Source: Streptantibioticus silvisoli
GTDB lineage: Bacteria; Actinomycetota; Actinomycetes; Streptomycetales; Streptomycetaceae
Assembly (NCBI RefSeq): GCF_027947535.2
Contig: NZ_JAAGKO020000009.1
Span: forward strand, 124,001-188,000
Length of the DNA: 64,000 nt
Direction: 5' to 3'
The notes under the pieces were generated by a model. The model was given only the letters and a program-made list of their open reading frames with translations. It did no database searches and was not told the origin of the DNA. Position 1 is the stretch's first letter. Each line of letters begins with the position of its first letter. This document shows, piece by piece, positions 1 to 64,000 of the stretch. The position numbers and the translations under genes are program-made.

Positions 1-446
1 AGCAACCGCGACTTGCCGCAGCGCTTCGCCGGTCCGACGACCGCCAGGCGCGGCGCGTGCTGCAACGCGGGCTGGACGTGCGTGGCCGCCACCCAGAGCG
101 CCACCGCCGTCAATGCCTCGTCGCTGGGCAGGATCACGTAGCGCGCGATCGCCTCCCGCAGTTCGTCCAGCAGCCGTGAGCCCTCGACCTCGGTCGGCAC
201 GGACTCGGCGACGGGTTGTCCCACCGGGACGCCGGCCTGCGCGACGGGCTCGGCCGACACGTCGGCGGGAGTACCGGACGGAACGGACGGCTCGGCAGCG
301 GCGCCCGACGGCACCGCGTCGGGTGCGTCCGCCAGGTCCTCCTGCACGTCGTCCTGGCGCTGGACCAGCCCTCCGCCGGGGACGGCGACCGGCGGCCAGG
401 CCGGCTTGGTGCGTGCGGGATCGCAGGCGGATGTCGTAGGTTTCAC
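1..446 (-). CDS. DUF3631-type ATPase of integrative element, partial (3' end outside window)
   Basis: The first 148 codons of a minus-strand gene run off the left edge. The start is GTG at 446, preceded by a GAGGAG ribosome binding site. Residues 1-75 are Pro/Ala/Val-rich and probably disordered. They are followed by a helical stretch (LLDELREAIARYVILPSDEA) and a P-loop, GPAKRCGKSRLL, at about residues 137-148. This arrangement is typical of the DUF3631 proteins of actinomycete integrative and conjugative elements, which are predicted ATPases of unproven role in element maintenance or transfer. It lies on the strand opposite to the integrase, in line with the excisionase-like gene at 677-907. 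The family assignment rests on the P-loop block and on context, because the DUF3631 domain itself lies outside the window. Confidence 0.72.
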   Translation of the reverse strand, partial: MKPTTSACDPARTKPAWPPVAVPGGGLVQRQDDVQEDLADAPDAVPSGAAAEPSVPSGTPADVSAEPVAQAGVPVGQPVAESVPTEVEGSRLLDELREAIARYVILPSDEALTAVALWVAATHVQPALQHAPRLAVVGPAKRCGKSRL

Positions 447-528
447 GCGGTAGCTCCTCGTCCGGCGGCTGCGGGCTTGCACGCCCTGGTCGCCGTGTTG
501 GTTCGTCACGGGCCGTATGGGGAAGCTG

Positions 529-592
529 GGGCCTCCGGCGTTGCACCGCCGGGGGCCCATCCCCGCCTCGCGGGCGTCGGGACGCCGCGAGG
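529..592. other. Two tandem GC-rich hairpins between excisionase-like gene and DUF3631 gene
   Basis: Two inverted repeats stand side by side in the 230-bp gap. The first pairs GGCCTCCGGCG (530-540) with CGCCGGGGGCC. The second pairs CCTCGCGG-CGTC with GACG-CCGCGAGG across a two-base loop at 566-592, with one bulged G. Neither is followed by a T run. They could be terminators or attenuators for the minus-strand element operon. No gene was seen in 447-676. Confidence 0.45.
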
Positions 593-676
593 GAACACGG
601 ACGGTACGTCCACGCCCTGCGGCAGTCCAGCGCCGTTGTGTCAGCTGAACGCAGAATGGCGCTGAGCTCGCCTCCG

Positions 677-907
677 TCACGCCGCAAGCCCCAGCAGGCT
701 CAGCAGATCCGCCGTCACCACCCGGTACGCCCTGCCGAGCCGCAGCACCCTGCATGGGTAGGCACCCCGCTTGGCCAACTCGTAGCCCTTGCTCCGGCCG
801 AGCCCCAAAGCCCGGTTGCCGGTGTCGAGGTCGACAGCGGCAGGCAGGGCCAGAAGCTCTTCCCGGGTCATCCCGTACGACCGGTCGGCCGTCGTCTCGT
901 CTCGCAC
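677..907 (-). CDS. Excisionase-like helix-turn-helix DNA-binding protein
   Basis: A 76-residue protein with the layout of small Xis/MerR-type excisionases of actinomycete integrative elements. It has an acidic N-terminus, then the winged-helix core with GLGRSKGYELAKRGAYPCRV at about residues 36-55 and YRVVTADLLSLLGL near the end. The LGRSKGYELAKRG block is the recognition helix usual for this group. Such proteins bind the attachment sites and steer the integrase towards excision. It is transcribed away from the XRE and integrase genes, and the 93-bp gap between them must hold divergent promoters. The role is inferred from family and context. Confidence 0.75.
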   Translation of the reverse strand: MRDETTADRSYGMTREELLALPAAVDLDTGNRALGLGRSKGYELAKRGAYPCRVLRLGRAYRVVTADLLSLLGLAA

Positions 908-1000
908 GCAACGGTCCTTCGATTACAGCCCTCGGCGAACGCGCCCATCACGTCCGTCTCCAGGCCCTCCGATCCATGATGGTCGAGCTAATGTGTCTGC

Positions 1001-1681
1001 ATGACACAGAGCCGTAATCACACTGGACCGGATGACGAGGACGACGTACCCGAGTGGGTCGACCAGGTCATGGCCACCGTGGCCGCCGAAGTGAGGCGTC
1101 GCAGAAAGGAGATGGGCATGAGCGCGCAGGACCTGGCCGACGCGTGTGCCGAACGCGGCCACCCCATTCCGCGCAACGTCATCGCCAACATGGAGTCCGG
1201 GCGCCGCGCCACCCTCCCCCTGGTCGACGTCATCGTGCTGGCGGATGCGCTGGAGACCTCGCCGATCCTGCTGCTCTACCCCCTCGGCCACACCGACCGG
1301 GTCCAGACGCTCCCGCTCACCGATCCGGAGTCCGCCTGGGACGCGTTGCTGTGGTTCACCGGCGAGGCGAGCGGGCTCCTGGGCGGAGAGGACCCGATGC
1401 TGCGCGCCTTCCGTGCCCATCAGTACCACCAGGCCGCCGCCCGCACCGCCGCCCGCGACGCGGACCACGCCCGTTGGGAAGCCCGCACCGCCAACACCCC
1501 TGAGGAACGGGAGGACGCCCAACGCTCGGCCGACCACTACGCCGCCACCGCCGCCCACCACAGGGATCGGCTCCGCACCGCGCGCGCCTTCATCCGCGAG
1601 GACGGCGGCACGCCGCCACCGCTCCACCCCGATCTCCACGGCATCGACCCCGAGGCCGACGACCCGGAGGAACACCTTTGA
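1001..1681 (+). CDS. XRE-family helix-turn-helix regulator of the integrative element
   Basis: A 226-residue protein. An HTH_3/XRE domain covers about residues 18-95 (VRRRRKEMGMSAQDLADAC ... IANMESGRRATLPLVDVIVL). Behind it is a helical Ala/Arg/Asp-rich C-terminus with repeated AAARTAARDADHARWEA-like heptads, probably a dimerising coiled coil. It starts at ATG 1001 and its stop overlaps the integrase TTG start (1678-1681), so the two are translationally coupled. In elements of this type a regulator in front of int usually controls excision and integration. That role is inferred here. Confidence 0.8.
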   Translation: MTQSRNHTGPDDEDDVPEWVDQVMATVAAEVRRRRKEMGMSAQDLADACAERGHPIPRNVIANMESGRRATLPLVDVIVLADALETSPILLLYPLGHTDRVQTLPLTDPESAWDALLWFTGEASGLLGGEDPMLRAFRAHQYHQAAARTAARDADHARWEARTANTPEEREDAQRSADHYAATAAHHRDRLRTARAFIREDGGTPPPLHPDLHGIDPEADDPEEHL

Positions 1682-3291
1682 AGGGCTCCACGCACCGCCG
1701 TTGCTACTGCCGCGACCCCAGGACCGGCAAGCCGCTCGGCAAGTCCTGTCCCAAGCTCTCGGGCCGCAAGCACGGCTCCTACTCCATACGCCAGGAACTC
1801 CCACCTCGCGAGGACGGCACCCGCCGCTCCTTCAGCCGCGCCGGGTACGGCAGCCTCAAGGACGCCCAGGCCGACCTCGACCACGTCCGCGCGCTCCTCG
1901 GCCTCGTCGACTCCGACGATCCGGAAGGCGTCGCCCTCATCGCCGCCATGCTGGAGGAGGTCGGCGACGAGAAGACACCCCTGCCCGACGTCGAGGAGAC
2001 GCGACGGCGCCTCAAGTCCGGCCAGGACCTCATCGGGCGCCTCACCGTCGGTGAATGGCTCGACCGGTGGCTGGCCGGCAAACGCATCCGCAAATCGGGC
2101 GCCAGCCGCTACGAGACGGACATCCGCGTCCACCTCAAGCCCCGCCTCGGCCACCTCCGGCTCGACCGACTGCGCGTCAGTCACCTCACCGAGATGTTCA
2201 CCGCCATCGCCGAGGCGAACGCGGTCATCCTGGAGGAGAACGCTCAACGCCAAGCGCTCGTCGATGAGTTGGCCACCGTTCCGTGGAAGGGGGCCGAACA
2301 CCGGGCACGCCGCAGGGCCCTGCGCGACGCGCTTCGCGCGATGCCACCGTTCCGGCGGGTTACCGGAGCGGCCACGCGGCAGCGCGTCCGGGCCACGCTC
2401 CGGGCCGCCCTGAACGATGCCATCGCGCAGCAGATCCTCACCTTCAACCCCGCCGCCCACGTCGAACTCGACCCCGTACGCAAACCCAAGGCGCTCGTGT
2501 GGACGGACGAGCGGGTGGCCCGGTGGGAGCAGACCGGCGAGAAGCCTTCGCCGGTCATGGTCTGGACGCCCCAGCAGACCGGCGCCTTCCTCGACCACGT
2601 CGCGGACGACCGGCTGTACGCCATGTGGCACCTCATCGCCTTCCGCGGCCTGCGCCGGGGCGAGGCGTGCGGGCAGTCCTGGTCCGAGACCGATCTGGCC
2701 CGCCACACGCTCACGGTGACCACCCAGCTCGTGCAGGACGGCTGGGACGTGGAGAGCTCCGACCCGAAGACCGACAGCGGCTTCCGCGTGGTCGCCCTCG
2801 ACGACGACACGGTCGGCGTCCTGGAACGGCACCGCAAGCAGCAGGAAGCCGACCGCGCCGAGTGGGGCTCGGCCTGGGTGGAGACCGGCCACGTCTTCAC
2901 CCAGGAGGACGGCTCCTGGCTGCACCCCGGCAAGATCACCGACTACTTCGAACGCCTCGTCGCCTCCTCGGGTTTGCCGCCGATCCGGCTGCACGACCTG
3001 CGCCACGGGGCCGCGACGCTCATGCTCGCGGCCGGCGTCGACGTGAAGGTCGTCTCCGACACCCTCGGCCACAGCGACACCCGGATCACGCGTGACGTCT
3101 ACCAGAGCGTGTTCCCCGAAGTCGCCAAGGACGCGGCCGAGGCGACCGCGAAGCTCGTACCGCTCCAGCGCAAGACGGAGGCGGAGGAGACCGCGCGCGC
3201 TGCGGAGAAGGCCCGGAAGGCCGCCAAGAAGGCGGAGAGGGACCGGGCCAAGGCCAAGGAGCCGGGCAAGCGGAAGAAGCCCAAGAAGTAG
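1678..3291 (+). CDS. int: Tyrosine recombinase / site-specific integrase
   Basis: A 537-residue tyrosine integrase of the actinomycete conjugative-element type. The N-terminus has a Cys cluster (CYCRDPRTGKPLGKSC, residues 9-24) and an AP2-like arm-binding segment. The SAM-like core-binding domain begins at TVGEWLDRWLAGK (about 122-134). The catalytic domain shows the expected residues: Arg in FRGLRRGEACG, HDLRHG with His and Arg, and LGHSDTRITRDVYQ with His and the nucleophilic Tyr. The last 40 residues are a Lys/Ala/Glu-rich tail. The TTG start at 1678 overlaps the regulator stop and follows GGAGGA. The gene ends 128 bp before the 3' end of tRNA-Thr, the classic int-attachment-site-tRNA arrangement, so this protein probably recombines at that tRNA. 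Confidence 0.92.
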   Translation: MKGSTHRRCYCRDPRTGKPLGKSCPKLSGRKHGSYSIRQELPPREDGTRRSFSRAGYGSLKDAQADLDHVRALLGLVDSDDPEGVALIAAMLEEVGDEKTPLPDVEETRRRLKSGQDLIGRLTVGEWLDRWLAGKRIRKSGASRYETDIRVHLKPRLGHLRLDRLRVSHLTEMFTAIAEANAVILEENAQRQALVDELATVPWKGAEHRARRRALRDALRAMPPFRRVTGAATRQRVRATLRAALNDAIAQQILTFNPAAHVELDPVRKPKALVWTDERVARWEQTGEKPSPVMVWTPQQTGAFLDHVADDRLYAMWHLIAFRGLRRGEACGQSWSETDLARHTLTVTTQLVQDGWDVESSDPKTDSGFRVVALDDDTVGVLERHRKQQEADRAEWGSAWVETGHVFTQEDGSWLHPGKITDYFERLVASSGLPPIRLHDLRHGAATLMLAAGVDVKVVSDTLGHSDTRITRDVYQSVFPEVAKDAAEATAKLVPLQRKTEAEETARAAEKARKAAKKAERDRAKAKEPGKRKKPKK

Positions 3292-3419
3292 GCCCCTGGC
3301 CCGCTCCGCTCACGCATCGCTCACGCAGACATCCTCACGGCGTCCCGGCCGTGCGACGCGTCATGCCCCGAGCAACAGAAAACCCCAGGTCACGGGCTAT
3401 GTGACCTGGGGATTCGCGG
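3292..3419. other. Probable element attachment region between int and tRNA-Thr
   Basis: In this element class the crossover lies in the 3' part of the tRNA gene next to int. Hence the right-hand attachment site should lie at or just left of 3420-3445. The second copy is outside the window, so the identity core cannot be defined here. No gene is present in the interval. Confidence 0.45.
3371..3411 (-). terminator. Rho-independent terminator of tRNA-Thr
   Basis: Read on the minus strand, CCCCAGGTCAC pairs perfectly with GTGACCTGGGG over a 7-nt loop (arms 3401-3411 and 3383-3393) and is followed by TTTTCTGTT. It begins about 9 bp past the tRNA 3' end. This is the best intrinsic terminator in the window. 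The stem lies on the int side of the tRNA, so it either belongs to the element or was regenerated by it. Confidence 0.85.
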
Positions 3420-3493
3420 AGCCGCCTAAGGGAATCGAACCCTTGACCTACGCATTACGAGTGCGTCGCTCTGTCCGACTGAGCTAAGGCGGC
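3420..3493 (-). tRNA. tRNA-Thr (anticodon CGT)
   Basis: A 74-nt cloverleaf without encoded CCA. The acceptor stem is GCCGCCT/AGGCGGC, the D-arm GCTC...GAGC, the anticodon arm ACGCA-CTCGTAA-TGCGT with anticodon CGT (reads ACG), and the T-arm AAGGG-TTCGATT-CCCTT. The discriminator base is U. Its 3' end faces the integrase, which makes it the likely integration site of the element to its left. Confidence 0.95.
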
Positions 3494-3907
3494 GGGCTGC
3501 CGGGGCTGGCCGGGGCCAGGGGCAACGGGAGTAAGTCTACACAGGCCGAGGGGGTGGTCCGCACCGGTGTTTCGGGTTCCGCCGACGCGGACCGGGGCGG
3601 GGCCGGAGCGTCGTTTCCCGGCATCACGTCACGCTCCGCAGGTGGACGCCAGCACCCGCTTCAGCTCCTCCGGAGGGACCCGGGCACCGTCAGCACGCTC
3701 CCCCTCCGGCGGGACCCGGCACCGTCATCACACTCCCTCGCCGGAGGCACCCCCACCGTCGACCGCTCCTCCCCGGAGCCGCCCCCGCCGCCAGCATCCT
3801 CCGCCAGAGGCACCCCCGGCACGAACATCGCACTCCCCCACCGGAGGCACCCGCACCCCCGACCGTTCCCCGCCGGAGGCACCCCCGCTTCCCAGAGGCG
3901 CACGCGG
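3494..3907. repeat. Gene-free gap with degenerate CCGGAGGCACCC repeats
   Basis: No supportable gene. From about 3665 to 3890 a short motif close to GCCGGAGGCACCCC recurs at roughly 3740, 3812, 3840 and 3870, with C-rich spacers (ACCGTC, CGACCGTTCC). The long open frames across it in several phases are a by-product of GC content. Expected content includes the tRNA-Thr promoter (3494 onwards) and the 3' untranslated region of the hydrolase gene to the right. Confidence 0.5.
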
Positions 3908-5509
3908 CTACGAGCAGCGGAGACCCTTCTTCGGGGGTTTGCCCTGGAGGAGGTACGTGTTGACGGCGGTGTCGACGCAGTCGTCCCCGTTGGCGTACAC
4001 CGTGTGGCCGTCGCCGTTGTAGGTGACCAGGGTGGCCGACTGGAGCTGGCTCGCGAGGGACTGGGCCCAGGCGTACGGGGTGGCGGGGTCGCGGGTGGTG
4101 CCGATGACGACGATGGGGGCGGCGCCCTTGGCGGGGATGCGTTCCGCGCGGCCGGTGGGCTTCACCGGCCAGTCGGCGCAGCTGAGGCTCATCCAGGCGA
4201 AGTCGGTGCCGAAGTGCGGGGACGCCTTGCGGAACGCGGGGAGCGCGGCCTCGACCTGGGCCGGGGAGTTCGCGGCGGCGGGGAGGTCGAGGCAGTTGAC
4301 GGCGGCGTTGGCGGCCATCAGGTTGGAGTACGAACCCTTGGCGTTGCGTTCGTAGTACTGGTCGGACAGTGCGAGGAGCTGGGAGCCGTCGCCATGGTTG
4401 GCGGCGGTGAGGGCCTGGCGCAGGACCGGCCAGAGCTCCTTGGAGTACATGGCCTCCAGCAGGCCGGTGGTGCCGAGCTGTTCGCCGAGCTTGCGGCTCT
4501 GGCCGGTCGGCAGCGGATGCGCGTCGAGCCCGTTGAGAAACTTCGTCACGTAACTGCCCGCGGCGGACGTGGTCCTCCCCATCGGGCAGCCGCTCTGCTG
4601 GACGCAGTCCTTGGCGAAAGCCTGGAAAGCGGTCTCGAAGCCGTGCGCCTGGGCCTCGCCCATCTTCAGCGAACTGAGCGACGGGTCCATCGCGCCGTCG
4701 AGCACCATCCGTCCCACACGGCTGGGGAACAGGCCGGCGTACGTCGCGCCGAGGAACGTACCGTAGGACTTGCCGACGTAATAGAGCTTCTTGTCGCCGA
4801 GCAGCGCACGCAGGACATCCATGTCGCGGGCGGAGTCGACCGTGCTGACGTGGCCGAGGAGCTTTTTGGAGCGGCTCTCGCAGCCCTGGCCGAACGCCTT
4901 GTCGGCGCTGACGACGTCCTTGATCTGCGCCGCACTGTCCGGCGTGTTGTCGACCTGGGCGAACTTGTCCATCTGTGCGTTGGACAGGCAGGTGACCGGG
5001 GCGCTGCGGGCGACGCCGCGCGGGTCGACGGCCACCATGTCGTAACGGGCGCGCACCGGCGCCGGGAAGCTGACGCCCGCGTAGTGCAGGTAGTCGATCG
5101 CCGAGCCGCCGGGACCGCCGGGGTTGACCAGCAGGGAGCCGATCCGCGCGCCAGGGCCGGTGGCCTTCTTGCGGGAGACCGCCAGCTTCAGGTCGTCGGC
5201 GGCCACCGGGTGCGCGTAGTCGAGCGGCACGCGCATCGTCGCGCACTCGAAGCCGCTGTCGCAGCCGTGCCACGAGAGCTTCTGGCCGTAATACGACTGA
5301 AGGGCCGACGGTACGTCGGCGGACAGCGGCGCCAGCGTGGCGTCGGCGCCCGGCACGGCGGACCCCGGCGTACCGGCCGGGCCCGAGGCGGCCGACGGGG
5401 AACTGGCGGCTGCGCTGCGTCCCGTACCGCTCGCGGAACATCCCGAGAGCGTCAGGCCGGCCACCACGAGTACGGTCGAGGTGGTCCGGAGCAGTCGAAC
5501 GGTGTCCAT
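3908..5509 (-). CDS. Secreted lipoprotein alpha/beta-hydrolase, tripeptidyl aminopeptidase (TAP) family
   Basis: A 533-residue exported serine peptidase. The ATG at 5509 gives a lipoprotein signal: MDTVRLLRTT, a hydrophobic stretch, then LSGC (lipobox, Cys about 24). An upstream in-frame start would bury this signal. The oxyanion block is LLVNPGGPGGSAIDYL and the nucleophile is the Ser in VGKSYGTFLGATYAG. Late Asp and His lie in GTTRDPATPYAW and NGDGHTVYANG. The C-terminal TAP-like domain carries paired cysteines. Members remove tripeptides or short peptides from secreted protein N-termini outside the cell. The gene stands alone on the minus strand, with GGGAGGA about 12 nt before the start. 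Confidence 0.88.
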   Translation of the reverse strand: MDTVRLLRTTSTVLVVAGLTLSGCSASGTGRSAAASSPSAASGPAGTPGSAVPGADATLAPLSADVPSALQSYYGQKLSWHGCDSGFECATMRVPLDYAHPVAADDLKLAVSRKKATGPGARIGSLLVNPGGPGGSAIDYLHYAGVSFPAPVRARYDMVAVDPRGVARSAPVTCLSNAQMDKFAQVDNTPDSAAQIKDVVSADKAFGQGCESRSKKLLGHVSTVDSARDMDVLRALLGDKKLYYVGKSYGTFLGATYAGLFPSRVGRMVLDGAMDPSLSSLKMGEAQAHGFETAFQAFAKDCVQQSGCPMGRTTSAAGSYVTKFLNGLDAHPLPTGQSRKLGEQLGTTGLLEAMYSKELWPVLRQALTAANHGDGSQLLALSDQYYERNAKGSYSNLMAANAAVNCLDLPAAANSPAQVEAALPAFRKASPHFGTDFAWMSLSCADWPVKPTGRAERIPAKGAAPIVVIGTTRDPATPYAWAQSLASQLQSATLVTYNGDGHTVYANGDDCVDTAVNTYLLQGKPPKKGLRCS

Positions 5510-5772
5510 GGGTGCCTGAGTCCTCCCGTCGGGTCCAGCGAGCGTATCCGGACAGAGGCACGGTCTGCCCGTTCGGAACACCCCTTACCGGCGATTTCCC
5601 GCCATACTCCGAATGATCCTGTTTTGGGCCGGTGCTTTTCGGTCCCTCGCCCCCTTGTCCCGTGCTTCCTTGTCCCTGGCCTTCTGGTCCCATATCCCTG
5701 GGTTTCGGGCCTTCTGGCCCCCCGTTCCCGGGTTTCGGGCCCTCTGGTCCCGGGCGGTCCGGTTAGGTCCGG
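5510..5772. repeat. Short minisatellite between two hydrolase genes
   Basis: Between about 5640 and 5765 the sequence repeats a unit resembling CCCGGGTTTCGGGCCCTCTG (near 5690 and 5722), with weaker copies upstream containing CTTGTCCC and GGCCTTCTGGTCCC. No gene is visible. It may act as a transcription end for the minus-strand gene at its left or merely be repeat expansion. Confidence 0.45.
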
Positions 5773-6909
5773 TTACGGGGCGGACGAGGGCCTGAGGGGC
5801 GAACGAAGCCTGGCGCGCGGGAGCGCGGTTGACGACGAGGCCGGGGGCCGTCTGCCGGCAGCCCCCACCGGGGTCCGCGCCCGGCCGCCCGGCGCCGCGA
5901 GTTCCTCGGTGAAGTACTGGGCGGCGAGGGCGAGTTCGTGCCGCCGCTGTCCGCCGCCGAGCGGGCGCTCGCCGAGCACGCCGTCGACCAGCCGGGCCCG
6001 AAGGCCCAAGCGGAGCAACGCCGTTCGCAGCCGCACCGCGGACGCCCGCTGCGGGCCCTCCAGACCGCCCGCGGCCAGCATCAGGTTCGGGAACGGTTCG
6101 GGCGCCGCGGACGGCACCGGCACTGCGCCGCCGTCGTAGGTACCGGCCACGCCCACGTAGGCACCGAAACGTTCCGGATGCGCCAACGCGGCCCGGATCG
6201 CGCAGGGAGCCAGCGCGCCGACCCCCAGCACGCCGCGCGCGGCCGGGCCGGGGACCGTGCGGTAGTACCGGGCGGCGAGCGCCGCGGCGTCCGAGGGGTC
6301 GGCGGCGCAGTCGCGCGGCAGCACGACGACGAAGGGGTCCGACCGGCCGGCCGCGACGTGCCGTGCGAACGCCGGGAACAACTGCTCGCTGTTCGGCGCG
6401 ACGTCCGGCAGATACGCCACCACCAGCGGAAACGTCCGGTGGATGGCGGACGGATACGTGTACTGCGGCGGCAGCCAGACCCGCGTACCGTCGGCGAACC
6501 GCTGCAACGTGCCGCCGGCCGGCTCGGCCACGGTGCGCGGCGGACCGCCGGGGGTGGCGGAGGGGTGGGGACGCGGGCGAGGGTGCGGGCGGTTATCCGG
6601 ACGGGGACGCGGGCGGGAGTCGGAACGCGGGCGGCCGGGCGGCGGCGCCGGGGCGCCCTTGGCCACGATGACGGATGGGGAGTGACCCATTTCGCTCGAA
6701 AGAGTGACGGTGAGGACGAGGCCGGTGACCAGGACGGCAGCGGAGGCGGCGGCCCGCAGCAGGGCGGGACGGTAGTCCTCCGGGAGTTCGTACGCACGGC
6801 CCGCCCGCTGCCCCCGCCAGCGGGCGGTGGCCCCACGGGCGAGCGGCACCGCGACGGCCGACGAGACGGCCAGCGGGATCACGCTGAGGACGACGGAGGA
6901 CGTTGACAC
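5773..6909 (-). CDS. Membrane-anchored putative esterase (alpha/beta-hydrolase-like)
   Basis: A 378-residue protein starting at GTG 6909, the first start codon in frame with the N-terminal hydrophobic segment (VVLSVIPLAVSSAVAVPLA). A second transmembrane stretch follows at about 60-80 (AASAAVLVTGLVLTVTL). Residues 95-145 are a Pro/Arg-rich linker of PRPRP type. The rest resembles the esterase D/mycolyltransferase fold: RTFPLVVAYLPDV, ARHVAAGRSDPFVVVLPRD and RGVLGVGALAPCAIRAAL in the place of the nucleophile elbow. The elbow reads GVGALAP rather than GxSxG, so the catalytic Ser is missing or displaced and activity is doubtful. The real start is uncertain because there is no clear ribosome binding site. 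Confidence 0.62.
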   Translation of the reverse strand: MSTSSVVLSVIPLAVSSAVAVPLARGATARWRGQRAGRAYELPEDYRPALLRAAASAAVLVTGLVLTVTLSSEMGHSPSVIVAKGAPAPPPGRPRSDSRPRPRPDNRPHPRPRPHPSATPGGPPRTVAEPAGGTLQRFADGTRVWLPPQYTYPSAIHRTFPLVVAYLPDVAPNSEQLFPAFARHVAAGRSDPFVVVLPRDCAADPSDAAALAARYYRTVPGPAARGVLGVGALAPCAIRAALAHPERFGAYVGVAGTYDGGAVPVPSAAPEPFPNLMLAAGGLEGPQRASAVRLRTALLRLGLRARLVDGVLGERPLGGGQRRHELALAAQYFTEELAAPGGRARTPVGAAGRRPPASSSTALPRARLRSPLRPSSAP

Positions 6910-7304
6910 CGGTACGCACCACCCTGAGAACAGCCGCGGACGCCGCCGCCCACCGCGACCCCTCCGGTGTGCAAGCCGTGCCCACGGGTACCGGCCCGCA
7001 ACCCGACGCGGCCAAGGATCACCCGGAAGCACCAGCCACGGCCGCGTCAACACGCGTACGAGGCGACGCACCGTCAGCGGACAGCAGCACGCGCTCCCAC
7101 ACCGCCGGCTGTCCCACCTCTGGGCTGTAGATCGCACCGCCAGACACCCCACCCTGGAGCCGCACACCGCACCGTCAACCACGCCGGCACCGCCACGCAC
7201 CGCCAGCCACGCCAGCCCCAAAGCCCCCGCACCCCCAGCCACCTCACCTCACCCCACCCCAGCCCAGGCCAAAGCCCCGCACCGCCAGCCCCGCGCAGCG
7301 GCCC
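6910..7304. repeat. Gene-free gap with C-rich CACCGCCA repeats
   Basis: No gene can be supported in these 395 bp. From about 7135 to 7310 the plus strand is dominated by imperfect copies of GCACCGCCAGCCACGCC and CCCCCGCACCCCCAGCCACC. Similar sequence is found near 17.4, 23.5, 40.5 and 61.5 kb. It lies directly downstream of holB. Confidence 0.5.
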
Positions 7305-8543
7305 CTACCCCGCTCGCAGCGCCATCGTCATCGCCTCGACCGCCAGCAGCGGTGCGACGTTGGTGTCGAGGGCCTCGCGGCAGGCCAGGATCGCCTCTAT
7401 GCGGCGCAGGGTGTTCTCCGGGCGGGCGGTGGCGGCCTGGCGGTGGACGGCGTCGTGGTGGTCGGCGTTGGCGATGCGGGCGTCGGAGTCGAACTGGACG
7501 GCGAGCACGTCGCGGTAGAAGCCGACCAGGTCGGTGAGCGCGAGGTCGAGCGTGTCGCGCTGGGTGCGGGTGGAGCGGCGTTTCTGCCGGTCGGCCAGGT
7601 CCTTCATGACGCCCGCCGTGCCGCGCGGCATACGGCTGCCGGCACCGGCTGCGGCGCCGAGGGCCGCGCGCATCTCCTCGGTCTCCTTGGTGTCGACCTC
7701 CTCGGCGACCTGTTTGGCGTCCTCGGTGGCGGAGTCGACCAGGCTCTGCGCCGCCTTCAGGCAGCCGCCGATGTCGTCGAACTGCTGCGGCAGCCGCAGC
7801 ACGGCGGCGCGGCGCTCCCGGGCGCGTTCGTCGGTGGCGAGTCTGCGGGCGCGGCCGATGTGGCCCCGGGTGGCCCGGGCGACGGACGCGGCGAGGTCGG
7901 GGGCGATGCCGTCGCGCCGCATCAGGGCGTCGGCCACCGCGTCCACCGGTGGCGTGCGCAGCGTCAGCAGCCGGCAGCGGGAGCGGATGGTCGGCAGCGC
8001 GTCCTCGACGGAGGGGGCGCACAGCAGCCAGACGGTGCGGGGCGCGGGCTCCTCGACCGCCTTCAGCAGGACGTTGCCGGCGCCTTCGGTGAGGCGGTCA
8101 GCGTCCTCCAGGACGATGATCTGCCAGCGACCGCCGGCCGGGGACATCGCGGAACGCCGTACCAGGTCACGGGTGTCCTTGACGCCGATGGACAACTGGT
8201 CGGTGGCGACCACCTCGACGTCGGCGTGGGTGCCGACCAGGGCGGTGTGGCAGCCGTCGCAGAACCCGCAGCCGGGCGCGCCGCCGAGCGCGCGGTCCGG
8301 GCTGACGCACTGAAGGGCCGCCGCGAACGCGCGGGCCGCCTCGGCACGTCCGGAGCCGGGCGGCCCGGTGAACAGCCAGGCGTGGGTCATCTTCGACGCG
8401 TTCAACGCGTTCGCCGTCGCGGTGTTCGCCGCCGCGTCCGCCCCGGCTGCGGTCGCCGTCACCAGCGCGTCGGCGTCCCGCGCGGCGGACAGCAACTGCT
8501 CGATGACCGGATTCTGTCCGATCAGGTCGTCCCAGACCGTCAT
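7305..8543 (-). CDS. holB: DNA polymerase III subunit delta'
   Basis: A 412-residue clamp-loader subunit. The start MTVWDDLIGQNPVIEQL is the standard N-terminus. The P-loop at residues 60-66 reads GPPGSGR, with Arg in place of the Walker Lys, as expected for a delta' subunit that does not hydrolyse ATP. The zinc-binding Cys cluster follows (CVSPDR ... CGFCDGCH). KAVEEPAPRTVWLLCAPS, IRSRC and ATRGHIGRARRLA are family blocks. Residues 28-50 contain an Ala/Thr/Asn-rich insertion before the P-loop that most homologues lack. The C-terminal helical domain is long and charged. It lies just downstream of the thymidylate kinase gene on the same strand, the usual actinomycete order. Confidence 0.93.
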   Translation of the reverse strand: MTVWDDLIGQNPVIEQLLSAARDADALVTATAAGADAAANTATANALNASKMTHAWLFTGPPGSGRAEAARAFAAALQCVSPDRALGGAPGCGFCDGCHTALVGTHADVEVVATDQLSIGVKDTRDLVRRSAMSPAGGRWQIIVLEDADRLTEGAGNVLLKAVEEPAPRTVWLLCAPSVEDALPTIRSRCRLLTLRTPPVDAVADALMRRDGIAPDLAASVARATRGHIGRARRLATDERARERRAAVLRLPQQFDDIGGCLKAAQSLVDSATEDAKQVAEEVDTKETEEMRAALGAAAGAGSRMPRGTAGVMKDLADRQKRRSTRTQRDTLDLALTDLVGFYRDVLAVQFDSDARIANADHHDAVHRQAATARPENTLRRIEAILACREALDTNVAPLLAVEAMTMALRAG

Positions 8544-8850
8544 GCCGCACCCCTTTCGCGGGTCTCCCGCTGTTCAGCCCTGTTCAACCCTGTTCAGCCC
8601 TGTCCAACGCCCGGTCCAACGCCCGGTCCAACGCGCCGCGACCGCCGGGGTTCCGCACGCCGCCACCGCGCCCGGAACCCGCCCGGGCGTAGCCGCACGC
8701 GCAGCCCCGAGGCCGTGCCGCTCCCGCCGACAGCGCCCGGACACGTCCCGGCGTCGCCGACGGCACCATCATCGACCACCCCACTGACAACGGGCCCCGG
8801 CGCCGAGGCGACGGGGCCCGCTTCACGTGCGGACGGGTCCGGGGACCCGG
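8544..8850. other. Gap between tmk and holB with short tandem repeats
   Basis: No gene. Near 8570-8625 two small tandem runs occur: CCCTGTTCA-type units and then CGCCCGGTCCAA units. The strong hairpin at 8791-8820 is listed separately. The holB promoter or read-through from tmk must lie here. Confidence 0.4.
8791..8820 (-). terminator. GC-rich hairpin downstream of tmk
   Basis: CGGGCCCCG at 8791 pairs with CGGGGCCCG ending at 8820 over a 12-nt GC-rich loop, 31 bp past the tmk stop. There is no T run, which is common for Streptomyces terminators. Confidence 0.6.
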
Positions 8851-11800
8851 TCAGCGGCGGCGCCTGCGGCCTCCGCCGCCCTTGCCGGGGTCGGTGTCGT
8901 CCCGGTTGTCGCGGTCGTAGGGCTCGTAGTCGTCGAGGGAGTGGTGCGGGCCGAGCAGTTCGTCGGCGAGGGACGGCAGGTCGTCCAGCGGGGTCTCCTC
9001 GGCCCAGCTGGGCCGCGGCCGCTTGCGCGGGGTACCGGACGAGTCCGCGTCGGCGATCTGCGGCAGCTCGCGCGTGCGGTCGTCGACGGGTGCGTCCGGG
9101 CCGGTGGCGGACACCGAGCCGTAGCCGTAGCCGGCGCCGGCGGTGTGGCCCTCCTCGTCGCGGAACAGCCAGGACGGCACCCGGTCGGCCGGCGCGTCGT
9201 CGTGGGCGGCGGGCGTGCCGTCCTCGGTGATCCGGGGCATCACGGTGGTGCGCTCGGCGTCGTGCGGCTGTACCCGCGGATCGGCCGCCGGAACGCGCGG
9301 CATGACGGTGGTCTTCTCGGCGTCCGACGGCTGGGGGACCTCGACGGTCCGGGTGTTGTCGGACGGCGCCTGCGGGACCTGCGGCGTCTGCACGGTCATC
9401 GTGCTGTCCGGCCGCGGCGTCTCCAGCGTTCGCGTGACGTCGTCGTGGCGGCGCGGGACGGCGTCGGTCGGTTCGCCCGGCGTCTGCGGCTGGGGGGTCT
9501 CGATGGTGCGGGTCTCGGCGTTGCCCGGGACCGGCGGAACCACGTTGATGGTCGTCGTGGCGTCGTCGAACCGGCCGGTGGAGGCGTTTCGTGACGTATT
9601 ACCGGGTGATTCCGGCGTGTCCGTGGTGTCGGGCACCGCGTCCGACGGCGTGTCGGACGGAGAGTCCGCCGCGGGACCGGCATCGGTACGTGTACCGGGT
9701 TCGGCGGCCGGGCGGGATTCCTCGCGGCCGCGTTCGGCGCGCAGCAGGGCTTCCTCCGACTTGCGCTGCTTGTCCAGCCGGACCGCCTGGGCCTCGGCGC
9801 GCAGCCGGTCCTGCTCGGCCTTCTGGCGGCGCAGGCGTTCCTGCTCCTCGGCGCGGGCGGCCTGTTCGGCGTCGCGGCGGGCGCGTTCGTCCGCCGCGAG
9901 GCGGCGGGCCTCGTCGGCGCGGGCGGCGTCGGCGGCCTCCTGGCGCAGGCGGCCCTCCTCGGCCAGCCGGCGCTGCTCCTCGGCACGGGCGGCCTCCGCG
10001 GCGTCGCGGCGGGCCCGCTCCTCCGCGGCGAGGCGCTGTTCCTCCTCGGCACGCAGGCGGGCTTCCTCGGCGCGCTGGCGGGCCTGCTCGGCCTGCTGTT
10101 CGGCCTGCCGTTCGGCCTCCTCGCGCTCCCGCTGCTCCTCGGCGAGGCGGCGCTGCTCCTGCTCCTCGGCGCGCAGCCGGGCCAGCTGCTCCTGGCGTTC
10201 CTGCTCCAGGCGTTCGGCCTCGGCCTTGGCGGCGGCCTCCTCCTCGGCGCGCTTGCGGATCTCCTCGGCGGCACGGCGCTCGGCCTCGGCGCGGGCCTCG
10301 ATCTCCTGCTCCGACAGCGGCAGCACCTGGTCGAGCCGGTGCCGGGCGAGCCGGGTGACCGTCTCCGGTTCCTGGGCGGCGTCCAGCACGAGGTAGCGCG
10401 AGGGGTCGGCGGCGGCCAGCGTCAGGAAGCCGCGGCGGACGCGGTCGTGGAACTCGGCGGGCTCGGACTCCAGGCGGTCGGGCGCCTCGGTGAAGCGCTC
10501 GCGGGCGGCGTCCGGCGCGATGTCCAGCAGCACGGTGAGGTGCGGAACGAGGCCGCCGGTGGCCCAGCGGGAGATCCGGGCGATCTCGGTGGGCGCCAGG
10601 TCGCGGCCGGCGCCCTGGTAGGCGACGGAGGAGTCGATGTAGCGGTCGGTGATGACGATGGCGCCGCGTTCCAGGGCCGGGCGCACGACGCTGTCGACGT
10701 GCTCGGCGCGGTCGGCCGCGTACAGCAGGGCCTCGGCGCGGTCGGAGATACCGGTGCTGGAGACGTCCAGCAGGATGGACCGCAGGCGCTTGCCGAGCGC
10801 GGTGGCGCCGGGTTCGCGGGTGACGACGACCTCGTGGCCCTTGGCGCGGATCCACTCCGCCAGCGCCTCCGCCTGGGTGGACTTGCCGGCGCCGTCACCG
10901 CCTTCGACGGCGAGGAAGAAGCCGGTCGCGGCGGGCCCGACCGCCGGTTCGCCGCCGCGCAGGGCCTCGCGCAGGTCGCGGCGGATCGGGACGCCCTGCC
11001 GGTCGTCGAGCTTGCCGATCACCAGCGCGGCGACCGGCAGCAGCAGCGCGCCGACCAGCATCAGGGTGAACGCGGCGCCGCCGTGGCTGAAGGTGAACGA
11101 GCCGTTGACCACCCGGTGCGGGCCGATGGCGGCGGCGACCAGGGGGCCGGCCACCGCGGCGACGGCCAGCGCGAGGCGTACGACGGCGTGCAGGTGGGCG
11201 GTGGTGCGCCCCCTGCGGGCCTCCTCGGCCTCCTGGTCGATCAGCACGTGACCGGTGTTGGCGGCCACCCCGGCCGCGTAGCCGGCCAGCAACGACAGCA
11301 GCAGCACCGTGGTGGGGTCGGGCACCAGGCCCGTGAGCAGCAGCGCGATGCCGGACACCGCGATCGCCAGGCCCATCAGGCGGCGGCGCGACAGGCCGGG
11401 CAGCAGGCTTCCGGCGGTGCGGATGCCCCAGACCGTGCCGCCGGTCAGCGCCAGCACCAGCAGGCCGAAGGCGGTCGGGCCGCCGCCGAGGGCGGTGGCG
11501 TGCAGGACGGCGACCGAGGTGGCGGCGGCGATCGCGCCGGCCACCGCGGCGCAGGCGAGCACCAGCGTGGGCAGCGCGTTCGTCCGGCCGCTCTCGGCGC
11601 CGGCCGGGCCCTTGGGGCGGCGCAGGCCCTCCAGCGGCGAGCGCGGCCGGGGGGTGACGACGTCGGGCAGTTCGATGAAGTACAGGACCGCCACGCAGGC
11701 GGCGAACAGGCCGGCGGCGACGTAGGAGACCATCGCGACCTGGTGGGCGGCGAACCAGACCGACCACACGCCCAGCAGGCTGTTGAGCAGCGCGGCGGCG

Positions 11801-12435
11801 ACCAGCCCGGCGGCGGCGACCGGCAGCGCGACGAATCCGGTGCGCAGGTCGAGGCGGCGCAGCGCTTCGAGGTGGTCGGGGCCGGGGCGCACGCCGGTGG
11901 CGGTCTGGGCGGGCAGCAGCGCGGGGGCGGCGCCGTCCTTGGCGATCGTCCACAGCCGTTCGGCCAGGCCGGTGACGAAGACGGTGACGAACAGCCACGT
12001 CAGCGCGTTGCCCGGCAGCCAGTCGATCCACAGCGGCGCGACGACGAACAGCGCGAGCCGTGCGGCGTCCGAGCCGATCATCGTCCAGCGCCGGTCCAGC
12101 ACGCCCTGTGGCGAGGTCAGGGTGGACAGCGGCCCGAGCAGCACGGCGCCGAACAGGACGGCGGCCAGCAGCCGCAGCCCGAAGACGATCGCGATCGCGA
12201 AGCCGATGCCGCGGAAACCTCCGCCCAGCACCTGTTCGGAGGCGGCCGCCTGGGCGGTCAGCGCCAGCAGGGCCAGCAGCCCGAGGCGGTCACCGACCGC
12301 TCCGGTGGCGTGCGCGGTCCACAGTTTGCGCAAGGTGGGGACGCGCAGAAGGGCGGAGACGGCACGCTCGCGGGAGTCGGCGGCGAGTGCGGTGGTGAAG
12401 TCGTCGGGCTGGCCCGGCTGCTCGGCACGCGTCAT
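8851..12435 (-). CDS. tmk: MFS-like membrane domain fused to thymidylate kinase
   Basis: An 1194-residue fusion. Residues 30-470 form a multi-spanning major-facilitator-like domain with many hydrophobic segments. Thymidylate kinase begins near residue 505: P-loop EGGDGAGKSTQ at about 509-519, TREPG, DRYIDSSVAYQGAGRDL, and LLDIAPDAARERF. It converts dTMP to dTDP. Residues 690-930 are a charged coiled coil of repeated AEEQRRLAEE / ARAEE-type heptads. The last 260 residues are a disordered Thr/Pro/Asp-rich region with repeated TRTLETP / TTVMPR phrases. Streptomyces are known to carry tmk in this fused form. What the membrane domain transports, if anything, is unknown. The coiled coil at DNA level is highly repetitive. 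Confidence 0.9.
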   Translation of the reverse strand: MTRAEQPGQPDDFTTALAADSRERAVSALLRVPTLRKLWTAHATGAVGDRLGLLALLALTAQAAASEQVLGGGFRGIGFAIAIVFGLRLLAAVLFGAVLLGPLSTLTSPQGVLDRRWTMIGSDAARLALFVVAPLWIDWLPGNALTWLFVTVFVTGLAERLWTIAKDGAAPALLPAQTATGVRPGPDHLEALRRLDLRTGFVALPVAAAGLVAAALLNSLLGVWSVWFAAHQVAMVSYVAAGLFAACVAVLYFIELPDVVTPRPRSPLEGLRRPKGPAGAESGRTNALPTLVLACAAVAGAIAAATSVAVLHATALGGGPTAFGLLVLALTGGTVWGIRTAGSLLPGLSRRRLMGLAIAVSGIALLLTGLVPDPTTVLLLSLLAGYAAGVAANTGHVLIDQEAEEARRGRTTAHLHAVVRLALAVAAVAGPLVAAAIGPHRVVNGSFTFSHGGAAFTLMLVGALLLPVAALVIGKLDDRQGVPIRRDLREALRGGEPAVGPAATGFFLAVEGGDGAGKSTQAEALAEWIRAKGHEVVVTREPGATALGKRLRSILLDVSSTGISDRAEALLYAADRAEHVDSVVRPALERGAIVITDRYIDSSVAYQGAGRDLAPTEIARISRWATGGLVPHLTVLLDIAPDAARERFTEAPDRLESEPAEFHDRVRRGFLTLAAADPSRYLVLDAAQEPETVTRLARHRLDQVLPLSEQEIEARAEAERRAAEEIRKRAEEEAAAKAEAERLEQERQEQLARLRAEEQEQRRLAEEQREREEAERQAEQQAEQARQRAEEARLRAEEEQRLAAEERARRDAAEAARAEEQRRLAEEGRLRQEAADAARADEARRLAADERARRDAEQAARAEEQERLRRQKAEQDRLRAEAQAVRLDKQRKSEEALLRAERGREESRPAAEPGTRTDAGPAADSPSDTPSDAVPDTTDTPESPGNTSRNASTGRFDDATTTINVVPPVPGNAETRTIETPQPQTPGEPTDAVPRRHDDVTRTLETPRPDSTMTVQTPQVPQAPSDNTRTVEVPQPSDAEKTTVMPRVPAADPRVQPHDAERTTVMPRITEDGTPAAHDDAPADRVPSWLFRDEEGHTAGAGYGYGSVSATGPDAPVDDRTRELPQIADADSSGTPRKRPRPSWAEETPLDDLPSLADELLGPHHSLDDYEPYDRDNRDDTDPGKGGGGRRRRR

Positions 12436-12791
12436 CCTGCCAGCCTAACCGGCAAGGGCCTTCTCATTCGCCCACGCCGAACACCCGGACGATCCGGATA
12501 CCTGACCGTGACCTGACGGTCAAGTAGAAAACCGTGCGGAGTACCGGCGGAATACCGCCAAATCGCCGTCCGCACGGGGTCCGGAACCCTGTCCGGACAG
12601 GGTTCCGGACCCCGTGCGCACGCGCTCCGCGGGCCGTCGGCAGGCTGTCGGCGCGTCGTCCGCAGGCCGTCCATGAGCCGTCGGTGAGCCGTCCACGAGC
12701 CGTCGGCGCGCCCGAGGAAACGGTCCTTCAGGGGGCACCCACGCAGTTGGGGCGCCCCCGTCCGGTTTCCGGGGTCAGCGGTCGTGCGTGG
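12436..12791. other. Gap between topA and tmk containing a large palindrome
   Basis: No gene in 356 bp. It holds a 48-bp perfect palindrome (12571-12618). The flanks from 12625 to 12720 contain loose GCCGTCGGCGCGTC/GAGCCGTC repetitions. It separates two same-strand genes, so it should contain the end of topA transcription and the promoter of tmk. Confidence 0.5.
12571..12618. terminator. 48-bp perfect palindrome between topA and tmk
   Basis: The left half is CGCACGGGGTCCGGAACCCT followed by GTCC, and the right half is its exact reverse complement, with no spacer. In RNA it would form a 22-bp or longer stem with a tiny loop. In DNA it could extrude as a cruciform. Its place 174 bp past the topA stop makes a terminator the simplest reading. 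The missing loop and perfect symmetry are unusual for one. Confidence 0.6.
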
Positions 12792-15632
12792 CTACTCGGA
12801 CGGCTTGGACGCCGTCGTCTTCTTGGCGGCGGTCTTCTTCGCCGTCGCGGTCGTGGCGGTCTTCTTGGCGGCCGTCTTCTTGGCCGCGGTCTTCGCCGGG
12901 GCCTTCTTGGCGGGCGCCTTCTTCGCGGGGGCCTTCTTGGCGGTCTTCTTCACCGGCGCCTTGGCGCGCTTGTCCGCCAGGAGTTCGTAGCCGCGCTCGG
13001 GCGTGATGGTCTCCACGTCGTCGTCGCGGCGCAGCGTGGCGTTGGTCTCGCCGTCCGTGACGTACGGCCCGAACCGGCCGTCCTTGACCACCACCGGCTT
13101 CTCGCTGACCGGGTCGGTGCCCAGTTCCTTCAGCGGGGGCTTGGCGGCGGCGCGGCCACGCTGCTTGGGCTGCGCGTAGATCGCCAGCGCCTCCTCCAGC
13201 GTGATGGTGAACAGCTGCTCCTCCGACCCGATCGAACGCGAGTCGGCGCCCTTCTTCAGGTACGGGCCGTACCGGCCGTTCTGCGCGGTGATCTCGTCAC
13301 CGGACTCCGGGTCGGCGCCGACGACACGCGGGAGCGACATCAGCTTGAGGGCGTCCTCCAGCGTCACCGTGTCGAGCGTCATCGACTTCAGGAGCGACGC
13401 GGTGCGCGGCTTGACGGCGTTCTTCCCGGTCTTGGGCGTGTCGTCGGGGAGGATCTCGGTGACGTACGGGCCGTACCGGCCGTCCTTGGCGACGATCTGA
13501 CGGCCGGTCGCCGGGTCGACGCCCAGCTCGAAGTCGCCGCTGGGCTTGTCCAGCAGTTCCCTGGCCAGCTCGACGGTCAACTCGTCCGGCGGCAGTTCGT
13601 CGGGGACGTCGGCGCGGCGGGAGGTCTCCTCGCCCTCGACGGTCTGCTCGACGTACGGGCCGTAACGGCCGACGCGCAGCACGATGCCGTCGGCGACCGG
13701 GAAGGAGGACACCTCACGGGCGTCGATCGCGCCGAGGTCGGTGACGAGCTCCTTCAGGCCGCCGAGGTGGTCGCCGTCGCCGTTGCCGGCCTCGGCGGCG
13801 CCGCCGGTGACCGCGGCGGGCACGGCGCCCCGGGTCTCGCCGAAGTAGAACCGGCGCAGCCACGGCACGGACTGCGCCTCACCGCGGGCGATCCGGTCGA
13901 GGTCGTCCTCCATGCGGGCGGTGAAGTCGTAGTCGACCAGCCGGCCGAAGTGCTTCTCCAGCAGGCCGACGACCGCGAAGCTCAGGAAGGACGGGACGAG
14001 CGCGGTGCCCTTCTTGAAGACGTACCCGCGGTCGAGGATGGTGCCGAGGATCGCCGCGTACGTGGACGGGCGGCCGATCTCGCGCTCCTCCAGCTCCTTG
14101 ACCAGCGACGCCTCGGTGTAGCGGGCGGGCGGCTTGGTGGCGTGGCCGTCGGCGTCGATCTCGTCCGCGGTCAGCGCGTCGCCCTCGGTGACCTGCGGCA
14201 GCCGCCGCTCGCGGTCGTCCAGCTCGGCGTTGGGGTCGTCGGCGCCCTCGACGTAGGCCTTCATGAAGCCGTGGAACGTGATGATCTTGCCGGACGCGGA
14301 GAACTCCGCCTCCCGCCCGTCGGCGGCGCGGCCGGCCACCTTGACGGTGACGGACTGCCCGACCGCGTCCTTCATCTGCGAGGCGACGGTACGCATCCAG
14401 ATCAGCTCGTACAGGCGGAACTGGTCGCCGGTCAGGCGGGTCTCGGCCGGGGTGCGGAAGCGGTCGCCGGACGGGCGGATCGCCTCGTGCGCCTCCTGGG
14501 CGTTCTTGACCTTGCCGGTGTACGTACGCGGCTTGTCCGGCAGGTAGTCGGCGCCGTACAGCTGGGTGACCTGGGCGCGGGCCGCCTTGATCGCGGTCTC
14601 CGACAACGTGGTGGAGTCCGTACGCATGTACGTGATGAAGCCGTTTTCGTACAGCTTCTGCGCGACCTGCATGGTGGCCTTGGCGCCGAAGCCCAGCTTG
14701 CGGGACGCCTCCTGCTGGAGGGTCGTCGTACGGAACGGCGCGTAGGGCGAACGACGGTACGGCTTGGACTCGACGGAACGCACCGCGAAGGTGCTGTCGG
14801 CCAGCGCGGCGGCCAGCGCCCGGGCGGCGGACTCGTCGAGGTGGAGCACCGGCGCGCCGTCCTTGAGCCGGCCGGTCGAGCCGAAGTCGCGGCCCTGGGC
14901 GATGCGGCGGCCGTCGACCGAGGTCAGCCGGGCGGCGAAGGTGCCGGGGTCGACGGCGTCACCGGCGCGGCCGGTGGCGAAGGTGCCGGTCAGGTCCCAG
15001 TACTCGGCCGAGGTGAACGCGATGCGCTCGCGCTCCCGCTCGACGACCAGCCGGGTGGCGACCGACTGCACGCGGCCCGCCGACAGCTTCGGCATGACCT
15101 TCTTCCACAGCACCGGGGAGACCTCGTAGCCGTAGAGCCGGTCGAGGATGCGGCGGGTCTCCTGGGCGTCGACCAGGCGCTGGTTCAGCTCGCGGGGGTT
15201 GCGCACCGCGGCCTGGATGGCGTCCTTGGTGATCTCGTGGAAGACCATCCGGCGCACCGGGACCTTGGGCTTGAGGACCTCCTGCAGGTGCCAGGCGATC
15301 GCCTCGCCCTCGCGGTCCTCATCGGTGGCGAGCAGGAGTTCGTCGGCGCCGACCAGCAGGTCCTTGAGCTTCTTGACCTGGCTCTTCTTGTCGCTGTTGA
15401 CGACGTAGACCGGCTGGAAGTCGTGTTCGACGTCCACCCCGAGGCGGCGCACCTCACCCGTGTACTTCTCCGGCACCTCGGCGGCGCCGTTCGGCAGGTC
15501 ACGGATGTGTCCGACGCTGGCCTCGACCACGTACCCGGGGCCGAGGTAGCTCTTGATCGTCTTCGCCTTGGCGGGCGACTCGACGATAACGAGGCGGTGG
15601 CCGCCCTGAGCGGCGTCGGTGGTCGGGGACAA
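12792..15632 (-). CDS. topA: DNA topoisomerase I
   Basis: A 946-residue type IA topoisomerase that relaxes negative supercoils. The TOPRIM domain has VIVESPAKAKTI (residues 15-26) and ATDEDREGEAIAWH. The catalytic Tyr is in GFITYMRTDS, followed by RPSGDRFRTP. Several C-terminal repeats contain NGRYGPYLKKG / DGRFGPYVTDG. Instead of zinc fingers the tail is a Lys/Ala-rich stretch (AKKAPAKKAPAK-like) of about 50 residues, typical of actinobacterial TopA and thought to increase DNA binding and processivity. The start is TTG at 15632, matching the conserved SPTTD N-terminus. There is only a weak ribosome binding site (AGAAG). Confidence 0.96.
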   Translation of the reverse strand: MSPTTDAAQGGHRLVIVESPAKAKTIKSYLGPGYVVEASVGHIRDLPNGAAEVPEKYTGEVRRLGVDVEHDFQPVYVVNSDKKSQVKKLKDLLVGADELLLATDEDREGEAIAWHLQEVLKPKVPVRRMVFHEITKDAIQAAVRNPRELNQRLVDAQETRRILDRLYGYEVSPVLWKKVMPKLSAGRVQSVATRLVVERERERIAFTSAEYWDLTGTFATGRAGDAVDPGTFAARLTSVDGRRIAQGRDFGSTGRLKDGAPVLHLDESAARALAAALADSTFAVRSVESKPYRRSPYAPFRTTTLQQEASRKLGFGAKATMQVAQKLYENGFITYMRTDSTTLSETAIKAARAQVTQLYGADYLPDKPRTYTGKVKNAQEAHEAIRPSGDRFRTPAETRLTGDQFRLYELIWMRTVASQMKDAVGQSVTVKVAGRAADGREAEFSASGKIITFHGFMKAYVEGADDPNAELDDRERRLPQVTEGDALTADEIDADGHATKPPARYTEASLVKELEEREIGRPSTYAAILGTILDRGYVFKKGTALVPSFLSFAVVGLLEKHFGRLVDYDFTARMEDDLDRIARGEAQSVPWLRRFYFGETRGAVPAAVTGGAAEAGNGDGDHLGGLKELVTDLGAIDAREVSSFPVADGIVLRVGRYGPYVEQTVEGEETSRRADVPDELPPDELTVELARELLDKPSGDFELGVDPATGRQIVAKDGRYGPYVTEILPDDTPKTGKNAVKPRTASLLKSMTLDTVTLEDALKLMSLPRVVGADPESGDEITAQNGRYGPYLKKGADSRSIGSEEQLFTITLEEALAIYAQPKQRGRAAAKPPLKELGTDPVSEKPVVVKDGRFGPYVTDGETNATLRRDDDVETITPERGYELLADKRAKAPVKKTAKKAPAKKAPAKKAPAKTAAKKTAAKKTATTATAKKTAAKKTTASKPSE

Positions 15633-15813
15633 CTTCTGCTCTTCTCTCCGGGTCGAAAGGGTGACGCTGCGGAGTGTGACCGTAACCCAGCCCCCCGTGT
15701 CAAACGGGAAAAGTCCGCAACGCCACTCGAACGGTAACCCGACTTACGGTCCGCCCGCCCCATGAACCGGCCGGTACGCCCCACACGCCCCCGGAGCCGC
15801 CCCGGCGGACGGA

Positions 15814-17355
15814 TCAGTCGAGCGGTACCAGGAAACCCTGCTCGACCAGGGAGCGGATGGACGCCGGGGTGCGGTCGCGCAGGACCACCGGGTCCTGCCC
15901 GAGAAGCTGGGCGATGGCGTCCACGATCCGGCCCGCGGTGAGCGATCCGTCACACACTCCGGCGAATCCGGCGCCGACCGTGTCGACGGCGGTGGCCCGG
16001 CGCATGCCGCGGTGGGCGCGCAGCACCACGTGCTCGGGGTCCTCGGTGCCCGGCAGCCCGATCTGCTCCTGCACGACCTCCTCGGCCAGCCGGAAACGGC
16101 AGGCCAGCAGCGCGGCGTCGTCGTGCCGGCGCAGGAAGTCCTGCTGGGCGAACCACTGCTCGATCTCCGGGCCCAGCGGCTGTTCCACCGCATGCGGCCA
16201 CTCCTCGGCGGTCACCGACGGCACGTCCGCGCCGGTCTTCCGCACGGTGATCCAGCCGAATCCGACGCCCTTGACCTTGCGGCGTTCGAACTCCGCCAGC
16301 CAGTGGTCGTACCGCGCGGCGTAACTCGCCGGGTCGGTGCGGTGGTCCCCGCCGTCGCGCAGCCACAGCTCGGCGTAGGCGGCCGGGTCCTGCACCTCGC
16401 GCTGCACGATCCACGCGTCGCAGCCGGCCGGCAGCCAGGACCGCACCCGCTCGCGCCAGTCCTCGCCCTCGACGTGCTCCCAGTTGGCCAGCAGCTGGCA
16501 GTAGCCGCCCTCGTTCAGATGATCGGCGGATCGTCCGACGAGCGTGCGACACAGGTCGTCGCCGGCCATACCGCCGTCGCGGTAGACGAACCGCTCACCC
16601 GGTGAGATGACGAACGGCGGATTCGACACGATCAGGTCGAACCGCTCCTCCCCCACCGGTTCGTACAGGCTGCCCTGCCGCAGGTCGGCGGCCGGCACGC
16701 CGGACAGCGCGAGCGTCAGCTCGGCGAACCGCAGGGCGCGCGGGTTGACGTCGGTGGCGGTGACCCGGCTCGCCCGGCCGGCCGCGTGCAGCGCCTGGAC
16801 GCCGGAACCGGTTCCCAGGTCCAGCACGTCGCGTACCGGAGTACGGACGGTCAGGCCGGCCAGCGTGGTGGACGCACCGCCGACCCCGAGCACCAACTGC
16901 GAGCGGTCGGGCGCGCCGTCCCGGTCACCGGTACCGGCGCCGATCCCGCCGGCACCGCCGACCGCGCAGCCGAGGTCGGAGACGATCCACCAGTTCTCGC
17001 CCTCGTCACCGGCGTACGGCCGCACGTCGACCGTGGCCTCGACCCCGCCGTCGGCCGCCTCCCGCACCCAGCCGCCGTCAACGACGTCCTGGAGCGGCAA
17101 CGCGGCGGCCGCGGCCCGCCTCGGCACGGAACGCTGAAGCAGGAACAGCCGCACCAGCGTCTCCAGCACCCCGTCCCCGCGGGTGGCCCGCAGCGCCGGC
17201 ACCGTCTCACTGCGCGACAGCGCGGCATACGCCGTCGCCCCCAGCAGCTCCAGGCATCCGTCTGCGGTGAAGTCGGCCGCCAGCAGCGCGTCACGAAGCC
17301 GCGCGGTACGGGTGGACTCGGGCACGGGGAGGGTCTGGGCACTCACGGGGCCCAT
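15814..17355 (-). CDS. Class I SAM-dependent methyltransferase, HemK/PrmC-like
   Basis: A 513-residue protein. The N-terminal half (1-170) is helical (TARLRDALLAADFTADGCLE) and is shared by actinobacterial relatives. The Rossmann methyltransferase core follows: DLGTGSGVQALHAAG for SAM binding, TDVNPRAL, and NPPFVISPG, the catalytic (N/D)PPF motif of N5-glutamine and adenine-N6 methyltransferases. The C-terminal 130 residues are winged-helix-like. The substrate is unknown. PrmC itself is about 280 residues, so this is a distinct large subfamily. The start is ATG 17355. A GTG at 17346 is an equally good alternative. Confidence 0.8.
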   Translation of the reverse strand: MGPVSAQTLPVPESTRTARLRDALLAADFTADGCLELLGATAYAALSRSETVPALRATRGDGVLETLVRLFLLQRSVPRRAAAAALPLQDVVDGGWVREAADGGVEATVDVRPYAGDEGENWWIVSDLGCAVGGAGGIGAGTGDRDGAPDRSQLVLGVGGASTTLAGLTVRTPVRDVLDLGTGSGVQALHAAGRASRVTATDVNPRALRFAELTLALSGVPAADLRQGSLYEPVGEERFDLIVSNPPFVISPGERFVYRDGGMAGDDLCRTLVGRSADHLNEGGYCQLLANWEHVEGEDWRERVRSWLPAGCDAWIVQREVQDPAAYAELWLRDGGDHRTDPASYAARYDHWLAEFERRKVKGVGFGWITVRKTGADVPSVTAEEWPHAVEQPLGPEIEQWFAQQDFLRRHDDAALLACRFRLAEEVVQEQIGLPGTEDPEHVVLRAHRGMRRATAVDTVGAGFAGVCDGSLTAGRIVDAIAQLLGQDPVVLRDRTPASIRSLVEQGFLVPLD

Positions 17356-17859
17356 TGTCCCGGATCGCGGGAGGGAGGGGTGACGGGTTGCGGGGGTGGG
17401 GGTTCTTCTGGCGGTGGGGGGGCTCTTTGGCGGTGCGGGGGTGGGGCTTCTGGCGGTGGGGGGCTTTCTGGCGGTGCGGGGGTCTTTGGCGGTGCGGGGC
17501 GAAGGCCGGTGCGGGCTGGGGCGTGGGGTGACTGGGGGGAGGCGTGCTGCGCGCGGGCGTGGGGTGGCTGGCGCGGGGGTCTGGCTTGGGCGCGTCAGAC
17601 CTGCGTGGTGGCGGGGCCGCCGGTGAGTCGGCAGGCGCCGGGCATACGGGCATACGGGCATACGGGCATACGGGCATACGGGCATACGGGCATACGGGCA
17701 TACGGGCATACGGGCATACGGGCAGCGTCGGAGACGTACATCCCGCTGTACATCCGCCGCCGCGGCCGTACGTCCGCGGTACGTCCGCCGTCGCCCTACG
17801 TCCGCCACGCAGCGAACGCGTCCGCCCGGCGGCGGGCCCGCCATCCGCCGCCGGAGGGG
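17356..17859. other. Repeat-filled gap between lipoprotein and methyltransferase genes
   Basis: No gene. It contains a G-rich tract at 17380-17520 (units of GGCGGTGGGGGGCTTTCT type), the 8-bp microsatellite at 17640-17724, and 130 bp of ordinary GC-rich sequence up to the lipoprotein stop. Confidence 0.55.
17640..17724. repeat. Microsatellite: GGGCATAC x 10.6
   Basis: Ten uninterrupted identical copies of the octamer GGGCATAC fill 17640-17719, plus a partial GGGCA to 17724. There is no mismatch between copies. Eight is not a multiple of three, so the array can translate into all three frames and produces long artificial open frames. It lies in a non-coding gap. Confidence 0.95.
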
Positions 17860-18432
17860 TTACGCCGGGCCGGCGGACGCGGAGGCGCTGGCGGAGGCCT
17901 TGCGGCAGCCGGGCTGTCCGGCCATCGCCTTGCCAATGTCGCCGGCCTGGAGCTTGGTCAGCGCGTCGCCGCTGCTCTGGCTGAGCGGGACGAGCTGGTC
18001 GGAGACGGTCTTCAGGCCGTCGGCGAACTTTCCCTGGTCGGAGGCGTCGAGCCCCTGGACCGTCTTCTGGAGCTTGGAGTACGAGGAGGCGATGCCGGTG
18101 AGCTGGGTGACCGCGTTCTTCCGGAGCGTCGCGCCCTTGTCGACCGGGGGCGCCCCCGCGTCCTGGATCGCCTTGGCGAGCGTCTGGTAGGCCCCGGCGA
18201 TCTGCCCGAAGGCGGCCGAGTCGGTCTGCTGGACCTGCGCGGGGCTGTTCCCGGCCGCGGAGACCGAGGCGATGGCGCTGGTGGCCCGCTGAATGGTGGC
18301 CTGCTGCGGCTGCACCTGGTCGCAGACCTTCTTCGCGTACGCGTTGACCTGATCGTCCGAGTCGCTGCACCCCGCGACCGCGAGCGTCGCGATCGCGGCG
18401 CAGCACAGACCGGCCGAGAGTTTCTTGATCAC
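17860..18432 (-). CDS. Small secreted lipoprotein of unknown function
   Basis: A 190-residue protein with a lipoprotein signal: MIKKLSAGLCCAAIATLAVAGC, lipobox VAGC, Cys at 22. The mature part is predicted to be all helix (YAKKVCDQVQPQQATIQRAT ... LTKLQAGDIGKAMAG), with one further Cys pair candidate (CDQVQ, PGCRK). It ends in an Ala/Ser repeat (KASASASASAGPA). Its function is unknown. Such small helical lipoproteins are common in Streptomyces. It is monocistronic, and the stop lies 504 bp from the next minus-strand gene. Confidence 0.8.
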   Translation of the reverse strand: MIKKLSAGLCCAAIATLAVAGCSDSDDQVNAYAKKVCDQVQPQQATIQRATSAIASVSAAGNSPAQVQQTDSAAFGQIAGAYQTLAKAIQDAGAPPVDKGATLRKNAVTQLTGIASSYSKLQKTVQGLDASDQGKFADGLKTVSDQLVPLSQSSGDALTKLQAGDIGKAMAGQPGCRKASASASASAGPA

Positions 18433-19264
18433 CGGGCGATTCCTTCCGTGGGTGGTTCCGGACGGGGAACATACACGGCGAAAGGGGGTCGGGCCACGAG
18501 TTGATCGGATGGTACGACCGGGATTGTCGCGTTATGCCCCAGCCAGGTCGGCCGCGCCAGCAAGTACCGGCGCCAGCACCCTGACGCACCGCCCACCCAA
18601 CCCTTCTGCCCCACGTCCACCCTGACGACCAGCCAGTTTCGTCCCCCGACGCGCCTTCGACGGACCACCCGGCCAGGCGGCGGACCCGTTGTTGCCTTCA
18701 TCACCTACGGCGATATCGCGGCGGCCGAAGCCGTGAACCGCTCCCGCCACGACGAGCGAGTACGCCCGACACGCAAGCGGACGACGCGGGCCGTCCCGCC
18801 CGACGGCGCGGCACCGGTTGGCGGACCGACGGCGTACCGGTGGCCGGACCCGTGGCAGACCGGTTCCGGACATGCGAAAGGGCAGACGCACGGATCAGGA
18901 TCGTGGTCTGCGAAACGCCTCACCGAGGCCCGGCGCGTCCGCCCCGGCACGCGAGCCGAACCGCCAACGTCACGGGTACCCGGAGAGCCCCGGATACGGG
19001 ACGCGGGCACGGCACGGCACGGCACGGCACGGCACGGCACGGCACGGCACGGCACGGCACGGCACGGCACGGCACGGCACGGCACGGCACGGCACGGCAC
19101 GGCACGGCACGGCCAGAGGCTGAGCGCCGGACGGGCTTCGGGGCAATCTGAGCGCACGCAACCGCGACGCCGGTCGCCCCGGGCCGATCCGCTGCCGGGC
19201 GACGGCAAATCACCCGAACGTGGTTCGGACTGATGAACCGCAGCGCCGACTCGCGGCTCAGAGC
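18433..19264. other. 832-bp gene-free region with pentanucleotide array
   Basis: No frame here looks coding. Open frames on both strands are Arg/Pro-rich, lack homologous motifs and cross the microsatellite. The only structure seen is the GGCAC array at 19006-19110. The lipoprotein promoter should lie just right of 18433. Confidence 0.5.
19006..19110. repeat. Microsatellite: GGCAC x 21
   Basis: Twenty-one perfect tandem copies of GGCAC cover 105 bp without interruption. The unit is not a multiple of three. Encoded in any frame it gives RHGTA- or AVPCR-type nonsense repeats. Confidence 0.96.
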
Positions 19265-19696
19265 TCAGACCTGATGGACCGCAGCCGGTGACACCGGCCA
19301 GGTCATACGAATCGTGCCGCCGTCCGGTCCGGTGGTGACCTCGACGTCGTCGACCAGGCCGCTGATGACGGCGAGACCCATGCGGCTCTCGTCGTCGGCC
19401 TCGTCCGCACCGGCTCCGGCGGGTCCGCCCGACGCGCCCGGCCCGGCCGGAATGCCGTCGCCGACCTCGATGGAGAACTTCTTCTCCTCCTCGGTCAGCC
19501 GCACCAGCACGGGCTGATCCACCTCGTTCATGCGGTGCAGCCCGACGGCTCGGGTGCACGCCTCGCCCACCGCGAGCCGCACCTCGTCCAGCACTGCCTC
19601 GTCCACCCCCGCTCGGCGGGCGACCGCGGCCGCCACCAGGCGGGCGGTACGAACATGTTCGGGCAGGGCGCTGAACAGCAGCTCAACGGTGGCCAT
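19265..19696 (-). CDS. RsbW/SpoIIAB-like ATP-binding protein (BldG-associated anti-sigma factor)
   Basis: A 143-residue GHKL-type kinase fold. The N-box-like region is LAVGEACTRAVGLH, followed by VGDGIPAG (G1) and SRMGLAVISGLVDDVE (G2 and ATP lid). A Gly/Ala/Pro-rich loop is inserted at about 85-105. The ATG at 19696 has AGGGAG 9 nt upstream. A longer frame from GTG 19789 has no family support. It lies 147 bp downstream of bldG on the same strand. In S. coelicolor the two are known to be co-transcribed, and this anti-sigma factor phosphorylates or is bound by BldG. Confidence 0.88.
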   Translation of the reverse strand: MATVELLFSALPEHVRTARLVAAAVARRAGVDEAVLDEVRLAVGEACTRAVGLHRMNEVDQPVLVRLTEEEKKFSIEVGDGIPAGPGASGGPAGAGADEADDESRMGLAVISGLVDDVEVTTGPDGGTIRMTWPVSPAAVHQV

Positions 19697-19843
19697 CGAC
19701 GGACTCCCTAGAAGGTCAGGGCAGCGCGACAGGAGCCCGGGGCCCGCCTCGCGGACGACCCCGGGTGCCTCACGTACTCGGGCGGACACGGGATGTCACG
19801 CGGACGACCGGCCTCAGTCGGCCGCCGCGTGTCACCGCCGCCG

Positions 19844-20185
19844 TCAGTCCGTAGCCGAGACAGCCTCATCGACCGAGGTGTGAATCGGAAACACCTTGGT
19901 CAGACCGGTGATTCGGAAAATCTTCAGAATGCGCTCCTGGTTGCACACCAGACGCAGCGAACCCTCGTGGGCGCGCACTCGCTTGAGTCCGCCGACGAGT
20001 ACACCCAGGCCGGTGGAGTCGAGGAAGTCAACGCCCTCCATGTCCACGACCAGGTGGTAGCTGCCGTCGTTGACGAGCTCGACCAACTGCTCGCGCAGCT
20101 TGGGCGCGGTGTATACATCAATCTCGCCACCGACCCGGACAACCGTACGGTCGCCAACGGTCTCGGTCGACAGGGACAGGTCCAC
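19844..20185 (-). CDS. bldG: Anti-sigma factor antagonist BldG
   Basis: A 113-residue STAS-domain protein needed in Streptomyces for aerial mycelium and antibiotic production. It starts at GTG 20185 ([20 protein letters not shown]), with GGAGG 4 nt before. The phosphorylation site is Ser57 in [13 protein letters not shown], as in S. coelicolor BldG. The sequence looks nearly identical to that protein from memory. It works by partner switching: unphosphorylated BldG sequesters an RsbW-like anti-sigma factor and so frees a sigma factor. It is divergent from the helicase gene across a 128-bp promoter region. Confidence 0.97.
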
Positions 20186-20313
20186 GGAACCTCCAGCACC
20201 TTGCATCGAGCGGTCGCCCCCCATGGATCGGCAGCCGCGATGGCATTCAATCACTTACCAGCGGGCAAGGACGACGCTTACAGCGTTTGTCCGTCACACC
20301 GGTGACACACTGA

Positions 20314-23300
20314 GTGCCGATGGCCCACGATCCCGCACCGCAACCTCGGCACGGCCGACCCGCTCCCTCCACGGTCCTCGACAGGATCGCGTCGGGCGCG
20401 GGCCGCGCCGCGCGCGTCACTCATACGGAGCACTTGCCCCCAAGAACGGGACGGCATGCCGATTGGCCTGAGCAGATCCGCCCGGAAGTGATCGATGCCA
20501 TCCGGGCGGCCGGTATCACCCGCCCCTGGGAGCACCAGGCCCGCACCGCGGCCCACGCACTCCGGGGCGAATCCGTCGTCATCGCCACCGGCACCGCCTC
20601 CGGCAAGTCCCTGGCCTACCTCGTCCCGGTCCTCAGCGCCCTCCTGGACGGCGCCGACGCCGCAGCCCGCCCCTCCCGACCTCCCCGCACCTCCCGCTCC
20701 CGCTCAACGGCCCCTCACGAGGCCGGCGTGGCGAGCGAGGAGGTCAACGGGGTCAGTGGGGTCGGTCTGGTCGCTGGGGTCGATCGGGTCGGTGAGAGCG
20801 GTGAGGTCGGTGGCGTCGACGGGGTCGGCCGCGTCAACGGGGTCGCCGAGGTCGGAACGGGTGACGCCGAAATAACGGATGGCGCCGGCGTGGCGGAGGG
20901 TGTCGGTCCGACGGTCGACGCCGGCGTGGCGGGCGACAGCGGCGTAGCGGCGGGCGGTGGCCGCGCGGCGAACGACAGCGGTTCGACGCCTGACGCCGGC
21001 ACCGCGCACGCCGCGGAGGCGGAGACCACGGAAACTTCTGCGGCCATCGAGAGTGACGCCGTTACGCAGGTTGACGCCGGGGCGACAAACGGTGGCGATC
21101 CGGGCGCAGCGGGCGGAGACGGCCCGGCAGGCGGGGACGGCGGCGCGGCGGACGGCGCCGACGGCGTGTCGAGCTGGAGCGGCGCGCCGGGTGCGGGGAA
21201 CGTGTCGGGCGCGGACGGCGTGTCGGGCGGGGGAAGCGTGTCGGGCGGGGCCGATTCCGACGACGCGCCGGGCGCGGGGAGCGCGGCCGGTGCGGGCGGC
21301 AGAAGGAGCCGGTCGGGTGCCGACGGCGCTACGGGCACCGGCGCGCGCCCCCTGCAGGGCGCCGTGCCCGACGGCGCGAAGTCGGCCGGCGGCGCGCGGG
21401 CGCGGGTGACCGGCCGGGGAGCGACCGCGCTCTACCTCGCCCCCACGAAAGCCCTCGCCGCCGATCAGCGGCGCGCGGTGGCCGAACTGGCCGCCCCGCT
21501 CGGCACCGCGGTGCGCGCGGCCGTCTACGACGGCGACACGCCGTTCGAGGAACGCGAGTGGGTCCGGCAGTACGGCACCTACGTGCTGACCAACCCCGAC
21601 ATGCTGCACCGCGGCATCCTGCCGGGCCACGCCCGCTGGGCCTCCTTCCTGCGGCAGCTGCGGTACGTCGTCATCGACGAGTGCCACACGTATCGCGGCG
21701 TGTTCGGTTCGCACGTCGCCCAGGTGCTGCGGCGACTGCGCCGGATCTGCGCCCGTTACGGTGCCGATCCCGTCTTCCTGCTGGCCTCCGCCACCGCCGC
21801 CGACCCCGCCGAGGCCGCACGACGGCTCACCGGTGTGCCGGTCGTCGAGGTCACCGACGACGCCTCACCGCGCGGTGAACTGGTGTTCGCCCTCTGGGAA
21901 CCGCCCCTCACCGAGCTGAGCGGCGAACGCGGTGCCCCGGTCCGCCGCACGGCCACCGCCGAGACCGCCGAACTGCTCACCGACCTCGTCACGCTCGGCA
22001 CCCGCACCGTCGCATTCGTCCGTTCCCGGCGCGCCGCGGAACTCATCGCACTGCTCGCACAGGACCGGCTGGCGGAGGTCGACGACTCACTTCCGGGCCG
22101 GGTCGCCGCCTATCGCGGCGGTTATCTGCCGGAGGAACGCCGTGCGCTCGAACGCGATCTGCACAGCGGCCGGCTGCTCGGCCTGGCCTCCACCACCGCC
22201 CTCGAACTCGGCGTCGACGTTTCCGGACTGGACGCCGTCCTGCTGGCCGGCTACCCGGGCACCCGGGCCTCCCTGTGGCAGCAGGCCGGGCGCGCCGGAC
22301 GCGGCGGCGAGGGCGCGCTGGCGGTACTCGTCGCCCGGGACGATCCGCTGGACACCTACCTCGTCCACCATCCCGAGGCGCTGTTCGACCGCCCGGTGGA
22401 GTCCACCGTCCTGGACCCGGACAACCCGTACGTCCTCGCCCCGCACCTGTGCGCCGCAGCCGCCGAACTGCCCCTGACCGAGGAGGACCTGGCCCTCTTC
22501 GGCCCCGAGTCCGCCTCGCTCGTGGCACAGCTGGAGACCCGCGGTCTGCTGCGGCGCCGGTCCGGCGGCTGGTACTGGACCCGCCGGGAACGCGCCGCCG
22601 ACCTCACCGACATCCGCGGCGAAGGCGGCCGCCCGATCCAGGTCGTGGAATCCGGCACCGGCCGGCTGCTCGGTACCGTCGACGCCTCCGCCGCCCACAC
22701 CAGCGTCCACGACGGCGCGGTCCACCTGCACCGCGGCCGCACCTACCTCGTCACCCGGCTCGACCTGGAGGACTCCGTCGCGCTGGTCGAGCGGGCCGAG
22801 CCGCCGTACTCCACCATGGCCCGCGACACCACGGCGATCTCCGTCCTGTCCACCGAGACCGAACTCCCCTGGGGCGCGGCCCGGTTGTCGTTCGGCTCCG
22901 TAGAGGTCACCCACCAGGTCGTGTCCTACCTGCGCCGGAAACTCATCACCGGCGAGGTGCTCGGCGAGAGCAAGCTCGACCTGCCGCCACGCACCCTGCG
23001 CACCCGCGCGGTCTGGTGGTCCCTCACCGAGGACCAGCTCGCCGACGCCGGCGTCCTGCCCGACGAACTGCCCGGCGCCCTGCACGCCGCCGAACACGCC
23101 TCCATCGGCCTCCTCCCACTCTTCGCCACCTGCGACCGCTGGGACATCGGCGGCGTGTCGTTCCCGCTGCACCCCGACACCGGGCTTCCCACGGTCTTCG
23201 TCTACGACGGCCACTCCGGCGGTGCGGGCTTCGCCGAACGCGCCTTCCACACCGCCCGCACCTGGCTCACCGCCACCCGCGAGGCCATCGCATCCTGCGA

Positions 23301-23424
23301 CTGCGACTCCGGCTGCCCGTCCTGCGTGCAGTCGCCCAAGTGCGGCAACGGCAACGACCCCCTCGACAAGTCCGCCGCCGTCCGCGTCCTCGACTGCCTC
23401 CTGTCCTCGGCCACGGCGACCTAG
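20314..23424 (+). CDS. DEAD-box helicase (YprA/DUF1998 type) with large low-complexity insertion
   Basis: A 1036-residue superfamily 2 helicase. Motif I is ATGTASGKSLAYL (about 91-103). Motif Ia is LYLAPTKALAADQ (about 373). DEAH-like VIDECH, ASATAADP and the C-lobe blocks STTALELGVDVSGLDAVLL and QQAGRAGRGG follow. The C-terminal DUF1998-type domain has four cysteines in CDCDSGCPSCVQSPKCGNGNDPLD. Between motifs I and Ia lies an extra segment of about 255 residues (114-370) rich in Gly, Ala, Val, Asp and Ser, with a VGxVxGVG-like repeat. Without it the length would be near 780, the usual size. The start is GTG 20314 or ATG 20320. Confidence 0.9.
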   Translation: MPMAHDPAPQPRHGRPAPSTVLDRIASGAGRAARVTHTEHLPPRTGRHADWPEQIRPEVIDAIRAAGITRPWEHQARTAAHALRGESVVIATGTASGKSLAYLVPVLSALLDGADAAARPSRPPRTSRSRSTAPHEAGVASEEVNGVSGVGLVAGVDRVGESGEVGGVDGVGRVNGVAEVGTGDAEITDGAGVAEGVGPTVDAGVAGDSGVAAGGGRAANDSGSTPDAGTAHAAEAETTETSAAIESDAVTQVDAGATNGGDPGAAGGDGPAGGDGGAADGADGVSSWSGAPGAGNVSGADGVSGGGSVSGGADSDDAPGAGSAAGAGGRRSRSGADGATGTGARPLQGAVPDGAKSAGGARARVTGRGATALYLAPTKALAADQRRAVAELAAPLGTAVRAAVYDGDTPFEEREWVRQYGTYVLTNPDMLHRGILPGHARWASFLRQLRYVVIDECHTYRGVFGSHVAQVLRRLRRICARYGADPVFLLASATAADPAEAARRLTGVPVVEVTDDASPRGELVFALWEPPLTELSGERGAPVRRTATAETAELLTDLVTLGTRTVAFVRSRRAAELIALLAQDRLAEVDDSLPGRVAAYRGGYLPEERRALERDLHSGRLLGLASTTALELGVDVSGLDAVLLAGYPGTRASLWQQAGRAGRGGEGALAVLVARDDPLDTYLVHHPEALFDRPVESTVLDPDNPYVLAPHLCAAAAELPLTEEDLALFGPESASLVAQLETRGLLRRRSGGWYWTRRERAADLTDIRGEGGRPIQVVESGTGRLLGTVDASAAHTSVHDGAVHLHRGRTYLVTRLDLEDSVALVERAEPPYSTMARDTTAISVLSTETELPWGAARLSFGSVEVTHQVVSYLRRKLITGEVLGESKLDLPPRTLRTRAVWWSLTEDQLADAGVLPDELPGALHAAEHASIGLLPLFATCDRWDIGGVSFPLHPDTGLPTVFVYDGHSGGAGFAERAFHTARTWLTATREAIASCDCDSGCPSCVQSPKCGNGNDPLDKSAAVRVLDCLLSSATAT

Positions 23425-23994
23425 AACCACCGCACCGCCAGCCCGGCCGCCCACCCGGCCGCCCACCACGGCACCGTCCGCCATCGCACCGTCAGCCCCG
23501 GCACCGCCAGCGATGCCTCCGTCAGCCACCGCACAGTCAGCCCTGGCACCGCCAACCACCGCACCGCCCGCCCCGCCATCGGCCACCGCACCCGTGCCCT
23601 CGTCCGACGGCCCCGCTCGCGCGCGGCTCCTGGCCGGGCCGGTCGGGAACGGGAAGCCTGGCCCCGGCACCTCGGCGGTGACGTCGGCCACCTCGCCGAC
23701 CACCACGCAGGCGTCCAGCCGTGCGCCCTGTGCCTGAGCGACGCGTTCCGCCGCCTGGCACGCGGTCCGTTCACCGTCCAGGGCGCGATCCGCCGCCGCG
23801 AGCGCCGCGAGGTCGGCCGCGCCGCCGGCCCGGTGGCGTGACGCGACGGCCTGACCGAGCCCCAGCAGGGCGGCGAACACCGTGCACAGCAGCCCGGTCG
23901 CCACCACGGCCCACACCGTCGCGGACCCCCGATCCCGGCCCCGGCCCCGCCCCAAGGCCGGGCCACGGTCCCGGTCCCGCCTCACCGCGCTCAC
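22087..23994 (-). CDS. TadE-like protein of helicase/pilus neighbourhood (Rv3654c-like), frame reads through antisense to helicase
   Basis: Only the first 110-130 residues look like a real gene. They hold a basic start (MSAVRRDRDRG), then RGSATVWAVVATGLLCTVFA, a TadE-type pseudopilin segment, then RHRAGGAADLAALAAAD and a conserved Cys pair (TACQAAER, LDACVVVG). Homologues are 120-150 residues. Here no stop occurs after the conserved part. The frame continues through Gly/Ala/Asp repeats encoded by the C-rich repeat at 23425-23600 and then 1.3 kb antisense to the helicase gene, ending at 22087 (635 codons). Where translation really ends is unknown. The start overlaps the tadE stop by 4 bp. It is probably a minor pilin of the Tad system. 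Confidence 0.5.
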   Translation of the reverse strand: MSAVRRDRDRGPALGRGRGRDRGSATVWAVVATGLLCTVFAALLGLGQAVASRHRAGGAADLAALAAADRALDGERTACQAAERVAQAQGARLDACVVVGEVADVTAEVPGPGFPFPTGPARSRARAGPSDEGTGAVADGGAGGAVVGGARADCAVADGGIAGGAGADGAMADGAVVGGRVGGRAGGAVVLGRRGRGQEAVEDADGGGLVEGVVAVAALGRLHAGRAAGVAVAGCDGLAGGGEPGAGGVEGAFGEARTAGVAVVDEDRGKPGVGVQRERHAADVPAVAGGEEWEEADGGVFGGVQGAGQFVGQDAGVGELVLGEGPPDRAGAQGAWRQVELALAEHLAGDEFPAQVGHDLVGDLYGAERQPGRAPGEFGLGGQDGDRRGVAGHGGVRRLGPLDQRDGVLQVEPGDEVGAAAVQVDRAVVDAGVGGGGVDGTEQPAGAGFHDLDRAAAFAADVGEVGGAFPAGPVPAAGPAPQQTAGLQLCHERGGLGAEEGQVLLGQGQFGGCGAQVRGEDVRVVRVQDGGLHRAVEQRLGMVDEVGVQRIVPGDEYRQRALAAASGAPGLLPQGGPGARVAGQQDGVQSGNVDAEFEGGGGGQAEQPAAVQIAFERTAFLRQITAAIGGDPARK

Positions 23995-24413
23995 CGGACA
24001 GTCCCCTCGTCCAAGGCGGCCGCCTCAGCGCCGACGGTCACCGACAGCAACCGCGCCAGCCCGCCTGGCCCCAGCGAACGCGCCGTCACCCGCACCCGCA
24101 CCAGGTCACCACCGCGCCGTACCGTCACCAACGCGCCGGAGGGTGCGGCGGCGGAGGCTGCGGCGACCGCAACGGAGGCGGGCTCCGACCTGGCCACCGA
24201 ACGCGCGCCGGCTCTGGCCGCGTCCACGCACCTGATCTGCGCGGTCGCCGCCTGGAGCCCCCACAGCAGCATCGCGGTGAACACCACGAGCACCGGCAAC
24301 ACCACCGCCGTCTCAGCCGTCACATACCCCGCGTCCGTTCCCCCGCGCCCAGCCCGCCGCGCCCGCCAGCAACGGCGGGCAACGGCGGGAAGGCGCAGGT
24401 CAGAAGGACACAT
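23991..24413 (-). CDS. TadE-family minor pilin
   Basis: A 140-residue protein. The pseudopilin segment is GYVTAETAVVLPVLVVFTAM (about 28-47), where GxxTAE is a typical prepilin-like cleavage context, followed by a transmembrane helix and AARAGARSVARSE. The C-terminal half is beta-rich (GALVTVRRGGDLVRVRVTA), as in TadE. It overlaps the upstream pilin gene by 14 bp and the downstream TadE-like gene by 4 bp, so it belongs to one tightly coupled operon. It should sit in the membrane and support pilus assembly. Confidence 0.85.
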   Translation of the reverse strand: MCPSDLRLPAVARRCWRARRAGRGGTDAGYVTAETAVVLPVLVVFTAMLLWGLQAATAQIRCVDAARAGARSVARSEPASVAVAAASAAAPSGALVTVRRGGDLVRVRVTARSLGPGGLARLLSVTVGAEAAALDEGTVR

Positions 24414-24663
24414 CGAGCGCCTTCTTGATCATGCCGGTGAGGGCGGAACTCACCGCCGCGCTGGTGACGACCTTGTACAGCACCGCCGCGAACCCGCACG
24501 CCGCCACCGTGCCCACGGCGTACTCCGCCGTCGACATCCCGGCGTCAGCCGCCGCGCCGCGCATCGCACGCCAACGGGCCGAGACCCCGCCTCCACGTCG
24601 TACGCCGCATGCGCCGCCGAGCTTGCGGCCGTGCCGCATCGCGTCCTTGATCCAACTGGTCAT
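24400..24663 (-). CDS. DUF4244 Flp-like pilin subunit
   Basis: An 87-residue protein. The ATG at 24663 is chosen because AGGAGGA lies 4 nt upstream; an in-frame start 24 bp earlier lacks this. After a basic N-terminus the sequence AAADAGMSTAEYAVGTVAAC (about 41-60) gives the prepilin-like G/MSTAEY cleavage and helix motif. A transmembrane helix follows and the tail is TGMIKKALDVSF. Flp-type pilins of this size form the fibre of Tad pili, so this is the candidate major subunit of the operon. Confidence 0.85.
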   Translation of the reverse strand: MTSWIKDAMRHGRKLGGACGVRRGGGVSARWRAMRGAAADAGMSTAEYAVGTVAACGFAAVLYKVVTSAAVSSALTGMIKKALDVSF

Positions 24664-24813
24664 GTCTTCCTCCTGGTTTCCGTTCACCCCGACTGCCGGG
24701 GCGATGGGTTCGGTACGTTCCGTGATCCGGCCGGGACACTCAGCCGCGCACCCCGGACCGCTGTCGCGGCTCAGGTCTCGTGGACCCCGCGCCCGACGCG
24801 TGCTCCCGCCTCT

Positions 24814-25608
24814 TCAGCCCCCGCCGGTCATCACCCCCGCCAGGCCGATGACCACCGGCACGACGCCCACCGCGAGAAAGGCCGGCAGGAAGCACAGGCC
24901 CAGCGGCGCGGTCGCCAGCACCGCGGCCCGCCGTGCCCGTGCCCCCGCCGCACGGGCCCGCCCGGCACGGCACTCCGCCGCGAACCGCGTCACCGCCGCG
25001 ACCGGTGGCACCCCGGTCGTCACCGACCGCGCCATCCACCGAGCGAGGTCGCAGGCCCCCGGCACCACCGCCAGCCGCTGCCAGCACCGCGCCGGGTCAC
25101 CGCCCAGCCGCACCTCCGCGGCGATCCGGCGCAACGCCTCACCCAGCGGGCCGCCCAACGTGCGCCCCACCGCGTCCGCCGCCGCGACCGGGCCGGCCCC
25201 GGAAGCGAGACACGCCGCCAACAGCTCCGCCGCCTCCGGCAGTCGGCTTCCCACCGCGGCGGCGACGGGAGAGGCCCGCGCCGCAGCCGTCCTCCGCCAT
25301 CGCCGGGCGCCGTACGCGGCGGCCGCGCCCAGCAGGCACCCGGCGGCACCGCCGACCAACCAGCCCGCCGCCACCCCCGCCCCGGCGGGCACGGCCCACG
25401 CACGGGCTGCCGCCCGGAGTGCTTCCGCCCGGCCGCCGAACCGGTGCCGCCGACGCGACTCACCGGCCCCCAGCAACGCCTCCCGGCGCCGCCGCGCCGA
25501 CCGTGCCCGGCGCACCGCCCTCCCCACCGCACCGGCCGCCGAGGCAGCGCCCGCTCCGACGGCGAGCCACGCCCCCTCCCCGAGGCTGTGGACCACCCCC
25601 GCGCTCAC
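24814..25608 (-). CDS. Type II secretion F-domain protein (TadC-like)
   Basis: A 264-residue membrane protein with start GTG 25608 overlapping the stop of the upstream TadB-like gene (GTGA). The F domain has LPEAAELLAACLASGAGPVAA, LGGDPARCWQRLAVVPG and a C-terminal pair of hydrophobic helices (LGLCFLPAFLAVGVVPVVIG). The N-terminus is Ala-rich with Arg patches. It should form the inner-membrane platform of the Tad pilus together with its partner upstream. Confidence 0.83.
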   Translation of the reverse strand: MSAGVVHSLGEGAWLAVGAGAASAAGAVGRAVRRARSARRRREALLGAGESRRRHRFGGRAEALRAAARAWAVPAGAGVAAGWLVGGAAGCLLGAAAAYGARRWRRTAAARASPVAAAVGSRLPEAAELLAACLASGAGPVAAADAVGRTLGGPLGEALRRIAAEVRLGGDPARCWQRLAVVPGACDLARWMARSVTTGVPPVAAVTRFAAECRAGRARAAGARARRAAVLATAPLGLCFLPAFLAVGVVPVVIGLAGVMTGGG

Positions 25609-26555
25609 GACGGCACCCCCTCCGCGGTCCGCACGATCCGCGCGGTCCACGCCAGCCCGGCCCACTCCAGCGCGGCCCCCACGACCAGGCAGGCGAACCC
25701 GACCGCGGTGCGGAACAACACCCGCAACGGATCGGCGCCCAACGACACGCCGAGCAACACGCCGAAGGCCGGCAGCAGCGCGAGCATCGCGGCCGTCACC
25801 TTGGGGCCGGCCAACTGCGCGCGCAGGTCCTCACGTTGGCTTCGTTCTGCTCTCAGCGAGGCGGCCACCCGGTCCAGCCCGTCCGCGAGACCGGCGCCCC
25901 CGTCCACCGCCACCTCCCAGCAGACGGCCACAGCGGCCAGTCCCTCCGCCCCGAGCTGCCCCGCCGCCTCACGCAACGCCGACGGCACGTCGCCGCCGAA
26001 CCGGGCCGCCGCCAGCAAGGGCGTCAACGCCGCCCACCCCTGCGCCACATCCGTCCCGCGCAGCCGCTCGACCGCCTCGGTCAGCACCAGCTCCGGTGGG
26101 CTGCCGGCCCGCAGTTCACCGGCGAGCGCCGCGCACAGCCCGGCCACGGCCTCCTCGCGCGCCTCGCACGCCAACCGCTGCTCCCGGCACCGCAGTCGGC
26201 GCCCCACGCACGGCACCGCCACCGCACCGGCCAGCAACGGAACCGGCGAACGGGCCGCCAGCGCCAGCAGAAGCCCTGCCGGCAAGCACAGCGTCTCCGG
26301 GCCGATCCGGGCCCCCAGGCGGCGCTCCAGGCGTTTCTTGCCCCGCCCGTACGCCGCCACCAGCACGGCCCGCACACGCACCGCCCGTACCTCCGACCCC
26401 CGGCCCGGTCCCGACGCAGCGGTCGCCCGCTCCGATCCGGTGCCGGTCAGCAACAACCGCACCCTGCGCGCCGCGCCGGCCCGGCGGTGCAGCGCCCACA
26501 CCGCGACCATCGCCACCCCCGCCACGCTCCACGCTGCGGCCAGCTCCGCGTCCAT
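25605..26555 (-). CDS. Type II secretion F-domain protein (TadB-like)
   Basis: A 316-residue membrane protein. The ATG at 26555 shares a base with the tadA stop (TGATG). It has an N-terminal transmembrane helix (AAWSVAGVAMVAVWALHRR) and two helices at 95-130. The F domain contains ALAGELRAGSPPELVLTEA, AARFGGDVPSALREAA, DGGAGLADGLDRVA and a final hydrophobic pair (AAMLALLPAFGVLLGVSLG). It is the predicted partner of the TadC-like protein. Confidence 0.85.
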   Translation of the reverse strand: MDAELAAAWSVAGVAMVAVWALHRRAGAARRVRLLLTGTGSERATAASGPGRGSEVRAVRVRAVLVAAYGRGKKRLERRLGARIGPETLCLPAGLLLALAARSPVPLLAGAVAVPCVGRRLRCREQRLACEAREEAVAGLCAALAGELRAGSPPELVLTEAVERLRGTDVAQGWAALTPLLAAARFGGDVPSALREAAGQLGAEGLAAVAVCWEVAVDGGAGLADGLDRVAASLRAERSQREDLRAQLAGPKVTAAMLALLPAFGVLLGVSLGADPLRVLFRTAVGFACLVVGAALEWAGLAWTARIVRTAEGVPS

Positions 26556-27859
26556 CACCGCATCCCCCGCCCGCACAGTTCCGCGAACCGCCGCCAGCCG
26601 CGCTCGCGTTCGAACCGGCCGTCCGTACTGCGCACCACCGCCGGAACGGTGGCGACCAGTCCGGCCGCGTCGCGTTCCAGCACGTGCAGCTCCGACAGCC
26701 GCCGGCGGCCCGCACGGTCCCGGGCCAGATGCACCACCACCGACAGGGCGGACGCCAACTGGCTGTGCAGCGCCGCCCGTTCCAGCCCGGCGGTCGATCC
26801 CAGCGCCTCCAGACGCGCCGGGACGTCGCAGGCCGCGTTGGCGTGCACCGTGCCGCAGCCGCCCTCGTGCCCGGTGTTCAACGCGGCCAGCAGATCCAGG
26901 ACTTCGGGCCCGCGCACCTCGCCGACCACCAAGCGGTCCGGCCGCATGCGCAGTGCCTGCCGCACCAGGTCCCGCAACGTCACCAACCCGACGCCCTCCT
27001 GGTTGGCGGGCCGGGTCTCCAACCGGACGACGTGCGGATGAGCGGGCCGCAACTCGGCGGAGTCCTCGGCCAGCACGATGCGTTCCCCATGCCCGACCAG
27101 GCCCAGCAGCGTGCTGAGCAACGTCGTCTTCCCGCACCCGGTGCCGCCGGAGACCAGGAACGACAACCTCGCGTCGACCAGCGCCCGCAGCAGTGCCGCC
27201 GCCTCCGCGTCCACCGTGCCCGCGTCGGCCAGCTCTTCCAGGGAGAACGCCCGCGCCCGCACCACCCGCAGCGACACGCACGGCGAACCCACCGACACCG
27301 GGGGCAGCACCGCGTGCATCCGGGTCCCGTCGGGCAACCGCGCGTCGACCCAGGGCCTGGCGTCGTCCAGCCGCCGCCCCGCCGCCGTGGCCAGCCGCTG
27401 CGCCAGCCGGCGTACCGCCGCCGCGTCACGGAAACGCACCCCGGTCCGCTCCAGCCCGGCCCCGCGATCCACCCAGACCTCGTCCGGCCCGTTCACCAGC
27501 ACATCGGTGACGCCCGGCTCCAGCAACAGCGGTTCCAGCAGGCCGGCGCCGACCATCTCGGATCGCAACTCGCGCACCACACCGAGCACCGCCGTGTCAC
27601 CCAACAGCCGCCCTTGCGACCGCAACGCGGCGGCGACCCGGGCCGGTGTCGGCTCCTGGCCGGACTCCGCCAGCGTCAACCGCACCGCGTCCAGCAACGC
27701 GGCGCCCTCCGTCTCCGGCCCGGCCGCACCCTGCGATCCGTAAGCCCCGGCCGCCGGAAGTCCACCCGATGGAGTGAACCCGCTCCGTCCGCCCACCTGG
27801 CCGGTGATCGCGGCGGAGTGCGCAGGCGCCGTCTCGGCGGTGTTGTCGTAGCCGTTCAT
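26555..27859 (-). CDS. tadA: TadA/CpaF-type pilus assembly ATPase
   Basis: A 434-residue hexameric ATPase of the VirB11/CpaF group. N-terminal domain blocks are VTDVLVNGPDEVWVDRG and RLDDARPWVDARLPDGTR. The Walker A motif is SGGTGCGKTTLLS (about 240-252), then the Asp box VLAEDSAELRP, Walker B RPDRLVVGEVRGPE and the His box GHEGGCGTVHANAACD. It powers pilin extrusion. The start overlaps the ssd stop by 4 bp. The first 50 residues are Gly/Ala-rich and poorly conserved. Confidence 0.94.
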   Translation of the reverse strand: MNGYDNTAETAPAHSAAITGQVGGRSGFTPSGGLPAAGAYGSQGAAGPETEGAALLDAVRLTLAESGQEPTPARVAAALRSQGRLLGDTAVLGVVRELRSEMVGAGLLEPLLLEPGVTDVLVNGPDEVWVDRGAGLERTGVRFRDAAAVRRLAQRLATAAGRRLDDARPWVDARLPDGTRMHAVLPPVSVGSPCVSLRVVRARAFSLEELADAGTVDAEAAALLRALVDARLSFLVSGGTGCGKTTLLSTLLGLVGHGERIVLAEDSAELRPAHPHVVRLETRPANQEGVGLVTLRDLVRQALRMRPDRLVVGEVRGPEVLDLLAALNTGHEGGCGTVHANAACDVPARLEALGSTAGLERAALHSQLASALSVVVHLARDRAGRRRLSELHVLERDAAGLVATVPAVVRSTDGRFERERGWRRFAELCGRGMR

Positions 27860-28911
27860 GCTGGCACGCTGCCGTCGCTGCGCAGGGCACCCGCCAGGAA
27901 CGACGTGCAGAACTTCGCCAGCGGCCCGCGCACCTGCGATCCGGGCGGCGCACCGGAGTCGACCGCTTCCGCCAGCCCCTTCTCCACGCCGAGCGCACCG
28001 GCCGACGGCAATCCCAGCAACCGGGCGATCTCATCGCCGTCCAGCCCTGCGGGGAACGGACCGCGCGCCACCACCCGCAGATCGCGCAGCACCATGCCGA
28101 CCCGGGACGCCACCCGGTCAGCGGCGGCGATCGCCCGCAGTTCCGCCGGTACGACCATCAGACCGACGTCGGTCTGCGACAGCGCCTCGATGACCGCCTC
28201 GTCCACCCGGCGGGGCAGGTCCACGACAACCACCCCGCCACGCCGCCGTGCCGCGCCCAGGACCGAGCGCATCGCCTCCGGTGTGATCACGACCGCGTCG
28301 GACCGGTCCCAACTGAGGACGCTCAGGTCGTGCAACCGCGGCAGCGACTCCTCCAACGCGCCGGAGCTGACGCGGCCCTGGGACTCGGCGAGGTCCGGCC
28401 ACCGCAGCCCGCTGACACTCTCGGCACCCAGCAGCACGTCCAGGCCGCCGCCGAGCGGATCGCCGTCAATGAGCATCGTCCGGTGCCCCTGCCGTGCGGC
28501 CGTGACCGCCAACGCGCAGGCCAGCGTGCTGGCGCCGGCGCCACCGCGGCCGCCCACCACGCCCACGGTGAGCGCGGTCTCCCCCACGCCCTCCCCGGCA
28601 TCGGCGATCAGGTCCACCAGCCACGGCTCGGCATCCGGCAGGAAGAGCACGTGGTCGGCGCCGATCACCACGCCACGCCGCCACACCTGCGAGTCGTCGA
28701 GGTCACGTCCGACGAGCAGCACACCGGACCGCCGCCGCATCCTGCGCAGCCCGTCCGCGCAGTCGTCCCCCACCAGCACCAGCGGTGCCGACTCCCAGCT
28801 GCCCGGGTCCGGCGGCGGCCCGAAGGACACCTCCGGCTCGACACCGGCGGCTGCGCACAGACGCAACAGGTCGTCCAGCAAAGCCTCGTCTTCCGTGACG
28901 ATCAACGGCAT
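27856..28911 (-). CDS. ssd: Septum-site-determining/CpaE-like ATPase (Ssd)
   Basis: A 351-residue MinD/ParA-superfamily protein. The N-terminal receiver-like part (MPLIVTEDEALLDDLLRLCA) is followed by a P-loop-like TVGVVGGRGGAGASTLACAL, LIDGDPLGGGLDVLLG and VVVDLPRRVDEA. The P-loop reads GGRGGAGAST, with Ala instead of the second Lys, a degeneracy known in the CpaE/Ssd group. Relatives localise Tad pili or interfere with septation. The ATG at 28911 begins the conserved part; GTG 28917 is close. The same frame stays open to 29883, adding up to 324 Pro/Gly-rich residues, so the 5' end is uncertain. Confidence 0.83.
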   Translation of the reverse strand: MPLIVTEDEALLDDLLRLCAAAGVEPEVSFGPPPDPGSWESAPLVLVGDDCADGLRRMRRRSGVLLVGRDLDDSQVWRRGVVIGADHVLFLPDAEPWLVDLIADAGEGVGETALTVGVVGGRGGAGASTLACALAVTAARQGHRTMLIDGDPLGGGLDVLLGAESVSGLRWPDLAESQGRVSSGALEESLPRLHDLSVLSWDRSDAVVITPEAMRSVLGAARRRGGVVVVDLPRRVDEAVIEALSQTDVGLMVVPAELRAIAAADRVASRVGMVLRDLRVVARGPFPAGLDGDEIARLLGLPSAGALGVEKGLAEAVDSGAPPGSQVRGPLAKFCTSFLAGALRSDGSVPA

Positions 28912-30159
28912 CCCCACCGGTCGTCCCCCGGCCCGCGGCGCGGTCCGCTCACCGTCAGCGGAGTCACCGTCCGGACGACGGCCGGGGTGATCCCGCTCCG
29001 GCGGTGTGGCGTAAGGCTCGGGCAGCCGATCGGAAGCCGACGTCCGCGCCCACGACGGCAGCGGCGGTGGACGCAGGGGCTCTTCGCCGTATCCGGCTTT
29101 TTCGACGCCCGGGTCGGTGAGGTCTCCTGCCGGGAATGTCGTGCGGCCAAGGGCCGGAACGGTTGACGCCCCGGTGTTCGTTGACCCAGACGGTCCGGCC
29201 TCCGCCTGTGGCGCGACCGGTTGCGCCGACTCGGCCACGGGGGCCGGTCGGGCCCTCGAAGCCGCCGGGACAGCCGAGTTGGTCCGGTGATCCGGGGTCC
29301 TCCGAATCTCCCCGACAGCTGGAACGTCCGAGCCCGGCGGCTTCTCGTCGTTCACGCAGGACAGGCGGATGTCGTCGGCCTGGAAGACGGCGAAGTACTC
29401 GATGTCGCTCTCCGGGACGAGGCCGATGCCCGCCTCGCCGGCACCGCAATTCGCACCGGGATCGGTGCCGAAGTCGGGCTCGCTGTCCTCCCACTCCTGC
29501 CACACGAGCGGGGCCGGCTCGGGGGGAAGTACGGATGCTCCACATGAGCGCGGCGCAAGGGCCTCACCGCCGTCCGTGCCGCTGTCGGCGGACGACTGCT
29601 CCGGCGCCGAATCAGCGGGGAGGCACGAGGTGGCGCGGGGGCCGGAGGAAGGCGGAGGGGCGCAGGCCCACGGCCGGGGCTCACCTCCGTTTGCAGCCGG
29701 GCCGGACAGCCCGCGCGGATCGCACAGGCCGCCGGGCCTCGACGGGCTCGGTCGACCACCATGCGCGACCGTCCTCGCGGGGACAGTCCGTTTTACCCCG
29801 CACCGTCCCAAGTCCGGTTTCAGCGCGCTTCGTTGAATACTCCCGGCGCCTTCAGGCCTGCCGGTCGGCATGGATTCGAGCATGACCCCTCACTTCTCTC
29901 GTTAGAGCCGCGAACTTCGCGTGCCTTCACAGTGAAGGGAGATCTGTAATCGTGGTGATCTTGGTGAAAAACAGGGGAAAACCCAGTGCTTGTGGAGAAC
30001 TTCGCCACCCGGATGGGTGACTTCTCGACAGACGGGCAACGATTACGCAGGGTCACGCGTCATACCTGAGACAAGACCGAGCGGAACCAGGGGGAAGAAG
30101 AAATGACCGGCTTCGTGGCACCTGCATCGACCATTCGAGTGGTCGGAAAGGCATCCGGA
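28912..30159. other. 1.2-kb region upstream of ssd, coding status unclear
   Basis: No recognised gene. The ssd frame remains open across 28912-29883. Most of it has mixed third positions, but 29352-29530 uses almost only G/C-ending codons and reads like protein (VWQEWEDSEPDFGTDP, IEYFAVFQADDIRLSC). From 29890 to 30060 the sequence is less GC-rich and contains the dyad CCTTCAC-A-GTGAAGG at 29924-29938, suitable for an operator. This stretch probably holds the promoter of the pilus operon. Confidence 0.4.
29924..29938. promoter_or_regulatory. Candidate operator dyad upstream of the ssd-tad operon
   Basis: The 15-bp palindrome CCTTCACAGTGAAGG is perfect around a central A. It lies in a relatively AT-rich stretch with several in-frame and promoter-like elements nearby. 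The binding protein is unknown. Confidence 0.35.
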
Positions 30160-30250
30160 CATGCGACGACCCCCGCCGGGGGGGAGAGCGGGGGTCGTCC
30201 CCACGGCCGACTCGGGGGGGAGGAGCCAGCCGGGTTAGCACGGTCGCGAA
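30160..30250 (-). ncRNA. 6C RNA motif
   Basis: Read on the minus strand there are two consecutive hairpins with C-rich loops. Hairpin 1 (30231-30205) pairs GGCTGGCTC with GAGTCGGCC, allowing G-U pairs, around the loop CTCCCCCCC. Hairpin 2 (30199-30165) pairs GACGACCCCCGC with GCGGGGGTCGTC perfectly around TCTCCCCCCCG. Two stem-loops each with at least six C in the loop define the actinobacterial 6C RNA. From memory, 6C genes lie near chromosome-partitioning and pilus-assembly genes, which fits the ssd-tad operon here. Hairpin 2 may also terminate the transcript. The 5' end is not determined. Confidence 0.82.
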
Positions 30251-30332
30251 CGATCCGTGACTTCCATGGTGTACCCGAAGGCCTTCTCAGGCAAACCCAC
30301 GCGCCAGGGCTTACGCCGAATGGTGGGTGCCT

Positions 30333-31157
30333 ATGCTCGTCATCGTGGAAAACCACCCCTTGCCGCGGACCGCCGCCTTCTTTGATCTCGACAAGACGGT
30401 CATCGCGAAGTCGAGCACGTTGGCCTTCAGCAAGTCCTTCTATCAAGGCGGCCTGATCAACCGTCGGGCGGTGCTTCGCACGGCCTACGCCCAGTTCGTC
30501 TATCTGCTCGGCGGCGCCGACCACGACCAGATGGAGAGGATGCGCGAGTACCTCTCGGCCATGTGCCGGGGCTGGAACGTGCAGCAGGTCCGGGAGATCG
30601 TCGCCGAAACTCTGCACGACCTGATCGACCCCCTGATCTACGACGAGGCCGCCTCGCTCATCGAGGAACACCACGCGGCCGGACGTGACGTGGTCATCGT
30701 CAGCACCTCGGGAGCCGAAGTGGTCGAGCCGATCGGCGCGCTCCTGGGCGCCGACCACGTGGTCGCGACCCGCATGGTCGTCGCGGACGGCTGCTACACG
30801 GGCGAGGTCGAGTACTACGCCTACGCGGACACCAAGGCCGTGGCAGTCGCCGAACTGGCCGCCTCACAGGGCTATGACCTGGAGCGCAGCTACGCCTACA
30901 GCGACTCCGCGACCGACGTCCCCATGCTCTCGTCCGTCGGGCATCCGTACGCGGTCAACCCGGACCGGGCCCTGCGTCGCGAAGCCGTGTCACGCGGCTG
31001 GCCCGTACTGGTCTTCAACCGGCCCGTCCGACTGCGCCAGCGCGTTCCGGCCATGCCCAGCCGACCGGTGCTGGCCGCCACGGCGGCGGCCGGTGCCGTG
31101 CTGACCGCCGGCCTGGTCTGGTACATGTCCCGGCGGCGGCGACCAGTGCTGTCCTGA
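30333..31157 (+). CDS. HAD-IB family phosphatase with C-terminal membrane anchor
   Basis: A 274-residue protein. HAD motif I is AFFDLDKTVI (about 15-24), motif II VVIVSTSGAEV, then DTKAVAVAELA with the Lys, and motif IV SYAYSDSATDVPML. This is the phosphoserine-phosphatase-like HAD-IB group. The last 30 residues contain a transmembrane helix (AATAAAGAVLTAGLVWYM) and an Arg-rich end, so it should be tethered to the membrane. Relatives in Streptomyces have been annotated as associated with morphological differentiation. The substrate is unknown. ATG 30333 or GTG 30327 is the start, behind GGTGGG. Confidence 0.85.
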   Translation: MLVIVENHPLPRTAAFFDLDKTVIAKSSTLAFSKSFYQGGLINRRAVLRTAYAQFVYLLGGADHDQMERMREYLSAMCRGWNVQQVREIVAETLHDLIDPLIYDEAASLIEEHHAAGRDVVIVSTSGAEVVEPIGALLGADHVVATRMVVADGCYTGEVEYYAYADTKAVAVAELAASQGYDLERSYAYSDSATDVPMLSSVGHPYAVNPDRALRREAVSRGWPVLVFNRPVRLRQRVPAMPSRPVLAATAAAGAVLTAGLVWYMSRRRRPVLS

Positions 31158-31705
31158 AGTCACCTATTCGGAACCGATCACGTCCATTTGCTACGAAAGA
31201 AATACTTGATTATTGAATAAGAGGAAAAGCAAAAATCCGAAACCAGGGGTTCCGCTTCCTCTTCCCGGGGAGTAGAAAGGAATCAACGGCCCGCGAGACC
31301 ACGGACATCCGAGAGGATCCCGTCGATCAGGCCCACGGACCGAGCACGAACGCCGGGCACCCACGCGAAGCCAGCCCGCTGACCGGGCGGACGCACAGGT
31401 TCAAGGGGCCGAAATCCCCGCCTGATGGGTCAAACGAGTGCACGCATGGTCACTTGGCGCACGTGCCAGCGGCGGCATCCTCTGGGTGCCGCCGCCTTTG
31501 CGTACCGACAGGCGGCGACGATCCGGCCAGCCGAAGCGTTCGGGCCAGCCGCCACCGCTGACGTCCCGCGCACGACTGTCATCCCACGCCCGCTCGGCGA
31601 AACCACCCCGAGGCCCAGGTCATCCGTCCCCGCCGGCGATGCGGTGAGGGGCGGCGGGACGCCCGAGCAGCGCGGGTCAGCGGCCCGGCGGACTCGTCAC
31701 TGCCG
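31158..31705. other. 548-bp gap with an AT-rich island and a structured element
   Basis: No protein gene seen. About 31175-31250 is strikingly AT-rich for this genome (ATTTGCTACGAAAGAAATAC). At about 31219-31265 AAGAGGAA-aa-GC pairs with GCTTCCTCTT. At 31469-31500 a perfect 9-bp terminator-like hairpin stands. Between them an RNA of about 250-300 nt could be encoded on the plus strand. Confidence 0.5.
31469..31500 (+). terminator. Terminator-like hairpin with CTTTG tail
   Basis: GCGGCGGCA (31469-31477) pairs perfectly with TGCCGCCGC (31487-31495) over a 9-nt loop, followed by CTTTG. It is 312 bp past the HAD gene and convergent to the Fic-like gene. It could end the HAD transcript or a separate small RNA. 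Confidence 0.65.
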
Positions 31706-32578
31706 TCAGGCGGCACCCCGTTGGAGTGCCTCGCACACAGCGGTGCTCTCCCGGGCGCCGAGGTTCACCGCCTTCGCGCAGTGACCGATCCAGAACGCCA
31801 CGCCGTCAGGCGTACCGGACATGTACGCCTCAAGGGCCTCGAGGTAGCCGGCGCGTCCCAGTTCGGCATGGCCTGCCTCGGCGGGGCAGATGCCCTTGGG
31901 GTCGAGCCCGCTGCCGATCAGCACGATCCGTTCGGCGGCCCGCGCGACGGCGCCGTTACCGGACCCGAAGGGCCGCAACGCCAGCAGTTCACCATGCACC
32001 ACCGCGGCCACCACCAGCGCGGGCGCCGCGGAACCGGAACGCAGGAGCCCGGCCAGTCCGTCCAGGCGGGCGGCGACCTCAGCGGCGTCCGGCAACGGCA
32101 GCGCGAGGAGTTGTTCCAGGTCAGCGGGCTCACCAGTGACGGATTCGCCGGCGAGACGCGGTCGACCGACCGTCTCGTCAGCGGCGATGCCACCGGCCGC
32201 GACCAGATGCAAGCGGGCCAGCGCCTGCACCGGGGACTGCCGCCAGACGTCGAGAAGCTGACCGGCCTCAGCGGTCAGGCGCAACGCCGCGCCGACCGTA
32301 CGGGCCTCGGGCTCGGCCCCGAAGTCGCTGCGCCGGCGCACCTCCTCCAGCGGCCAGTCCGCGTCGGCCAGCGCGGCGGAACCGCGGGCGCCGCGCAACG
32401 CCGCCTCGGAACTGACCTCCTGCGAACGCCGCCGCATCACCCGGTGGCCGTAGACCCGGTCCACCGCCTGCCGTACTGAGTCGACGGAGTCCGAAACGCC
32501 CGGCAGCGCGCCGAGCACGTCAAGAGGATCGGGGGCCGCCGAGGAGCCGGGGGTCGTTCCCCGGGAGGACGCACTCAT
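31706..32578 (-). CDS. Fic/Doc-fold protein with degenerate active-site motif
   Basis: A 290-residue protein starting at ATG 32578. The C-terminal part resembles the Fic helical core: VVAAVVHGELLALRPFGSGN then GAVARAAERIVL. The Fic consensus HPFxxGNGRxxR is altered to RPFGSGNGAVARA: the catalytic His is Arg and the phosphate-binding Arg of GNGR is Ala. The AMP-transfer activity should therefore be lost. The N-terminal half is helical with no recognised motif. It lies alone on the minus strand, divergent from the ParA-like ATPase gene at 32852. The assignment is from the motif only. Confidence 0.6.
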   Translation of the reverse strand: MSASSRGTTPGSSAAPDPLDVLGALPGVSDSVDSVRQAVDRVYGHRVMRRRSQEVSSEAALRGARGSAALADADWPLEEVRRRSDFGAEPEARTVGAALRLTAEAGQLLDVWRQSPVQALARLHLVAAGGIAADETVGRPRLAGESVTGEPADLEQLLALPLPDAAEVAARLDGLAGLLRSGSAAPALVVAAVVHGELLALRPFGSGNGAVARAAERIVLIGSGLDPKGICPAEAGHAELGRAGYLEALEAYMSGTPDGVAFWIGHCAKAVNLGARESTAVCEALQRGAA

Positions 32579-32851
32579 GATGACGACCCTACGCACCGCC
32601 CACCGAAGCGCTCAAAGCACCCGGGCCAGGGCCGGGTCTCCCCCGGCGCGCCGGTATGCCGGCAGGTCTCCCCGGCATGCCGATATGCCGGTATGCCCGG
32701 TCTCCCCGGCGTACCGGCGCGCGTGTCAGCGCGGAACCTGATGCCGCGCGCCCACCCAAAGCCCTCGTTCGCCGTCCCACACCGCTCGAACGAGTGGTTT
32801 CGGCGTGCCGATGGCCGGGTCGGGAACACACGGCGCACTACGCTCTTGAAC

Positions 32852-33910
32852 ATGAAGATCGCTTTCGTTGGCAAGGGCGGGAGCGGTAAGACCACGCTCT
32901 CCTCCCTGTTCATCCGGCATCTGGCGGCCCTGGGAGCGCCGGTGGTCGCCATCGACGCCGACATCAACCAGCACCTCGGTCCCGCACTGGGCCTCGACGA
33001 GGACGACGCGGCGACCCTTCCGGCGCTCGGCGCACACCTTCCGGAGATCAAGGAATACCTGCGGGGAACGAATCCGCGCATCTCGTCCGCCGATACGATG
33101 ATCAAGACGACACCGCCGGGTCACGGCTCCCGGCTCCTCCGCGTCGCCGAGGAAAACCCGGTCTACGCGGCCTGCGCCCGCACGGTGCGACTCGACGACG
33201 GCGAAGTGCGGTTGATGGTCACCGGCCCGTTCACCGAGTCCGACCTGGGCGTGGCCTGCTACCACTCCAAGGTCGGCGCGGTCGAACTCTGCCTCAACCA
33301 CCTGGTCGACGGGCGCGACGAGTACGTGGTGGTGGACATGACGGCGGGCAGCGACTCGTTCGCCTCCGGGATGTTCACCCGGTTCGACATGACGTTCCTG
33401 GTCGCGGAGCCGACGCGCAAGGGTGTCGGCGTCTACCGCCAGTACAAGGAGTACGCGCGCGATTTCGACGTGGCGCTGCGGGTGGTCGGGAACAAGGTGC
33501 GGGACGCCGATGACCTGGCCTTTCTCCGCGACGAGGTGGGCGATGACCTGTTCGCCACGGTGGGCCACTCGGACTGGGTCCGGGCGATGGAGAAGGGACG
33601 CCCACCGCGTTTCGAACTGCTCGAAGAGCCCAACCGCCTGGCCCTGCACGCCCTGCACGAAGCCGCCGACGCGTCCTACGAAGGCCGAGACTGGACCCGC
33701 TACACCCATCAGATGGTGCACTTCCACCTGAAGAACGCGGAGAGTTGGGGCAACGAGCGCACCGGCACCGATCTCGCCGCGCAGATCGACCCGAACTTCG
33801 TTCTCGACGAGTCACCGATCACCAAGGCGGCGTCGGCACCCGGGATTCCGGTCGGCGTCCGCCAGGCACCTGATGGTCGGCTCCGGTCGACTCCGGCCCA
33901 CGTCCGGTAG
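32852..33910 (+). CDS. CooC/ParA-like P-loop ATPase
   Basis: A 352-residue member of the MinD/ParA/CooC superfamily. The deviant Walker A is GKGGSGKTTLSSLF at residues 7-20, switch I AIDADINQHLG, Walker B YVVVDMTAGSDSFASG, and the nucleotide-base loop VVGNKVRD. It is closest in look to the CooC-type, where such ATPases insert metals or act on partner proteins. No partner gene is adjacent, so the function is unknown. ATG 32852 is chosen as the superfamily N-terminus (MKIAFVGKGG); longer in-frame extensions are not conserved. Confidence 0.85.
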   Translation: MKIAFVGKGGSGKTTLSSLFIRHLAALGAPVVAIDADINQHLGPALGLDEDDAATLPALGAHLPEIKEYLRGTNPRISSADTMIKTTPPGHGSRLLRVAEENPVYAACARTVRLDDGEVRLMVTGPFTESDLGVACYHSKVGAVELCLNHLVDGRDEYVVVDMTAGSDSFASGMFTRFDMTFLVAEPTRKGVGVYRQYKEYARDFDVALRVVGNKVRDADDLAFLRDEVGDDLFATVGHSDWVRAMEKGRPPRFELLEEPNRLALHALHEAADASYEGRDWTRYTHQMVHFHLKNAESWGNERTGTDLAAQIDPNFVLDESPITKAASAPGIPVGVRQAPDGRLRSTPAHVR

Positions 33911-34548
33911 GCAGCTCCGGCCGGCCCGAGGGAGACACCCGGTAGTCGACGGACCGGCGGCCGGGCTGCGACGGGGGGCGAACCGGCTTCGACGCGACGA
34001 CCTGCCCCGTTGGCGCGTGGGTCCGGCCGGCGAGTCCGCAGACGATGAGGAACTCCCCCGGAGGCGTGGCGCCGGCCGTCACCGGGAGCGGTGGTTCGGC
34101 GAGCGGTGAGTCCCGGAGACGGTGGCCCTCGCAGGCGCTGAGCCTTGGAGGCAGTGGCCCGGGAGGCGGTGGACCTGCGGCCCCTAAGTCCCGGAGACAG
34201 CGGCCCCGCAGGCGACAGGTCCCGGAGCAGTGGCCCCGGAGGCGGCAAGTCCGGTCGAACCGCCCACCGACGTCCTCCGACACGCCTCCCGCAGGCCCCG
34301 CGTGGGCTCACGCGTACCCGGCCCCCGATCCCACCGCCCAGCTGCCGCGCGCCACCACCTCCGCGCCCCTCGTTCCGCAGCGGCAACATCCGGCGGCAGT
34401 TCACTCGTTCGTAGTGAATGAGACCCGTACACCCATTCGGCCCTTCCCAGGGTCTATATCCTCCCATTACTCTTCATTTACTGATCCTTGAAAATAACGG
34501 AGCCACCACACTCCGCGACCGACACTTCGCCGGCCTGCAGGAGCGGAC
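33911..34548. other. 638-bp gap with degenerate tandem repeats and an AT-rich promoter zone
   Basis: No gene supported. At about 34100-34255 the sequence repeats units of the form CCCGGAGACAGCGGCCCCG / CCCGGAGCAGTGGCCCCGG with a roughly 30-bp period. From 34430 to 34500 the base composition falls (CATTACTCTTCATTTACTG), which suggests the promoter of the carbonic anhydrase gene. Confidence 0.45.
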
Positions 34549-35373
34549 ATGCGCCAGTCACACCCGACGTCCCCGACCCGCCCGGGGACGAAGCCCCCGA
34601 CGCCGCCGTTCCTCGACCTGAGCTCCGCCATCGCGACCTTCCAGCGGGACACGGCACCGCTGGTACGAGAGGAGCTCGGGCGCCTCGCCCGCGACGGACA
34701 GCGCCCCACCCAGCTCTTCCTCGCGTGCGCGGACTCCCGGCTGGTGACCAGCATGATCACCTCCAGCCGGCCCGGGGACCTCTTCACCGTGCGCAACGTG
34801 GGCAACCTGGTCCCACCGCCCCCGTCACCCGGTCCGGAGACGGTGTGCGACTCAGTGGCAGCGGCCATCGAGTACGCCGTCGAAGTCCTGCGGGTCACCT
34901 CCATCACCGTCTGCGGACACTCCGGTTGCGGAGCCATGCAGGCGCTGCTGAACGCCGCGGCGACCGCCCACCCTTCCGGCGCGGCGCCGACGGCCTCGGG
35001 GCACCCCGCTCGCCCCAGCCCCCTGACCCGCTGGCTGCGTCACGGCCGCCCCAGCCTCGTCAGGCTGGACGATGCGGTGACCAACGGCCGTCCTCTGATC
35101 GCGGACCGTCCGGTCGCGGACGATGTGGAACGGCTCTGTCTGCTCAACGTCGTGCAGCAGCTCGGCCACCTCATGGAGCACACCTGTGTCTCCCGCCGAG
35201 TGGCCGAGGGACAACTGCGCCTGCACGGCATGTACTTCCACGTGGCCGAGGCGCGCAGGGATACCTCCTCGACGAGGCGTCAGGGATCTTCCACGCCGTC
35301 CTGCCCGACGCACCCGCGCACACCTGACGCCACGCCCCCACCCCGCCCGCATCCACGTCCAACGCCCCTATGA
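34549..35373 (+). CDS. Beta-class carbonic anhydrase, C-terminal frameshift
   Basis: The conserved part shows zinc-ligand motif CADSRLV (Cys, with the catalytic Asp-Arg pair), VRNVGNLVPP and CGHSGCGAMQALL (His and Cys ligands), then LCLLNVVQQLGHLMEHTCV and LRLHGMYFHVAEAR. It interconverts CO2 and bicarbonate. At about 35252 the expected ending (AQGYLLDEASGIFHAVLPD) appears in another frame and stops at 35327. Removing two bases, CG, within GAGGCGCGCAGG restores the continuous protein. In the present frame it ends in Pro/Arg-rich nonsense at 35373. This is either a sequencing error or a recent frameshift that spares the active site. Confidence 0.82.
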   Translation: MRQSHPTSPTRPGTKPPTPPFLDLSSAIATFQRDTAPLVREELGRLARDGQRPTQLFLACADSRLVTSMITSSRPGDLFTVRNVGNLVPPPPSPGPETVCDSVAAAIEYAVEVLRVTSITVCGHSGCGAMQALLNAAATAHPSGAAPTASGHPARPSPLTRWLRHGRPSLVRLDDAVTNGRPLIADRPVADDVERLCLLNVVQQLGHLMEHTCVSRRVAEGQLRLHGMYFHVAEARRDTSSTRRQGSSTPSCPTHPRTPDATPPPRPHPRPTPL

Positions 35374-35414
35374 CGGCACCCCGAATGACGGCACCCCGAA
35401 TGACGGCACCCCGA
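35370..35414. repeat. Perfect 15-bp tandem repeat x 3
   Basis: ATGACGGCACCCCGA occurs three times in a row without mismatch, starting at the end of the carbonic anhydrase frame. The 415-bp gap to acs (35374-35788) holds nothing else recognisable except its promoter region. Confidence 0.9.
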
Positions 35415-35788
35415 ACAGCCCGCCGCACCCCAGCAGTTCACCGGGGACCGAACACCCGCTCCGGGCACTCCGCCCCCGCCGGCGATCCCCCGACCCCGCC
35501 CGGCAAACCCCCTCCCGGCGGCCCGCTCCGACGCCGGGGCCGACCACCACACCGCCTCCGGGGCACCCGTTCCAGCGCCGCCCACCGTGTCCCGGCCACG
35601 TCAGACCTGCGGGGACCGGCCGAGGGCTGGGCCAAGAGGTCTACACCAAAGAGCCGTGGATCTTGTCATCGCGGCCTCAGGCTGATGGGGTAGCGCTGGA
35701 AGCCCGTGCAGCGAGCCTGGCAGTCTTCACAACGGAACGGCCCGCGAAGAGCCGAAGGGCGGGCAGCCGAGGGATACGAGGAGATGGC

Positions 35789-37750
35789 GTGAGCGGTAAC
35801 GAGAGTCTGGCCAACTTGCTGCGTGAAGAACGTCGGTTCGCGCCTCCCGCCGAGTTGGCAGCGGCTGCCAACGTCAAGGAGGAGGCCTACGACCGGGCGA
35901 AGGAGGACCGCCTGGCGTTCTGGGCCGAGCAGGCCCGCCGGCTCAGCTGGTCCACCGAGCCGACCGAGACCCTCGACTGGTCGAACCCGCCGTTCGCCAA
36001 GTGGTTCGCCGACGGCCGGCTCAACGTCGCCTACAACTGCGTGGACCGGCATGTGGAGGCCGGCCACGGCGACCGCGTCGCCATCCACTTCGAGGGCGAG
36101 CCCGGCGACACCCGTACCGTCACCTACGCCCAGCTCAAGGACGAGGTCAGCCAGGCGGCCAACGCCCTGACCGAGCTCGGCGTCCAGGCGGGCGACCGCG
36201 TCGCGATCTACCTGCCGATGATCCCCGAGGCCGTCACCGCCATGCTGGCCTGTGCCCGCATCGGCGCGGCCCACTCGGTCGTCTTCGGCGGCTTCTCCGC
36301 CGACGCCGTCGCCTCCCGCATCCAGGATGCCGACGCACACGTCGTCATCACCGCGGACGGCGGCTACCGGCGCGGCGCGCCCTCCGCCCTGAAGCCGGCG
36401 ATCGACGAGGCGGTGGCCAAGTGCCCGCAGGTCGAACACGTGCTGGTGGTGCGCCGCACCGGGCAGGACGTGGCCTGGGACGACACCAAGGACGTGTGGT
36501 GGCACGAGGCCGTGGGGCGCCAGTCCACCGACCACACGCCGCAGGCCTTCGACGCCGAGCACCCGCTGTTCATCCTGTACACCTCCGGCACCACGGGGAA
36601 GCCGAAGGGCATCCTGCACACGTCGGGCGGCTACCTGACGCAGGCAAGCTACACCCACCACGCGGTGTTCGACCTCAAGCCGGAGTCGGACGTCTTCTGG
36701 TGCACCGCCGACATCGGCTGGGTGACGGGCCACTCGTACATCGTGTACGGGCCGCTGTCGAACGGCGCGACCCAGGTCATCTACGAGGGCACCCCCGACA
36801 CGCCGCACCAGGGGCGCTTCTGGGAGATCGTGCAGAAGTACGGGGTGACGCTCCTGTACACCGCCCCCACCGCGATCCGGACGTTCATGAAGTGGGGCGA
36901 CGACATCCCGGCCGGGTTCGATCTGTCGAGCCTGCGGGTGCTCGGCAGCGTCGGGGAGCCGATCAACCCCGAGGCCTGGATGTGGTACCGCGAGCACATC
37001 GGCGGTAACCGCTGCCCGATCGTCGACACGTGGTGGCAGACCGAGACGGGCGCGATGATGATCAGCCCGCTGCCCGGCGTGACGCACACCAAGCCCGGCT
37101 CCGCCCAGACGCCGCTGCCGGGTATCGCCGCCACCGTGGTCGACGACGAGGCCAACGAGGTCGCCAACGGCTCCGGCGGATACCTCGTACTGACCGAGCC
37201 GTGGCCGTCGATGCTGCGCACCATCTGGGGTGACGACCAGCGCTTCATCGACACGTACTGGTCCCGTTTCCCGGAGCGGTACTTCGCCGGTGACGGAGCG
37301 AAGAAGGACGATGACGGCGACATCTGGCTGTTGGGCCGGGTGGACGACGTCATGCTGGTCTCCGGTCACAACATCTCGACCACCGAGGTGGAGTCCGCCC
37401 TGGTCTCCCACCCGAAGGTCGCCGAGTCGGCCGTCGTGGGCGCCGCCGACGCCACGACCGGCCAGGCCATCGTCGCCTTCGTCATCCTGCGCGGGTCGGC
37501 GAAGGACGAGGGGGAGGCGTTGATCAAGGAACTGCGCGACCACGTCGGCAAGACGCTCGGCCCGATCGCCAAGCCCAAGCGCGTTCTGACCGTCGCCGAA
37601 CTGCCGAAGACCCGGTCCGGCAAGATCATGCGCCGGCTGCTGCGCGATGTCGCCGAGAACCGGCAGCTGGGTGACGTCACCACGCTGACCGACTCCACCG
37701 TCATGGACCTGATCCAGTCCAAGTTGCCGGCGGCGTCCTCGGAGGACTGA
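35789..37750 (+). CDS. acs: Acetyl-CoA synthetase
   Basis: A 653-residue AMP-forming enzyme that makes acetyl-CoA from acetate. The start is GTG 35789 with GAGGAG 6 nt upstream; the frame is open further upstream but the conserved protein begins here. Motifs: adenylate-forming YTSGTTGKPKGIL (about 264), FWCTADIGWVTGH, DTWWQTETGA, LLGRVDDVMLVSGHNIST, and PKTRSGKIMRRL with the catalytic Lys612. That Lys is the known site of reversible acetylation. The length matches the family. A single-gene unit followed by a hairpin. Confidence 0.97.
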   Translation: MSGNESLANLLREERRFAPPAELAAAANVKEEAYDRAKEDRLAFWAEQARRLSWSTEPTETLDWSNPPFAKWFADGRLNVAYNCVDRHVEAGHGDRVAIHFEGEPGDTRTVTYAQLKDEVSQAANALTELGVQAGDRVAIYLPMIPEAVTAMLACARIGAAHSVVFGGFSADAVASRIQDADAHVVITADGGYRRGAPSALKPAIDEAVAKCPQVEHVLVVRRTGQDVAWDDTKDVWWHEAVGRQSTDHTPQAFDAEHPLFILYTSGTTGKPKGILHTSGGYLTQASYTHHAVFDLKPESDVFWCTADIGWVTGHSYIVYGPLSNGATQVIYEGTPDTPHQGRFWEIVQKYGVTLLYTAPTAIRTFMKWGDDIPAGFDLSSLRVLGSVGEPINPEAWMWYREHIGGNRCPIVDTWWQTETGAMMISPLPGVTHTKPGSAQTPLPGIAATVVDDEANEVANGSGGYLVLTEPWPSMLRTIWGDDQRFIDTYWSRFPERYFAGDGAKKDDDGDIWLLGRVDDVMLVSGHNISTTEVESALVSHPKVAESAVVGAADATTGQAIVAFVILRGSAKDEGEALIKELRDHVGKTLGPIAKPKRVLTVAELPKTRSGKIMRRLLRDVAENRQLGDVTTLTDSTVMDLIQSKLPAASSED

Positions 37751-37780
37751 CGGTACGTCCGAGGGTCCGAGGGGTGACAG

Positions 37781-37802
37781 CGCCGTCAGCGGATTGACGG
37801 CG
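37781..37802 (+). terminator. Hairpin downstream of acs
   Basis: CGCCGTCA pairs perfectly with TGACGGCG over a 6-nt loop, 30 bp after the acs stop. No T run follows. Confidence 0.55.
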
Positions 37803-37897
37803 TGCCCTCGGTGGAGCGGGGGCAGCCGGTGAGGTCGCGCCGGGTGCCCCCGTCCCGTCGGCGCCGGGGACGCGGGCGGAACAGCGAACAGGTCGGT

Positions 37898-38035
37898 GTG
37901 CCCCGCGTGGACGAACGGGGGAATCCGGAATACCGGCCGTACATCGCGGTGATCCTTGAAACACAGGCCGCCGAGCACCGCCGACTCGCGGAACTGGCCC
38001 GGGGAGCGGGTTCCGGGGACGATGGTCCAGCATGA
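37898..38035 (+). CDS. Possible small hypothetical protein
   Basis: A 45-residue frame from GTG 37898 (VPRVDERGNPEYRPYIAVIL) ending in an Ala/Glu/His-rich helix (TQAAEHRRLAELARG). It lies upstream of, and on the same strand as, the holin-like gene, in an otherwise empty 361-bp gap. The ribosome binding site is weak (AACAGG) and third positions are mixed. It is listed as a possibility only. Confidence 0.25.
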   Translation: MPRVDERGNPEYRPYIAVILETQAAEHRRLAELARGAGSGDDGPA

Positions 38036-38111
38036 TCCCAGCGGTGACCGCGGCGGGTCACGCGGGCAGCAAGTCGGCACCCGGCCGGCGGAACGGCAGA
38101 CGGAGGACGCG

Positions 38112-38600
38112 ATGAGCGCAGACGAGCGGACCGACGGGCGCACCTTGGCGCAGCTGGTCACGGCGGCCACGGCGGAGATGTCGGCACTCGTCCACGAGGA
38201 GATCGCGCTGGCCAAGGCCGAGTTGCGGCAGGACGCCAAGCGGGCCGGGATCGGCGGCGGGGCGATCGCGGTGGCGGGCATGCTCGGGCTGTTCGCGATG
38301 CCGGTGCTCAGCTTCGCGGCGGCCTACGGCATCCACAACCTCGGTCTGGGGCTGGCGTGGTCGTTCCTGATCGTCGGCGGCGCGTTCATCGTGGTGGCCG
38401 CACTGCTGGCGCTGATCGCGGTGAACAGGTTCAAGAAGATCCAGAAGCCGGAGCTGACGATCTCTTCGGCCAAGCAGACCGCGCAGGCCCTTCAGAACGT
38501 CAAGCCGCATCCGCGGGCGCTGGCGGACGGTCAGGAGCAGGTCGCGCTGCGGCCCAGGGACGCCGTGGCGATCGAAAAGACGCCGGTCCGCCAGATGTGA
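38112..38600 (+). CDS. Phage-holin-like (holin_3_6) membrane protein
   Basis: A 162-residue protein with start ATG 38112, preceded by an ideal GGAGGA 4 nt away. The N-terminus is an amphipathic helix (LAQLVTAATAEMSALVHEEI) followed by ALAKAELRQDAKRAG. Two transmembrane helices are at about 50-75 and 85-105. The tail is basic and helical (KKIQKPELTISSAKQTAQAL). This is the putative actinobacterial holin-X/superfamily III group (PF07332), which despite its name is part of ordinary chromosomes. The role is unknown. The next gene begins 14 bp later, so the two are probably co-transcribed. Confidence 0.82.
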   Translation: MSADERTDGRTLAQLVTAATAEMSALVHEEIALAKAELRQDAKRAGIGGGAIAVAGMLGLFAMPVLSFAAAYGIHNLGLGLAWSFLIVGGAFIVVAALLALIAVNRFKKIQKPELTISSAKQTAQALQNVKPHPRALADGQEQVALRPRDAVAIEKTPVRQM

Positions 38601-38613
38601 CACGCTCTGCGAC

Positions 38614-39534
38614 ATGACGGTCGCAGACTCATCGGGTGTACGCCTCGACGGACCCTGGACGCACCGGGACGTCGCCGCCAATGGCGCGCGGTTCCACATC
38701 GCGGAGGCGGGCGACGGACCGTTGGTGCTGCTGCTGCACGGCTTCCCGCAGTTCTGGTGGACGTGGCGGCATCAGATGACGGCGCTGGCGGAGGTGGGCT
38801 TCCGGGCGGTGGCGATGGATCTGCGCGGGGTCGGCGGCAGCGACCGGACGCCGCGCGGCTACGACCCGGGCAACCTGGCGCTGGACGTGACCGGGGTGAT
38901 CCGGTCGCTGGGTGAGCCGGATGCGGCACTGGTGGGGCACGACCTGGGCGGTTATCTGGCCTGGACGGCCGCGGCGATGCGGCCGAAGCTGGTGCGCCGG
39001 CTGGCGGTGTGCTCGATGCCGCACCCGCGGCGCTGGCGGTCGGCGATGCTGGCGGACGTCCGGCAGAGCGCGAACAGTTCGCACATCTGGGGGTTCCAGC
39101 AGCCGTGGCTGCCGGAGCGGCGGCTGGTGGCTGACGACGCGGAGCTGGTCGGGCGGCTGATGCGCGAGTGGTCGGGGCCGGTGCCGCCGCAGGACGCGGT
39201 GGTGGACACCTACCGCCGGGCGATGCGGATCCCGTCGACGGCACACTGTTCGATCGAGCCGTACCGGTGGCTGGTGCGGTCGATGGCCCGGCCGGACGGC
39301 GTGCAGTTCTACCGTCGGATGAAACGACCGGTGCGGGTGCCGACGCTGCACCTGCACGGCTCACTCGATCCGGTGATGCGGACCCGCAGCGCGGCCGGTT
39401 CGGGCGAGTACGTGGAGGCGCCGTACCGCTGGCGGCTCTTCGACGGGCTCGGGCACTTCCCGCACGAGGAGGACCCGGCCGCGTTCTCCACCGAGCTGAT
39501 CAACTGGCTCCAGGACCCCGAACCGGACCGCTGA
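38614..39534 (+). CDS. Alpha/beta hydrolase, epoxide hydrolase/haloalkane dehalogenase type
   Basis: A 306-residue enzyme. The oxyanion motif HGFPQFWWTWRHQM is the epoxide-hydrolase HGxP signature. The nucleophile elbow is VGHDLGGYLAW with Asp as nucleophile. The acid/base residues are in HGSLDPVMR and GLGHFPHEEDP (His). MDLRGVGGSDRTP is also typical. The cap domain (about 150-230) contains a candidate Tyr (DTYRRAM). The substrate cannot be told. It follows the holin-like gene by 14 bp. Confidence 0.87.
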   Translation: MTVADSSGVRLDGPWTHRDVAANGARFHIAEAGDGPLVLLLHGFPQFWWTWRHQMTALAEVGFRAVAMDLRGVGGSDRTPRGYDPGNLALDVTGVIRSLGEPDAALVGHDLGGYLAWTAAAMRPKLVRRLAVCSMPHPRRWRSAMLADVRQSANSSHIWGFQQPWLPERRLVADDAELVGRLMREWSGPVPPQDAVVDTYRRAMRIPSTAHCSIEPYRWLVRSMARPDGVQFYRRMKRPVRVPTLHLHGSLDPVMRTRSAAGSGEYVEAPYRWRLFDGLGHFPHEEDPAAFSTELINWLQDPEPDR

Positions 39535-40670
39535 GGTTCCCCGCCGGGTGCGTCCGCCGCCGCTAGGCGCATCGGCGCTGTCTGCGGCCTGCACAGGCCG
39601 CCGCCCGGGTTTCGATCGCCTGACGCAGGCACAGGCAGCTGTACGGGCCCCGAACCTCTGACGCGGACACAGGCGGGGTTGTACGGAGCCTTGAGCGCCT
39701 GACGCGGACACAGGCGGGCTGCACGAATCCGGCCGGTCGGCGCCGGCACAGACCGGGCGTCAGGCTGAGCGTCGCCGACCCGGCCCCATCTCGCACCCCA
39801 TCCCCGTCCCGCCCCCGTATCCCCCACCGCTACCGCGCACCGCTCCCGCGGGCCCGCGGAGGCCCCACCACGCCTGGCGGAGGCCCACCAGAACCGGCGG
39901 AGGCCCCCACCGCGTCCCCCGTGGAAGGCCCGCCAACGCCCGCGGAGGCCGACGGAGGCCCGTATGGGGGACTTCCGTCACGGGGCCGACCGGCCGAAAT
40001 CGACTCATCGGCCACGAATACGGTTACCGATCGCGAGTGGCGGGCACGTAGCTCCGTATGGGCTTGACGCACGACTACCGCGATGTGTCCCGTGACCGCC
40101 GCCGAGCCACCCCGGAAGCCGGGGCCGGAACGGCAGGCGCACCCACCGCGGTTCTTCAGGACAGAGAACAGCTGCTGGCCATCCCGCACATTCTGCGGCG
40201 CCGTGCTCGGTGGGTCGGAGCCAGACTCCGGCATTCCTCCCGCAGCGACTGATCCAGCACGGGGCCGGCCGGCCCATCCGGCCCGGGCCGACCCGGTACT
40301 GAAGACACCAGGACACTCCTCCAGGACACCGAGGCCGCCGAAGACACCGGAACGCCGAAGGCCGATTCCCAGGCACCGCCGCGTCGAGCGACCGGCGGCG
40401 GTGCCGACGATTTCGCACCGGCGCCCAGCCGCCGCCTTTGCACCGTCAACCGCAGGCATCCCCGTACCGGCGCCCAGCCACCGGCCACGCACCGTCACCG
40501 GCGCCGACGACCCCGTACCGGCGCGACCGCAGCCAGCCTCACCCTGTCCCCCGCCAGCGCACCCGCACCGGCGAGCGCCACACCGCCAACCACCGCCGAT
40601 GCCCCCGCACCGGCGGCCACCGCGCCGCCAACCACCCCCGCACCCCCGCACCGCGGAAGACTCTCCCCCC
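39535..40670. other. 1.1-kb gene-free region, three kinds of repeat
   Basis: No gene can be supported. 39585-39765 holds three to four copies of a unit of about 40 bp centred on CCTGACGCGGACACAGGCGG. 39850-39960 repeats GGCGGAGGCCC. 40400-40665 is full of the C-rich CACCGGCGCC/CACCGCCAACC type repeat. A 64-codon frame at 40058-40252 (MGLTHDYRDVSRDRRRATPE) was considered but lacks a ribosome binding site. Confidence 0.5.
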
Positions 40671-41873
40671 TCAGAGCGCGCAGCCCTGCGTGTCGACCGT
40701 GTGGGAGGCCGTGCGGCCGGTGGTGATGTCGGAGCTGATCTCGTTCTCGGTGAGGGCGTAGCCGGTGGTGTCGTCGTCGAGGGACTTGGCGAAGACGATG
40801 CCGTAGACCCGGCCACCGGGTGTCAGGAGCGGGCCGCCGGAGTTGCCCTGGCGGACGACGGTGTAGAGGGAGTAGACGTCACGGCTGACGTTGCCGCGGC
40901 GGTAGATGTCGGGGCCGTGAGCCTGGATGCGGGCGCGGACCCGGGCGGCCTGGACGTTGAAGGGGCCGTTCTCGGGGAAGCCGGCGACGATGGCGCTGTC
41001 GCCGGTGTGCGCGGCGGTGGTGTCGAAGGTCAGCGCGGGCGCGTCGAGCGACGGGACGTCGAGGACGGCCACGTCGCGCTGCCAGTCGTACAGGACGACG
41101 CGGGCCGGGTACTGCCGGCCGACGCCGCCGATCTGCACGGTGGGGTTGCGGACGCCGCCGACCACGTGGGCGTTGGTCATGACGTGGTGCGGCGAGAAGA
41201 CGAAGCCGGAGCCTTCCAGCACCTTGCTGCAGGAGTCCGCGGTGCCGACGATCTTGACGATGCTGTCCTCGGCGCGTGAGGCGGTGCCGTTGGAGACCAG
41301 CTTGGGGTCGGGCGGCGGCACGTTGGTGATGGGCTCGCTGGAGAACGGGGTGAAGACCTGCGGGAAGCCGTTCTGGGCCAGCACGGAGGAGAAGTCGGCG
41401 AACCAGCCGTCGGCGCGGGCCGGGATCATGCGGGACACGCCGGTGAGCACCTTGGAGGAGCGGACCTCGCGGCCGATGGTGGGCAGCGCGGTGCCGGCCA
41501 GGGCGGAGCCGATGAGCCAGGCGACCAGCAGCATGGCGAGCACGTTGACCAGCGCGCCGCCGGTGGCGTCGATGGCGCGGGCGGGCGACCAGGTGATGCG
41601 GGTGCGCAGCTTGTTGCCGAAGTGGGTGGTGCAGGCCTGGCCCACGGAGGCGAAGATGATGACGATCGCCACGGCCGCGATGGCGGTGTACGTGCCGATC
41701 TTGGTGGCGGGGCCGACCGCGTCATCCCAGATTATGGGCAGGACGTAGATGGCGATCAGGCCGCCGCCCAGGAAGCCGAAGACCGACAGCACGCCGACGA
41801 CGAAGCCCTGCCGGTAACCGATGACGGCGAACCACACGGCGGCGAGCAACAGCAGGATGTCCAGCACGTTCAC
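40671..41873 (-). CDS. marP: MarP-type periplasmic serine protease with CvpA membrane domain
   Basis: A 400-residue protein. The CvpA/colicin-V-like N-terminus has four hydrophobic helices (about 1-140, beginning MNVLDILLLLAAVWFAVIGY). A chymotrypsin-fold protease follows, with His in MTNAHVVGG (about 236), Asp in RDVAVLDVPS and Ser in RQGNSGGPLL (about 343). The paired cysteines (DSCSKVLEG and the final QGCAL) resemble those of mycobacterial MarP, which is needed for acid and oxidative stress resistance. It is third in an operon behind nth and the Nudix gene, 12 bp after the latter. Confidence 0.92.
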   Translation of the reverse strand: MNVLDILLLLAAVWFAVIGYRQGFVVGVLSVFGFLGGGLIAIYVLPIIWDDAVGPATKIGTYTAIAAVAIVIIFASVGQACTTHFGNKLRTRITWSPARAIDATGGALVNVLAMLLVAWLIGSALAGTALPTIGREVRSSKVLTGVSRMIPARADGWFADFSSVLAQNGFPQVFTPFSSEPITNVPPPDPKLVSNGTASRAEDSIVKIVGTADSCSKVLEGSGFVFSPHHVMTNAHVVGGVRNPTVQIGGVGRQYPARVVLYDWQRDVAVLDVPSLDAPALTFDTTAAHTGDSAIVAGFPENGPFNVQAARVRARIQAHGPDIYRRGNVSRDVYSLYTVVRQGNSGGPLLTPGGRVYGIVFAKSLDDDTTGYALTENEISSDITTGRTASHTVDTQGCAL

Positions 41874-41885
41874 CGGGACACCGTC

Positions 41886-42557
41886 TCACGCCAGACCATC
41901 GAGCAGGACTTCCCTTCCCTGGTCCCAGGGGCGTTCCCACCCCGACAAGTGCAGCAGCCGGTCCAGCAGTCCGGCGGTGAAGCCCCACACCAGCACGTCG
42001 CAGACGGCGAACGACGGACCGCGGTAGCCGCTCGGGTGAACGGTGGTCGCGCGGTTGGCCGGATCGGCCAGGTCGGCGACCGGCACCGTGAAGACGTGGG
42101 CGGTCTCGGCCGGGTCGACGGCGGTGACCGGCGTCGGCGACCGCCACCAGCCCAGCACCGGGGCGACCACGAAGCGGCTGACCGGGATGTACAGCTTGGG
42201 CAGCACGCCGAAGACCTGCACGCCGGCCGGGTCGAGGCCGGTCTCCTCCCACGCCTCGCGCAGCGCGGCGCGCACCGGCCCGTCACCGTCGGGGTCGCCG
42301 TCGGCCGGGTCGAGGGCGCCGCCGGGGAACGATGTCTGGCCGGCGTGCGAGCGCAGGCTGCCGGATCGCTGCATCAGCAGTACCTCGGGGCCGCGCGGGC
42401 CCTCGCCGAAGAGGATCAGCACGGCGGACTGCCGGCCGCCGTCGGGCGGGGGCAGGAAGCGGCTGAGCTGTTCGGCGCGCACGGTCGAGGCGGCCTCGGC
42501 GACCGGTGCGAGCCAGTCGGGCAGTCCGAGCGGGTCGGTGCCGGGAACCGCCGTCAC
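41886..42557 (-). CDS. Nudix hydrolase, CoA pyrophosphatase type (NudL)
   Basis: A 223-residue protein. The CoA-specific UPF0035 motif is [13 protein letters not shown]. The Nudix box follows from [10 protein letters not shown] through [11 protein letters not shown], giving the REx2EE metal site. The predicted reaction splits CoA into 3'-phosphoadenosine phosphate and phosphopantetheine. GTG 42557 overlaps the nth stop (GTGA). Co-transcription with nth and marP is conserved in actinobacteria as far as I remember. Confidence 0.9.
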
Positions 42558-43699
42558 GAAGCCTCCAGCGGCTTGGCCGCCGGGCCGGGGAAGTCCGCCG
42601 GGGGCTTGAGCCGCTGGCCGGGGGCGCCGGCCTTCTCGTATTTCAGGAGTTTCTCCGCCTTGGCCGGGTCGGTCTCGCCCTCGCCGTACGACGGGCACAG
42701 CGGCGCGATCGGGCAGGCGCCGCACGCGGGTTTGCGGGAGTGGCAGATGCGGCGGCCGTGGAAGATCAGCCGGTGGGAGAGCATGGTCCAATCCGACTTC
42801 GGGAACAGCTCCGCGACGTCGGACTCGACCTTCTCCGGGTCCTGCGCGGTCGTCCAGCCGAAGCGGCGCACCAGCCGTCCGAAGTGGGTGTCGACGGTCA
42901 GTCCGGGCACGCCGAACGCGTTGCCGAGCACGACGTTGGCGGTCTTGCGGCCGACGCCGGGCAGCGTGACCAGGTCCTCCAGCCGGCCGGGCACCTCGCC
43001 GCCGAACCGGTCGCGCAGCGCCGCCGACAGACCTATGACGGACTTCGTCTTCGCCCGGAAGAAACCGGTCGGCCGCAGGATGGCCTCCATCGCCTCGGGA
43101 TCGGCGGCGGCCATGTCCTCCGGCGCGGGGTAACGGGCGAACAGCGCCGGCGTCGTCTGGTTGACGCGCAGGTCCGTGGTCTGGGCGGACAGCACGGTGG
43201 CGATCAGCAATTGGAACGGGCTGTCGAAGTCCAGCTCCGGATGGGCGTACGGGTACGCCTCGGCCAGTTCGCGGTTGATGCGGCGCGCCCGGCGGACCAG
43301 GGCGGCGTGGGACTCGGCGGGCTTCGCCGCCGCCGCTGCCGGTGCCGGTGCCGGTGCCGCTCCGGACGCGGCGGACTTCGACGCGGCGGTCTTGGTGGTC
43401 TTACGGGCGGTGGTCTTGGACGCGGGAGTCTTGGACGCGGCGGTCTTGGACGTCTTACGGGCAGCGGTCCTGTCGGCGGAGGCGGCCGTCCTGGACGTTC
43501 TCTTCGACGCGGTGGACCCCGTGGAGCCCGTGGACGCTGTCGACGTGGACCCGGAGGACGTGGCGCGGGTGGCTCCGGGGGACGTGGTGGTCCCGGTGGC
43601 CCCACCGGTCTGTTCGCTCACAGCGGAATCTGCCGGGGAGGCCACCCTTTCGGACCCGCTACCCGGCTGTTTCCGCTGCGCACTTGGCGTATCAGGCAC
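42554..43699 (-). CDS. nth: Endonuclease III with histone-like N-terminal extension
   Basis: A 381-residue DNA glycosylase/AP lyase for oxidised pyrimidines. The catalytic domain starts near residue 130 ([17 protein letters not shown]). It has the helix-hairpin-helix [13 protein letters not shown] with catalytic Lys, the Asp in [12 protein letters not shown], and the 4Fe-4S cluster C-x6-C-x2-C-x5-C ([17 protein letters not shown]). Ordinary Nth is about 210-250 residues. The first 125 residues here are a Ser/Thr/Ala/Lys-rich tract with repeats such as [18 protein letters not shown], resembling histone H1 or TopA tails. It presumably binds DNA non-specifically. The true start could be further inside. 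Confidence 0.92.
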
Positions 43700-43825
43700 C
43701 CGGCCAGCCTAAGCCCGGGGACCGACAACCGTGGGAGGCCGAGCTGTCCGCCCAGCGGGATTCCGGTGGCAATCGACCGGGAATCGGGTGGCAATCCGAC
43801 CCCCAGGGCCCCCGTCCGCTCCGGC

Positions 43826-43850
43826 ATAGGTCACACTTGTGATCGATAGC
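43826..43850 (+). promoter_or_regulatory. Candidate Crp operator upstream of crp
   Basis: TCACA (43831-43835) and TGTGA (43838-43842) form a perfect dyad with a 2-bp centre, 44 bp before the crp start. The half-sites TGTGA/TCACA match those used by Crp, though the known spacing is six bases with the arms in the opposite order. Autoregulation is possible; the site may instead belong to another regulator. Confidence 0.4.
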
Positions 43851-43885
43851 ACTGATTTACCGTCCGGCACGCAAGGAGAGACCTG

Positions 43886-44560
43886 GTGGACGACGTTCTG
43901 CGGCGCGCGCCACTGTTCGCGGCGCTCGACGACGAGCAGGCCGCTGAGCTGCGCGCCTCCATGACGGAGGTAACGCTCGCCCGGGGCGACTCGCTCTTCC
44001 ACGAGGGCGACCCCGGCGACCGGCTGTACGTGGTCACCGAGGGCAAGGTGAAGCTGCATCGCACCTCGGCCGACGGCCGGGAGAACATGCTCGCGGTCCT
44101 CGGCCCGGCCGAGATGATCGGCGAACTGTCGCTGTTCGACCCCGGCCCCCGCACCGCCACGGCCACCGCGCTGACCGAGGTCAAGCTGCTCGGCCTGGGC
44201 CACCCCGACCTCCAGCCGTGGATGAACGCCCGGCCCGAGGTGGCGGTCGCCCTGCTGCGGGCCATCGCGAGGCGGCTGCGGCGGACCAACGACAGCATGT
44301 CCGACCTGGTGTTCTCCGACGTTCCCGGCCGCGTCGCCAAGGCGCTGCTGGACCTGTCGCGCCGGTTCGGCGTGCAGTCGGAGGAGGGCATCCACGTCGT
44401 GCACGACCTGACGCAGGAGGAGCTGGCCCAGCTGGTCGGCGCGTCCCGCGAGACGGTCAACAAGGCGCTCGCCGACTTCGCCGGCCGCGGCTGGCTGCGC
44501 CTGGAGGCCCGCGCGGTCATCCTGCTCGACGTGGAACGGCTCGCGAAGCGCAGTCGCTGA
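43886..44560 (+). CDS. crp: Crp/Fnr-family cAMP receptor protein
   Basis: A 224-residue regulator. The cyclic-nucleotide domain (about 8-125) has FHEGDPGDRLYVVTEGKVKL and MIGELSLFDPGPRTATATAL, in which the Gly-Glu and Arg-Thr residues contact cAMP. A dimerisation helix follows, then an HTH_Crp domain with HDLTQEELAQLVGASRETVN. In S. coelicolor Crp controls germination and antibiotic production. GTG 43886 follows AAGGAGAG. It is divergent from the nth operon. Confidence 0.95.
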   Translation: MDDVLRRAPLFAALDDEQAAELRASMTEVTLARGDSLFHEGDPGDRLYVVTEGKVKLHRTSADGRENMLAVLGPAEMIGELSLFDPGPRTATATALTEVKLLGLGHPDLQPWMNARPEVAVALLRAIARRLRRTNDSMSDLVFSDVPGRVAKALLDLSRRFGVQSEEGIHVVHDLTQEELAQLVGASRETVNKALADFAGRGWLRLEARAVILLDVERLAKRSR

Positions 44561-44639
44561 GCACCCGCCGCCCGGCTTGACGCGCTCCGGTTCCGGCCGG
44601 GCCGCGCTCGGGCCGCCGCGCCCGGGTCACCGCACGTAT

Positions 44640-44681
44640 GACGCCGCGCCGACGCCCCTCGGGGGCCGTGGGCGCGGCGTC
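44640..44681. terminator. Hairpin between convergent crp and metallo-beta-lactamase genes
   Basis: GACGCCGCGCC (44640-44650) pairs with GGCGCGGCGTC (44671-44681), and the 20-nt loop contains a second CCCCTCGGGGG hairpin. It stands about 80 bp past crp and 195 bp from the minus-strand stop, so it can serve both. The rest of 44561-44875 shows no gene. Confidence 0.6.
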
Positions 44682-44875
44682 GTGCGTACGGGTGCCGTAG
44701 GGGTGGAATGTTCCACCGGGGACGGCGACCGCGCGGGCGGGGCGTTCGGACGGGACGCGGCGCCGCAGGGGTGCCGTGGTCCCCATTACCGTTGTCAGAG
44801 TCAACGACCAGTCAACGGTTTCCCGGCACACGACCGCCCTTCCGCGCCGCCACACCGTGCCAGGAGCGCTCGCGG

Positions 44876-45700
44876 TCAGATCAGACCGTGTTCGCTCAGG
44901 TAATCGAGCTGGGCGCGTACCGACAGCTCGGCGGCGGGCCACAGGGCAGCGGGAACGTCGGCGTAGACGTCGGCGACGACCTCGGCGGCGGTGCGGTGGC
45001 CGCGTTCGACCGCGGTCTCGACCTGGGCGAGGCGGTTGGCGCGGTGCGCGAGGTAGTACTCGACGGCACCGCGGGCGTCGTTCAGCACGGGGCCGTGGCC
45101 GGGCAGGATCGTGTCGACGGTGCCGTCGACCGTCAGGGCCTGGAGGCGGCGCAGCGAGTCGAGGTAGTCGCCGAGGCGGCCGTCGGGGTGGGCGACCATC
45201 GTGGTGCCGCGGCCCAGGACGGTGTCGCCGGTCAGGACGGCGCCGTCGGCGGGCAGGGCGAAGCAGAGCGAATCCGAGGTGTGGCCCGGGGTGGGGACCA
45301 CGCGCAGTTCGAGGCCGCCGGTGGTGACGACGTCGCCGGCCGCAAGACCCTCGTCGCCGAGGCGCAGGGCCGGGTCGAGGGCCCGGACCGGGGTGCGGGT
45401 CAGTTCGGCGAACCGGGCGGCGCCCTCGGCGTGGTCGGGATGGCCGTGGGTGAGCAGGGTGAGGGCGACACGCTGGCCGGCGGCGGCCGCGGTCGCGACG
45501 ATCGCGGCCAGGTGCGCCTCGTCCAGCGGGCCGGGGTCGACGACGACGGCCAGGTCGGAGCCGGGTTCGGACAGCAGCCAGGTGTTGGTGCCGTCCAGCG
45601 TCATCGGCGACGCGTTCGGGGCCAGGACGCAGACCGCCCGGGACGTCGCCGGGCCGCCGATGGACGGGCGCGGGGCGCCGGGGAGTATCGCGGATTCCAT
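44876..45700 (-). CDS. Metallo-beta-lactamase-fold hydrolase
   Basis: A 274-residue MBL-fold protein. Metal-binding motif is LTHGHPDHAEGAARF (HxHxDH, about 88-102). Further ligands are in TPGHTSDSLCF, LTGDTVLG (Asp) and ILPGHGPV (His). The C-terminal helical region (QVETAVERGHRTAAEVVADV) resembles the LACTB2 group, whose members are RNA endonucleases. The actual substrate is unknown. The ATG at 45700 shares a base with the stop of the upstream Nudix gene, so they are translationally coupled. Confidence 0.87.
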   Translation of the reverse strand: MESAILPGAPRPSIGGPATSRAVCVLAPNASPMTLDGTNTWLLSEPGSDLAVVVDPGPLDEAHLAAIVATAAAAGQRVALTLLTHGHPDHAEGAARFAELTRTPVRALDPALRLGDEGLAAGDVVTTGGLELRVVPTPGHTSDSLCFALPADGAVLTGDTVLGRGTTMVAHPDGRLGDYLDSLRRLQALTVDGTVDTILPGHGPVLNDARGAVEYYLAHRANRLAQVETAVERGHRTAAEVVADVYADVPAALWPAAELSVRAQLDYLSEHGLI

Positions 45701-46593
45701 CAGCCGGTCCCTTCCGCGGACGGTGCGTGCCGGGGGACCCGCAGGGTGAACTCCTCGTGGCCGGGCCAGCTGACGACGATCTCCTCGCCGGTGGTCTCCA
45801 GCCGGGCCAGGACGGCGGTCATGTCGCGGCCGGCGCTGGCCGCGAGCACGTCCGCCACGTCGGCGCGGGGCGTCAGGGCGCGCAGGGTGGCGAGGGTCGG
45901 CGGCATCATCAGCAGTTCGCCGGCGTCGTGGGCGGCGGCGGCCGCGGTGGGACTGGTCCAGACGGTGTGGTCGGCCTCGCCGGAGACGTCCCGGGTGAGC
46001 TGGCCGTCGGGGAGGGCGGCGACGAAGAACCACGTGTCGTAGCGGCGTTCCTCGAACTCCGGTGTGGTCCAGCGGGCCCAGGGGCCGAGCAGGTCGGAGC
46101 GCAGGACCAGGTCGCGGCGGGCGAGCAGGTCGGCGAAGGACAGTTCGTGGGCGACCAGGGCCCGGCGGTCGGCCTCCCAGGCGTCGCCGGTGGTGTCGGC
46201 GACGACCGACGAGGCGTCCGGGCCGGCCAGCAGCACGCCGGCCTCCTCGAACGTCTCGCGGACCGCGGCGCACACCACGGCCTGCGCGGCGTCGGGCCGG
46301 TCGAGGCCGAGCCGTTCGGCCCAGACGGCCGGGGACGGTCCGGCCCAGCCGACCGGGCGCTCGTCGCGCGGGTCGACGCCGCCACCCGGATAGGCGTACA
46401 TCCCCGCGGCGAACGCCATCGAGGTCCGGCGGCGCAGCATGTGCACCTCGGGGCCGTCGGCGGGGGTGTCCCGCAGCAGCAGGACGGTCGCCGCCTGCCG
46501 GGCGGTCACGGGCGTGATGAGGCCCTGGGCCATGGCCCGGATCCGGTCGCCCCAGGAGTCGGGGAGCCGCTGTCCACCGTGCGTCATGGTCAT
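45700..46593 (-). CDS. Nudix-family hydrolase
   Basis: A 297-residue protein. A Nudix-like core has AATVLLLRDTP, FAAGMYAYPGGGVDPRD and AAVRETFEEAGVLLAG, where REx2FEEAG is the metal-binding part. An insertion of about 40 residues splits the box between GGGVD and RETFEE, as in the NUDT19-like group. The remainder (WTTPEFEERRYDTWFFVAAL) is typical of that group, which may act on CoA derivatives. It forms an operon with the MBL-fold gene. Confidence 0.85.
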   Translation of the reverse strand: MTMTHGGQRLPDSWGDRIRAMAQGLITPVTARQAATVLLLRDTPADGPEVHMLRRRTSMAFAAGMYAYPGGGVDPRDERPVGWAGPSPAVWAERLGLDRPDAAQAVVCAAVRETFEEAGVLLAGPDASSVVADTTGDAWEADRRALVAHELSFADLLARRDLVLRSDLLGPWARWTTPEFEERRYDTWFFVAALPDGQLTRDVSGEADHTVWTSPTAAAAAHDAGELLMMPPTLATLRALTPRADVADVLAASAGRDMTAVLARLETTGEEIVVSWPGHEEFTLRVPRHAPSAEGTG

Positions 46594-46619
46594 GGCCAGA
46601 TGGTAGATCGGCGCCGGTG

Positions 46620-46658
46620 CAAAACCGAGACCCCCTCCCGGCGGGGAAGGGGTCTCGG
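46620..46658 (-). terminator. Intrinsic terminator of the DUF4177-RidA operon
   Basis: On the minus strand CCGAGACCCC pairs perfectly with GGGGTCTCGG around a 14-nt loop and is followed by TTTTGCACC. It lies 170 bp past the RidA stop and 30 bp before the Nudix start. The stretch 46670-46820 between them repeats GCGTTCGGAAGGCG and then ACGGAAA units. Confidence 0.85.
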
Positions 46659-46826
46659 GTCGGGCCCGCGCCCGCGTTCGGGCAGCGGCGGCGCGTTCGG
46701 TCGAGGGTGCGACGTTCGGAAGGCGAGCGCGCGTTCGGAAGGCGGGTGCGCTCCGAAACGCGGGTGCTCCGACAGCGCGTGCGTTCGGAAAGACGGAAAA
46801 ACGGAAAACGGAAAGCGGAACAGCGG

Positions 46827-47291
46827 TCAGGCCTTCAGTTCGACGATCATCTCGACCTCGACCGGCGCGTCCAGCGGCAGGACGGCGACGCCGACCGCGC
46901 TGCGGGCGTGGACGCCGGCGTCGCCGAGGACCTCGCCGAGCAGTTCGCTGGCGCCGTTGACCACCGCGGGCTGGCCGACGAAGTCGGGGGCGGAGGCGAC
47001 GAAGCCGACGACCTTGACGACGCGCAGGATGCGGTCGAGGTCACCGATGACCGACTTGACGGCGGCCAGGGCGTTCAGCGCGCAGGTGGCCGCCAGCTCC
47101 TTGGCACGCGCGGGGTCGACCTCGGCGCCGACCTTGCCGGTGGCGGCGAGGGCGCCCTGGACCATCGGCAGTTGGCCGGAAGTGTGCACATACACCCCGG
47201 AGACGACGGCCGGCTGGTATGCCGCCAGCGGCGCGACGACCTCGGGGAGCGTGAGGCCGAGAGCCTCGATCCTCTCCTCCAGGGCGCTCAC
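46827..47291 (-). CDS. RidA-family protein
   Basis: A 154-residue protein of the YjgF/YER057c/UK114 superfamily. It has LPEVVAPLAAYQPAVVSGVY, TSGQLPMVQG and VVKVVGFVASAPDFVGQP. Canonical RidA hydrolyses reactive enamine/imine intermediates, using an Arg near the C-terminus (IPRDVRVE). Here the segment reads GVHARSAVGVAVLPLDAPVE with Arg in HARSAVG, typical of the longer RidA-like subgroup. GTG 47291 overlaps the DUF4177 stop. Confidence 0.88.
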   Translation of the reverse strand: MSALEERIEALGLTLPEVVAPLAAYQPAVVSGVYVHTSGQLPMVQGALAATGKVGAEVDPARAKELAATCALNALAAVKSVIGDLDRILRVVKVVGFVASAPDFVGQPAVVNGASELLGEVLGDAGVHARSAVGVAVLPLDAPVEVEMIVELKA

Positions 47292-47449
47292 GCCTGCTTC
47301 TCCCGCTTGAGGTAGGCAACCAGCTGCTCGGGGTTGTTCGGGCCCGGCACGACCTGGACGAGCTCCCAGCCGTCCTCGCCCCAGGTGTCCAGGATCTGCT
47401 TGGTGGCGTGGACGAGGAGCGGCACAGTCACGTATTCCCACTTGGTCAT
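47288..47449 (-). CDS. DUF4177 small protein
   Basis: A 53-residue protein. MTKWEYVTVPLLVHATKQIL, GEDGWELVQVVPG and LVAYLKREKQA are the DUF4177 signature. The function is unknown. It starts at ATG 47449 and overlaps the RidA gene by 4 bp. In actinobacteria this small gene recurs beside RidA and ArsA-like ATPases. It is divergent from the first ArsA-like gene across 84 bp. Confidence 0.85.
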   Translation of the reverse strand: MTKWEYVTVPLLVHATKQILDTWGEDGWELVQVVPGPNNPEQLVAYLKREKQA

Positions 47450-47533
47450 GGGTGCGACTTTAATGCCTCGGCCCGACCGTTCGGTCTCCGGTCCCGTGCG
47501 TGGACCGGGGGACAACTGGTTAGGCTCGGGAGG

Positions 47534-48556
47534 GTGAGCGCCCAACAGCCAGCCGCGTCCGGTACCGCTCCGAGCCCGACGCGGTTCCACATCGTGACGG
47601 GCAAAGGCGGCACCGGTAAGACCACGGTGGCCGCCGCGCTCGCGCTCGCCCTCGCCGGGAAGGGCCGGCGCACGCTGCTGGTCGAGGTGGAGGGCCGGCA
47701 CGGCATCGCCCAGTTGTTCGAGAGCGGCGAGCTGCCCTACGAGGAGCGCAAGATCGCGGTGGCTCCCGGCGGCGGCGAGGTGTTCGGGATGGCGATCGAC
47801 CCGGAGCTGGCGCTGCTGGACTACCTGGAGATGTTCTACAAGCTGGGCCGGGCGGGCCGGGCGCTGAAGAAGCTCGGCGCCATCGACTTCGCCACCACCG
47901 TCGCACCGGGCCTGCGGGACGTACTGCTGACCGGCAAGGCGTGCGAGGCGGTGCGCCGCCGGACCTCCAAGGGCGGCACCCGGGTCTACGACGCGGTGGT
48001 GATGGACGCGCCGCCGACCGGCCGCATCACCCGGTTCCTGAACGTGAACGACGAGGTGGCGGGCCTGGCCAGGTTCGGGCCGATACACAATCAGGCGCAG
48101 GCCGTCATGCGGGTGCTGAAGTCCGCGGAGACGGCCGTCCACCTGGTGACGCTGCTGGAGGAGATGCCGGTCCAGGAGACGGTCGACGGCGTGGCGGAGC
48201 TGCGCGCGGCCGGACTGCCGGTGGGATCGGTGCTGGTCAACATGGTGCGGCCGGTGCTGCTCGACGAGGAGACGGTACGCACCGCGGCCGCCGGGCACCG
48301 CACGGCGGTGGCGAAGGCGCTGTCGCAGGCGGGACTCGGTGGCGCGCGGCGCGGCGGGCTGGCCGAGCGGCTGGTGGACCCGTTGCTGGAGCAGGCCCGT
48401 GAGCACGCCGAACGGGTGGCGCTGGAGAAGCGGGAGCGCGCCGAACTGGAGGCGCTGGGCCTGCCGACGTACGAACTGGAACTGCTGGGCGACGGGGTGG
48501 ACGTCGGCGGTATCTACCGGCTGGCGCACGCGCTGCGGGATCAAGGGGTGCGCTGA
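47534..48556 (+). CDS. ArsA/Get3-like ATPase 1
   Basis: A 340-residue P-loop ATPase. The deviant Walker A is VTGKGGTGKTTVAAAL (about 21-36). LLVEVEGRHGIAQLF takes the switch I position, and VVMDAPPTGRITRFLN is Walker B/switch II with the DAPPTGHT-like block of the ArsA family. No Cys triad for arsenite was found and no arsenic gene is nearby, so an ion-transport name is not justified. GTG 47534 follows GGGAGG. Its stop overlaps the start of the second ATPase gene (TGATG), so the two probably act as a pair. Confidence 0.85.
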   Translation: MSAQQPAASGTAPSPTRFHIVTGKGGTGKTTVAAALALALAGKGRRTLLVEVEGRHGIAQLFESGELPYEERKIAVAPGGGEVFGMAIDPELALLDYLEMFYKLGRAGRALKKLGAIDFATTVAPGLRDVLLTGKACEAVRRRTSKGGTRVYDAVVMDAPPTGRITRFLNVNDEVAGLARFGPIHNQAQAVMRVLKSAETAVHLVTLLEEMPVQETVDGVAELRAAGLPVGSVLVNMVRPVLLDEETVRTAAAGHRTAVAKALSQAGLGGARRGGLAERLVDPLLEQAREHAERVALEKRERAELEALGLPTYELELLGDGVDVGGIYRLAHALRDQGVR

Positions 48557-49869
48557 TGACCTGGCAGACGCCACTGCTGAGAGTCGACCCGCTGCTGGCG
48601 GACCCGGCGACCCGGATCATCGTGTGCTGCGGTTCCGGCGGCGTGGGCAAGACCACGACGGCGGCGGCGCTCGGGGTGCGGGCGGCGGAGCAGGGGCGGC
48701 GGGTCGTGGTGCTGACCATCGACCCGGCGCGGCGGCTCGCGCAGTCGATGGGGCTGACCGAGCTGGACAACACCCCGCGCCGGGTGGAGGGCATCGACGA
48801 GTCGGCGGGCGGCCGGCTGGACGCGATGATGCTGGACATGAAGCGGACCTTCGACGAGGTCGTGCTGAACAACGCCGACCCGGCGCGGGCGAAGGCGATC
48901 CTGGAGAACCCGTTCTACCAGTCGCTGTCGGCCGGGTTCGCCGGTACGCAGGAGTACATGGCCATGGAGAAGCTGGGCCAGCTGCGGGCGCGCGACGAGT
49001 GGGACCTGATCGTGGTCGACACGCCGCCAAGCCGGTCGGCGCTGGACTTCCTGGACGCGCCGAAGCGGCTGGGGTCCTTCCTCGACGGCAAGTTCATCAA
49101 GCTGCTGATGGCGCCCGCGAAGGCCGGCGGCCGGGCCGGGATGCTGTTCCTGAACGCGGGGATGTCGATGATGACCGGGGCGCTGAACAAGGTGGTCGGC
49201 GCCCACCTGCTGCGGGACGTGCAGACGTTCGTGGCGGCGATGGACACGATGTTCGGCGGCTTCCGCAAGCGGGCGGACGCCACGTACCGGCTGCTTCAGG
49301 CGCCGGGCACCGCGTTCCTGGTGGTGGCGGCGCCGGAGCGGGACGCGCTGCGCGAGGCGTCGTACTTCGTGGAACGGCTGGCCGCGGAGACCATGCCGCT
49401 GGCCGGGCTGGTGCTGAACCGGGTGCACGGCAGCGGCGCGGCCCAGCTGACCGCGGAACGCGCCCTGTCGGCGGCCGAGCAGCTGGAGGACCTGGCCGCC
49501 GAGGAGGAGGACGAGGGCCGGGCCGAGGACGGCACGGGCGCGGCGGGCGGTACGGGGGACGGCGCGGAGGATGCAGCGGGGGATGGCGCGGCGGCGGAGG
49601 ATGCGGCGACGGACGGTGCCACGGTGAGCGGTGCCGCGGTCGACGGCCAGGAGTTGTCGCCGGAGAGCCTCGCCGCGGGACTGCTGCGGCTGCACGCGGA
49701 ACGCATGCAGGTCGTCGAGCGGGAACGGCGGACCCGGGACCGTTTCGCCTCGCTGCACCCCGAGGTACCGGTAGCGGAGGTGGCCGCGCTGCCGGGTGAC
49801 GTGCACGACCTGGCGGGGCTGCGCACGGTCGGCGAACGGCTCGCCGACGGACGCCCAGCGGTCACCTGA
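48556..49869 (+). CDS. ArsA/Get3-like ATPase 2
   Basis: A 437-residue paralogue. Walker A is CCGSGGVGKTTTAAAL (about 24-39), then LTIDPARRLAQSMGL and LIVVDTPPSRSALDFLDAP (switch II). A lid region follows (KLLMAPAKAGGRAGMLFLNA). At about 310-370 there is an acidic Glu/Asp/Gly/Ala-rich insertion (EEEDEGRAEDGTGAAGG-like). The C-terminal helix pair (LHAERMQVVERERRTRDRFA) is normal for the family. It is translated with the first ATPase. Both stand immediately upstream of wblA as in other Streptomyces. Confidence 0.86.
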   Translation: MTWQTPLLRVDPLLADPATRIIVCCGSGGVGKTTTAAALGVRAAEQGRRVVVLTIDPARRLAQSMGLTELDNTPRRVEGIDESAGGRLDAMMLDMKRTFDEVVLNNADPARAKAILENPFYQSLSAGFAGTQEYMAMEKLGQLRARDEWDLIVVDTPPSRSALDFLDAPKRLGSFLDGKFIKLLMAPAKAGGRAGMLFLNAGMSMMTGALNKVVGAHLLRDVQTFVAAMDTMFGGFRKRADATYRLLQAPGTAFLVVAAPERDALREASYFVERLAAETMPLAGLVLNRVHGSGAAQLTAERALSAAEQLEDLAAEEEDEGRAEDGTGAAGGTGDGAEDAAGDGAAAEDAATDGATVSGAAVDGQELSPESLAAGLLRLHAERMQVVERERRTRDRFASLHPEVPVAEVAALPGDVHDLAGLRTVGERLADGRPAVT

Positions 49870-50360
49870 CGGAACGCGCGGCCGGACAAGGCGGGACCGC
49901 AGCCGGAAGGCGGACCGACCGCCGACGGAACGCGGACGGACGCGGACTGACGCAGACCGACGCAGATGAACAAGGCGGGACCGCAAACGGAACGCAAACG
50001 GAACGCAGACGGACCGCCGACAGATCGCAGACGGAAACGCGCGGACGGGCCGTGAAACAGAACGCAAAACAGAACGCCGGGCGAAAGCCCGGCGCGACGC
50101 ACGACAGAACGCCCGACGCGACGCACAGCAAAGCGCACGGCAGAACGCGCGACGGAACGCAGAAACGCCCCGCGGAACGCGTCCGAAGGGCTCGCCACGT
50201 AGCAGTCGCGTAACAGAATTACCGGGTCGCCCGCGGCACGGTGGGCCCACGGCGGAGCCGTAGGACCTCGCGGTGGCAGCGGGTGTGGACGGCCGGCCGG
50301 CCGCCCAGGTCCCCCTGCTCCCCCGTATCCCCCGTTTTCCCCGCACCCCCCGGCCGGCGG
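49870..50360. repeat. Gene-free gap of CGGAACGC-type microrepeats
   Basis: From about 49875 to 50185 the plus strand is a run of short units such as ACGGAACGCAAACGGAACGC and GACGGACGCGGACTGACGC, with a period of 10-11 bp. No gene on either strand is credible. The last 170 bp contain the wblA 3' end flank. Confidence 0.6.
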
Positions 50361-50690
50361 TCAGCCCGCAGCCGCGTAGTCCTGCTCGACGTCGCCGGTC
50401 AGCAGCCCCGTGTCCTGCTCGTACTCGTGGCGTGCCGTCTCCAGCAGCATGCGCCACGAGGTGACGGTGGGCCTGCGGCGCAGCAGCGCCCGGCGTTCAC
50501 GCTCGGTCATCCCTCCCCAGACGCCGAACTCGACCCGGTGGTCGAGCGCGTCGGCCAGGCACTCGGTACGCACCGGACATCCGGTGCAGACCGCCTTGGC
50601 TCTGTTCTGCGCCGCTCCCTGGACGAAGAGTTCGTCCGGGTCGGTCGTGCGGCACGCCGCTTGCGCGCTCCAGTCGTTAACCCAGCTCAT
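50361..50690 (-). CDS. wblA: WhiB-like iron-sulfur regulator WblA
   Basis: A 109-residue WhiB-family protein. Four cluster-binding cysteines are at about residues 13, 35, 38 and 44 (QAACRTTDPD and AVCTGCPVRTEC). The WhiB turn GVWGGMTERERRALLRRRP follows. The C-terminal TARHEYEQDTGLL and DVEQDYAAAG match WblA of Streptomyces as I remember it. WblA is a pleiotropic switch that represses antibiotic genes and is needed for sporulation. ATG 50690 (MSWVNDWSAQAA) is the family start; the longer frame is not conserved. Gene position next to the PBP gene supports the name. Confidence 0.95.
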   Translation of the reverse strand: MSWVNDWSAQAACRTTDPDELFVQGAAQNRAKAVCTGCPVRTECLADALDHRVEFGVWGGMTERERRALLRRRPTVTSWRMLLETARHEYEQDTGLLTGDVEQDYAAAG

Positions 50691-51097
50691 GCTGGCGCCG
50701 TCCTCTCCCGAATCGGGGCTCCCCCACGGCGGCAGCGGCATATTCCCCGCCGCCAGTTCAGGACGTTACGGAAGGTGGGCACGGCACAACAGCCCTTTCA
50801 GGCCCAATCTTGGATGGCCCGAAAGGACTATGCGTACGCGGGACATCACCCAACGGAGTGAGCGCGAACGGGTGCGGCGCAGGTCGTGAACGAGCGGGGA
50901 GCGAAACGGAAGAATGGGGACAGTTGGCGCGTTCTGTCGGCCGAGACGTACGTCATATGCCGGGATTCGGGACAGCTCTCGTCACTCACAAGAGTGAGAC
51001 GGGGAAGCGGACTCGTCCCGAGCGCGGGTCCGGTTTCCCTCAGCGTAGGCGAACAGATGGCCGCACGTCCTCAGAATCGCAACGTAGGCTTCTCCCC
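50691..51097. promoter_or_regulatory. Divergent regulatory region between wblA and PBP gene
   Basis: 407 bp without a gene, shared by two divergent promoters. A dyad TCACTC-ACAA-GAGTGA stands at 50982-50997. Its AGTGA/TCAC half-sites resemble those of BldD, a master developmental repressor. A long untranslated leader for wblA would fit what is known in Streptomyces. Confidence 0.5.
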
Positions 51098-53425
51098 ATG
51101 GGTTACATCCGTTCGGGCGAGGACGGCTCGACCGATTCACCACCTCCTTCCTCCCGGGCAGGGCAGGTCGGCAAATTCCTCGGAATCAGCGCACTGACCG
51201 GAATCGTGCTGGCAGGCATCGTGCTGCCCGCCGCCGGTGCCGTGGGGCTGTCCGCGAAGCATGCCGCCACCCAGTTCGACGACCTCCCGGGCGACTTGAA
51301 GCGACCACCGCTGAGTCAGGCATCGCGCATTCTCGACGCGAACGGCGGACTGATCGCCACTGTCTACTCACGGGACCGCACCGTCGTCCCGCTGACAAAG
51401 ATCAACCCGAACATGCAGAAGGCGATCGTCGCCATCGAGGACTCCCGTTACTGGCAGCACGGGCCGATCGACCCCAAGGGCATCCTGCGCGCGCTGGGCA
51501 CCAACGCCAGCGACGGGGGCGTCTCCGAGGGCGCGTCGACGCTCACGCAGCAGTACGTGAAGAACGTCTTCATCGAGGAGGCCGGCGACGACCCCAAGGC
51601 CGTCCAGGCGGCCACCCGGCAGACGATCGGCCGCAAGATCAAGGAACTGAAGTACGCGATCCAGGTCGAGAAGGAGCTCGGCAAGAAGAAGATCCTGGAG
51701 AACTACCTCAACATCACGTTCTTCGGCGAGCAGGCGTACGGCGTCGAGGCCGCCTCCGAGCGGTACTTCGGCACGCACGCCAGTGACCTGACCCTGGACC
51801 AGTCCGCCCTGCTGGCCGGCATCGTCCAGTCGCCGTCGGGCTACGACCCGCTGGCGTACCCGAAGAACGCGCTGGACCGCCGCAACACCGTGCTCATGCG
51901 CATGGCGCAGCTCGGCGACATCACGCAGGCGCAGGCCAAGACCGCCCAGGCCCAGCCGCTGGGCCTGAAGCCCACCACGCCGAAGAACGGCTGCATCACC
52001 GCCGTGCGCGGCGCCGGCTTCTTCTGCGACTACGTGCGCGAGTCCTTCCTCAACGACCCGGTCTACGGCAAGACCGCGCAGGACCGCGCCAAGGTGTGGA
52101 ACACCGGCGGCCTGACGATCCGCACCACGCTGGACCCGAAGGCGCAGGACGCGGTCCAGGCGGCCATCCAGCAGCACGTGTACAAGTCCGACTCGGTGGC
52201 GACCGCGGTCAGCCTGATCCAGCCGGGCACCGGCAAGATCGAGGCGATGGGCCAGTCGCGCCCGTACGGCTTCGGCACGGACGAGACGCAGATCAACTAC
52301 AACGTCGACTCCGACATGGGCGGCGGTACCGGGTTCCAGACCGGTTCGACGTTCAAGCCGATCACCGCGGCCGCCGACATCGACCAGGGCGGCGACCCGA
52401 ACCAGGTGCTGCCGGCGCCGTACTCGATGGCGTACCCGAGCCCGGTCAGCACCTGCGACGGCTCGTGGGACGGTGGCGGCACCGTGCAGAACGAGAGCAA
52501 GTCCGAGGTCGGCCCGATGAACATGAAGAAGGCGATGGCCCTGTCGGTCAACACCTACTTCGTGCAGCTCATCAGCAACATCGGCATCTGCCCGGTGGTG
52601 CAGATGGAGAAGAAGATGGGCGTCCACAAGGCCAGTGGCGCCGCGCCGGACCAGAACCCGGCGATCACCCTGGGCTCGCAGAGCATCGCGCCGCTGACCA
52701 TGGCGAACGCGTACGCCACGTTCGCCAACGGCGGCGTGTACTGCACCCCGGTGGCCATCGAGTCGATCACCAGTGACAAGGGCAAGGCGCTTCCGGCGCC
52801 CGCCACCAGCTGCACCCGGGCGATGTCGGTGAAGACCGCCGACACCCTCAACACCCTGCTGCGCGGCGTGGTCGAGGACGGTACCGGCACGCTGGCCGGC
52901 CTCAAGGACCGCGACAGCGCGGGCAAGACGGGTACGACCGACAGCCTGACCAACGCCTGGTTCGTCGGCTACACGTCCAACCTGGCCGGCGCGGTCTGGG
53001 TCGGCGGCCCGAACACCGCGGTGCCGATGTACAACATCACCATCGGCGGCGTGTACCACGCCCAGGTCATGGGCGCCGACACCCCCGGTCCCATCTGGCA
53101 CGACGCGATGTCCGGAGCGCTGGCGGACACCACGTCGCCGCCGCTGCCGACCGTGGCGCTGGCGGGCGACAAGAAAAACCCTCCGGCCGGCGGAGCCACC
53201 ACCCCGCCGGGCAGCAACCCCAGCAGCCCGCCCGTCACCGACCCCACCGGGGCCGCGGGGGGCACCGCTGACGGAGGCACCGCGAACGGCGGCGCCGGTG
53301 GTGGCACGGCCGGTGGCAACACGGCAGGCGGCGCGAACGGCAACGTCGGCGGCATCCTCAGCCCCGCCGGAGGCGGCGGCAACGGAGGCGGCGGCAACGC
53401 CGGAGCGGGCGGCACCATCCCGTAG
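51098..53425 (+). CDS. Bifunctional penicillin-binding protein (class A)
   Basis: A 775-residue peptidoglycan glycosyltransferase/transpeptidase. A transmembrane helix lies at about 27-50 (FLGISALTGIVLAGIVLPAA). The GT51 domain has Glu114 in AIVAIEDSRYWQHG, GASTLTQQYVKN and KILENYLNITFFG. The transpeptidase has SxxK with Ser417 in TGSTFKP, SxN Ser483 in LSVNTYF, and KTG in AGKTGTTD (about 609). The C-terminal 90 residues are a Pro/Thr then Gly/Ala/Asn-rich tail (GGGNGGGGNAGAGG). It polymerises and cross-links cell wall outside the membrane. ATG 51098 is the conserved start. Confidence 0.95.
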   Translation: MGYIRSGEDGSTDSPPPSSRAGQVGKFLGISALTGIVLAGIVLPAAGAVGLSAKHAATQFDDLPGDLKRPPLSQASRILDANGGLIATVYSRDRTVVPLTKINPNMQKAIVAIEDSRYWQHGPIDPKGILRALGTNASDGGVSEGASTLTQQYVKNVFIEEAGDDPKAVQAATRQTIGRKIKELKYAIQVEKELGKKKILENYLNITFFGEQAYGVEAASERYFGTHASDLTLDQSALLAGIVQSPSGYDPLAYPKNALDRRNTVLMRMAQLGDITQAQAKTAQAQPLGLKPTTPKNGCITAVRGAGFFCDYVRESFLNDPVYGKTAQDRAKVWNTGGLTIRTTLDPKAQDAVQAAIQQHVYKSDSVATAVSLIQPGTGKIEAMGQSRPYGFGTDETQINYNVDSDMGGGTGFQTGSTFKPITAAADIDQGGDPNQVLPAPYSMAYPSPVSTCDGSWDGGGTVQNESKSEVGPMNMKKAMALSVNTYFVQLISNIGICPVVQMEKKMGVHKASGAAPDQNPAITLGSQSIAPLTMANAYATFANGGVYCTPVAIESITSDKGKALPAPATSCTRAMSVKTADTLNTLLRGVVEDGTGTLAGLKDRDSAGKTGTTDSLTNAWFVGYTSNLAGAVWVGGPNTAVPMYNITIGGVYHAQVMGADTPGPIWHDAMSGALADTTSPPLPTVALAGDKKNPPAGGATTPPGSNPSSPPVTDPTGAAGGTADGGTANGGAGGGTAGGNTAGGANGNVGGILSPAGGGGNGGGGNAGAGGTIP

Positions 53426-53458
53426 TCCGATGCGGGGTGTTCGTACGTTTCGTACGTG

Positions 53459-53493
53459 AAGAGGGCGGGCGTCCACAAGACGTCCGCCCTCTT
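53459..53493 (+). terminator. Terminator of the PBP gene
   Basis: AAGAGGGCGGGCGTC (53459-53473) pairs with GACGTCCGCCCTCTT (53479-53493) over a 5-nt loop, with one G-U pair in a 15-bp stem. It stands 34 bp past the stop codon. No T run. Confidence 0.8.
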
Positions 53494-53520
53494 GGCGTTG
53501 CAGGGGTCAGGGGTGGGTGC

Positions 53521-53725
53521 GCTTCTCCTCCGTGGACCGGGGGCGCACCGTCTGCGGGGGGTGCCGGTGCGGGGTGGCGGTGCACCGTCTGCGGGGGCCG
53601 GCCCCTCCTCCGTGGACCGGGGGCGCACCGCCTGCGGGGGGCTTTTCCTCCGTGGACCGGGGGCGCACCGCCTGCGGGGGGCTTTTCCTCCGTGGACCGG
53701 CGCCGCACCGCCTGCGGGGGCGCGC
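53521..53725. repeat. 40-bp tandem repeat, five units
   Basis: Units begin at 53521, 53561, 53601, 53641 and 53681, exactly 40 bp apart. The consensus contains CTCCTCCGTGGACCGGGGGC followed by GCACCGCCTGCGGGGG. Units 3, 4 and 5 differ at only a few bases. Unit 2 is degenerate. It fills the convergent gap between the PBP gene and the YqeY gene, and no gene lies in 53426-53797. Confidence 0.9.
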
Positions 53726-53797
53726 CCCTTCCTCCCGGGGACCGGCGACGTACCGTCCGGGGAGGCGGCCGACCGTCCCCCCGGAACCGCCGGAGGC

Positions 53798-54265
53798 TCA
53801 GCCGCCCAGCAGCCGCTTCACTTCCGCGGCCACCCGCCCGCCCTCCGCACGCCCCGCGACCTGCGGGTTGACGATCTTCATGACGGCCCCCATCGCCCGC
53901 GGGCCCTGCGCCCCGCCGGCGACCGCCTCCTTGACCGCCTCGGCGACGATCGCGCCGAGCTCGTCGTCGGTGAGCTGCTGCGGCAGGTACGCCGCGAGGA
54001 TCTCGCCCTCGGCCAGTTCGCGTTCGGCCTGCGCGGCGCGGCCGCCGTTGGCGAACGCGTCGGCCGCCTCACGGCGCTTCTTCGCCTCGCGGGCGATGAC
54101 CTTCTGCACCTCGTCGTCGGACAGGGCGCGCGCGGTCTTGCCGCTGACCTCCTCCATGGTGACGGCGGAGAGGGTGAGCCGCAGAGTCGCCGAACGCAAC
54201 TCGTCGCGGCCCTTGATGGCTGCGGTGAGGTCGTCCTGCAGCCGCTGCTTGAGCGTGGTGGTCAT
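53798..54265 (-). CDS. GatB/YqeY-domain protein
   Basis: A 155-residue protein with start MTTTLKQRLQDDLTAAIKGR at 54265. It continues with LRLTLSAVTMEEV, AREAKKRREAADAF, EGEILAAYLPQQLTDDEL and GPRAMGAVMKIVNPQVAGRA. This matches the stand-alone YqeY family, which is related to the tail of the GatB amidotransferase. The function is not established. It is divergent from the phosphoesterase gene across 77 bp. Confidence 0.92.
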   Translation of the reverse strand: MTTTLKQRLQDDLTAAIKGRDELRSATLRLTLSAVTMEEVSGKTARALSDDEVQKVIAREAKKRREAADAFANGGRAAQAERELAEGEILAAYLPQQLTDDELGAIVAEAVKEAVAGGAQGPRAMGAVMKIVNPQVAGRAEGGRVAAEVKRLLGG

Positions 54266-54342
54266 GCAGGCGAGTGTGCCATGGGCCGGGTGGGCGAGCC
54301 GGAATTTTCTTACGGGGGTTGCGGTCTGCGACGATGGACGGC

Positions 54343-55272
54343 ATGCGCGCACGTTATGGAATCCCTCTGGGAATTACGGCAGTCGGCGCGGCGGGAGTGG
54401 CGTACGCGGCCTGCTTCGAAGTCCGTTCCTTCCGGTTGCGCCGGGTCGAGGTGCCGGTCCTGCCGCCGGGAATGCGCCCGTTGCGCGTGCTCCAGGTCTC
54501 CGACATCCACATGGTCCGCGGTCAGAACAAGAAGCGCCGCTGGCTCCAGTCGCTCGCCGCGCTGCGCCCGGACTTCGTGATCAACACCGGCGACAACCTC
54601 TCCGACCCGGAGGGCGTCCCGGAGTGCCTGGACTCGCTGGGCCCGCTGATGGAGTTCCCCGGCGCGTACGTCTTCGGCTCCAACGACTACTACGGCCCCA
54701 AGCGCCGCAACCCGGCCCGGTACCTGGTGGAGCGGACCCGCGGCGCCCACGGGCTCAACGGGAACCCGCCGGCGGCGAAGGCCATCCACAACCCGTGGAC
54801 CGAACTGCGTGACGCGTTCGACTCCGCGGGCTGGGTGGGCCTCAACAACGCCCGCGGCCGCCTGAAGCTCCCGGACGGCGTCGAGGTGGCCCTCACCGGC
54901 CTGGACGACCCGCACATCAAGCGGGACCGGTACACACAGGTGGCCGGCGGCCCGTCCGACGACGCCGACCTGGCGCTCGCCGTGGTGCACGCGCCCTACC
55001 TCAGGGTGCTGGACGCCTTCACCGCCGACCGCTACCCGCTGATCCTGGCCGGCCACACCCACGGCGGACAGCTCTGCGTCCCCTTCTACGGCGCCCTGGT
55101 CACCAACTGCGACCTCGACACCGACCGCGTCAAGGGCCTCTCCACGCACCGCGCCGCCGGCCGCCAGTCCTACCTGCACGTCTCCGCCGGCTGCGGCACC
55201 AACCGCTACACCCCGGTCCGCTTCGCCTGCCCCCCCGAGGCCACCCTCCTCACCCTCACCCCCCGCCACTGA
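54343..55272 (+). CDS. Membrane-anchored metallophosphoesterase (YkuE-like)
   Basis: A 309-residue protein. An N-terminal hydrophobic anchor ([19 protein letters not shown]) is followed by the calcineurin-like core: LQVSDIHMV (Asp-x-His), NTGDNLSD (GD), GSNDYYGPK in place of GNH, VVHAPYL (His) and [12 protein letters not shown] (GHxH). The Asn/Asp of GSNDYY replaces the usual GNHD, but the metal ligands are otherwise complete. Relatives act on UDP-sugars or lipids; the substrate is unknown. ATG 54343 (MRARYG) is chosen over 54334. Neither has a clear ribosome binding site. Confidence 0.87.
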
Positions 55273-55334
55273 CCCCCACGCGATACCGATTTCGTTTCCG
55301 GCCCCCTGGTCCGCTAGAGTAAAGCTCGTTGCAC

Positions 55335-55408
<74 letters not shown>

Positions 55409-55423
55409 CTGGTTAGCAGCAGG

Positions 55424-55459
55424 TCAGGGCCCTGCCGGAGAAATCCGGTGGGGCCCTGA
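55424..55459 (+). terminator. Hairpin downstream of tRNA-Pro
   Basis: TCAGGGCCC (55424-55432) pairs with GGGCCCTGA (55451-55459), and inside them CCGGA pairs with TCCGG. It lies 15 bp past the tRNA. There is no T run, but a bipartite stem of 14 bp is a good terminator for this genus. Confidence 0.65.
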
Positions 55460-55614
55460 GTCGTTCCCAAGGGCCTCATGGGAGTCGTTTGGGAGCCAAC
55501 CCCGCAATCCGGCTCCCGGGCGGGCGCGGTCCGGCTGGGCGGAACGCCTGAGACGGCCCGAGCAGCGGCGTTACGGTCGCCTCCACGGATTCATTGCCGA
55601 CCGGGGGAAGCCAC

Positions 55615-56328
55615 ATGCAGGACAGATCAGCGGAACAGGGTTCGGAGGACGTGACGACGTCCGGGCCTCTCATTGCCGGAGAGGTGCCACTGACCGAGGT
55701 CATAGCCCGGCTGAGGCAAGACCGACCGGTCTTCCATTCCGAGGCAGACCTTCAACACAGCTTCGCGCGCGTGCTGTGGGAGCTTGCCCCCAAGATCCAG
55801 TCCAGGCTGGAAGTACGACAGAACGCATCGGACGCGACCGGCCGCGAGTACCTCGACCTGCTCTGCATCGGCCCCTCGACCCGTACGGCCATCGAGTTCA
55901 AGTACTTCACGACGCAGTGGACCGGAACGGCCGGCCCGGTCCCGGAGGAGTACGCGCTGAAGTCTCATGGGGCCAACGACCTGGCCCGGCTGGGCTTCGT
56001 CTCCGACATCGCCCGCCTCGAACGCTTCGCCCGTCCCGACCAGAACGGTCTGGCCCTCCTCATCACCAACGAAGCCAAACTGTGGACTGAGCCGAAGCAG
56101 GGCAGCCAACCCACCCGCGACCGCGACTTCCGCATCCACCAGGACCGCACTCTCACGGGTCGACTCCTCTGGGGCGGCGGCGACTATCCGCGGAACACAC
56201 GGAACCTGCGCGGCTCCTACCCCACCGATTGGCAGCTGTACTCCCTGCAGGACGGTCCTCGGGGGGAGTTCCGCTACCTCGCCGTCTTCACCGATCCGCA
56301 GCCCACACCCGAGTTGCACACTCGGTGA
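55615..56328 (+). CDS. Hypothetical protein with PD-(D/E)XK nuclease-like core
   Basis: A 237-residue protein starting at ATG 55615 behind GGGGGAAG. The pattern FHSEADLQHSFARVLWELAP, then YLDLLCIGPSTRTAIEFKYF, gives a helix with Glu, a strand with Asp and a strand with Glu-x-Lys. This is the arrangement of PD-(D/E)XK endonucleases. A later GLALLITNEAKLW and DWQLYSLQDG may complete the fold. No domain of known specificity is present, so the target is unknown. It lies behind tRNA-Pro, between it and two poorly known genes of opposite strand, which suggests an accessory island. The nuclease call is inference from motif only. Confidence 0.6.
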   Translation: MQDRSAEQGSEDVTTSGPLIAGEVPLTEVIARLRQDRPVFHSEADLQHSFARVLWELAPKIQSRLEVRQNASDATGREYLDLLCIGPSTRTAIEFKYFTTQWTGTAGPVPEEYALKSHGANDLARLGFVSDIARLERFARPDQNGLALLITNEAKLWTEPKQGSQPTRDRDFRIHQDRTLTGRLLWGGGDYPRNTRNLRGSYPTDWQLYSLQDGPRGEFRYLAVFTDPQPTPELHTR

Positions 56329-56767
56329 TGAGAGGAATGCCGACGCGTGGTGATCGCCCCCTCCGGTCCACGGTCGCCCGACCTCCCAGCCACACCCTGA
56401 GGGCCGGATCGTCGACTCGCCCGGGGGCGCCCACACCGAGGCTTGCCAGGCTGTCCTGGGAGGCGTGCCAGCCCCTGACCTGATCGCCGGGGGCGGGCCC
56501 CGGCCAGCACCGCGCAGCAGCCAGCAGCACCGCCAGCGAGTGGCGCTCTCCACACCGCCCCGCGGGTCGCGAAGAACAGCCAGCCGGTCAGTGATGCGGT
56601 TGACGGCACACTGAGGGGCGGCGACACCATGGAAAGCCAGTTGGGAGCCGAACCACTCCCCGAGCCCCCGCGAGGCCACACCAGGCCCACCCGGCCCCGG
56701 ACCGCTTCGGTCGTCAGACGACCCTCGCCCGGCCGGGGACTTCGTCGAACGTGCGCCCGGACGGGGT
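56329..56767. other. 439-bp stretch without a supportable gene
   Basis: Open frames exist on the minus strand through the whole stretch, one reading GEWFGSQLAFHGVAAPQCAV, but none has a ribosome binding site or recognisable family blocks. It may be the remains of a gene lost from the island. Confidence 0.35.
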
Positions 56768-57326
56768 CTACTCGGGGAACTCGTCTTCGGAGAGGTAGCG
56801 CAGGCCCTTGCACAGGCGGTCCACGTCCTCCATGGCTGTCATGACCCGTCGGGGGTCGGTGACGGCGAAGAGTCCGTGCTCCTGAATGCCCCACGCGTAC
56901 CGCACGCTTGCGATGATGCCGCCGCCGTCATCCTTCGCGTACCGGACGGCCTTCTTGCGGGGGCCCAGCGTAGGCACGGGGAAGTCCTCGATGAGAGGTG
57001 CTTCGACAGCGGCGGGCTCGTCGAGTCCGAGGGCGTAGCGGAAGTGGGGCTCGTTGTCGTCCGCGGACTCGTAGTCGCCGACGTGGACGGCGAGCGGGAT
57101 GTCGCGCGGCGAGGGGCAGGTGCAGGAAGATCTCGAAGCCCGGCCGGAACCCGAGCAGGACTTCGGCGCACCGGACGAGCACGCGCGCCAGTTCGTCCAC
57201 CTCACCGGGGCCGGGCGTCAGACCGCTGTCCTCCCAGCGGGCTCTGGCCGCCGCGCGGTTCCACGGCGCGGGGTCGGGGAAATCGTCCTCGAAGTCGGGC
57301 ATGGGCCACTCGGTGGGCAGCCGCAT
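56768..57326 (-). pseudogene. Frameshifted hypothetical gene
   Basis: Two frames together make one plausible protein of about 185 residues. The N-terminal part from ATG 57326 (MRLPTEWPMPDFEDDFPDPA, then DELARVLVRCAEVLLGFRPG) runs to about 57120. From there the credible continuation is one base out of frame (DIPLAVHVGDYESADDNEPH, then GIIASVRYAWGIQEHGLFAV) and ends with KGLRYLSEDEFPE at 56768. The shift is near GCACCTGCCCCTCGCCGCGC. A second shift may hide an earlier start next to the upstream gene stop. The family is not recognised. The protein is acidic and of cytoplasmic type. Either a sequencing error or real decay would explain it. Confidence 0.55.
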
Positions 57327-57364
57327 CCAGCACCGCTCGTCGACGTCGATCGCCTCCAGGTAAC

Positions 57365-58063
57365 TCAGTCATCGTGCGGATGCTCCTGTGCACTGGGAGG
57401 TGTGCCAGGCAGCACGTCCTTGCCGTCCCTGGTCCATCGGAACGTCGTCACGGTCGCGTCGAACAGTTCCGTGACCGCGTGGGTGAACGCGCTGCTCACG
57501 TCGCCGTCGCCCGGGGTGGAGAACACGATGGACAGCATGCGCCGCTCGTCGTTGGGCACCGGCAGGGCGTATTCGACGCGGCGCGTGACGACGTGCACGT
57601 CGTGATCGGGGTCGGCCGGGTGGACGTGTTCGCGCCGTACGGCCCGTGTGCCGGCCAGCTCCTGGGTGGACGTTCGGGCTCTCCCCCGGGTCGGAACCGG
57701 ACCGGCAAGAAATGCTTCCAGCGCGGGAAGGATCGACTCCTCCACGACGTGCTCGCTCACCACGAAGGACGCGGCGAGTGCCACGCCGTAGCGCGTGGTC
57801 AGGGGGAGGTACAGGTCGAGTCCGCCGGCCCCTTGGGCCTCAGTGATCTGCCTCGTGACGGTACGGCGCACCGTCAGCCGGTACTTCATGCCGTCGTCCT
57901 GGGAAACCTCCGGAGGCAGCTGCTTCAGACGGCTGAAAACCAGGTCTTCCAAGGCCTGTTCGGTGCCCCGACGCAAGGGGAGGCGTACCCAGCCGGGGGG
58001 AATGATCAGGCGGTAGCCGTCCGGCGCGGACCTGTCCGTGCTGGGCTTCGGCAGGGTCACCAC
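57365..58063 (-). CDS. Hypothetical protein of accessory island
   Basis: A 232-residue protein not recognised with confidence. It begins MVTLPKPSTDRSAPDGYRLI and continues IPPGWVRLPLRRGTEQALED, KYRLTVRRTVTRQITEAQGA and GGLDLYLPLTTRYGVALAAS. It is probably cytoplasmic with alternating helices and strands; no catalytic motif or signal peptide is visible. The downstream frameshifted gene starts near its stop, so the pair probably formed an operon. Related proteins of this style occur in Streptomyces next to secretion or toxin genes, but I cannot confirm that here. Confidence 0.55.
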   Translation of the reverse strand: MVTLPKPSTDRSAPDGYRLIIPPGWVRLPLRRGTEQALEDLVFSRLKQLPPEVSQDDGMKYRLTVRRTVTRQITEAQGAGGLDLYLPLTTRYGVALAASFVVSEHVVEESILPALEAFLAGPVPTRGRARTSTQELAGTRAVRREHVHPADPDHDVHVVTRRVEYALPVPNDERRMLSIVFSTPGDGDVSSAFTHAVTELFDATVTTFRWTRDGKDVLPGTPPSAQEHPHDD

Positions 58064-58370
58064 TGACTCCCGATCGCCACGGTGTGCTTCTCCTCACGGC
58101 GCGTGCATTCCGACGGCCGGGTGCCGGCGGCCTTGCTGCCCCGGTCGACAGCCGTGGCCGGCGCATTCATGCCCGGCGCATCCATGCCCGGCCGAACGTC
58201 CGACTCACCGCCCGGTCACGGCCGGCAGCGCCGAACCACCTCATCGCGTCATGCGGGGAATGCCGGCGCCCCGCAGGTCGAAGGCCCCTGGTGGGCTGAT
58301 CGTCTGATGATCGACGACGCCTGTGGACAACCCACTGCACATCCTGCGGCGCATCCGGTTGGATGGAGGT
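58064..58370. other. Gap before the S9 peptidase gene
   Basis: 307 bp with no gene. Contains a short repetition CATGCCCGGCGCATCCATGC at about 58166-58190. It must hold the divergent promoters of the hypothetical gene and the peptidase gene. Confidence 0.4.
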
Positions 58371-60170
58371 ATGAGTGACGTAGCGGGCATGCCGGACTGG
58401 GAGAAGCGGTTCCGGGCACCTCGGATGGGGCTGCCGGACTGGGCGGAGGACGCGCCGCAGCGGTCGCTGTACGTGTCGAACGTGACCGGGACCTTCGAGC
58501 TGTACGCGTGGGACCGGGCGACCGGCGGGCGGCGGCAGGTGACGGACCGGCCGAACGGGACGACGGACGGGCTGCTGACGCCGGACGGCGCCTGGGTGTG
58601 GTGGTTCTCCGACACCGACGGCGACGAGTTCGGGGTCTGGATGCGTCAGCCGTTCGGCGGCGGTGCGGACGAGCCCGCGGTGCCGGGGCTGGCGCCGTCC
58701 TACCCGGCCGGGATCGCGCTGGGGCGGGACGGGACCGTGGTGGTCGGCCGGTCGACGGACGACGAGGGCAGCAGTGTGCACGTCATACGGCCCGGCGGCG
58801 AACCGGTGGAGATCTACCGGCACCAGGAGTCGGCGCAGGCCGGCGACCTGAGCGAGGACGGCACGCTGCTGGTCGTCGAGCACACCGAGCACGGCGACGC
58901 CATGCACGCCGCCCTGCGCGTCCTGACCCTCGACGGCACGACGGTCGCCGAACTCGACGACTCCGAGGGCGGCAGCCGCGAACTCGGCCTGCTGTGCCTG
59001 GGGTTCGCCCCCGTCGCGGGCGACAGCCGGCTGCTGGTGGCGCACCAGCGGCGCGGTCGCTGGCAGCCGATGCTGTGGGACGTGGCCACCGGCACCGAGA
59101 CGGAGCTGGCGATCGACCTGCCCGGCGAGGTCACCGCCGAGTGGTTCCCGCACGTCGACGGCGCGCCGGACGCATTGCTGGTGGAGCACACCCGGCACGG
59201 CCGCAGCGAGTTGTACCGGTACGAACTACGCGCCGACGGTGGCGAGTTGACGCTCATCCCGACCGATCCGGGGTCGATCGGCGGGGCGACGGCGCGGCCG
59301 GACGGGACGGTGGAGTACCTGTGGTCGTCGGCCGCGCTGCCGTCGCAGGTGCGCTCCAGCGCCGGCGGGGTGGTGCTGGAGGCGGCCGGGTTCACCGCGC
59401 CGGCGTCGGTGCCGGTGGAGGACGTGTGGGTGGACGGCCCCGGCGGCCCGGTGCACGCGCTGGTGCAGCGGCCGGCCGGTGAGGGACCGTTCCCGACGCT
59501 GTTCGAGATCCACGGCGGGCCGGCCGCGAACGACAGCGACGGCTTCGCCGCCGGGCCGGCCGCCTGGGTGGACCACGGTTTCGCGGTCGTACGGGTCAAC
59601 TACCGCGGTTCCACCGGCTACGGACGCGAGTGGACCGACGCGCTCAAGCACCGCGTCGGGCTGATCGAGCTGGAGGACATCTCGGCGGTCCGCGACTGGG
59701 CGGTGTCCAGCGGCCTGGCGGACGCCGGCAAGCTGGTGCTGGGCGGCGGTTCGTGGGGCGGCTACCTGACGCTGCTGGGGCTCGGCGTCCGCCCGGACGA
59801 CTGGGCGGTGGGCCTGGCGGCCGTCCCGGTGGCCGATTACCTGACCGCCTACGACGACGAGATGGAGCAGCTGAAGGCGGTGGACCGCACCCTCTTCGGC
59901 GGCTCCCCGCAGGACGTCCCCGAGCGCTACCGGGCCTCCTCGCCGCTGACCTACGTCGAGAGCGTCAAGGCGCCGGTGTACCTCTCCGCCGGGCTGAACG
60001 ACCCCCGCTGCCCGATCCGGCAGATCGACAACTACGTGGACCGGCTGGTCGAGCTGGGCAAGGAGCACGAGGTCTACCGCTACGACGCCGGGCACGGCTC
60101 GTTCGTCGTGGAGGAACGGATCAAGCAACTGCGCCTGGAGCTGGCCTTCGCGCAGAAGCACGTGGGGTGA
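58371..60170 (+). CDS. S9 family serine peptidase (prolyl oligopeptidase-like)
   Basis: A 599-residue cytoplasmic peptidase. The N-terminal 340 residues form a beta-propeller (VSNVTGTFELYAWDRATGGR, GLLTPDGAWVWWFSD, repeated WD-like blades). The alpha/beta-hydrolase domain has FEIHGGPAAND (oxyanion HGGP), the nucleophile elbow GGGSWGGYLTL (Ser), the Asp in SAGLNDPRCPI and the His in DAGHGSFV. It should cleave short peptides after Pro or Ala. ATG 58371 is preceded directly by GGAGGT with almost no spacer, so efficient initiation may use an upstream GGA. Confidence 0.93.
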   Translation: MSDVAGMPDWEKRFRAPRMGLPDWAEDAPQRSLYVSNVTGTFELYAWDRATGGRRQVTDRPNGTTDGLLTPDGAWVWWFSDTDGDEFGVWMRQPFGGGADEPAVPGLAPSYPAGIALGRDGTVVVGRSTDDEGSSVHVIRPGGEPVEIYRHQESAQAGDLSEDGTLLVVEHTEHGDAMHAALRVLTLDGTTVAELDDSEGGSRELGLLCLGFAPVAGDSRLLVAHQRRGRWQPMLWDVATGTETELAIDLPGEVTAEWFPHVDGAPDALLVEHTRHGRSELYRYELRADGGELTLIPTDPGSIGGATARPDGTVEYLWSSAALPSQVRSSAGGVVLEAAGFTAPASVPVEDVWVDGPGGPVHALVQRPAGEGPFPTLFEIHGGPAANDSDGFAAGPAAWVDHGFAVVRVNYRGSTGYGREWTDALKHRVGLIELEDISAVRDWAVSSGLADAGKLVLGGGSWGGYLTLLGLGVRPDDWAVGLAAVPVADYLTAYDDEMEQLKAVDRTLFGGSPQDVPERYRASSPLTYVESVKAPVYLSAGLNDPRCPIRQIDNYVDRLVELGKEHEVYRYDAGHGSFVVEERIKQLRLELAFAQKHVG

Positions 60171-60281
60171 CCCGCAGCACGTGAGGCGATTCGCCCCGCC
60201 GCCCGAGGCCGCGCGCCCGCACGATTGCGTAAGCGCCTCCTCGGGCGGCGGTGCACCGGCTGAGCCGGCGAGCCGGCCGCC

Positions 60282-61340
60282 TTACGACTCGACGGCCGCC
60301 TTCGCCCCCGCACCGGGGACGTCCTCACCGCGGGCATGCTCACCGGGGGCGTCCTCACCGGAGGCATGCTCACCGGGCTCGGAGTCGCCGTCCTCGGGAG
60401 CGTGGACGCCTTCGGGGCCGCCGGCACCCTCCGGACCGGCACCCTCCGGATCGGCACCCTCCGGATCGGCACCCTCCGGACCGCCGCCTTCGGGAGCACC
60501 GCCGGCGTCCGGACCAGCGTCACCCCGTTCGGCGGCACCGGCCGCGCCGCCGGCATCGTCCGTCTCGTCCTCGGGGAGCAGACCGAGGGCGAGGTCGCGG
60601 ACGGTTTCGGCCTCGCGGCGGGCCAGCCGGATCCAGGTGAAGACCACGAAGCCGGCGAAGACGAACCACTCGCCGGTGTAGCCGAGGTTCTGGAACTCCT
60701 CCGCGTCGAGGCCGGTGTTGGGCGCCGCGGACGGCGGTACCGGGCGCAGCGGGGCGGTGGCGTCAGTGACGGTGAGCCAGCCGTCGTAGACGCGGTACGG
60801 CACCAGGTTGACCAGGGACGCGGCGCTGATCATGCCGAGCTGTCCCCCGGGCAGGCCGCCGGACGCGTCAACGCCGGGGTCGCCGACGCCTTCGGACGCC
60901 TGGAGGGTGCCGGTGACGCTGACCCGGCCGGCCGGCGCGGCCGGCACCGGGCCCGGGTGGGAGGCGCTGCCGGGCAGCCAGCCGCGTACCACCGGCAGCG
61001 CGGAGCCGCCGGTGCGCAGCGGGGTCAGCACGTAGAAGCCGTCGCGGCCGTCGAGGTAGCGGCCGGGGACCAGGAACTGGTGGGCGCGGTCGTAGGTGCC
61101 GGTGGCGGTGGCCACCCGGCCGACGGTGTCCTGGTTGACGGCGGCGCCCGGCGTGGGCAGCGCCCGGCTCAGCGGCATCGCGGGACCGCGGGCCGCCGGG
61201 CGGTCCGCGTGGTGCTGCGCGGCGACCCGCGCCTCGAACCGGCTCAGCTGCCACGTCCCCATGAAGACGCAGAACGGGATGGCCAGCAGCGCCAGGACGG
61301 TGATCCCCAGCCAGCGCGGGGTCAGCAGGAACCGGTACAC
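60282..61340 (-). CDS. SURF1-family cytochrome oxidase assembly protein with repeat tail
   Basis: A 352-residue membrane protein. N-terminal transmembrane helix with WLGITVLALLAIPFCVFMG, then TWQLSRF typical of SURF1, extracytoplasmic blocks ATGTYDRAHQFLVPGRYLDG, GFYVLTPL and VVRGWLPG, and a second helix (GEWFVFAGFVVFTWIRLARR). It is needed for heme-copper oxidase maturation. The C-terminal 105 residues are an acidic Gly/Pro/Glu repeat (EGADPEGADPEGAGPEGAG), encoded by a 15-bp tandem repeat. The tail should lie in the cytoplasm and is absent from ordinary SURF1. Confidence 0.88.
   Translation of the reverse strand: MYRFLLTPRWLGITVLALLAIPFCVFMGTWQLSRFEARVAAQHHADRPAARGPAMPLSRALPTPGAAVNQDTVGRVATATGTYDRAHQFLVPGRYLDGRDGFYVLTPLRTGGSALPVVRGWLPGSASHPGPVPAAPAGRVSVTGTLQASEGVGDPGVDASGGLPGGQLGMISAASLVNLVPYRVYDGWLTVTDATAPLRPVPPSAAPNTGLDAEEFQNLGYTGEWFVFAGFVVFTWIRLARREAETVRDLALGLLPEDETDDAGGAAGAAERGDAGPDAGGAPEGGGPEGADPEGADPEGAGPEGAGGPEGVHAPEDGDSEPGEHASGEDAPGEHARGEDVPGAGAKAAVES
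60425..60484. repeat. 15-bp tandem repeat inside the SURF1 gene
   Basis: Four near-identical copies of CACCCTCCGGATCGG follow each other; on the minus strand they encode PEGAD/G. The unit is a multiple of three and keeps the frame. Confidence 0.88.
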
Positions 61341-61664
61341 ACGACCACGTTACGGGTCGCGCCCCCGCCTTCGGGACCCGCCCCCCGCTGACACCCGGCG
61401 GAACGCCGCTCACCTCCGGCGAAGGACCGCAGACCTCGCGGGACCGGACGACCTCCGCACGGCGCGGGACCGGCTGCCCTTCGCGGGGCGCGGGGCCCAG
61501 CCACCGCACCGGCAACGTCAACCCACCGGCGCCGCCACCGCACCGCACCGGCAACCCACCGGCGCCGCCGCCCTCATATCAACGCCACCACCGCACCGGT
61601 GCCCGCATCGCACCGCATCGCACCACCCCGGCAACACCACCCCGCACCACCGGCGGCGCCGCCC
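61341..61664. repeat. Gene-free gap with C-rich CACCGG repeats
   Basis: 324 bp without a gene. 61495-61660 is made of CACCGCACCGGCAACC, CCGGCGCCGCC and GCATCGCACCGCATCGCACC runs, similar in kind to those at 7.2 and 40.5 kb. The SURF1 promoter should lie at 61341-61450. Confidence 0.5.
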
Positions 61665-62915
61665 TCACGGTGTCGGCATCGGGTCCGTCTGGTAGACCGT
61701 GCCGGCGCAGGCGCCGCTGATGTCGGTGCTGGCGGCCACCGGGTCGCCCTCGGGGGGGACGGTGGACAGCGCGATGCCGTCGTCGGGCGGTGAGGGGGAC
61801 GCGGAGGTGCCGCCGCCGTCGCCGGGGGAGCCGCTGGGGGTGCCGCCGCTGTCGTCCTGAGTCATGGCCGCGGCGCCGTAGGCCGGGTCGCCGCCGGTGG
61901 CCTGCGCGGTGCTGCCCGAGCCGGTGCCTCCGTCGTTCGAGCCGGGGGTGCCGCTGGTCGAGCCGTCGGTGCCGGTGGAACCGCCGGAGGTGTCGGTGGG
62001 CGGCGGGCTGGATTCGACGGCGCAGCCGGTCGGGCCGCCGCCGGAGGCCGGGATCCAGGCGAACTGCACCTGGTAGGCCTGGCCGGGCGGCAGGATGACG
62101 GCGGCCGGCTCCTCCGCGGGGTTGGGCAGTCCGCTGGCCGGGTCGCCCTCGGTGTGGTCGACGACCTGGATCTGGCTGCCGTCGGTACCGCCCTGCGGGG
62201 TGACCGAGATCTCGCTGGGCCCGGTGACCGTGCAGCTGTGGCTGGAGACGTTGACCACGCGGAACGTGCCGTAGACGCGGCCGTCGGCGTCCGGCGTGCC
62301 GGTGACGGCGCTGCCCTGGCCGAGTTGCTCGCGGGAGCAGGCGGGCGTGTCGGTGAGCGAGCTGCCGCCGCCGCCCGGGGTGGGGGCGGCGATCGAACCG
62401 GGTTCGGTGGCCGACGGGGAGACGACGCCGGGGGCGGTGGTGGCGCCGGGGCCCGGGTAGCGGCCGGCCGGGCCGGGGACCTCGCCGGGGATCGGGGTGC
62501 CGCGGTGGGTGGTCGGCGTGCTGCCGGGGGTGAGGCCGCTGGAGGAGTTGACGTTGCCCGCGGTGTCGGAGCCGGCGGGCTGGGTGGCGTGCAGCACCGC
62601 GGGGACGGCGGTGCCGACCAGCAGCACGCCGGCGGCGGCGCCGACCATGGCCTGCCGGCGGCGGGCGCGGCGGGCCGGGACGGCCTGGCAGATCCGGTCC
62701 AGCGCGGCGGGGTCCGGTTCGACCTCACGGACGGCGTCGTGCATCAGCCGGCGCAGCGCCAGCTCGTCCAGGCCGCCGGGGGCGGGCGGGAAGGCGTCGG
62801 CGGCCGGGCGGCCGGCGTCCCGCGGGGGCCGGGCGGCGTCGCGGGGGGTCTCGTCGCGGGGGGTGTCGTTCTCGTTCGGCACGGCGGGGTGGGGCTCGTC
62901 GGGGGGCCGGGTCAT
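61665..62915 (-). CDS. Membrane-anchored protein coupled to ECF sigma factor (candidate anti-sigma or sensor)
   Basis: A 416-residue protein starting at ATG 62915, overlapping the sigma-factor stop (ATGA). Residues 1-85 are cytoplasmic, with a helix of zinc-less anti-sigma type (LDELALRRLMHDAVREVEPD). One transmembrane helix lies at about 98-118 (AMVGAAAGVLLVGTAVPAVL). The extracytoplasmic part has Ser/Thr/Pro/Gly linkers around a folded domain of about 100 residues (GRVYGTFRVVNVSSHSCTVT, GQAYQVQFAWIP) with four Cys, which looks like the DUF4232 type. The coupling suggests it regulates the sigma factor. This is inference; no HxxxCxxC motif is present. Confidence 0.65.
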   Translation of the reverse strand: MTRPPDEPHPAVPNENDTPRDETPRDAARPPRDAGRPAADAFPPAPGGLDELALRRLMHDAVREVEPDPAALDRICQAVPARRARRRQAMVGAAAGVLLVGTAVPAVLHATQPAGSDTAGNVNSSSGLTPGSTPTTHRGTPIPGEVPGPAGRYPGPGATTAPGVVSPSATEPGSIAAPTPGGGGSSLTDTPACSREQLGQGSAVTGTPDADGRVYGTFRVVNVSSHSCTVTGPSEISVTPQGGTDGSQIQVVDHTEGDPASGLPNPAEEPAAVILPPGQAYQVQFAWIPASGGGPTGCAVESSPPPTDTSGGSTGTDGSTSGTPGSNDGGTGSGSTAQATGGDPAYGAAAMTQDDSGGTPSGSPGDGGGTSASPSPPDDGIALSTVPPEGDPVAASTDISGACAGTVYQTDPMPTP

Positions 62916-63610
62916 ACGGGCGACTCCATGGCGATGCGGAGGGCCGCGATGCCGCGTGATCCGTATGCCTTCACGGAGCCGATGGATATGCCGAGGGTCT
63001 CGGCGACCTGGGCCTCGGTCATGTCCGCGAAGTAGCGCAGGACCAGGACCTCGCGCTGGCGGCGCTGGAGGGACCGCATGGACGTGATCAACTGGTCGCG
63101 TTCCAGCTGCTCGTAGGCGCCCTCCTCGGCGCTGGCCATGTCGGGCATCGGCTTGGAGAGCAGCTTCAGGCCCAGGATGCGGCGGCGCAGCGCGGAACGG
63201 GAGAGGTTGACGACCGTCTGGCGCAGGTAGGCGAGGGTCTTGTCGGTCTCGCGGACCCGGCCGCGCGCGGAGTGCACCCGGATGAACGCCTCCTGGACGA
63301 CGTCCTCGCACGAGGCGGTGTCGTCCAGCAGGAGCGCGGCGAGGCCGAGCAGGGCGCGGTAGTGCTGCCGGTAGGTCTCGGTGAGGTGGTCGACGGTGGT
63401 GCCGGCGGCCATCGTGCCGTCACTGCTCGCCGAGGTGTTCGCCGGAAGGTCGGTCACCTGCCAGGGCGCGATCACCGGCAGGCCGCCGGCCGCGCGGGGA
63501 CGGCCAGGGCGGGCCGCAGCGGCGCGGGGCCGTGCTGCGGGAGGCGCGAGGTGCGCGCCGAGGGTCGACACCCCCAGAGCGGCTGCGATGCCGCCGAATG
63601 CTTCTGCCAC
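62912..63610 (-). CDS. SigE-family ECF RNA polymerase sigma factor
   Basis: A 232-residue sigma-70 family member. Region 2 has YRQHYRALLGLAALLLDDTA, CEDVVQEAFIRVH and LAYLRQTVVNLSRSALRRR. Region 4 has LQRRQREVLVLRYFADMTEA and QVAETLGISIGSVKAYGSRG. The first 65 residues are Pro/Ala/Arg-rich and vary; starts at GTG 63610 or further in (ATG near residue 67) are both possible. It is translationally coupled with the membrane protein downstream, a typical sigma/anti-sigma arrangement, suggesting response to an envelope signal. Confidence 0.87.
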   Translation of the reverse strand: MAEAFGGIAAALGVSTLGAHLAPPAARPRAAAARPGRPRAAGGLPVIAPWQVTDLPANTSASSDGTMAAGTTVDHLTETYRQHYRALLGLAALLLDDTASCEDVVQEAFIRVHSARGRVRETDKTLAYLRQTVVNLSRSALRRRILGLKLLSKPMPDMASAEEGAYEQLERDQLITSMRSLQRRQREVLVLRYFADMTEAQVAETLGISIGSVKAYGSRGIAALRIAMESPV

Positions 63611-63793
63611 GACTGTTGGACGCTTCTGCCCCCGTCGGGGTTGTACGAGTTCCCCATGCGAACCAACTCATCCCCATTGCCCCGTTGATCCTACGAATCG
63701 GCTGAACAGCCTTCCCCGCCCGGCACGCGGACATGGGGCAGGAGCCGAATTGTCGAACGCCGGAGCCGCCTGGATCAAGCGGTTCAGACCATC

Positions 63794-63821
63794 GACTTCG
63801 TCACAGAACCTTCACGAAGTC
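63794..63821. promoter_or_regulatory. Perfect 8-bp inverted repeat upstream of the sigma-factor gene
   Basis: GACTTCGT and ACGAAGTC flank a 12-bp spacer. It lies 184 bp before the sigma-factor start within 390 bp of sequence that shows no gene to the right edge. It may be an operator or a promoter dyad. Confidence 0.4.
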
Positions 63822-64000
63822 TGCAATTGAGCCGTCCGCCTGCGGCACTTCGGTACGGAACGGTACGAAACCGGCCGCCCGCGCTGAGCACGCGGGCGGA
63901 CGGGTGACGGATCGGGCGGCAGTACGAAGACCCAACCGCCTTCGGGCGGCCGGGAGTTCGGACCGGGGCGGCGGGAGTCGGCGACGCGGGCCGAGTCGGC

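Follow-up and report, generated by a model that had tools for sequence, protein, structure and literature searches.

The stretch of DNA analysed here (the window, 64,000 nucleotides) carries on its minus strand a short structured RNA between an ssd-tad operon and a divergently transcribed HAD hydrolase gene. The features on which the discussion draws are, in order along the window:

26555-27859, minus strand: tadA, encoding a T2SSE ATPase (PF00437, 1e-68)
27856-29883, minus strand: ssd-like gene, first of the ssd-tad operon, identified by weak ParA/MinD-type Pfam matches and synteny
29973-29999, minus strand: decayed DnaA-box pair (TTCTCCACA and TTTTCCCCT) with an 18-bp period, before ssd, identified from the sequence and from relatives
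30043-30055, minus strand: BldD-like palindrome TGACCCTGCGTAA, a suggestive but exact match to the consensus
30161-30235, minus strand: 6C RNA core of two hairpins with C7 loops, identified by its RF01066 score and fold z
30178-30184, minus strand: C7 run in predicted loop 2
30214-30220, minus strand: C7 run in predicted loop 1
30239-30259, minus strand: predicted 5' hairpin of the putative transcript, near-invariant over 37 family loci
30271-30296, minus strand: SigB-family type promoter GTTTGC-N14-GGGTAC, conserved in the order and matching SCO3557p
30327-31157, plus strand: divergent HAD hydrolase gene in the place of SCO3558 / Rv3661 (PF12710, E 6.7e-36)

A T2SSF protein is likewise encoded on the minus strand among the Pfam-identified neighbours. 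This agrees with the earlier note on this DNA, which had placed the RNA upstream of ssd-tad on the same strand with the HAD gene on its other side, and the arrangement is conserved among relatives. An ssd match lies at most 0.7 kb downstream, on the strand of 6C, in 66 of 70 oriented loci; among the exceptions it is 2.1 kb away in L087, L100 is out of place, and L101 and L005 have none, L005 being cut by a contig end. The divergent HAD gene is present in 60 of the same 70 loci, and each of the 40 loci that span 7 kb has tadA. Proximity to partitioning and pilus genes was reportedly remarked on when the 6C motif was first described. On the far side of the HAD gene, a non-coding stretch 3' of it (about 31220-31515) shows 70-82% identity in all 20 Streptomyces-like loci compared, in the same place as the 6S-like RNA scr3559 of S. 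coelicolor (PMC8539372).

The identity of the RNA is well supported. A cmscan of the whole window against Rfam matched RF01066 (6C) on the minus strand at 30235-30161 with 51.4 bits, above the gathering score of 47 (E = 0.00084), covering all 75 model positions (1-75), and this covariance check bears out the assignment to 6C made in the earlier note. The two stacked hairpins with seven C per loop that had been seen by eye are confirmed by the sequence and the predicted fold: they are adjacent (about 30234-30201 and 30199-30165), each with C7 in its predicted loop, as expected of a family with two hairpins and at least six C per loop. The actinobacterial occurrence and the place beside ssd and the HAD gene also accord with RF01066. 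The minus-strand fold of 30260-30150 has an energy of -61.2 kcal/mol, whereas shuffles average -48.78 (z = -3.14) and 3 of 200 equal or better it. The span of 30160-30250 originally proposed fits the RNA, but it omits the 5' hairpin at 30259-30239 and the promoter at 30296-30271; all 37 family loci have a hairpin of 5 bp or more at the 5' end. Genome-wide, the window locus is the single match to the 6C model above the cut-off; the next match, at 23.8 bits and E 2.44, was rejected as a second copy.

The RNA in the window is thus an ordinary member of the known 6C family and the orthologue of scr3558 of S. coelicolor, which adjoins SCO3558 (PMC8539372), and of mycobacterial B11/6C, which lies between Rv3660 and Rv3661 (PMC12395582). 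With RF01066 and scr3558 it shares the pair of C-rich-loop hairpins, the score above cut-off and the place beside the HAD gene upstream of ssd, although its loops are C7/C7 where the Rfam family has six C; with B11 it shares the synteny (Rv3660-Rv3661) and the two C-rich loops.

Matches to the 6C model were found in 37 of 41 relatives, the genome of the window included, and in 154 of 296 genomes of the class, counts from which the filters used lose weak matches. After removal of 6 duplicates, 94 loci from genomes with matches were studied in sequence. A weak second match, L002, was excluded from all counts; L098, L099 and L100, each lacking one clear C loop, were kept, L100 being probably not a true 6C. 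Both C runs fall within hairpin loops in 91 of the 94 loci. In a 34-sequence alignment, 7 of the 13 pairs of stem 2 show changes on both sides that keep the pair, and RNAalifold on alignment A1 found stem 2 but not stem 1, which was poorly aligned. Family f1, to which the window belongs, is probably Streptomycetaceae, judging by named Streptomyces with the same promoter and RNA; within it the C runs are C8/C7 in 27 of 37 loci and C7/C7 in 6, the window among them. Family f6 is taken for Mycobacteriaceae.

What could drive the expression of this RNA? Upstream of the hairpins the window has GTTTGC-N14-GGGTAC, which fits the SigB-family type (GTTT -35, GGGTAC/T -10, spacer about 14), with a probable transcription start near 30262. 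The motif GTTTG[CT]-N14-GGGTA[CT] precedes 6C in each of the 50 loci read from the order (37 of family f1, one of f2 and 12 of f3), where dinucleotide shuffles predict 0.045. All 50 have a spacer of 14, and from the end of the -10 to the Rfam edge there are 34-38 nt; in other families the strict motif is present in 2 of 20 loci, one of them the doubtful L100. The same element is known in S. coelicolor as SCO3557p, which in an E. coli two-plasmid system is recognised by SigB, F, H, K, L and M (PMC8346170, Table 2). The window shares with SCO3557p the -35, the spacer length, the -10 and the following ACCATGGAA, and differs from it at three positions of the spacer sequence. By analogy with this published work on the orthologue, the window promoter would be recognised by SigB-family factors.

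In print, SCO3557p is assigned to the operon SCO3557-3551, that is, ssd-tad (PMC8346170), whereas we read it as the promoter of 6C. That paper did not detect SCO3557p in vivo under osmotic stress, and its text contains no occurrence of small RNA, non-coding, sRNA or 6C RNA. In the genome collection, 27 contigs of named Streptomyces hold the exact published 45-nt SCO3557p string; each of the 27 has 6C directly downstream of it, and S. coelicolor itself is not among them. Identity of sequence and place suggests, therefore, that SCO3557p is the 6C promoter and that its first product would be 6C. Mycobacterial copies are different: 18 of 23 f6 loci carry TATAGT in place of the SigB-type promoter of the window, and TATAGT is the SigA-type -10 reported for B11 (PMC12395582). 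The control of 6C in mycobacteria thus differs from that in this order.

The published assignment of the promoter raises the possibility that 6C forms the 5' leader of the ssd-tad mRNA: a single long RNA would be made from the SigB-type promoter, and the hairpins would be processing remnants or an attenuator of the pilus operon. Besides the assignment in print, the proximity of ssd on the same strand in 66 of 70 loci speaks for it, as does the scarcity of U 3' of stem 2 in the family: the 10 nt after stem 2 contain on average 2.1 U in Streptomycetaceae-like loci, 5.2 in f2 and f3 and 4.3 in the rest, which leaves the 3' end in Streptomycetaceae-like loci unclear. The conservation profile points the other way. 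Mean identity across the 37 family loci, taken in 20-nt blocks, is 0.98-1.00 between 30275 and 30156, except for two lower blocks at hairpin 1 (0.67 and 0.92); identity then falls to 0.20-0.46 from 30155 to 30056 and returns to 0.47-0.59 from 30055 to 29956. The conserved 6C unit thus ends about 5 nt past the Rfam 3' edge, roughly 100 nt of unconserved sequence follow, and a second conserved unit precedes ssd. Also against a leader, orthologues have been observed as RNAs some 93-100 nt long (PMC12395582, PMC4046766) and act in trans (PMC10470900). We therefore consider the leader interpretation unlikely. Between a trans-acting RNA and a processed leader, which the earlier note had left undecided, the edges of conservation favour a separate RNA, with read-through into ssd-tad possible.

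That the hairpins are merely a transcription terminator or a DNA palindrome, their C loops having no regulatory role, is very improbable: the hairpin of stem 2 is indeed strong and made of G+C, and in B11 the active loop sits within the terminator (PMC12395582), but the C runs, which termination does not need, are kept in the loops of 91 of 94 loci, a dedicated conserved promoter lies immediately upstream, and regulation by the orthologue is lost when its loops are mutated (PMC10470900).

The explanation that we hold with considerable confidence is that of a 6C small RNA with its own SigB-type promoter, the C7 loops of which repress mRNAs bearing G tracts; the identity, structure, conserved promoter and conserved position of the RNA are the observed parts of it. 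A SigB-family type promoter would drive a minus-strand 6C RNA that runs from near 30262 to near 30160-30156, about 102-107 nt in all, and hence stops before ssd, apart from the ssd-tad message. With such a promoter, synthesis of 6C would be expected under stress and at sporulation. The C7 loops would pair with G-rich tracts at or near the ribosome-binding sites of other mRNAs, and this pairing would block translation of the target and promote its decay. A trans-acting role of this kind is the most likely one for the window RNA by analogy with B11: experiments on that orthologue show repression of targets through pairing of its C-rich loops with G tracts, either in 5' UTRs or beside ribosome-binding sites (PMC10470900, PMC12395582), which is the kind of pairing suggested in the earlier note. 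Rfam labels 6C as cis-regulatory, whereas the work on orthologues indicates action in trans. As for expression in related organisms, S. lividans transcribes 6C (PMC8079986), and in S. coelicolor its level is reported, with reference to earlier work, to rise during sporulation (PMC8388888, PMC4046766). Mutagenesis of scr3558 had no effect on S. coelicolor physiology according to a personal communication quoted in PMC8539372.

Possible targets were sought as G tracts ahead of start codons. The pattern GGGGGGAGRAG-N0-9-RTG produced 8 overlapping matches, located at 6 places, while its reverse produced 2; none of the 8 was accepted as a convincing gene start. The looser GGGGGGA-N3-9-ATG produced 63 matches against 32 reversed, a roughly twofold excess that ordinary ribosome-binding sites could cause. 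Thirty of these 63 places were read. Two genes, one WXG100-like and one GltD-like (names given by eye), were looked for in relatives. At E 1e-12 the WXG100-like gene was recovered in 3 of 41 genomes, that of the window included, and in all three (L177, which is C44 of the window's genome, L178 and L179) 5-6 G stand just before the start; in M. abscessus, B11 is known to target an ESX gene (PMC10470900). For gltD, six G before the start were found in 0 of 14 readable same-strand loci of relatives. Within these G-tract pattern searches and the two genes followed in relatives, no conserved 6C target was established.

The second conserved unit, between 6C and ssd, contains elements of another kind. 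The nonamer TTGTCCACA is a high-affinity DnaA box for S. coelicolor and M. tuberculosis (PMC4285127). On the ssd strand, an exact TTGTCCACA or TTATCCACA is present at most 450 nt from 6C in 44 of 94 loci, and on the other strand in none, against 0.28 expected from shuffles and 1/0 and 0/1 (same/other strand) in two control stretches. The order contributes 34 of these loci (out of 50), f6 contributes 3 (of 23) and the remaining groups 7 (of 21), which makes the element a strong one in this order and a weaker one outside it. Pairs of boxes with at most one mismatch each recur with a period of 18 bp (27 times) or 17 bp (7 times). A search of 292 class genomes for the combined pattern WTATYCACA-N9-TTRTCCACA found it 25 times, and its reversed form not once; by coordinates 18 of the 25 pairs lie just downstream of 6C, in 18 of the 27 f1 genomes searched. 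The 7 pairs away from the locus were considered as origins of replication, a reading that we rejected: their surroundings have 1-2 exact boxes per 4.1 kb, which is not oriC-like, and no reading frame with the DnaA Walker-type motif that was sought. Two of these off-locus pairs, in L171 and L173 (about 2.0-2.1 kb in), are near TetR-like, whiG-like and rpsB/tsf-like genes, named by eye. In the window itself, neither TTGTCCACA nor TTATCCACA occurs exactly between 6C and ssd, only TTCTCCACA; the pair has decayed to TTCTCCACA and TTTTCCCCT, and the element may thus be lost there. Among the open-access papers listed by literature searches, none showed a link between DnaA and ssd-tad.

Beside the boxes, at 30055-30043, stands the suggestive BldD-like site, judged by the consensus in PMC7374567. 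It shows a modest excess in the family, with 2 exact and 7 one-mismatch sites among 37 loci against 0.1 and 1.2 expected. The stretch from this site to the DnaA boxes holds a TCAC-N8-GTGA palindrome in 14 of the 37 loci of the family (0.2 expected), and the window has a related palindrome, TCACCCATCCGGGTGG, at 30005-30020 on the minus strand.

We tentatively hypothesize, while thinking it rather doubtful, that the interval from 6C to ssd-tad is a developmental checkpoint. A stress or sporulation sigma promoter would make 6C in this order; DnaA bound to the 18-bp-phased box pair, with the BldD-like site beside it, would gate the septum-site and pilus operon; and the control of 6C itself would have been rewired, being of a housekeeping type in mycobacteria and of a SigB-family type here. 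If this is true, the replication state would be coupled to division and surface structures.

The RNA itself is already known, and it is the assignment of its promoter and the DnaA-box pair that we regard as worth pursuing. A promoter with six cognate sigma factors would, by its sequence and place, be that of a small RNA, making the sigma dependence of 6C in Streptomyces directly testable, and its dissimilarity to the mycobacterial one would present a deeply conserved RNA with a changed switch. The conserved box pair before ssd-tad, in turn, may offer a testable link of replication to septation in actinobacteria.
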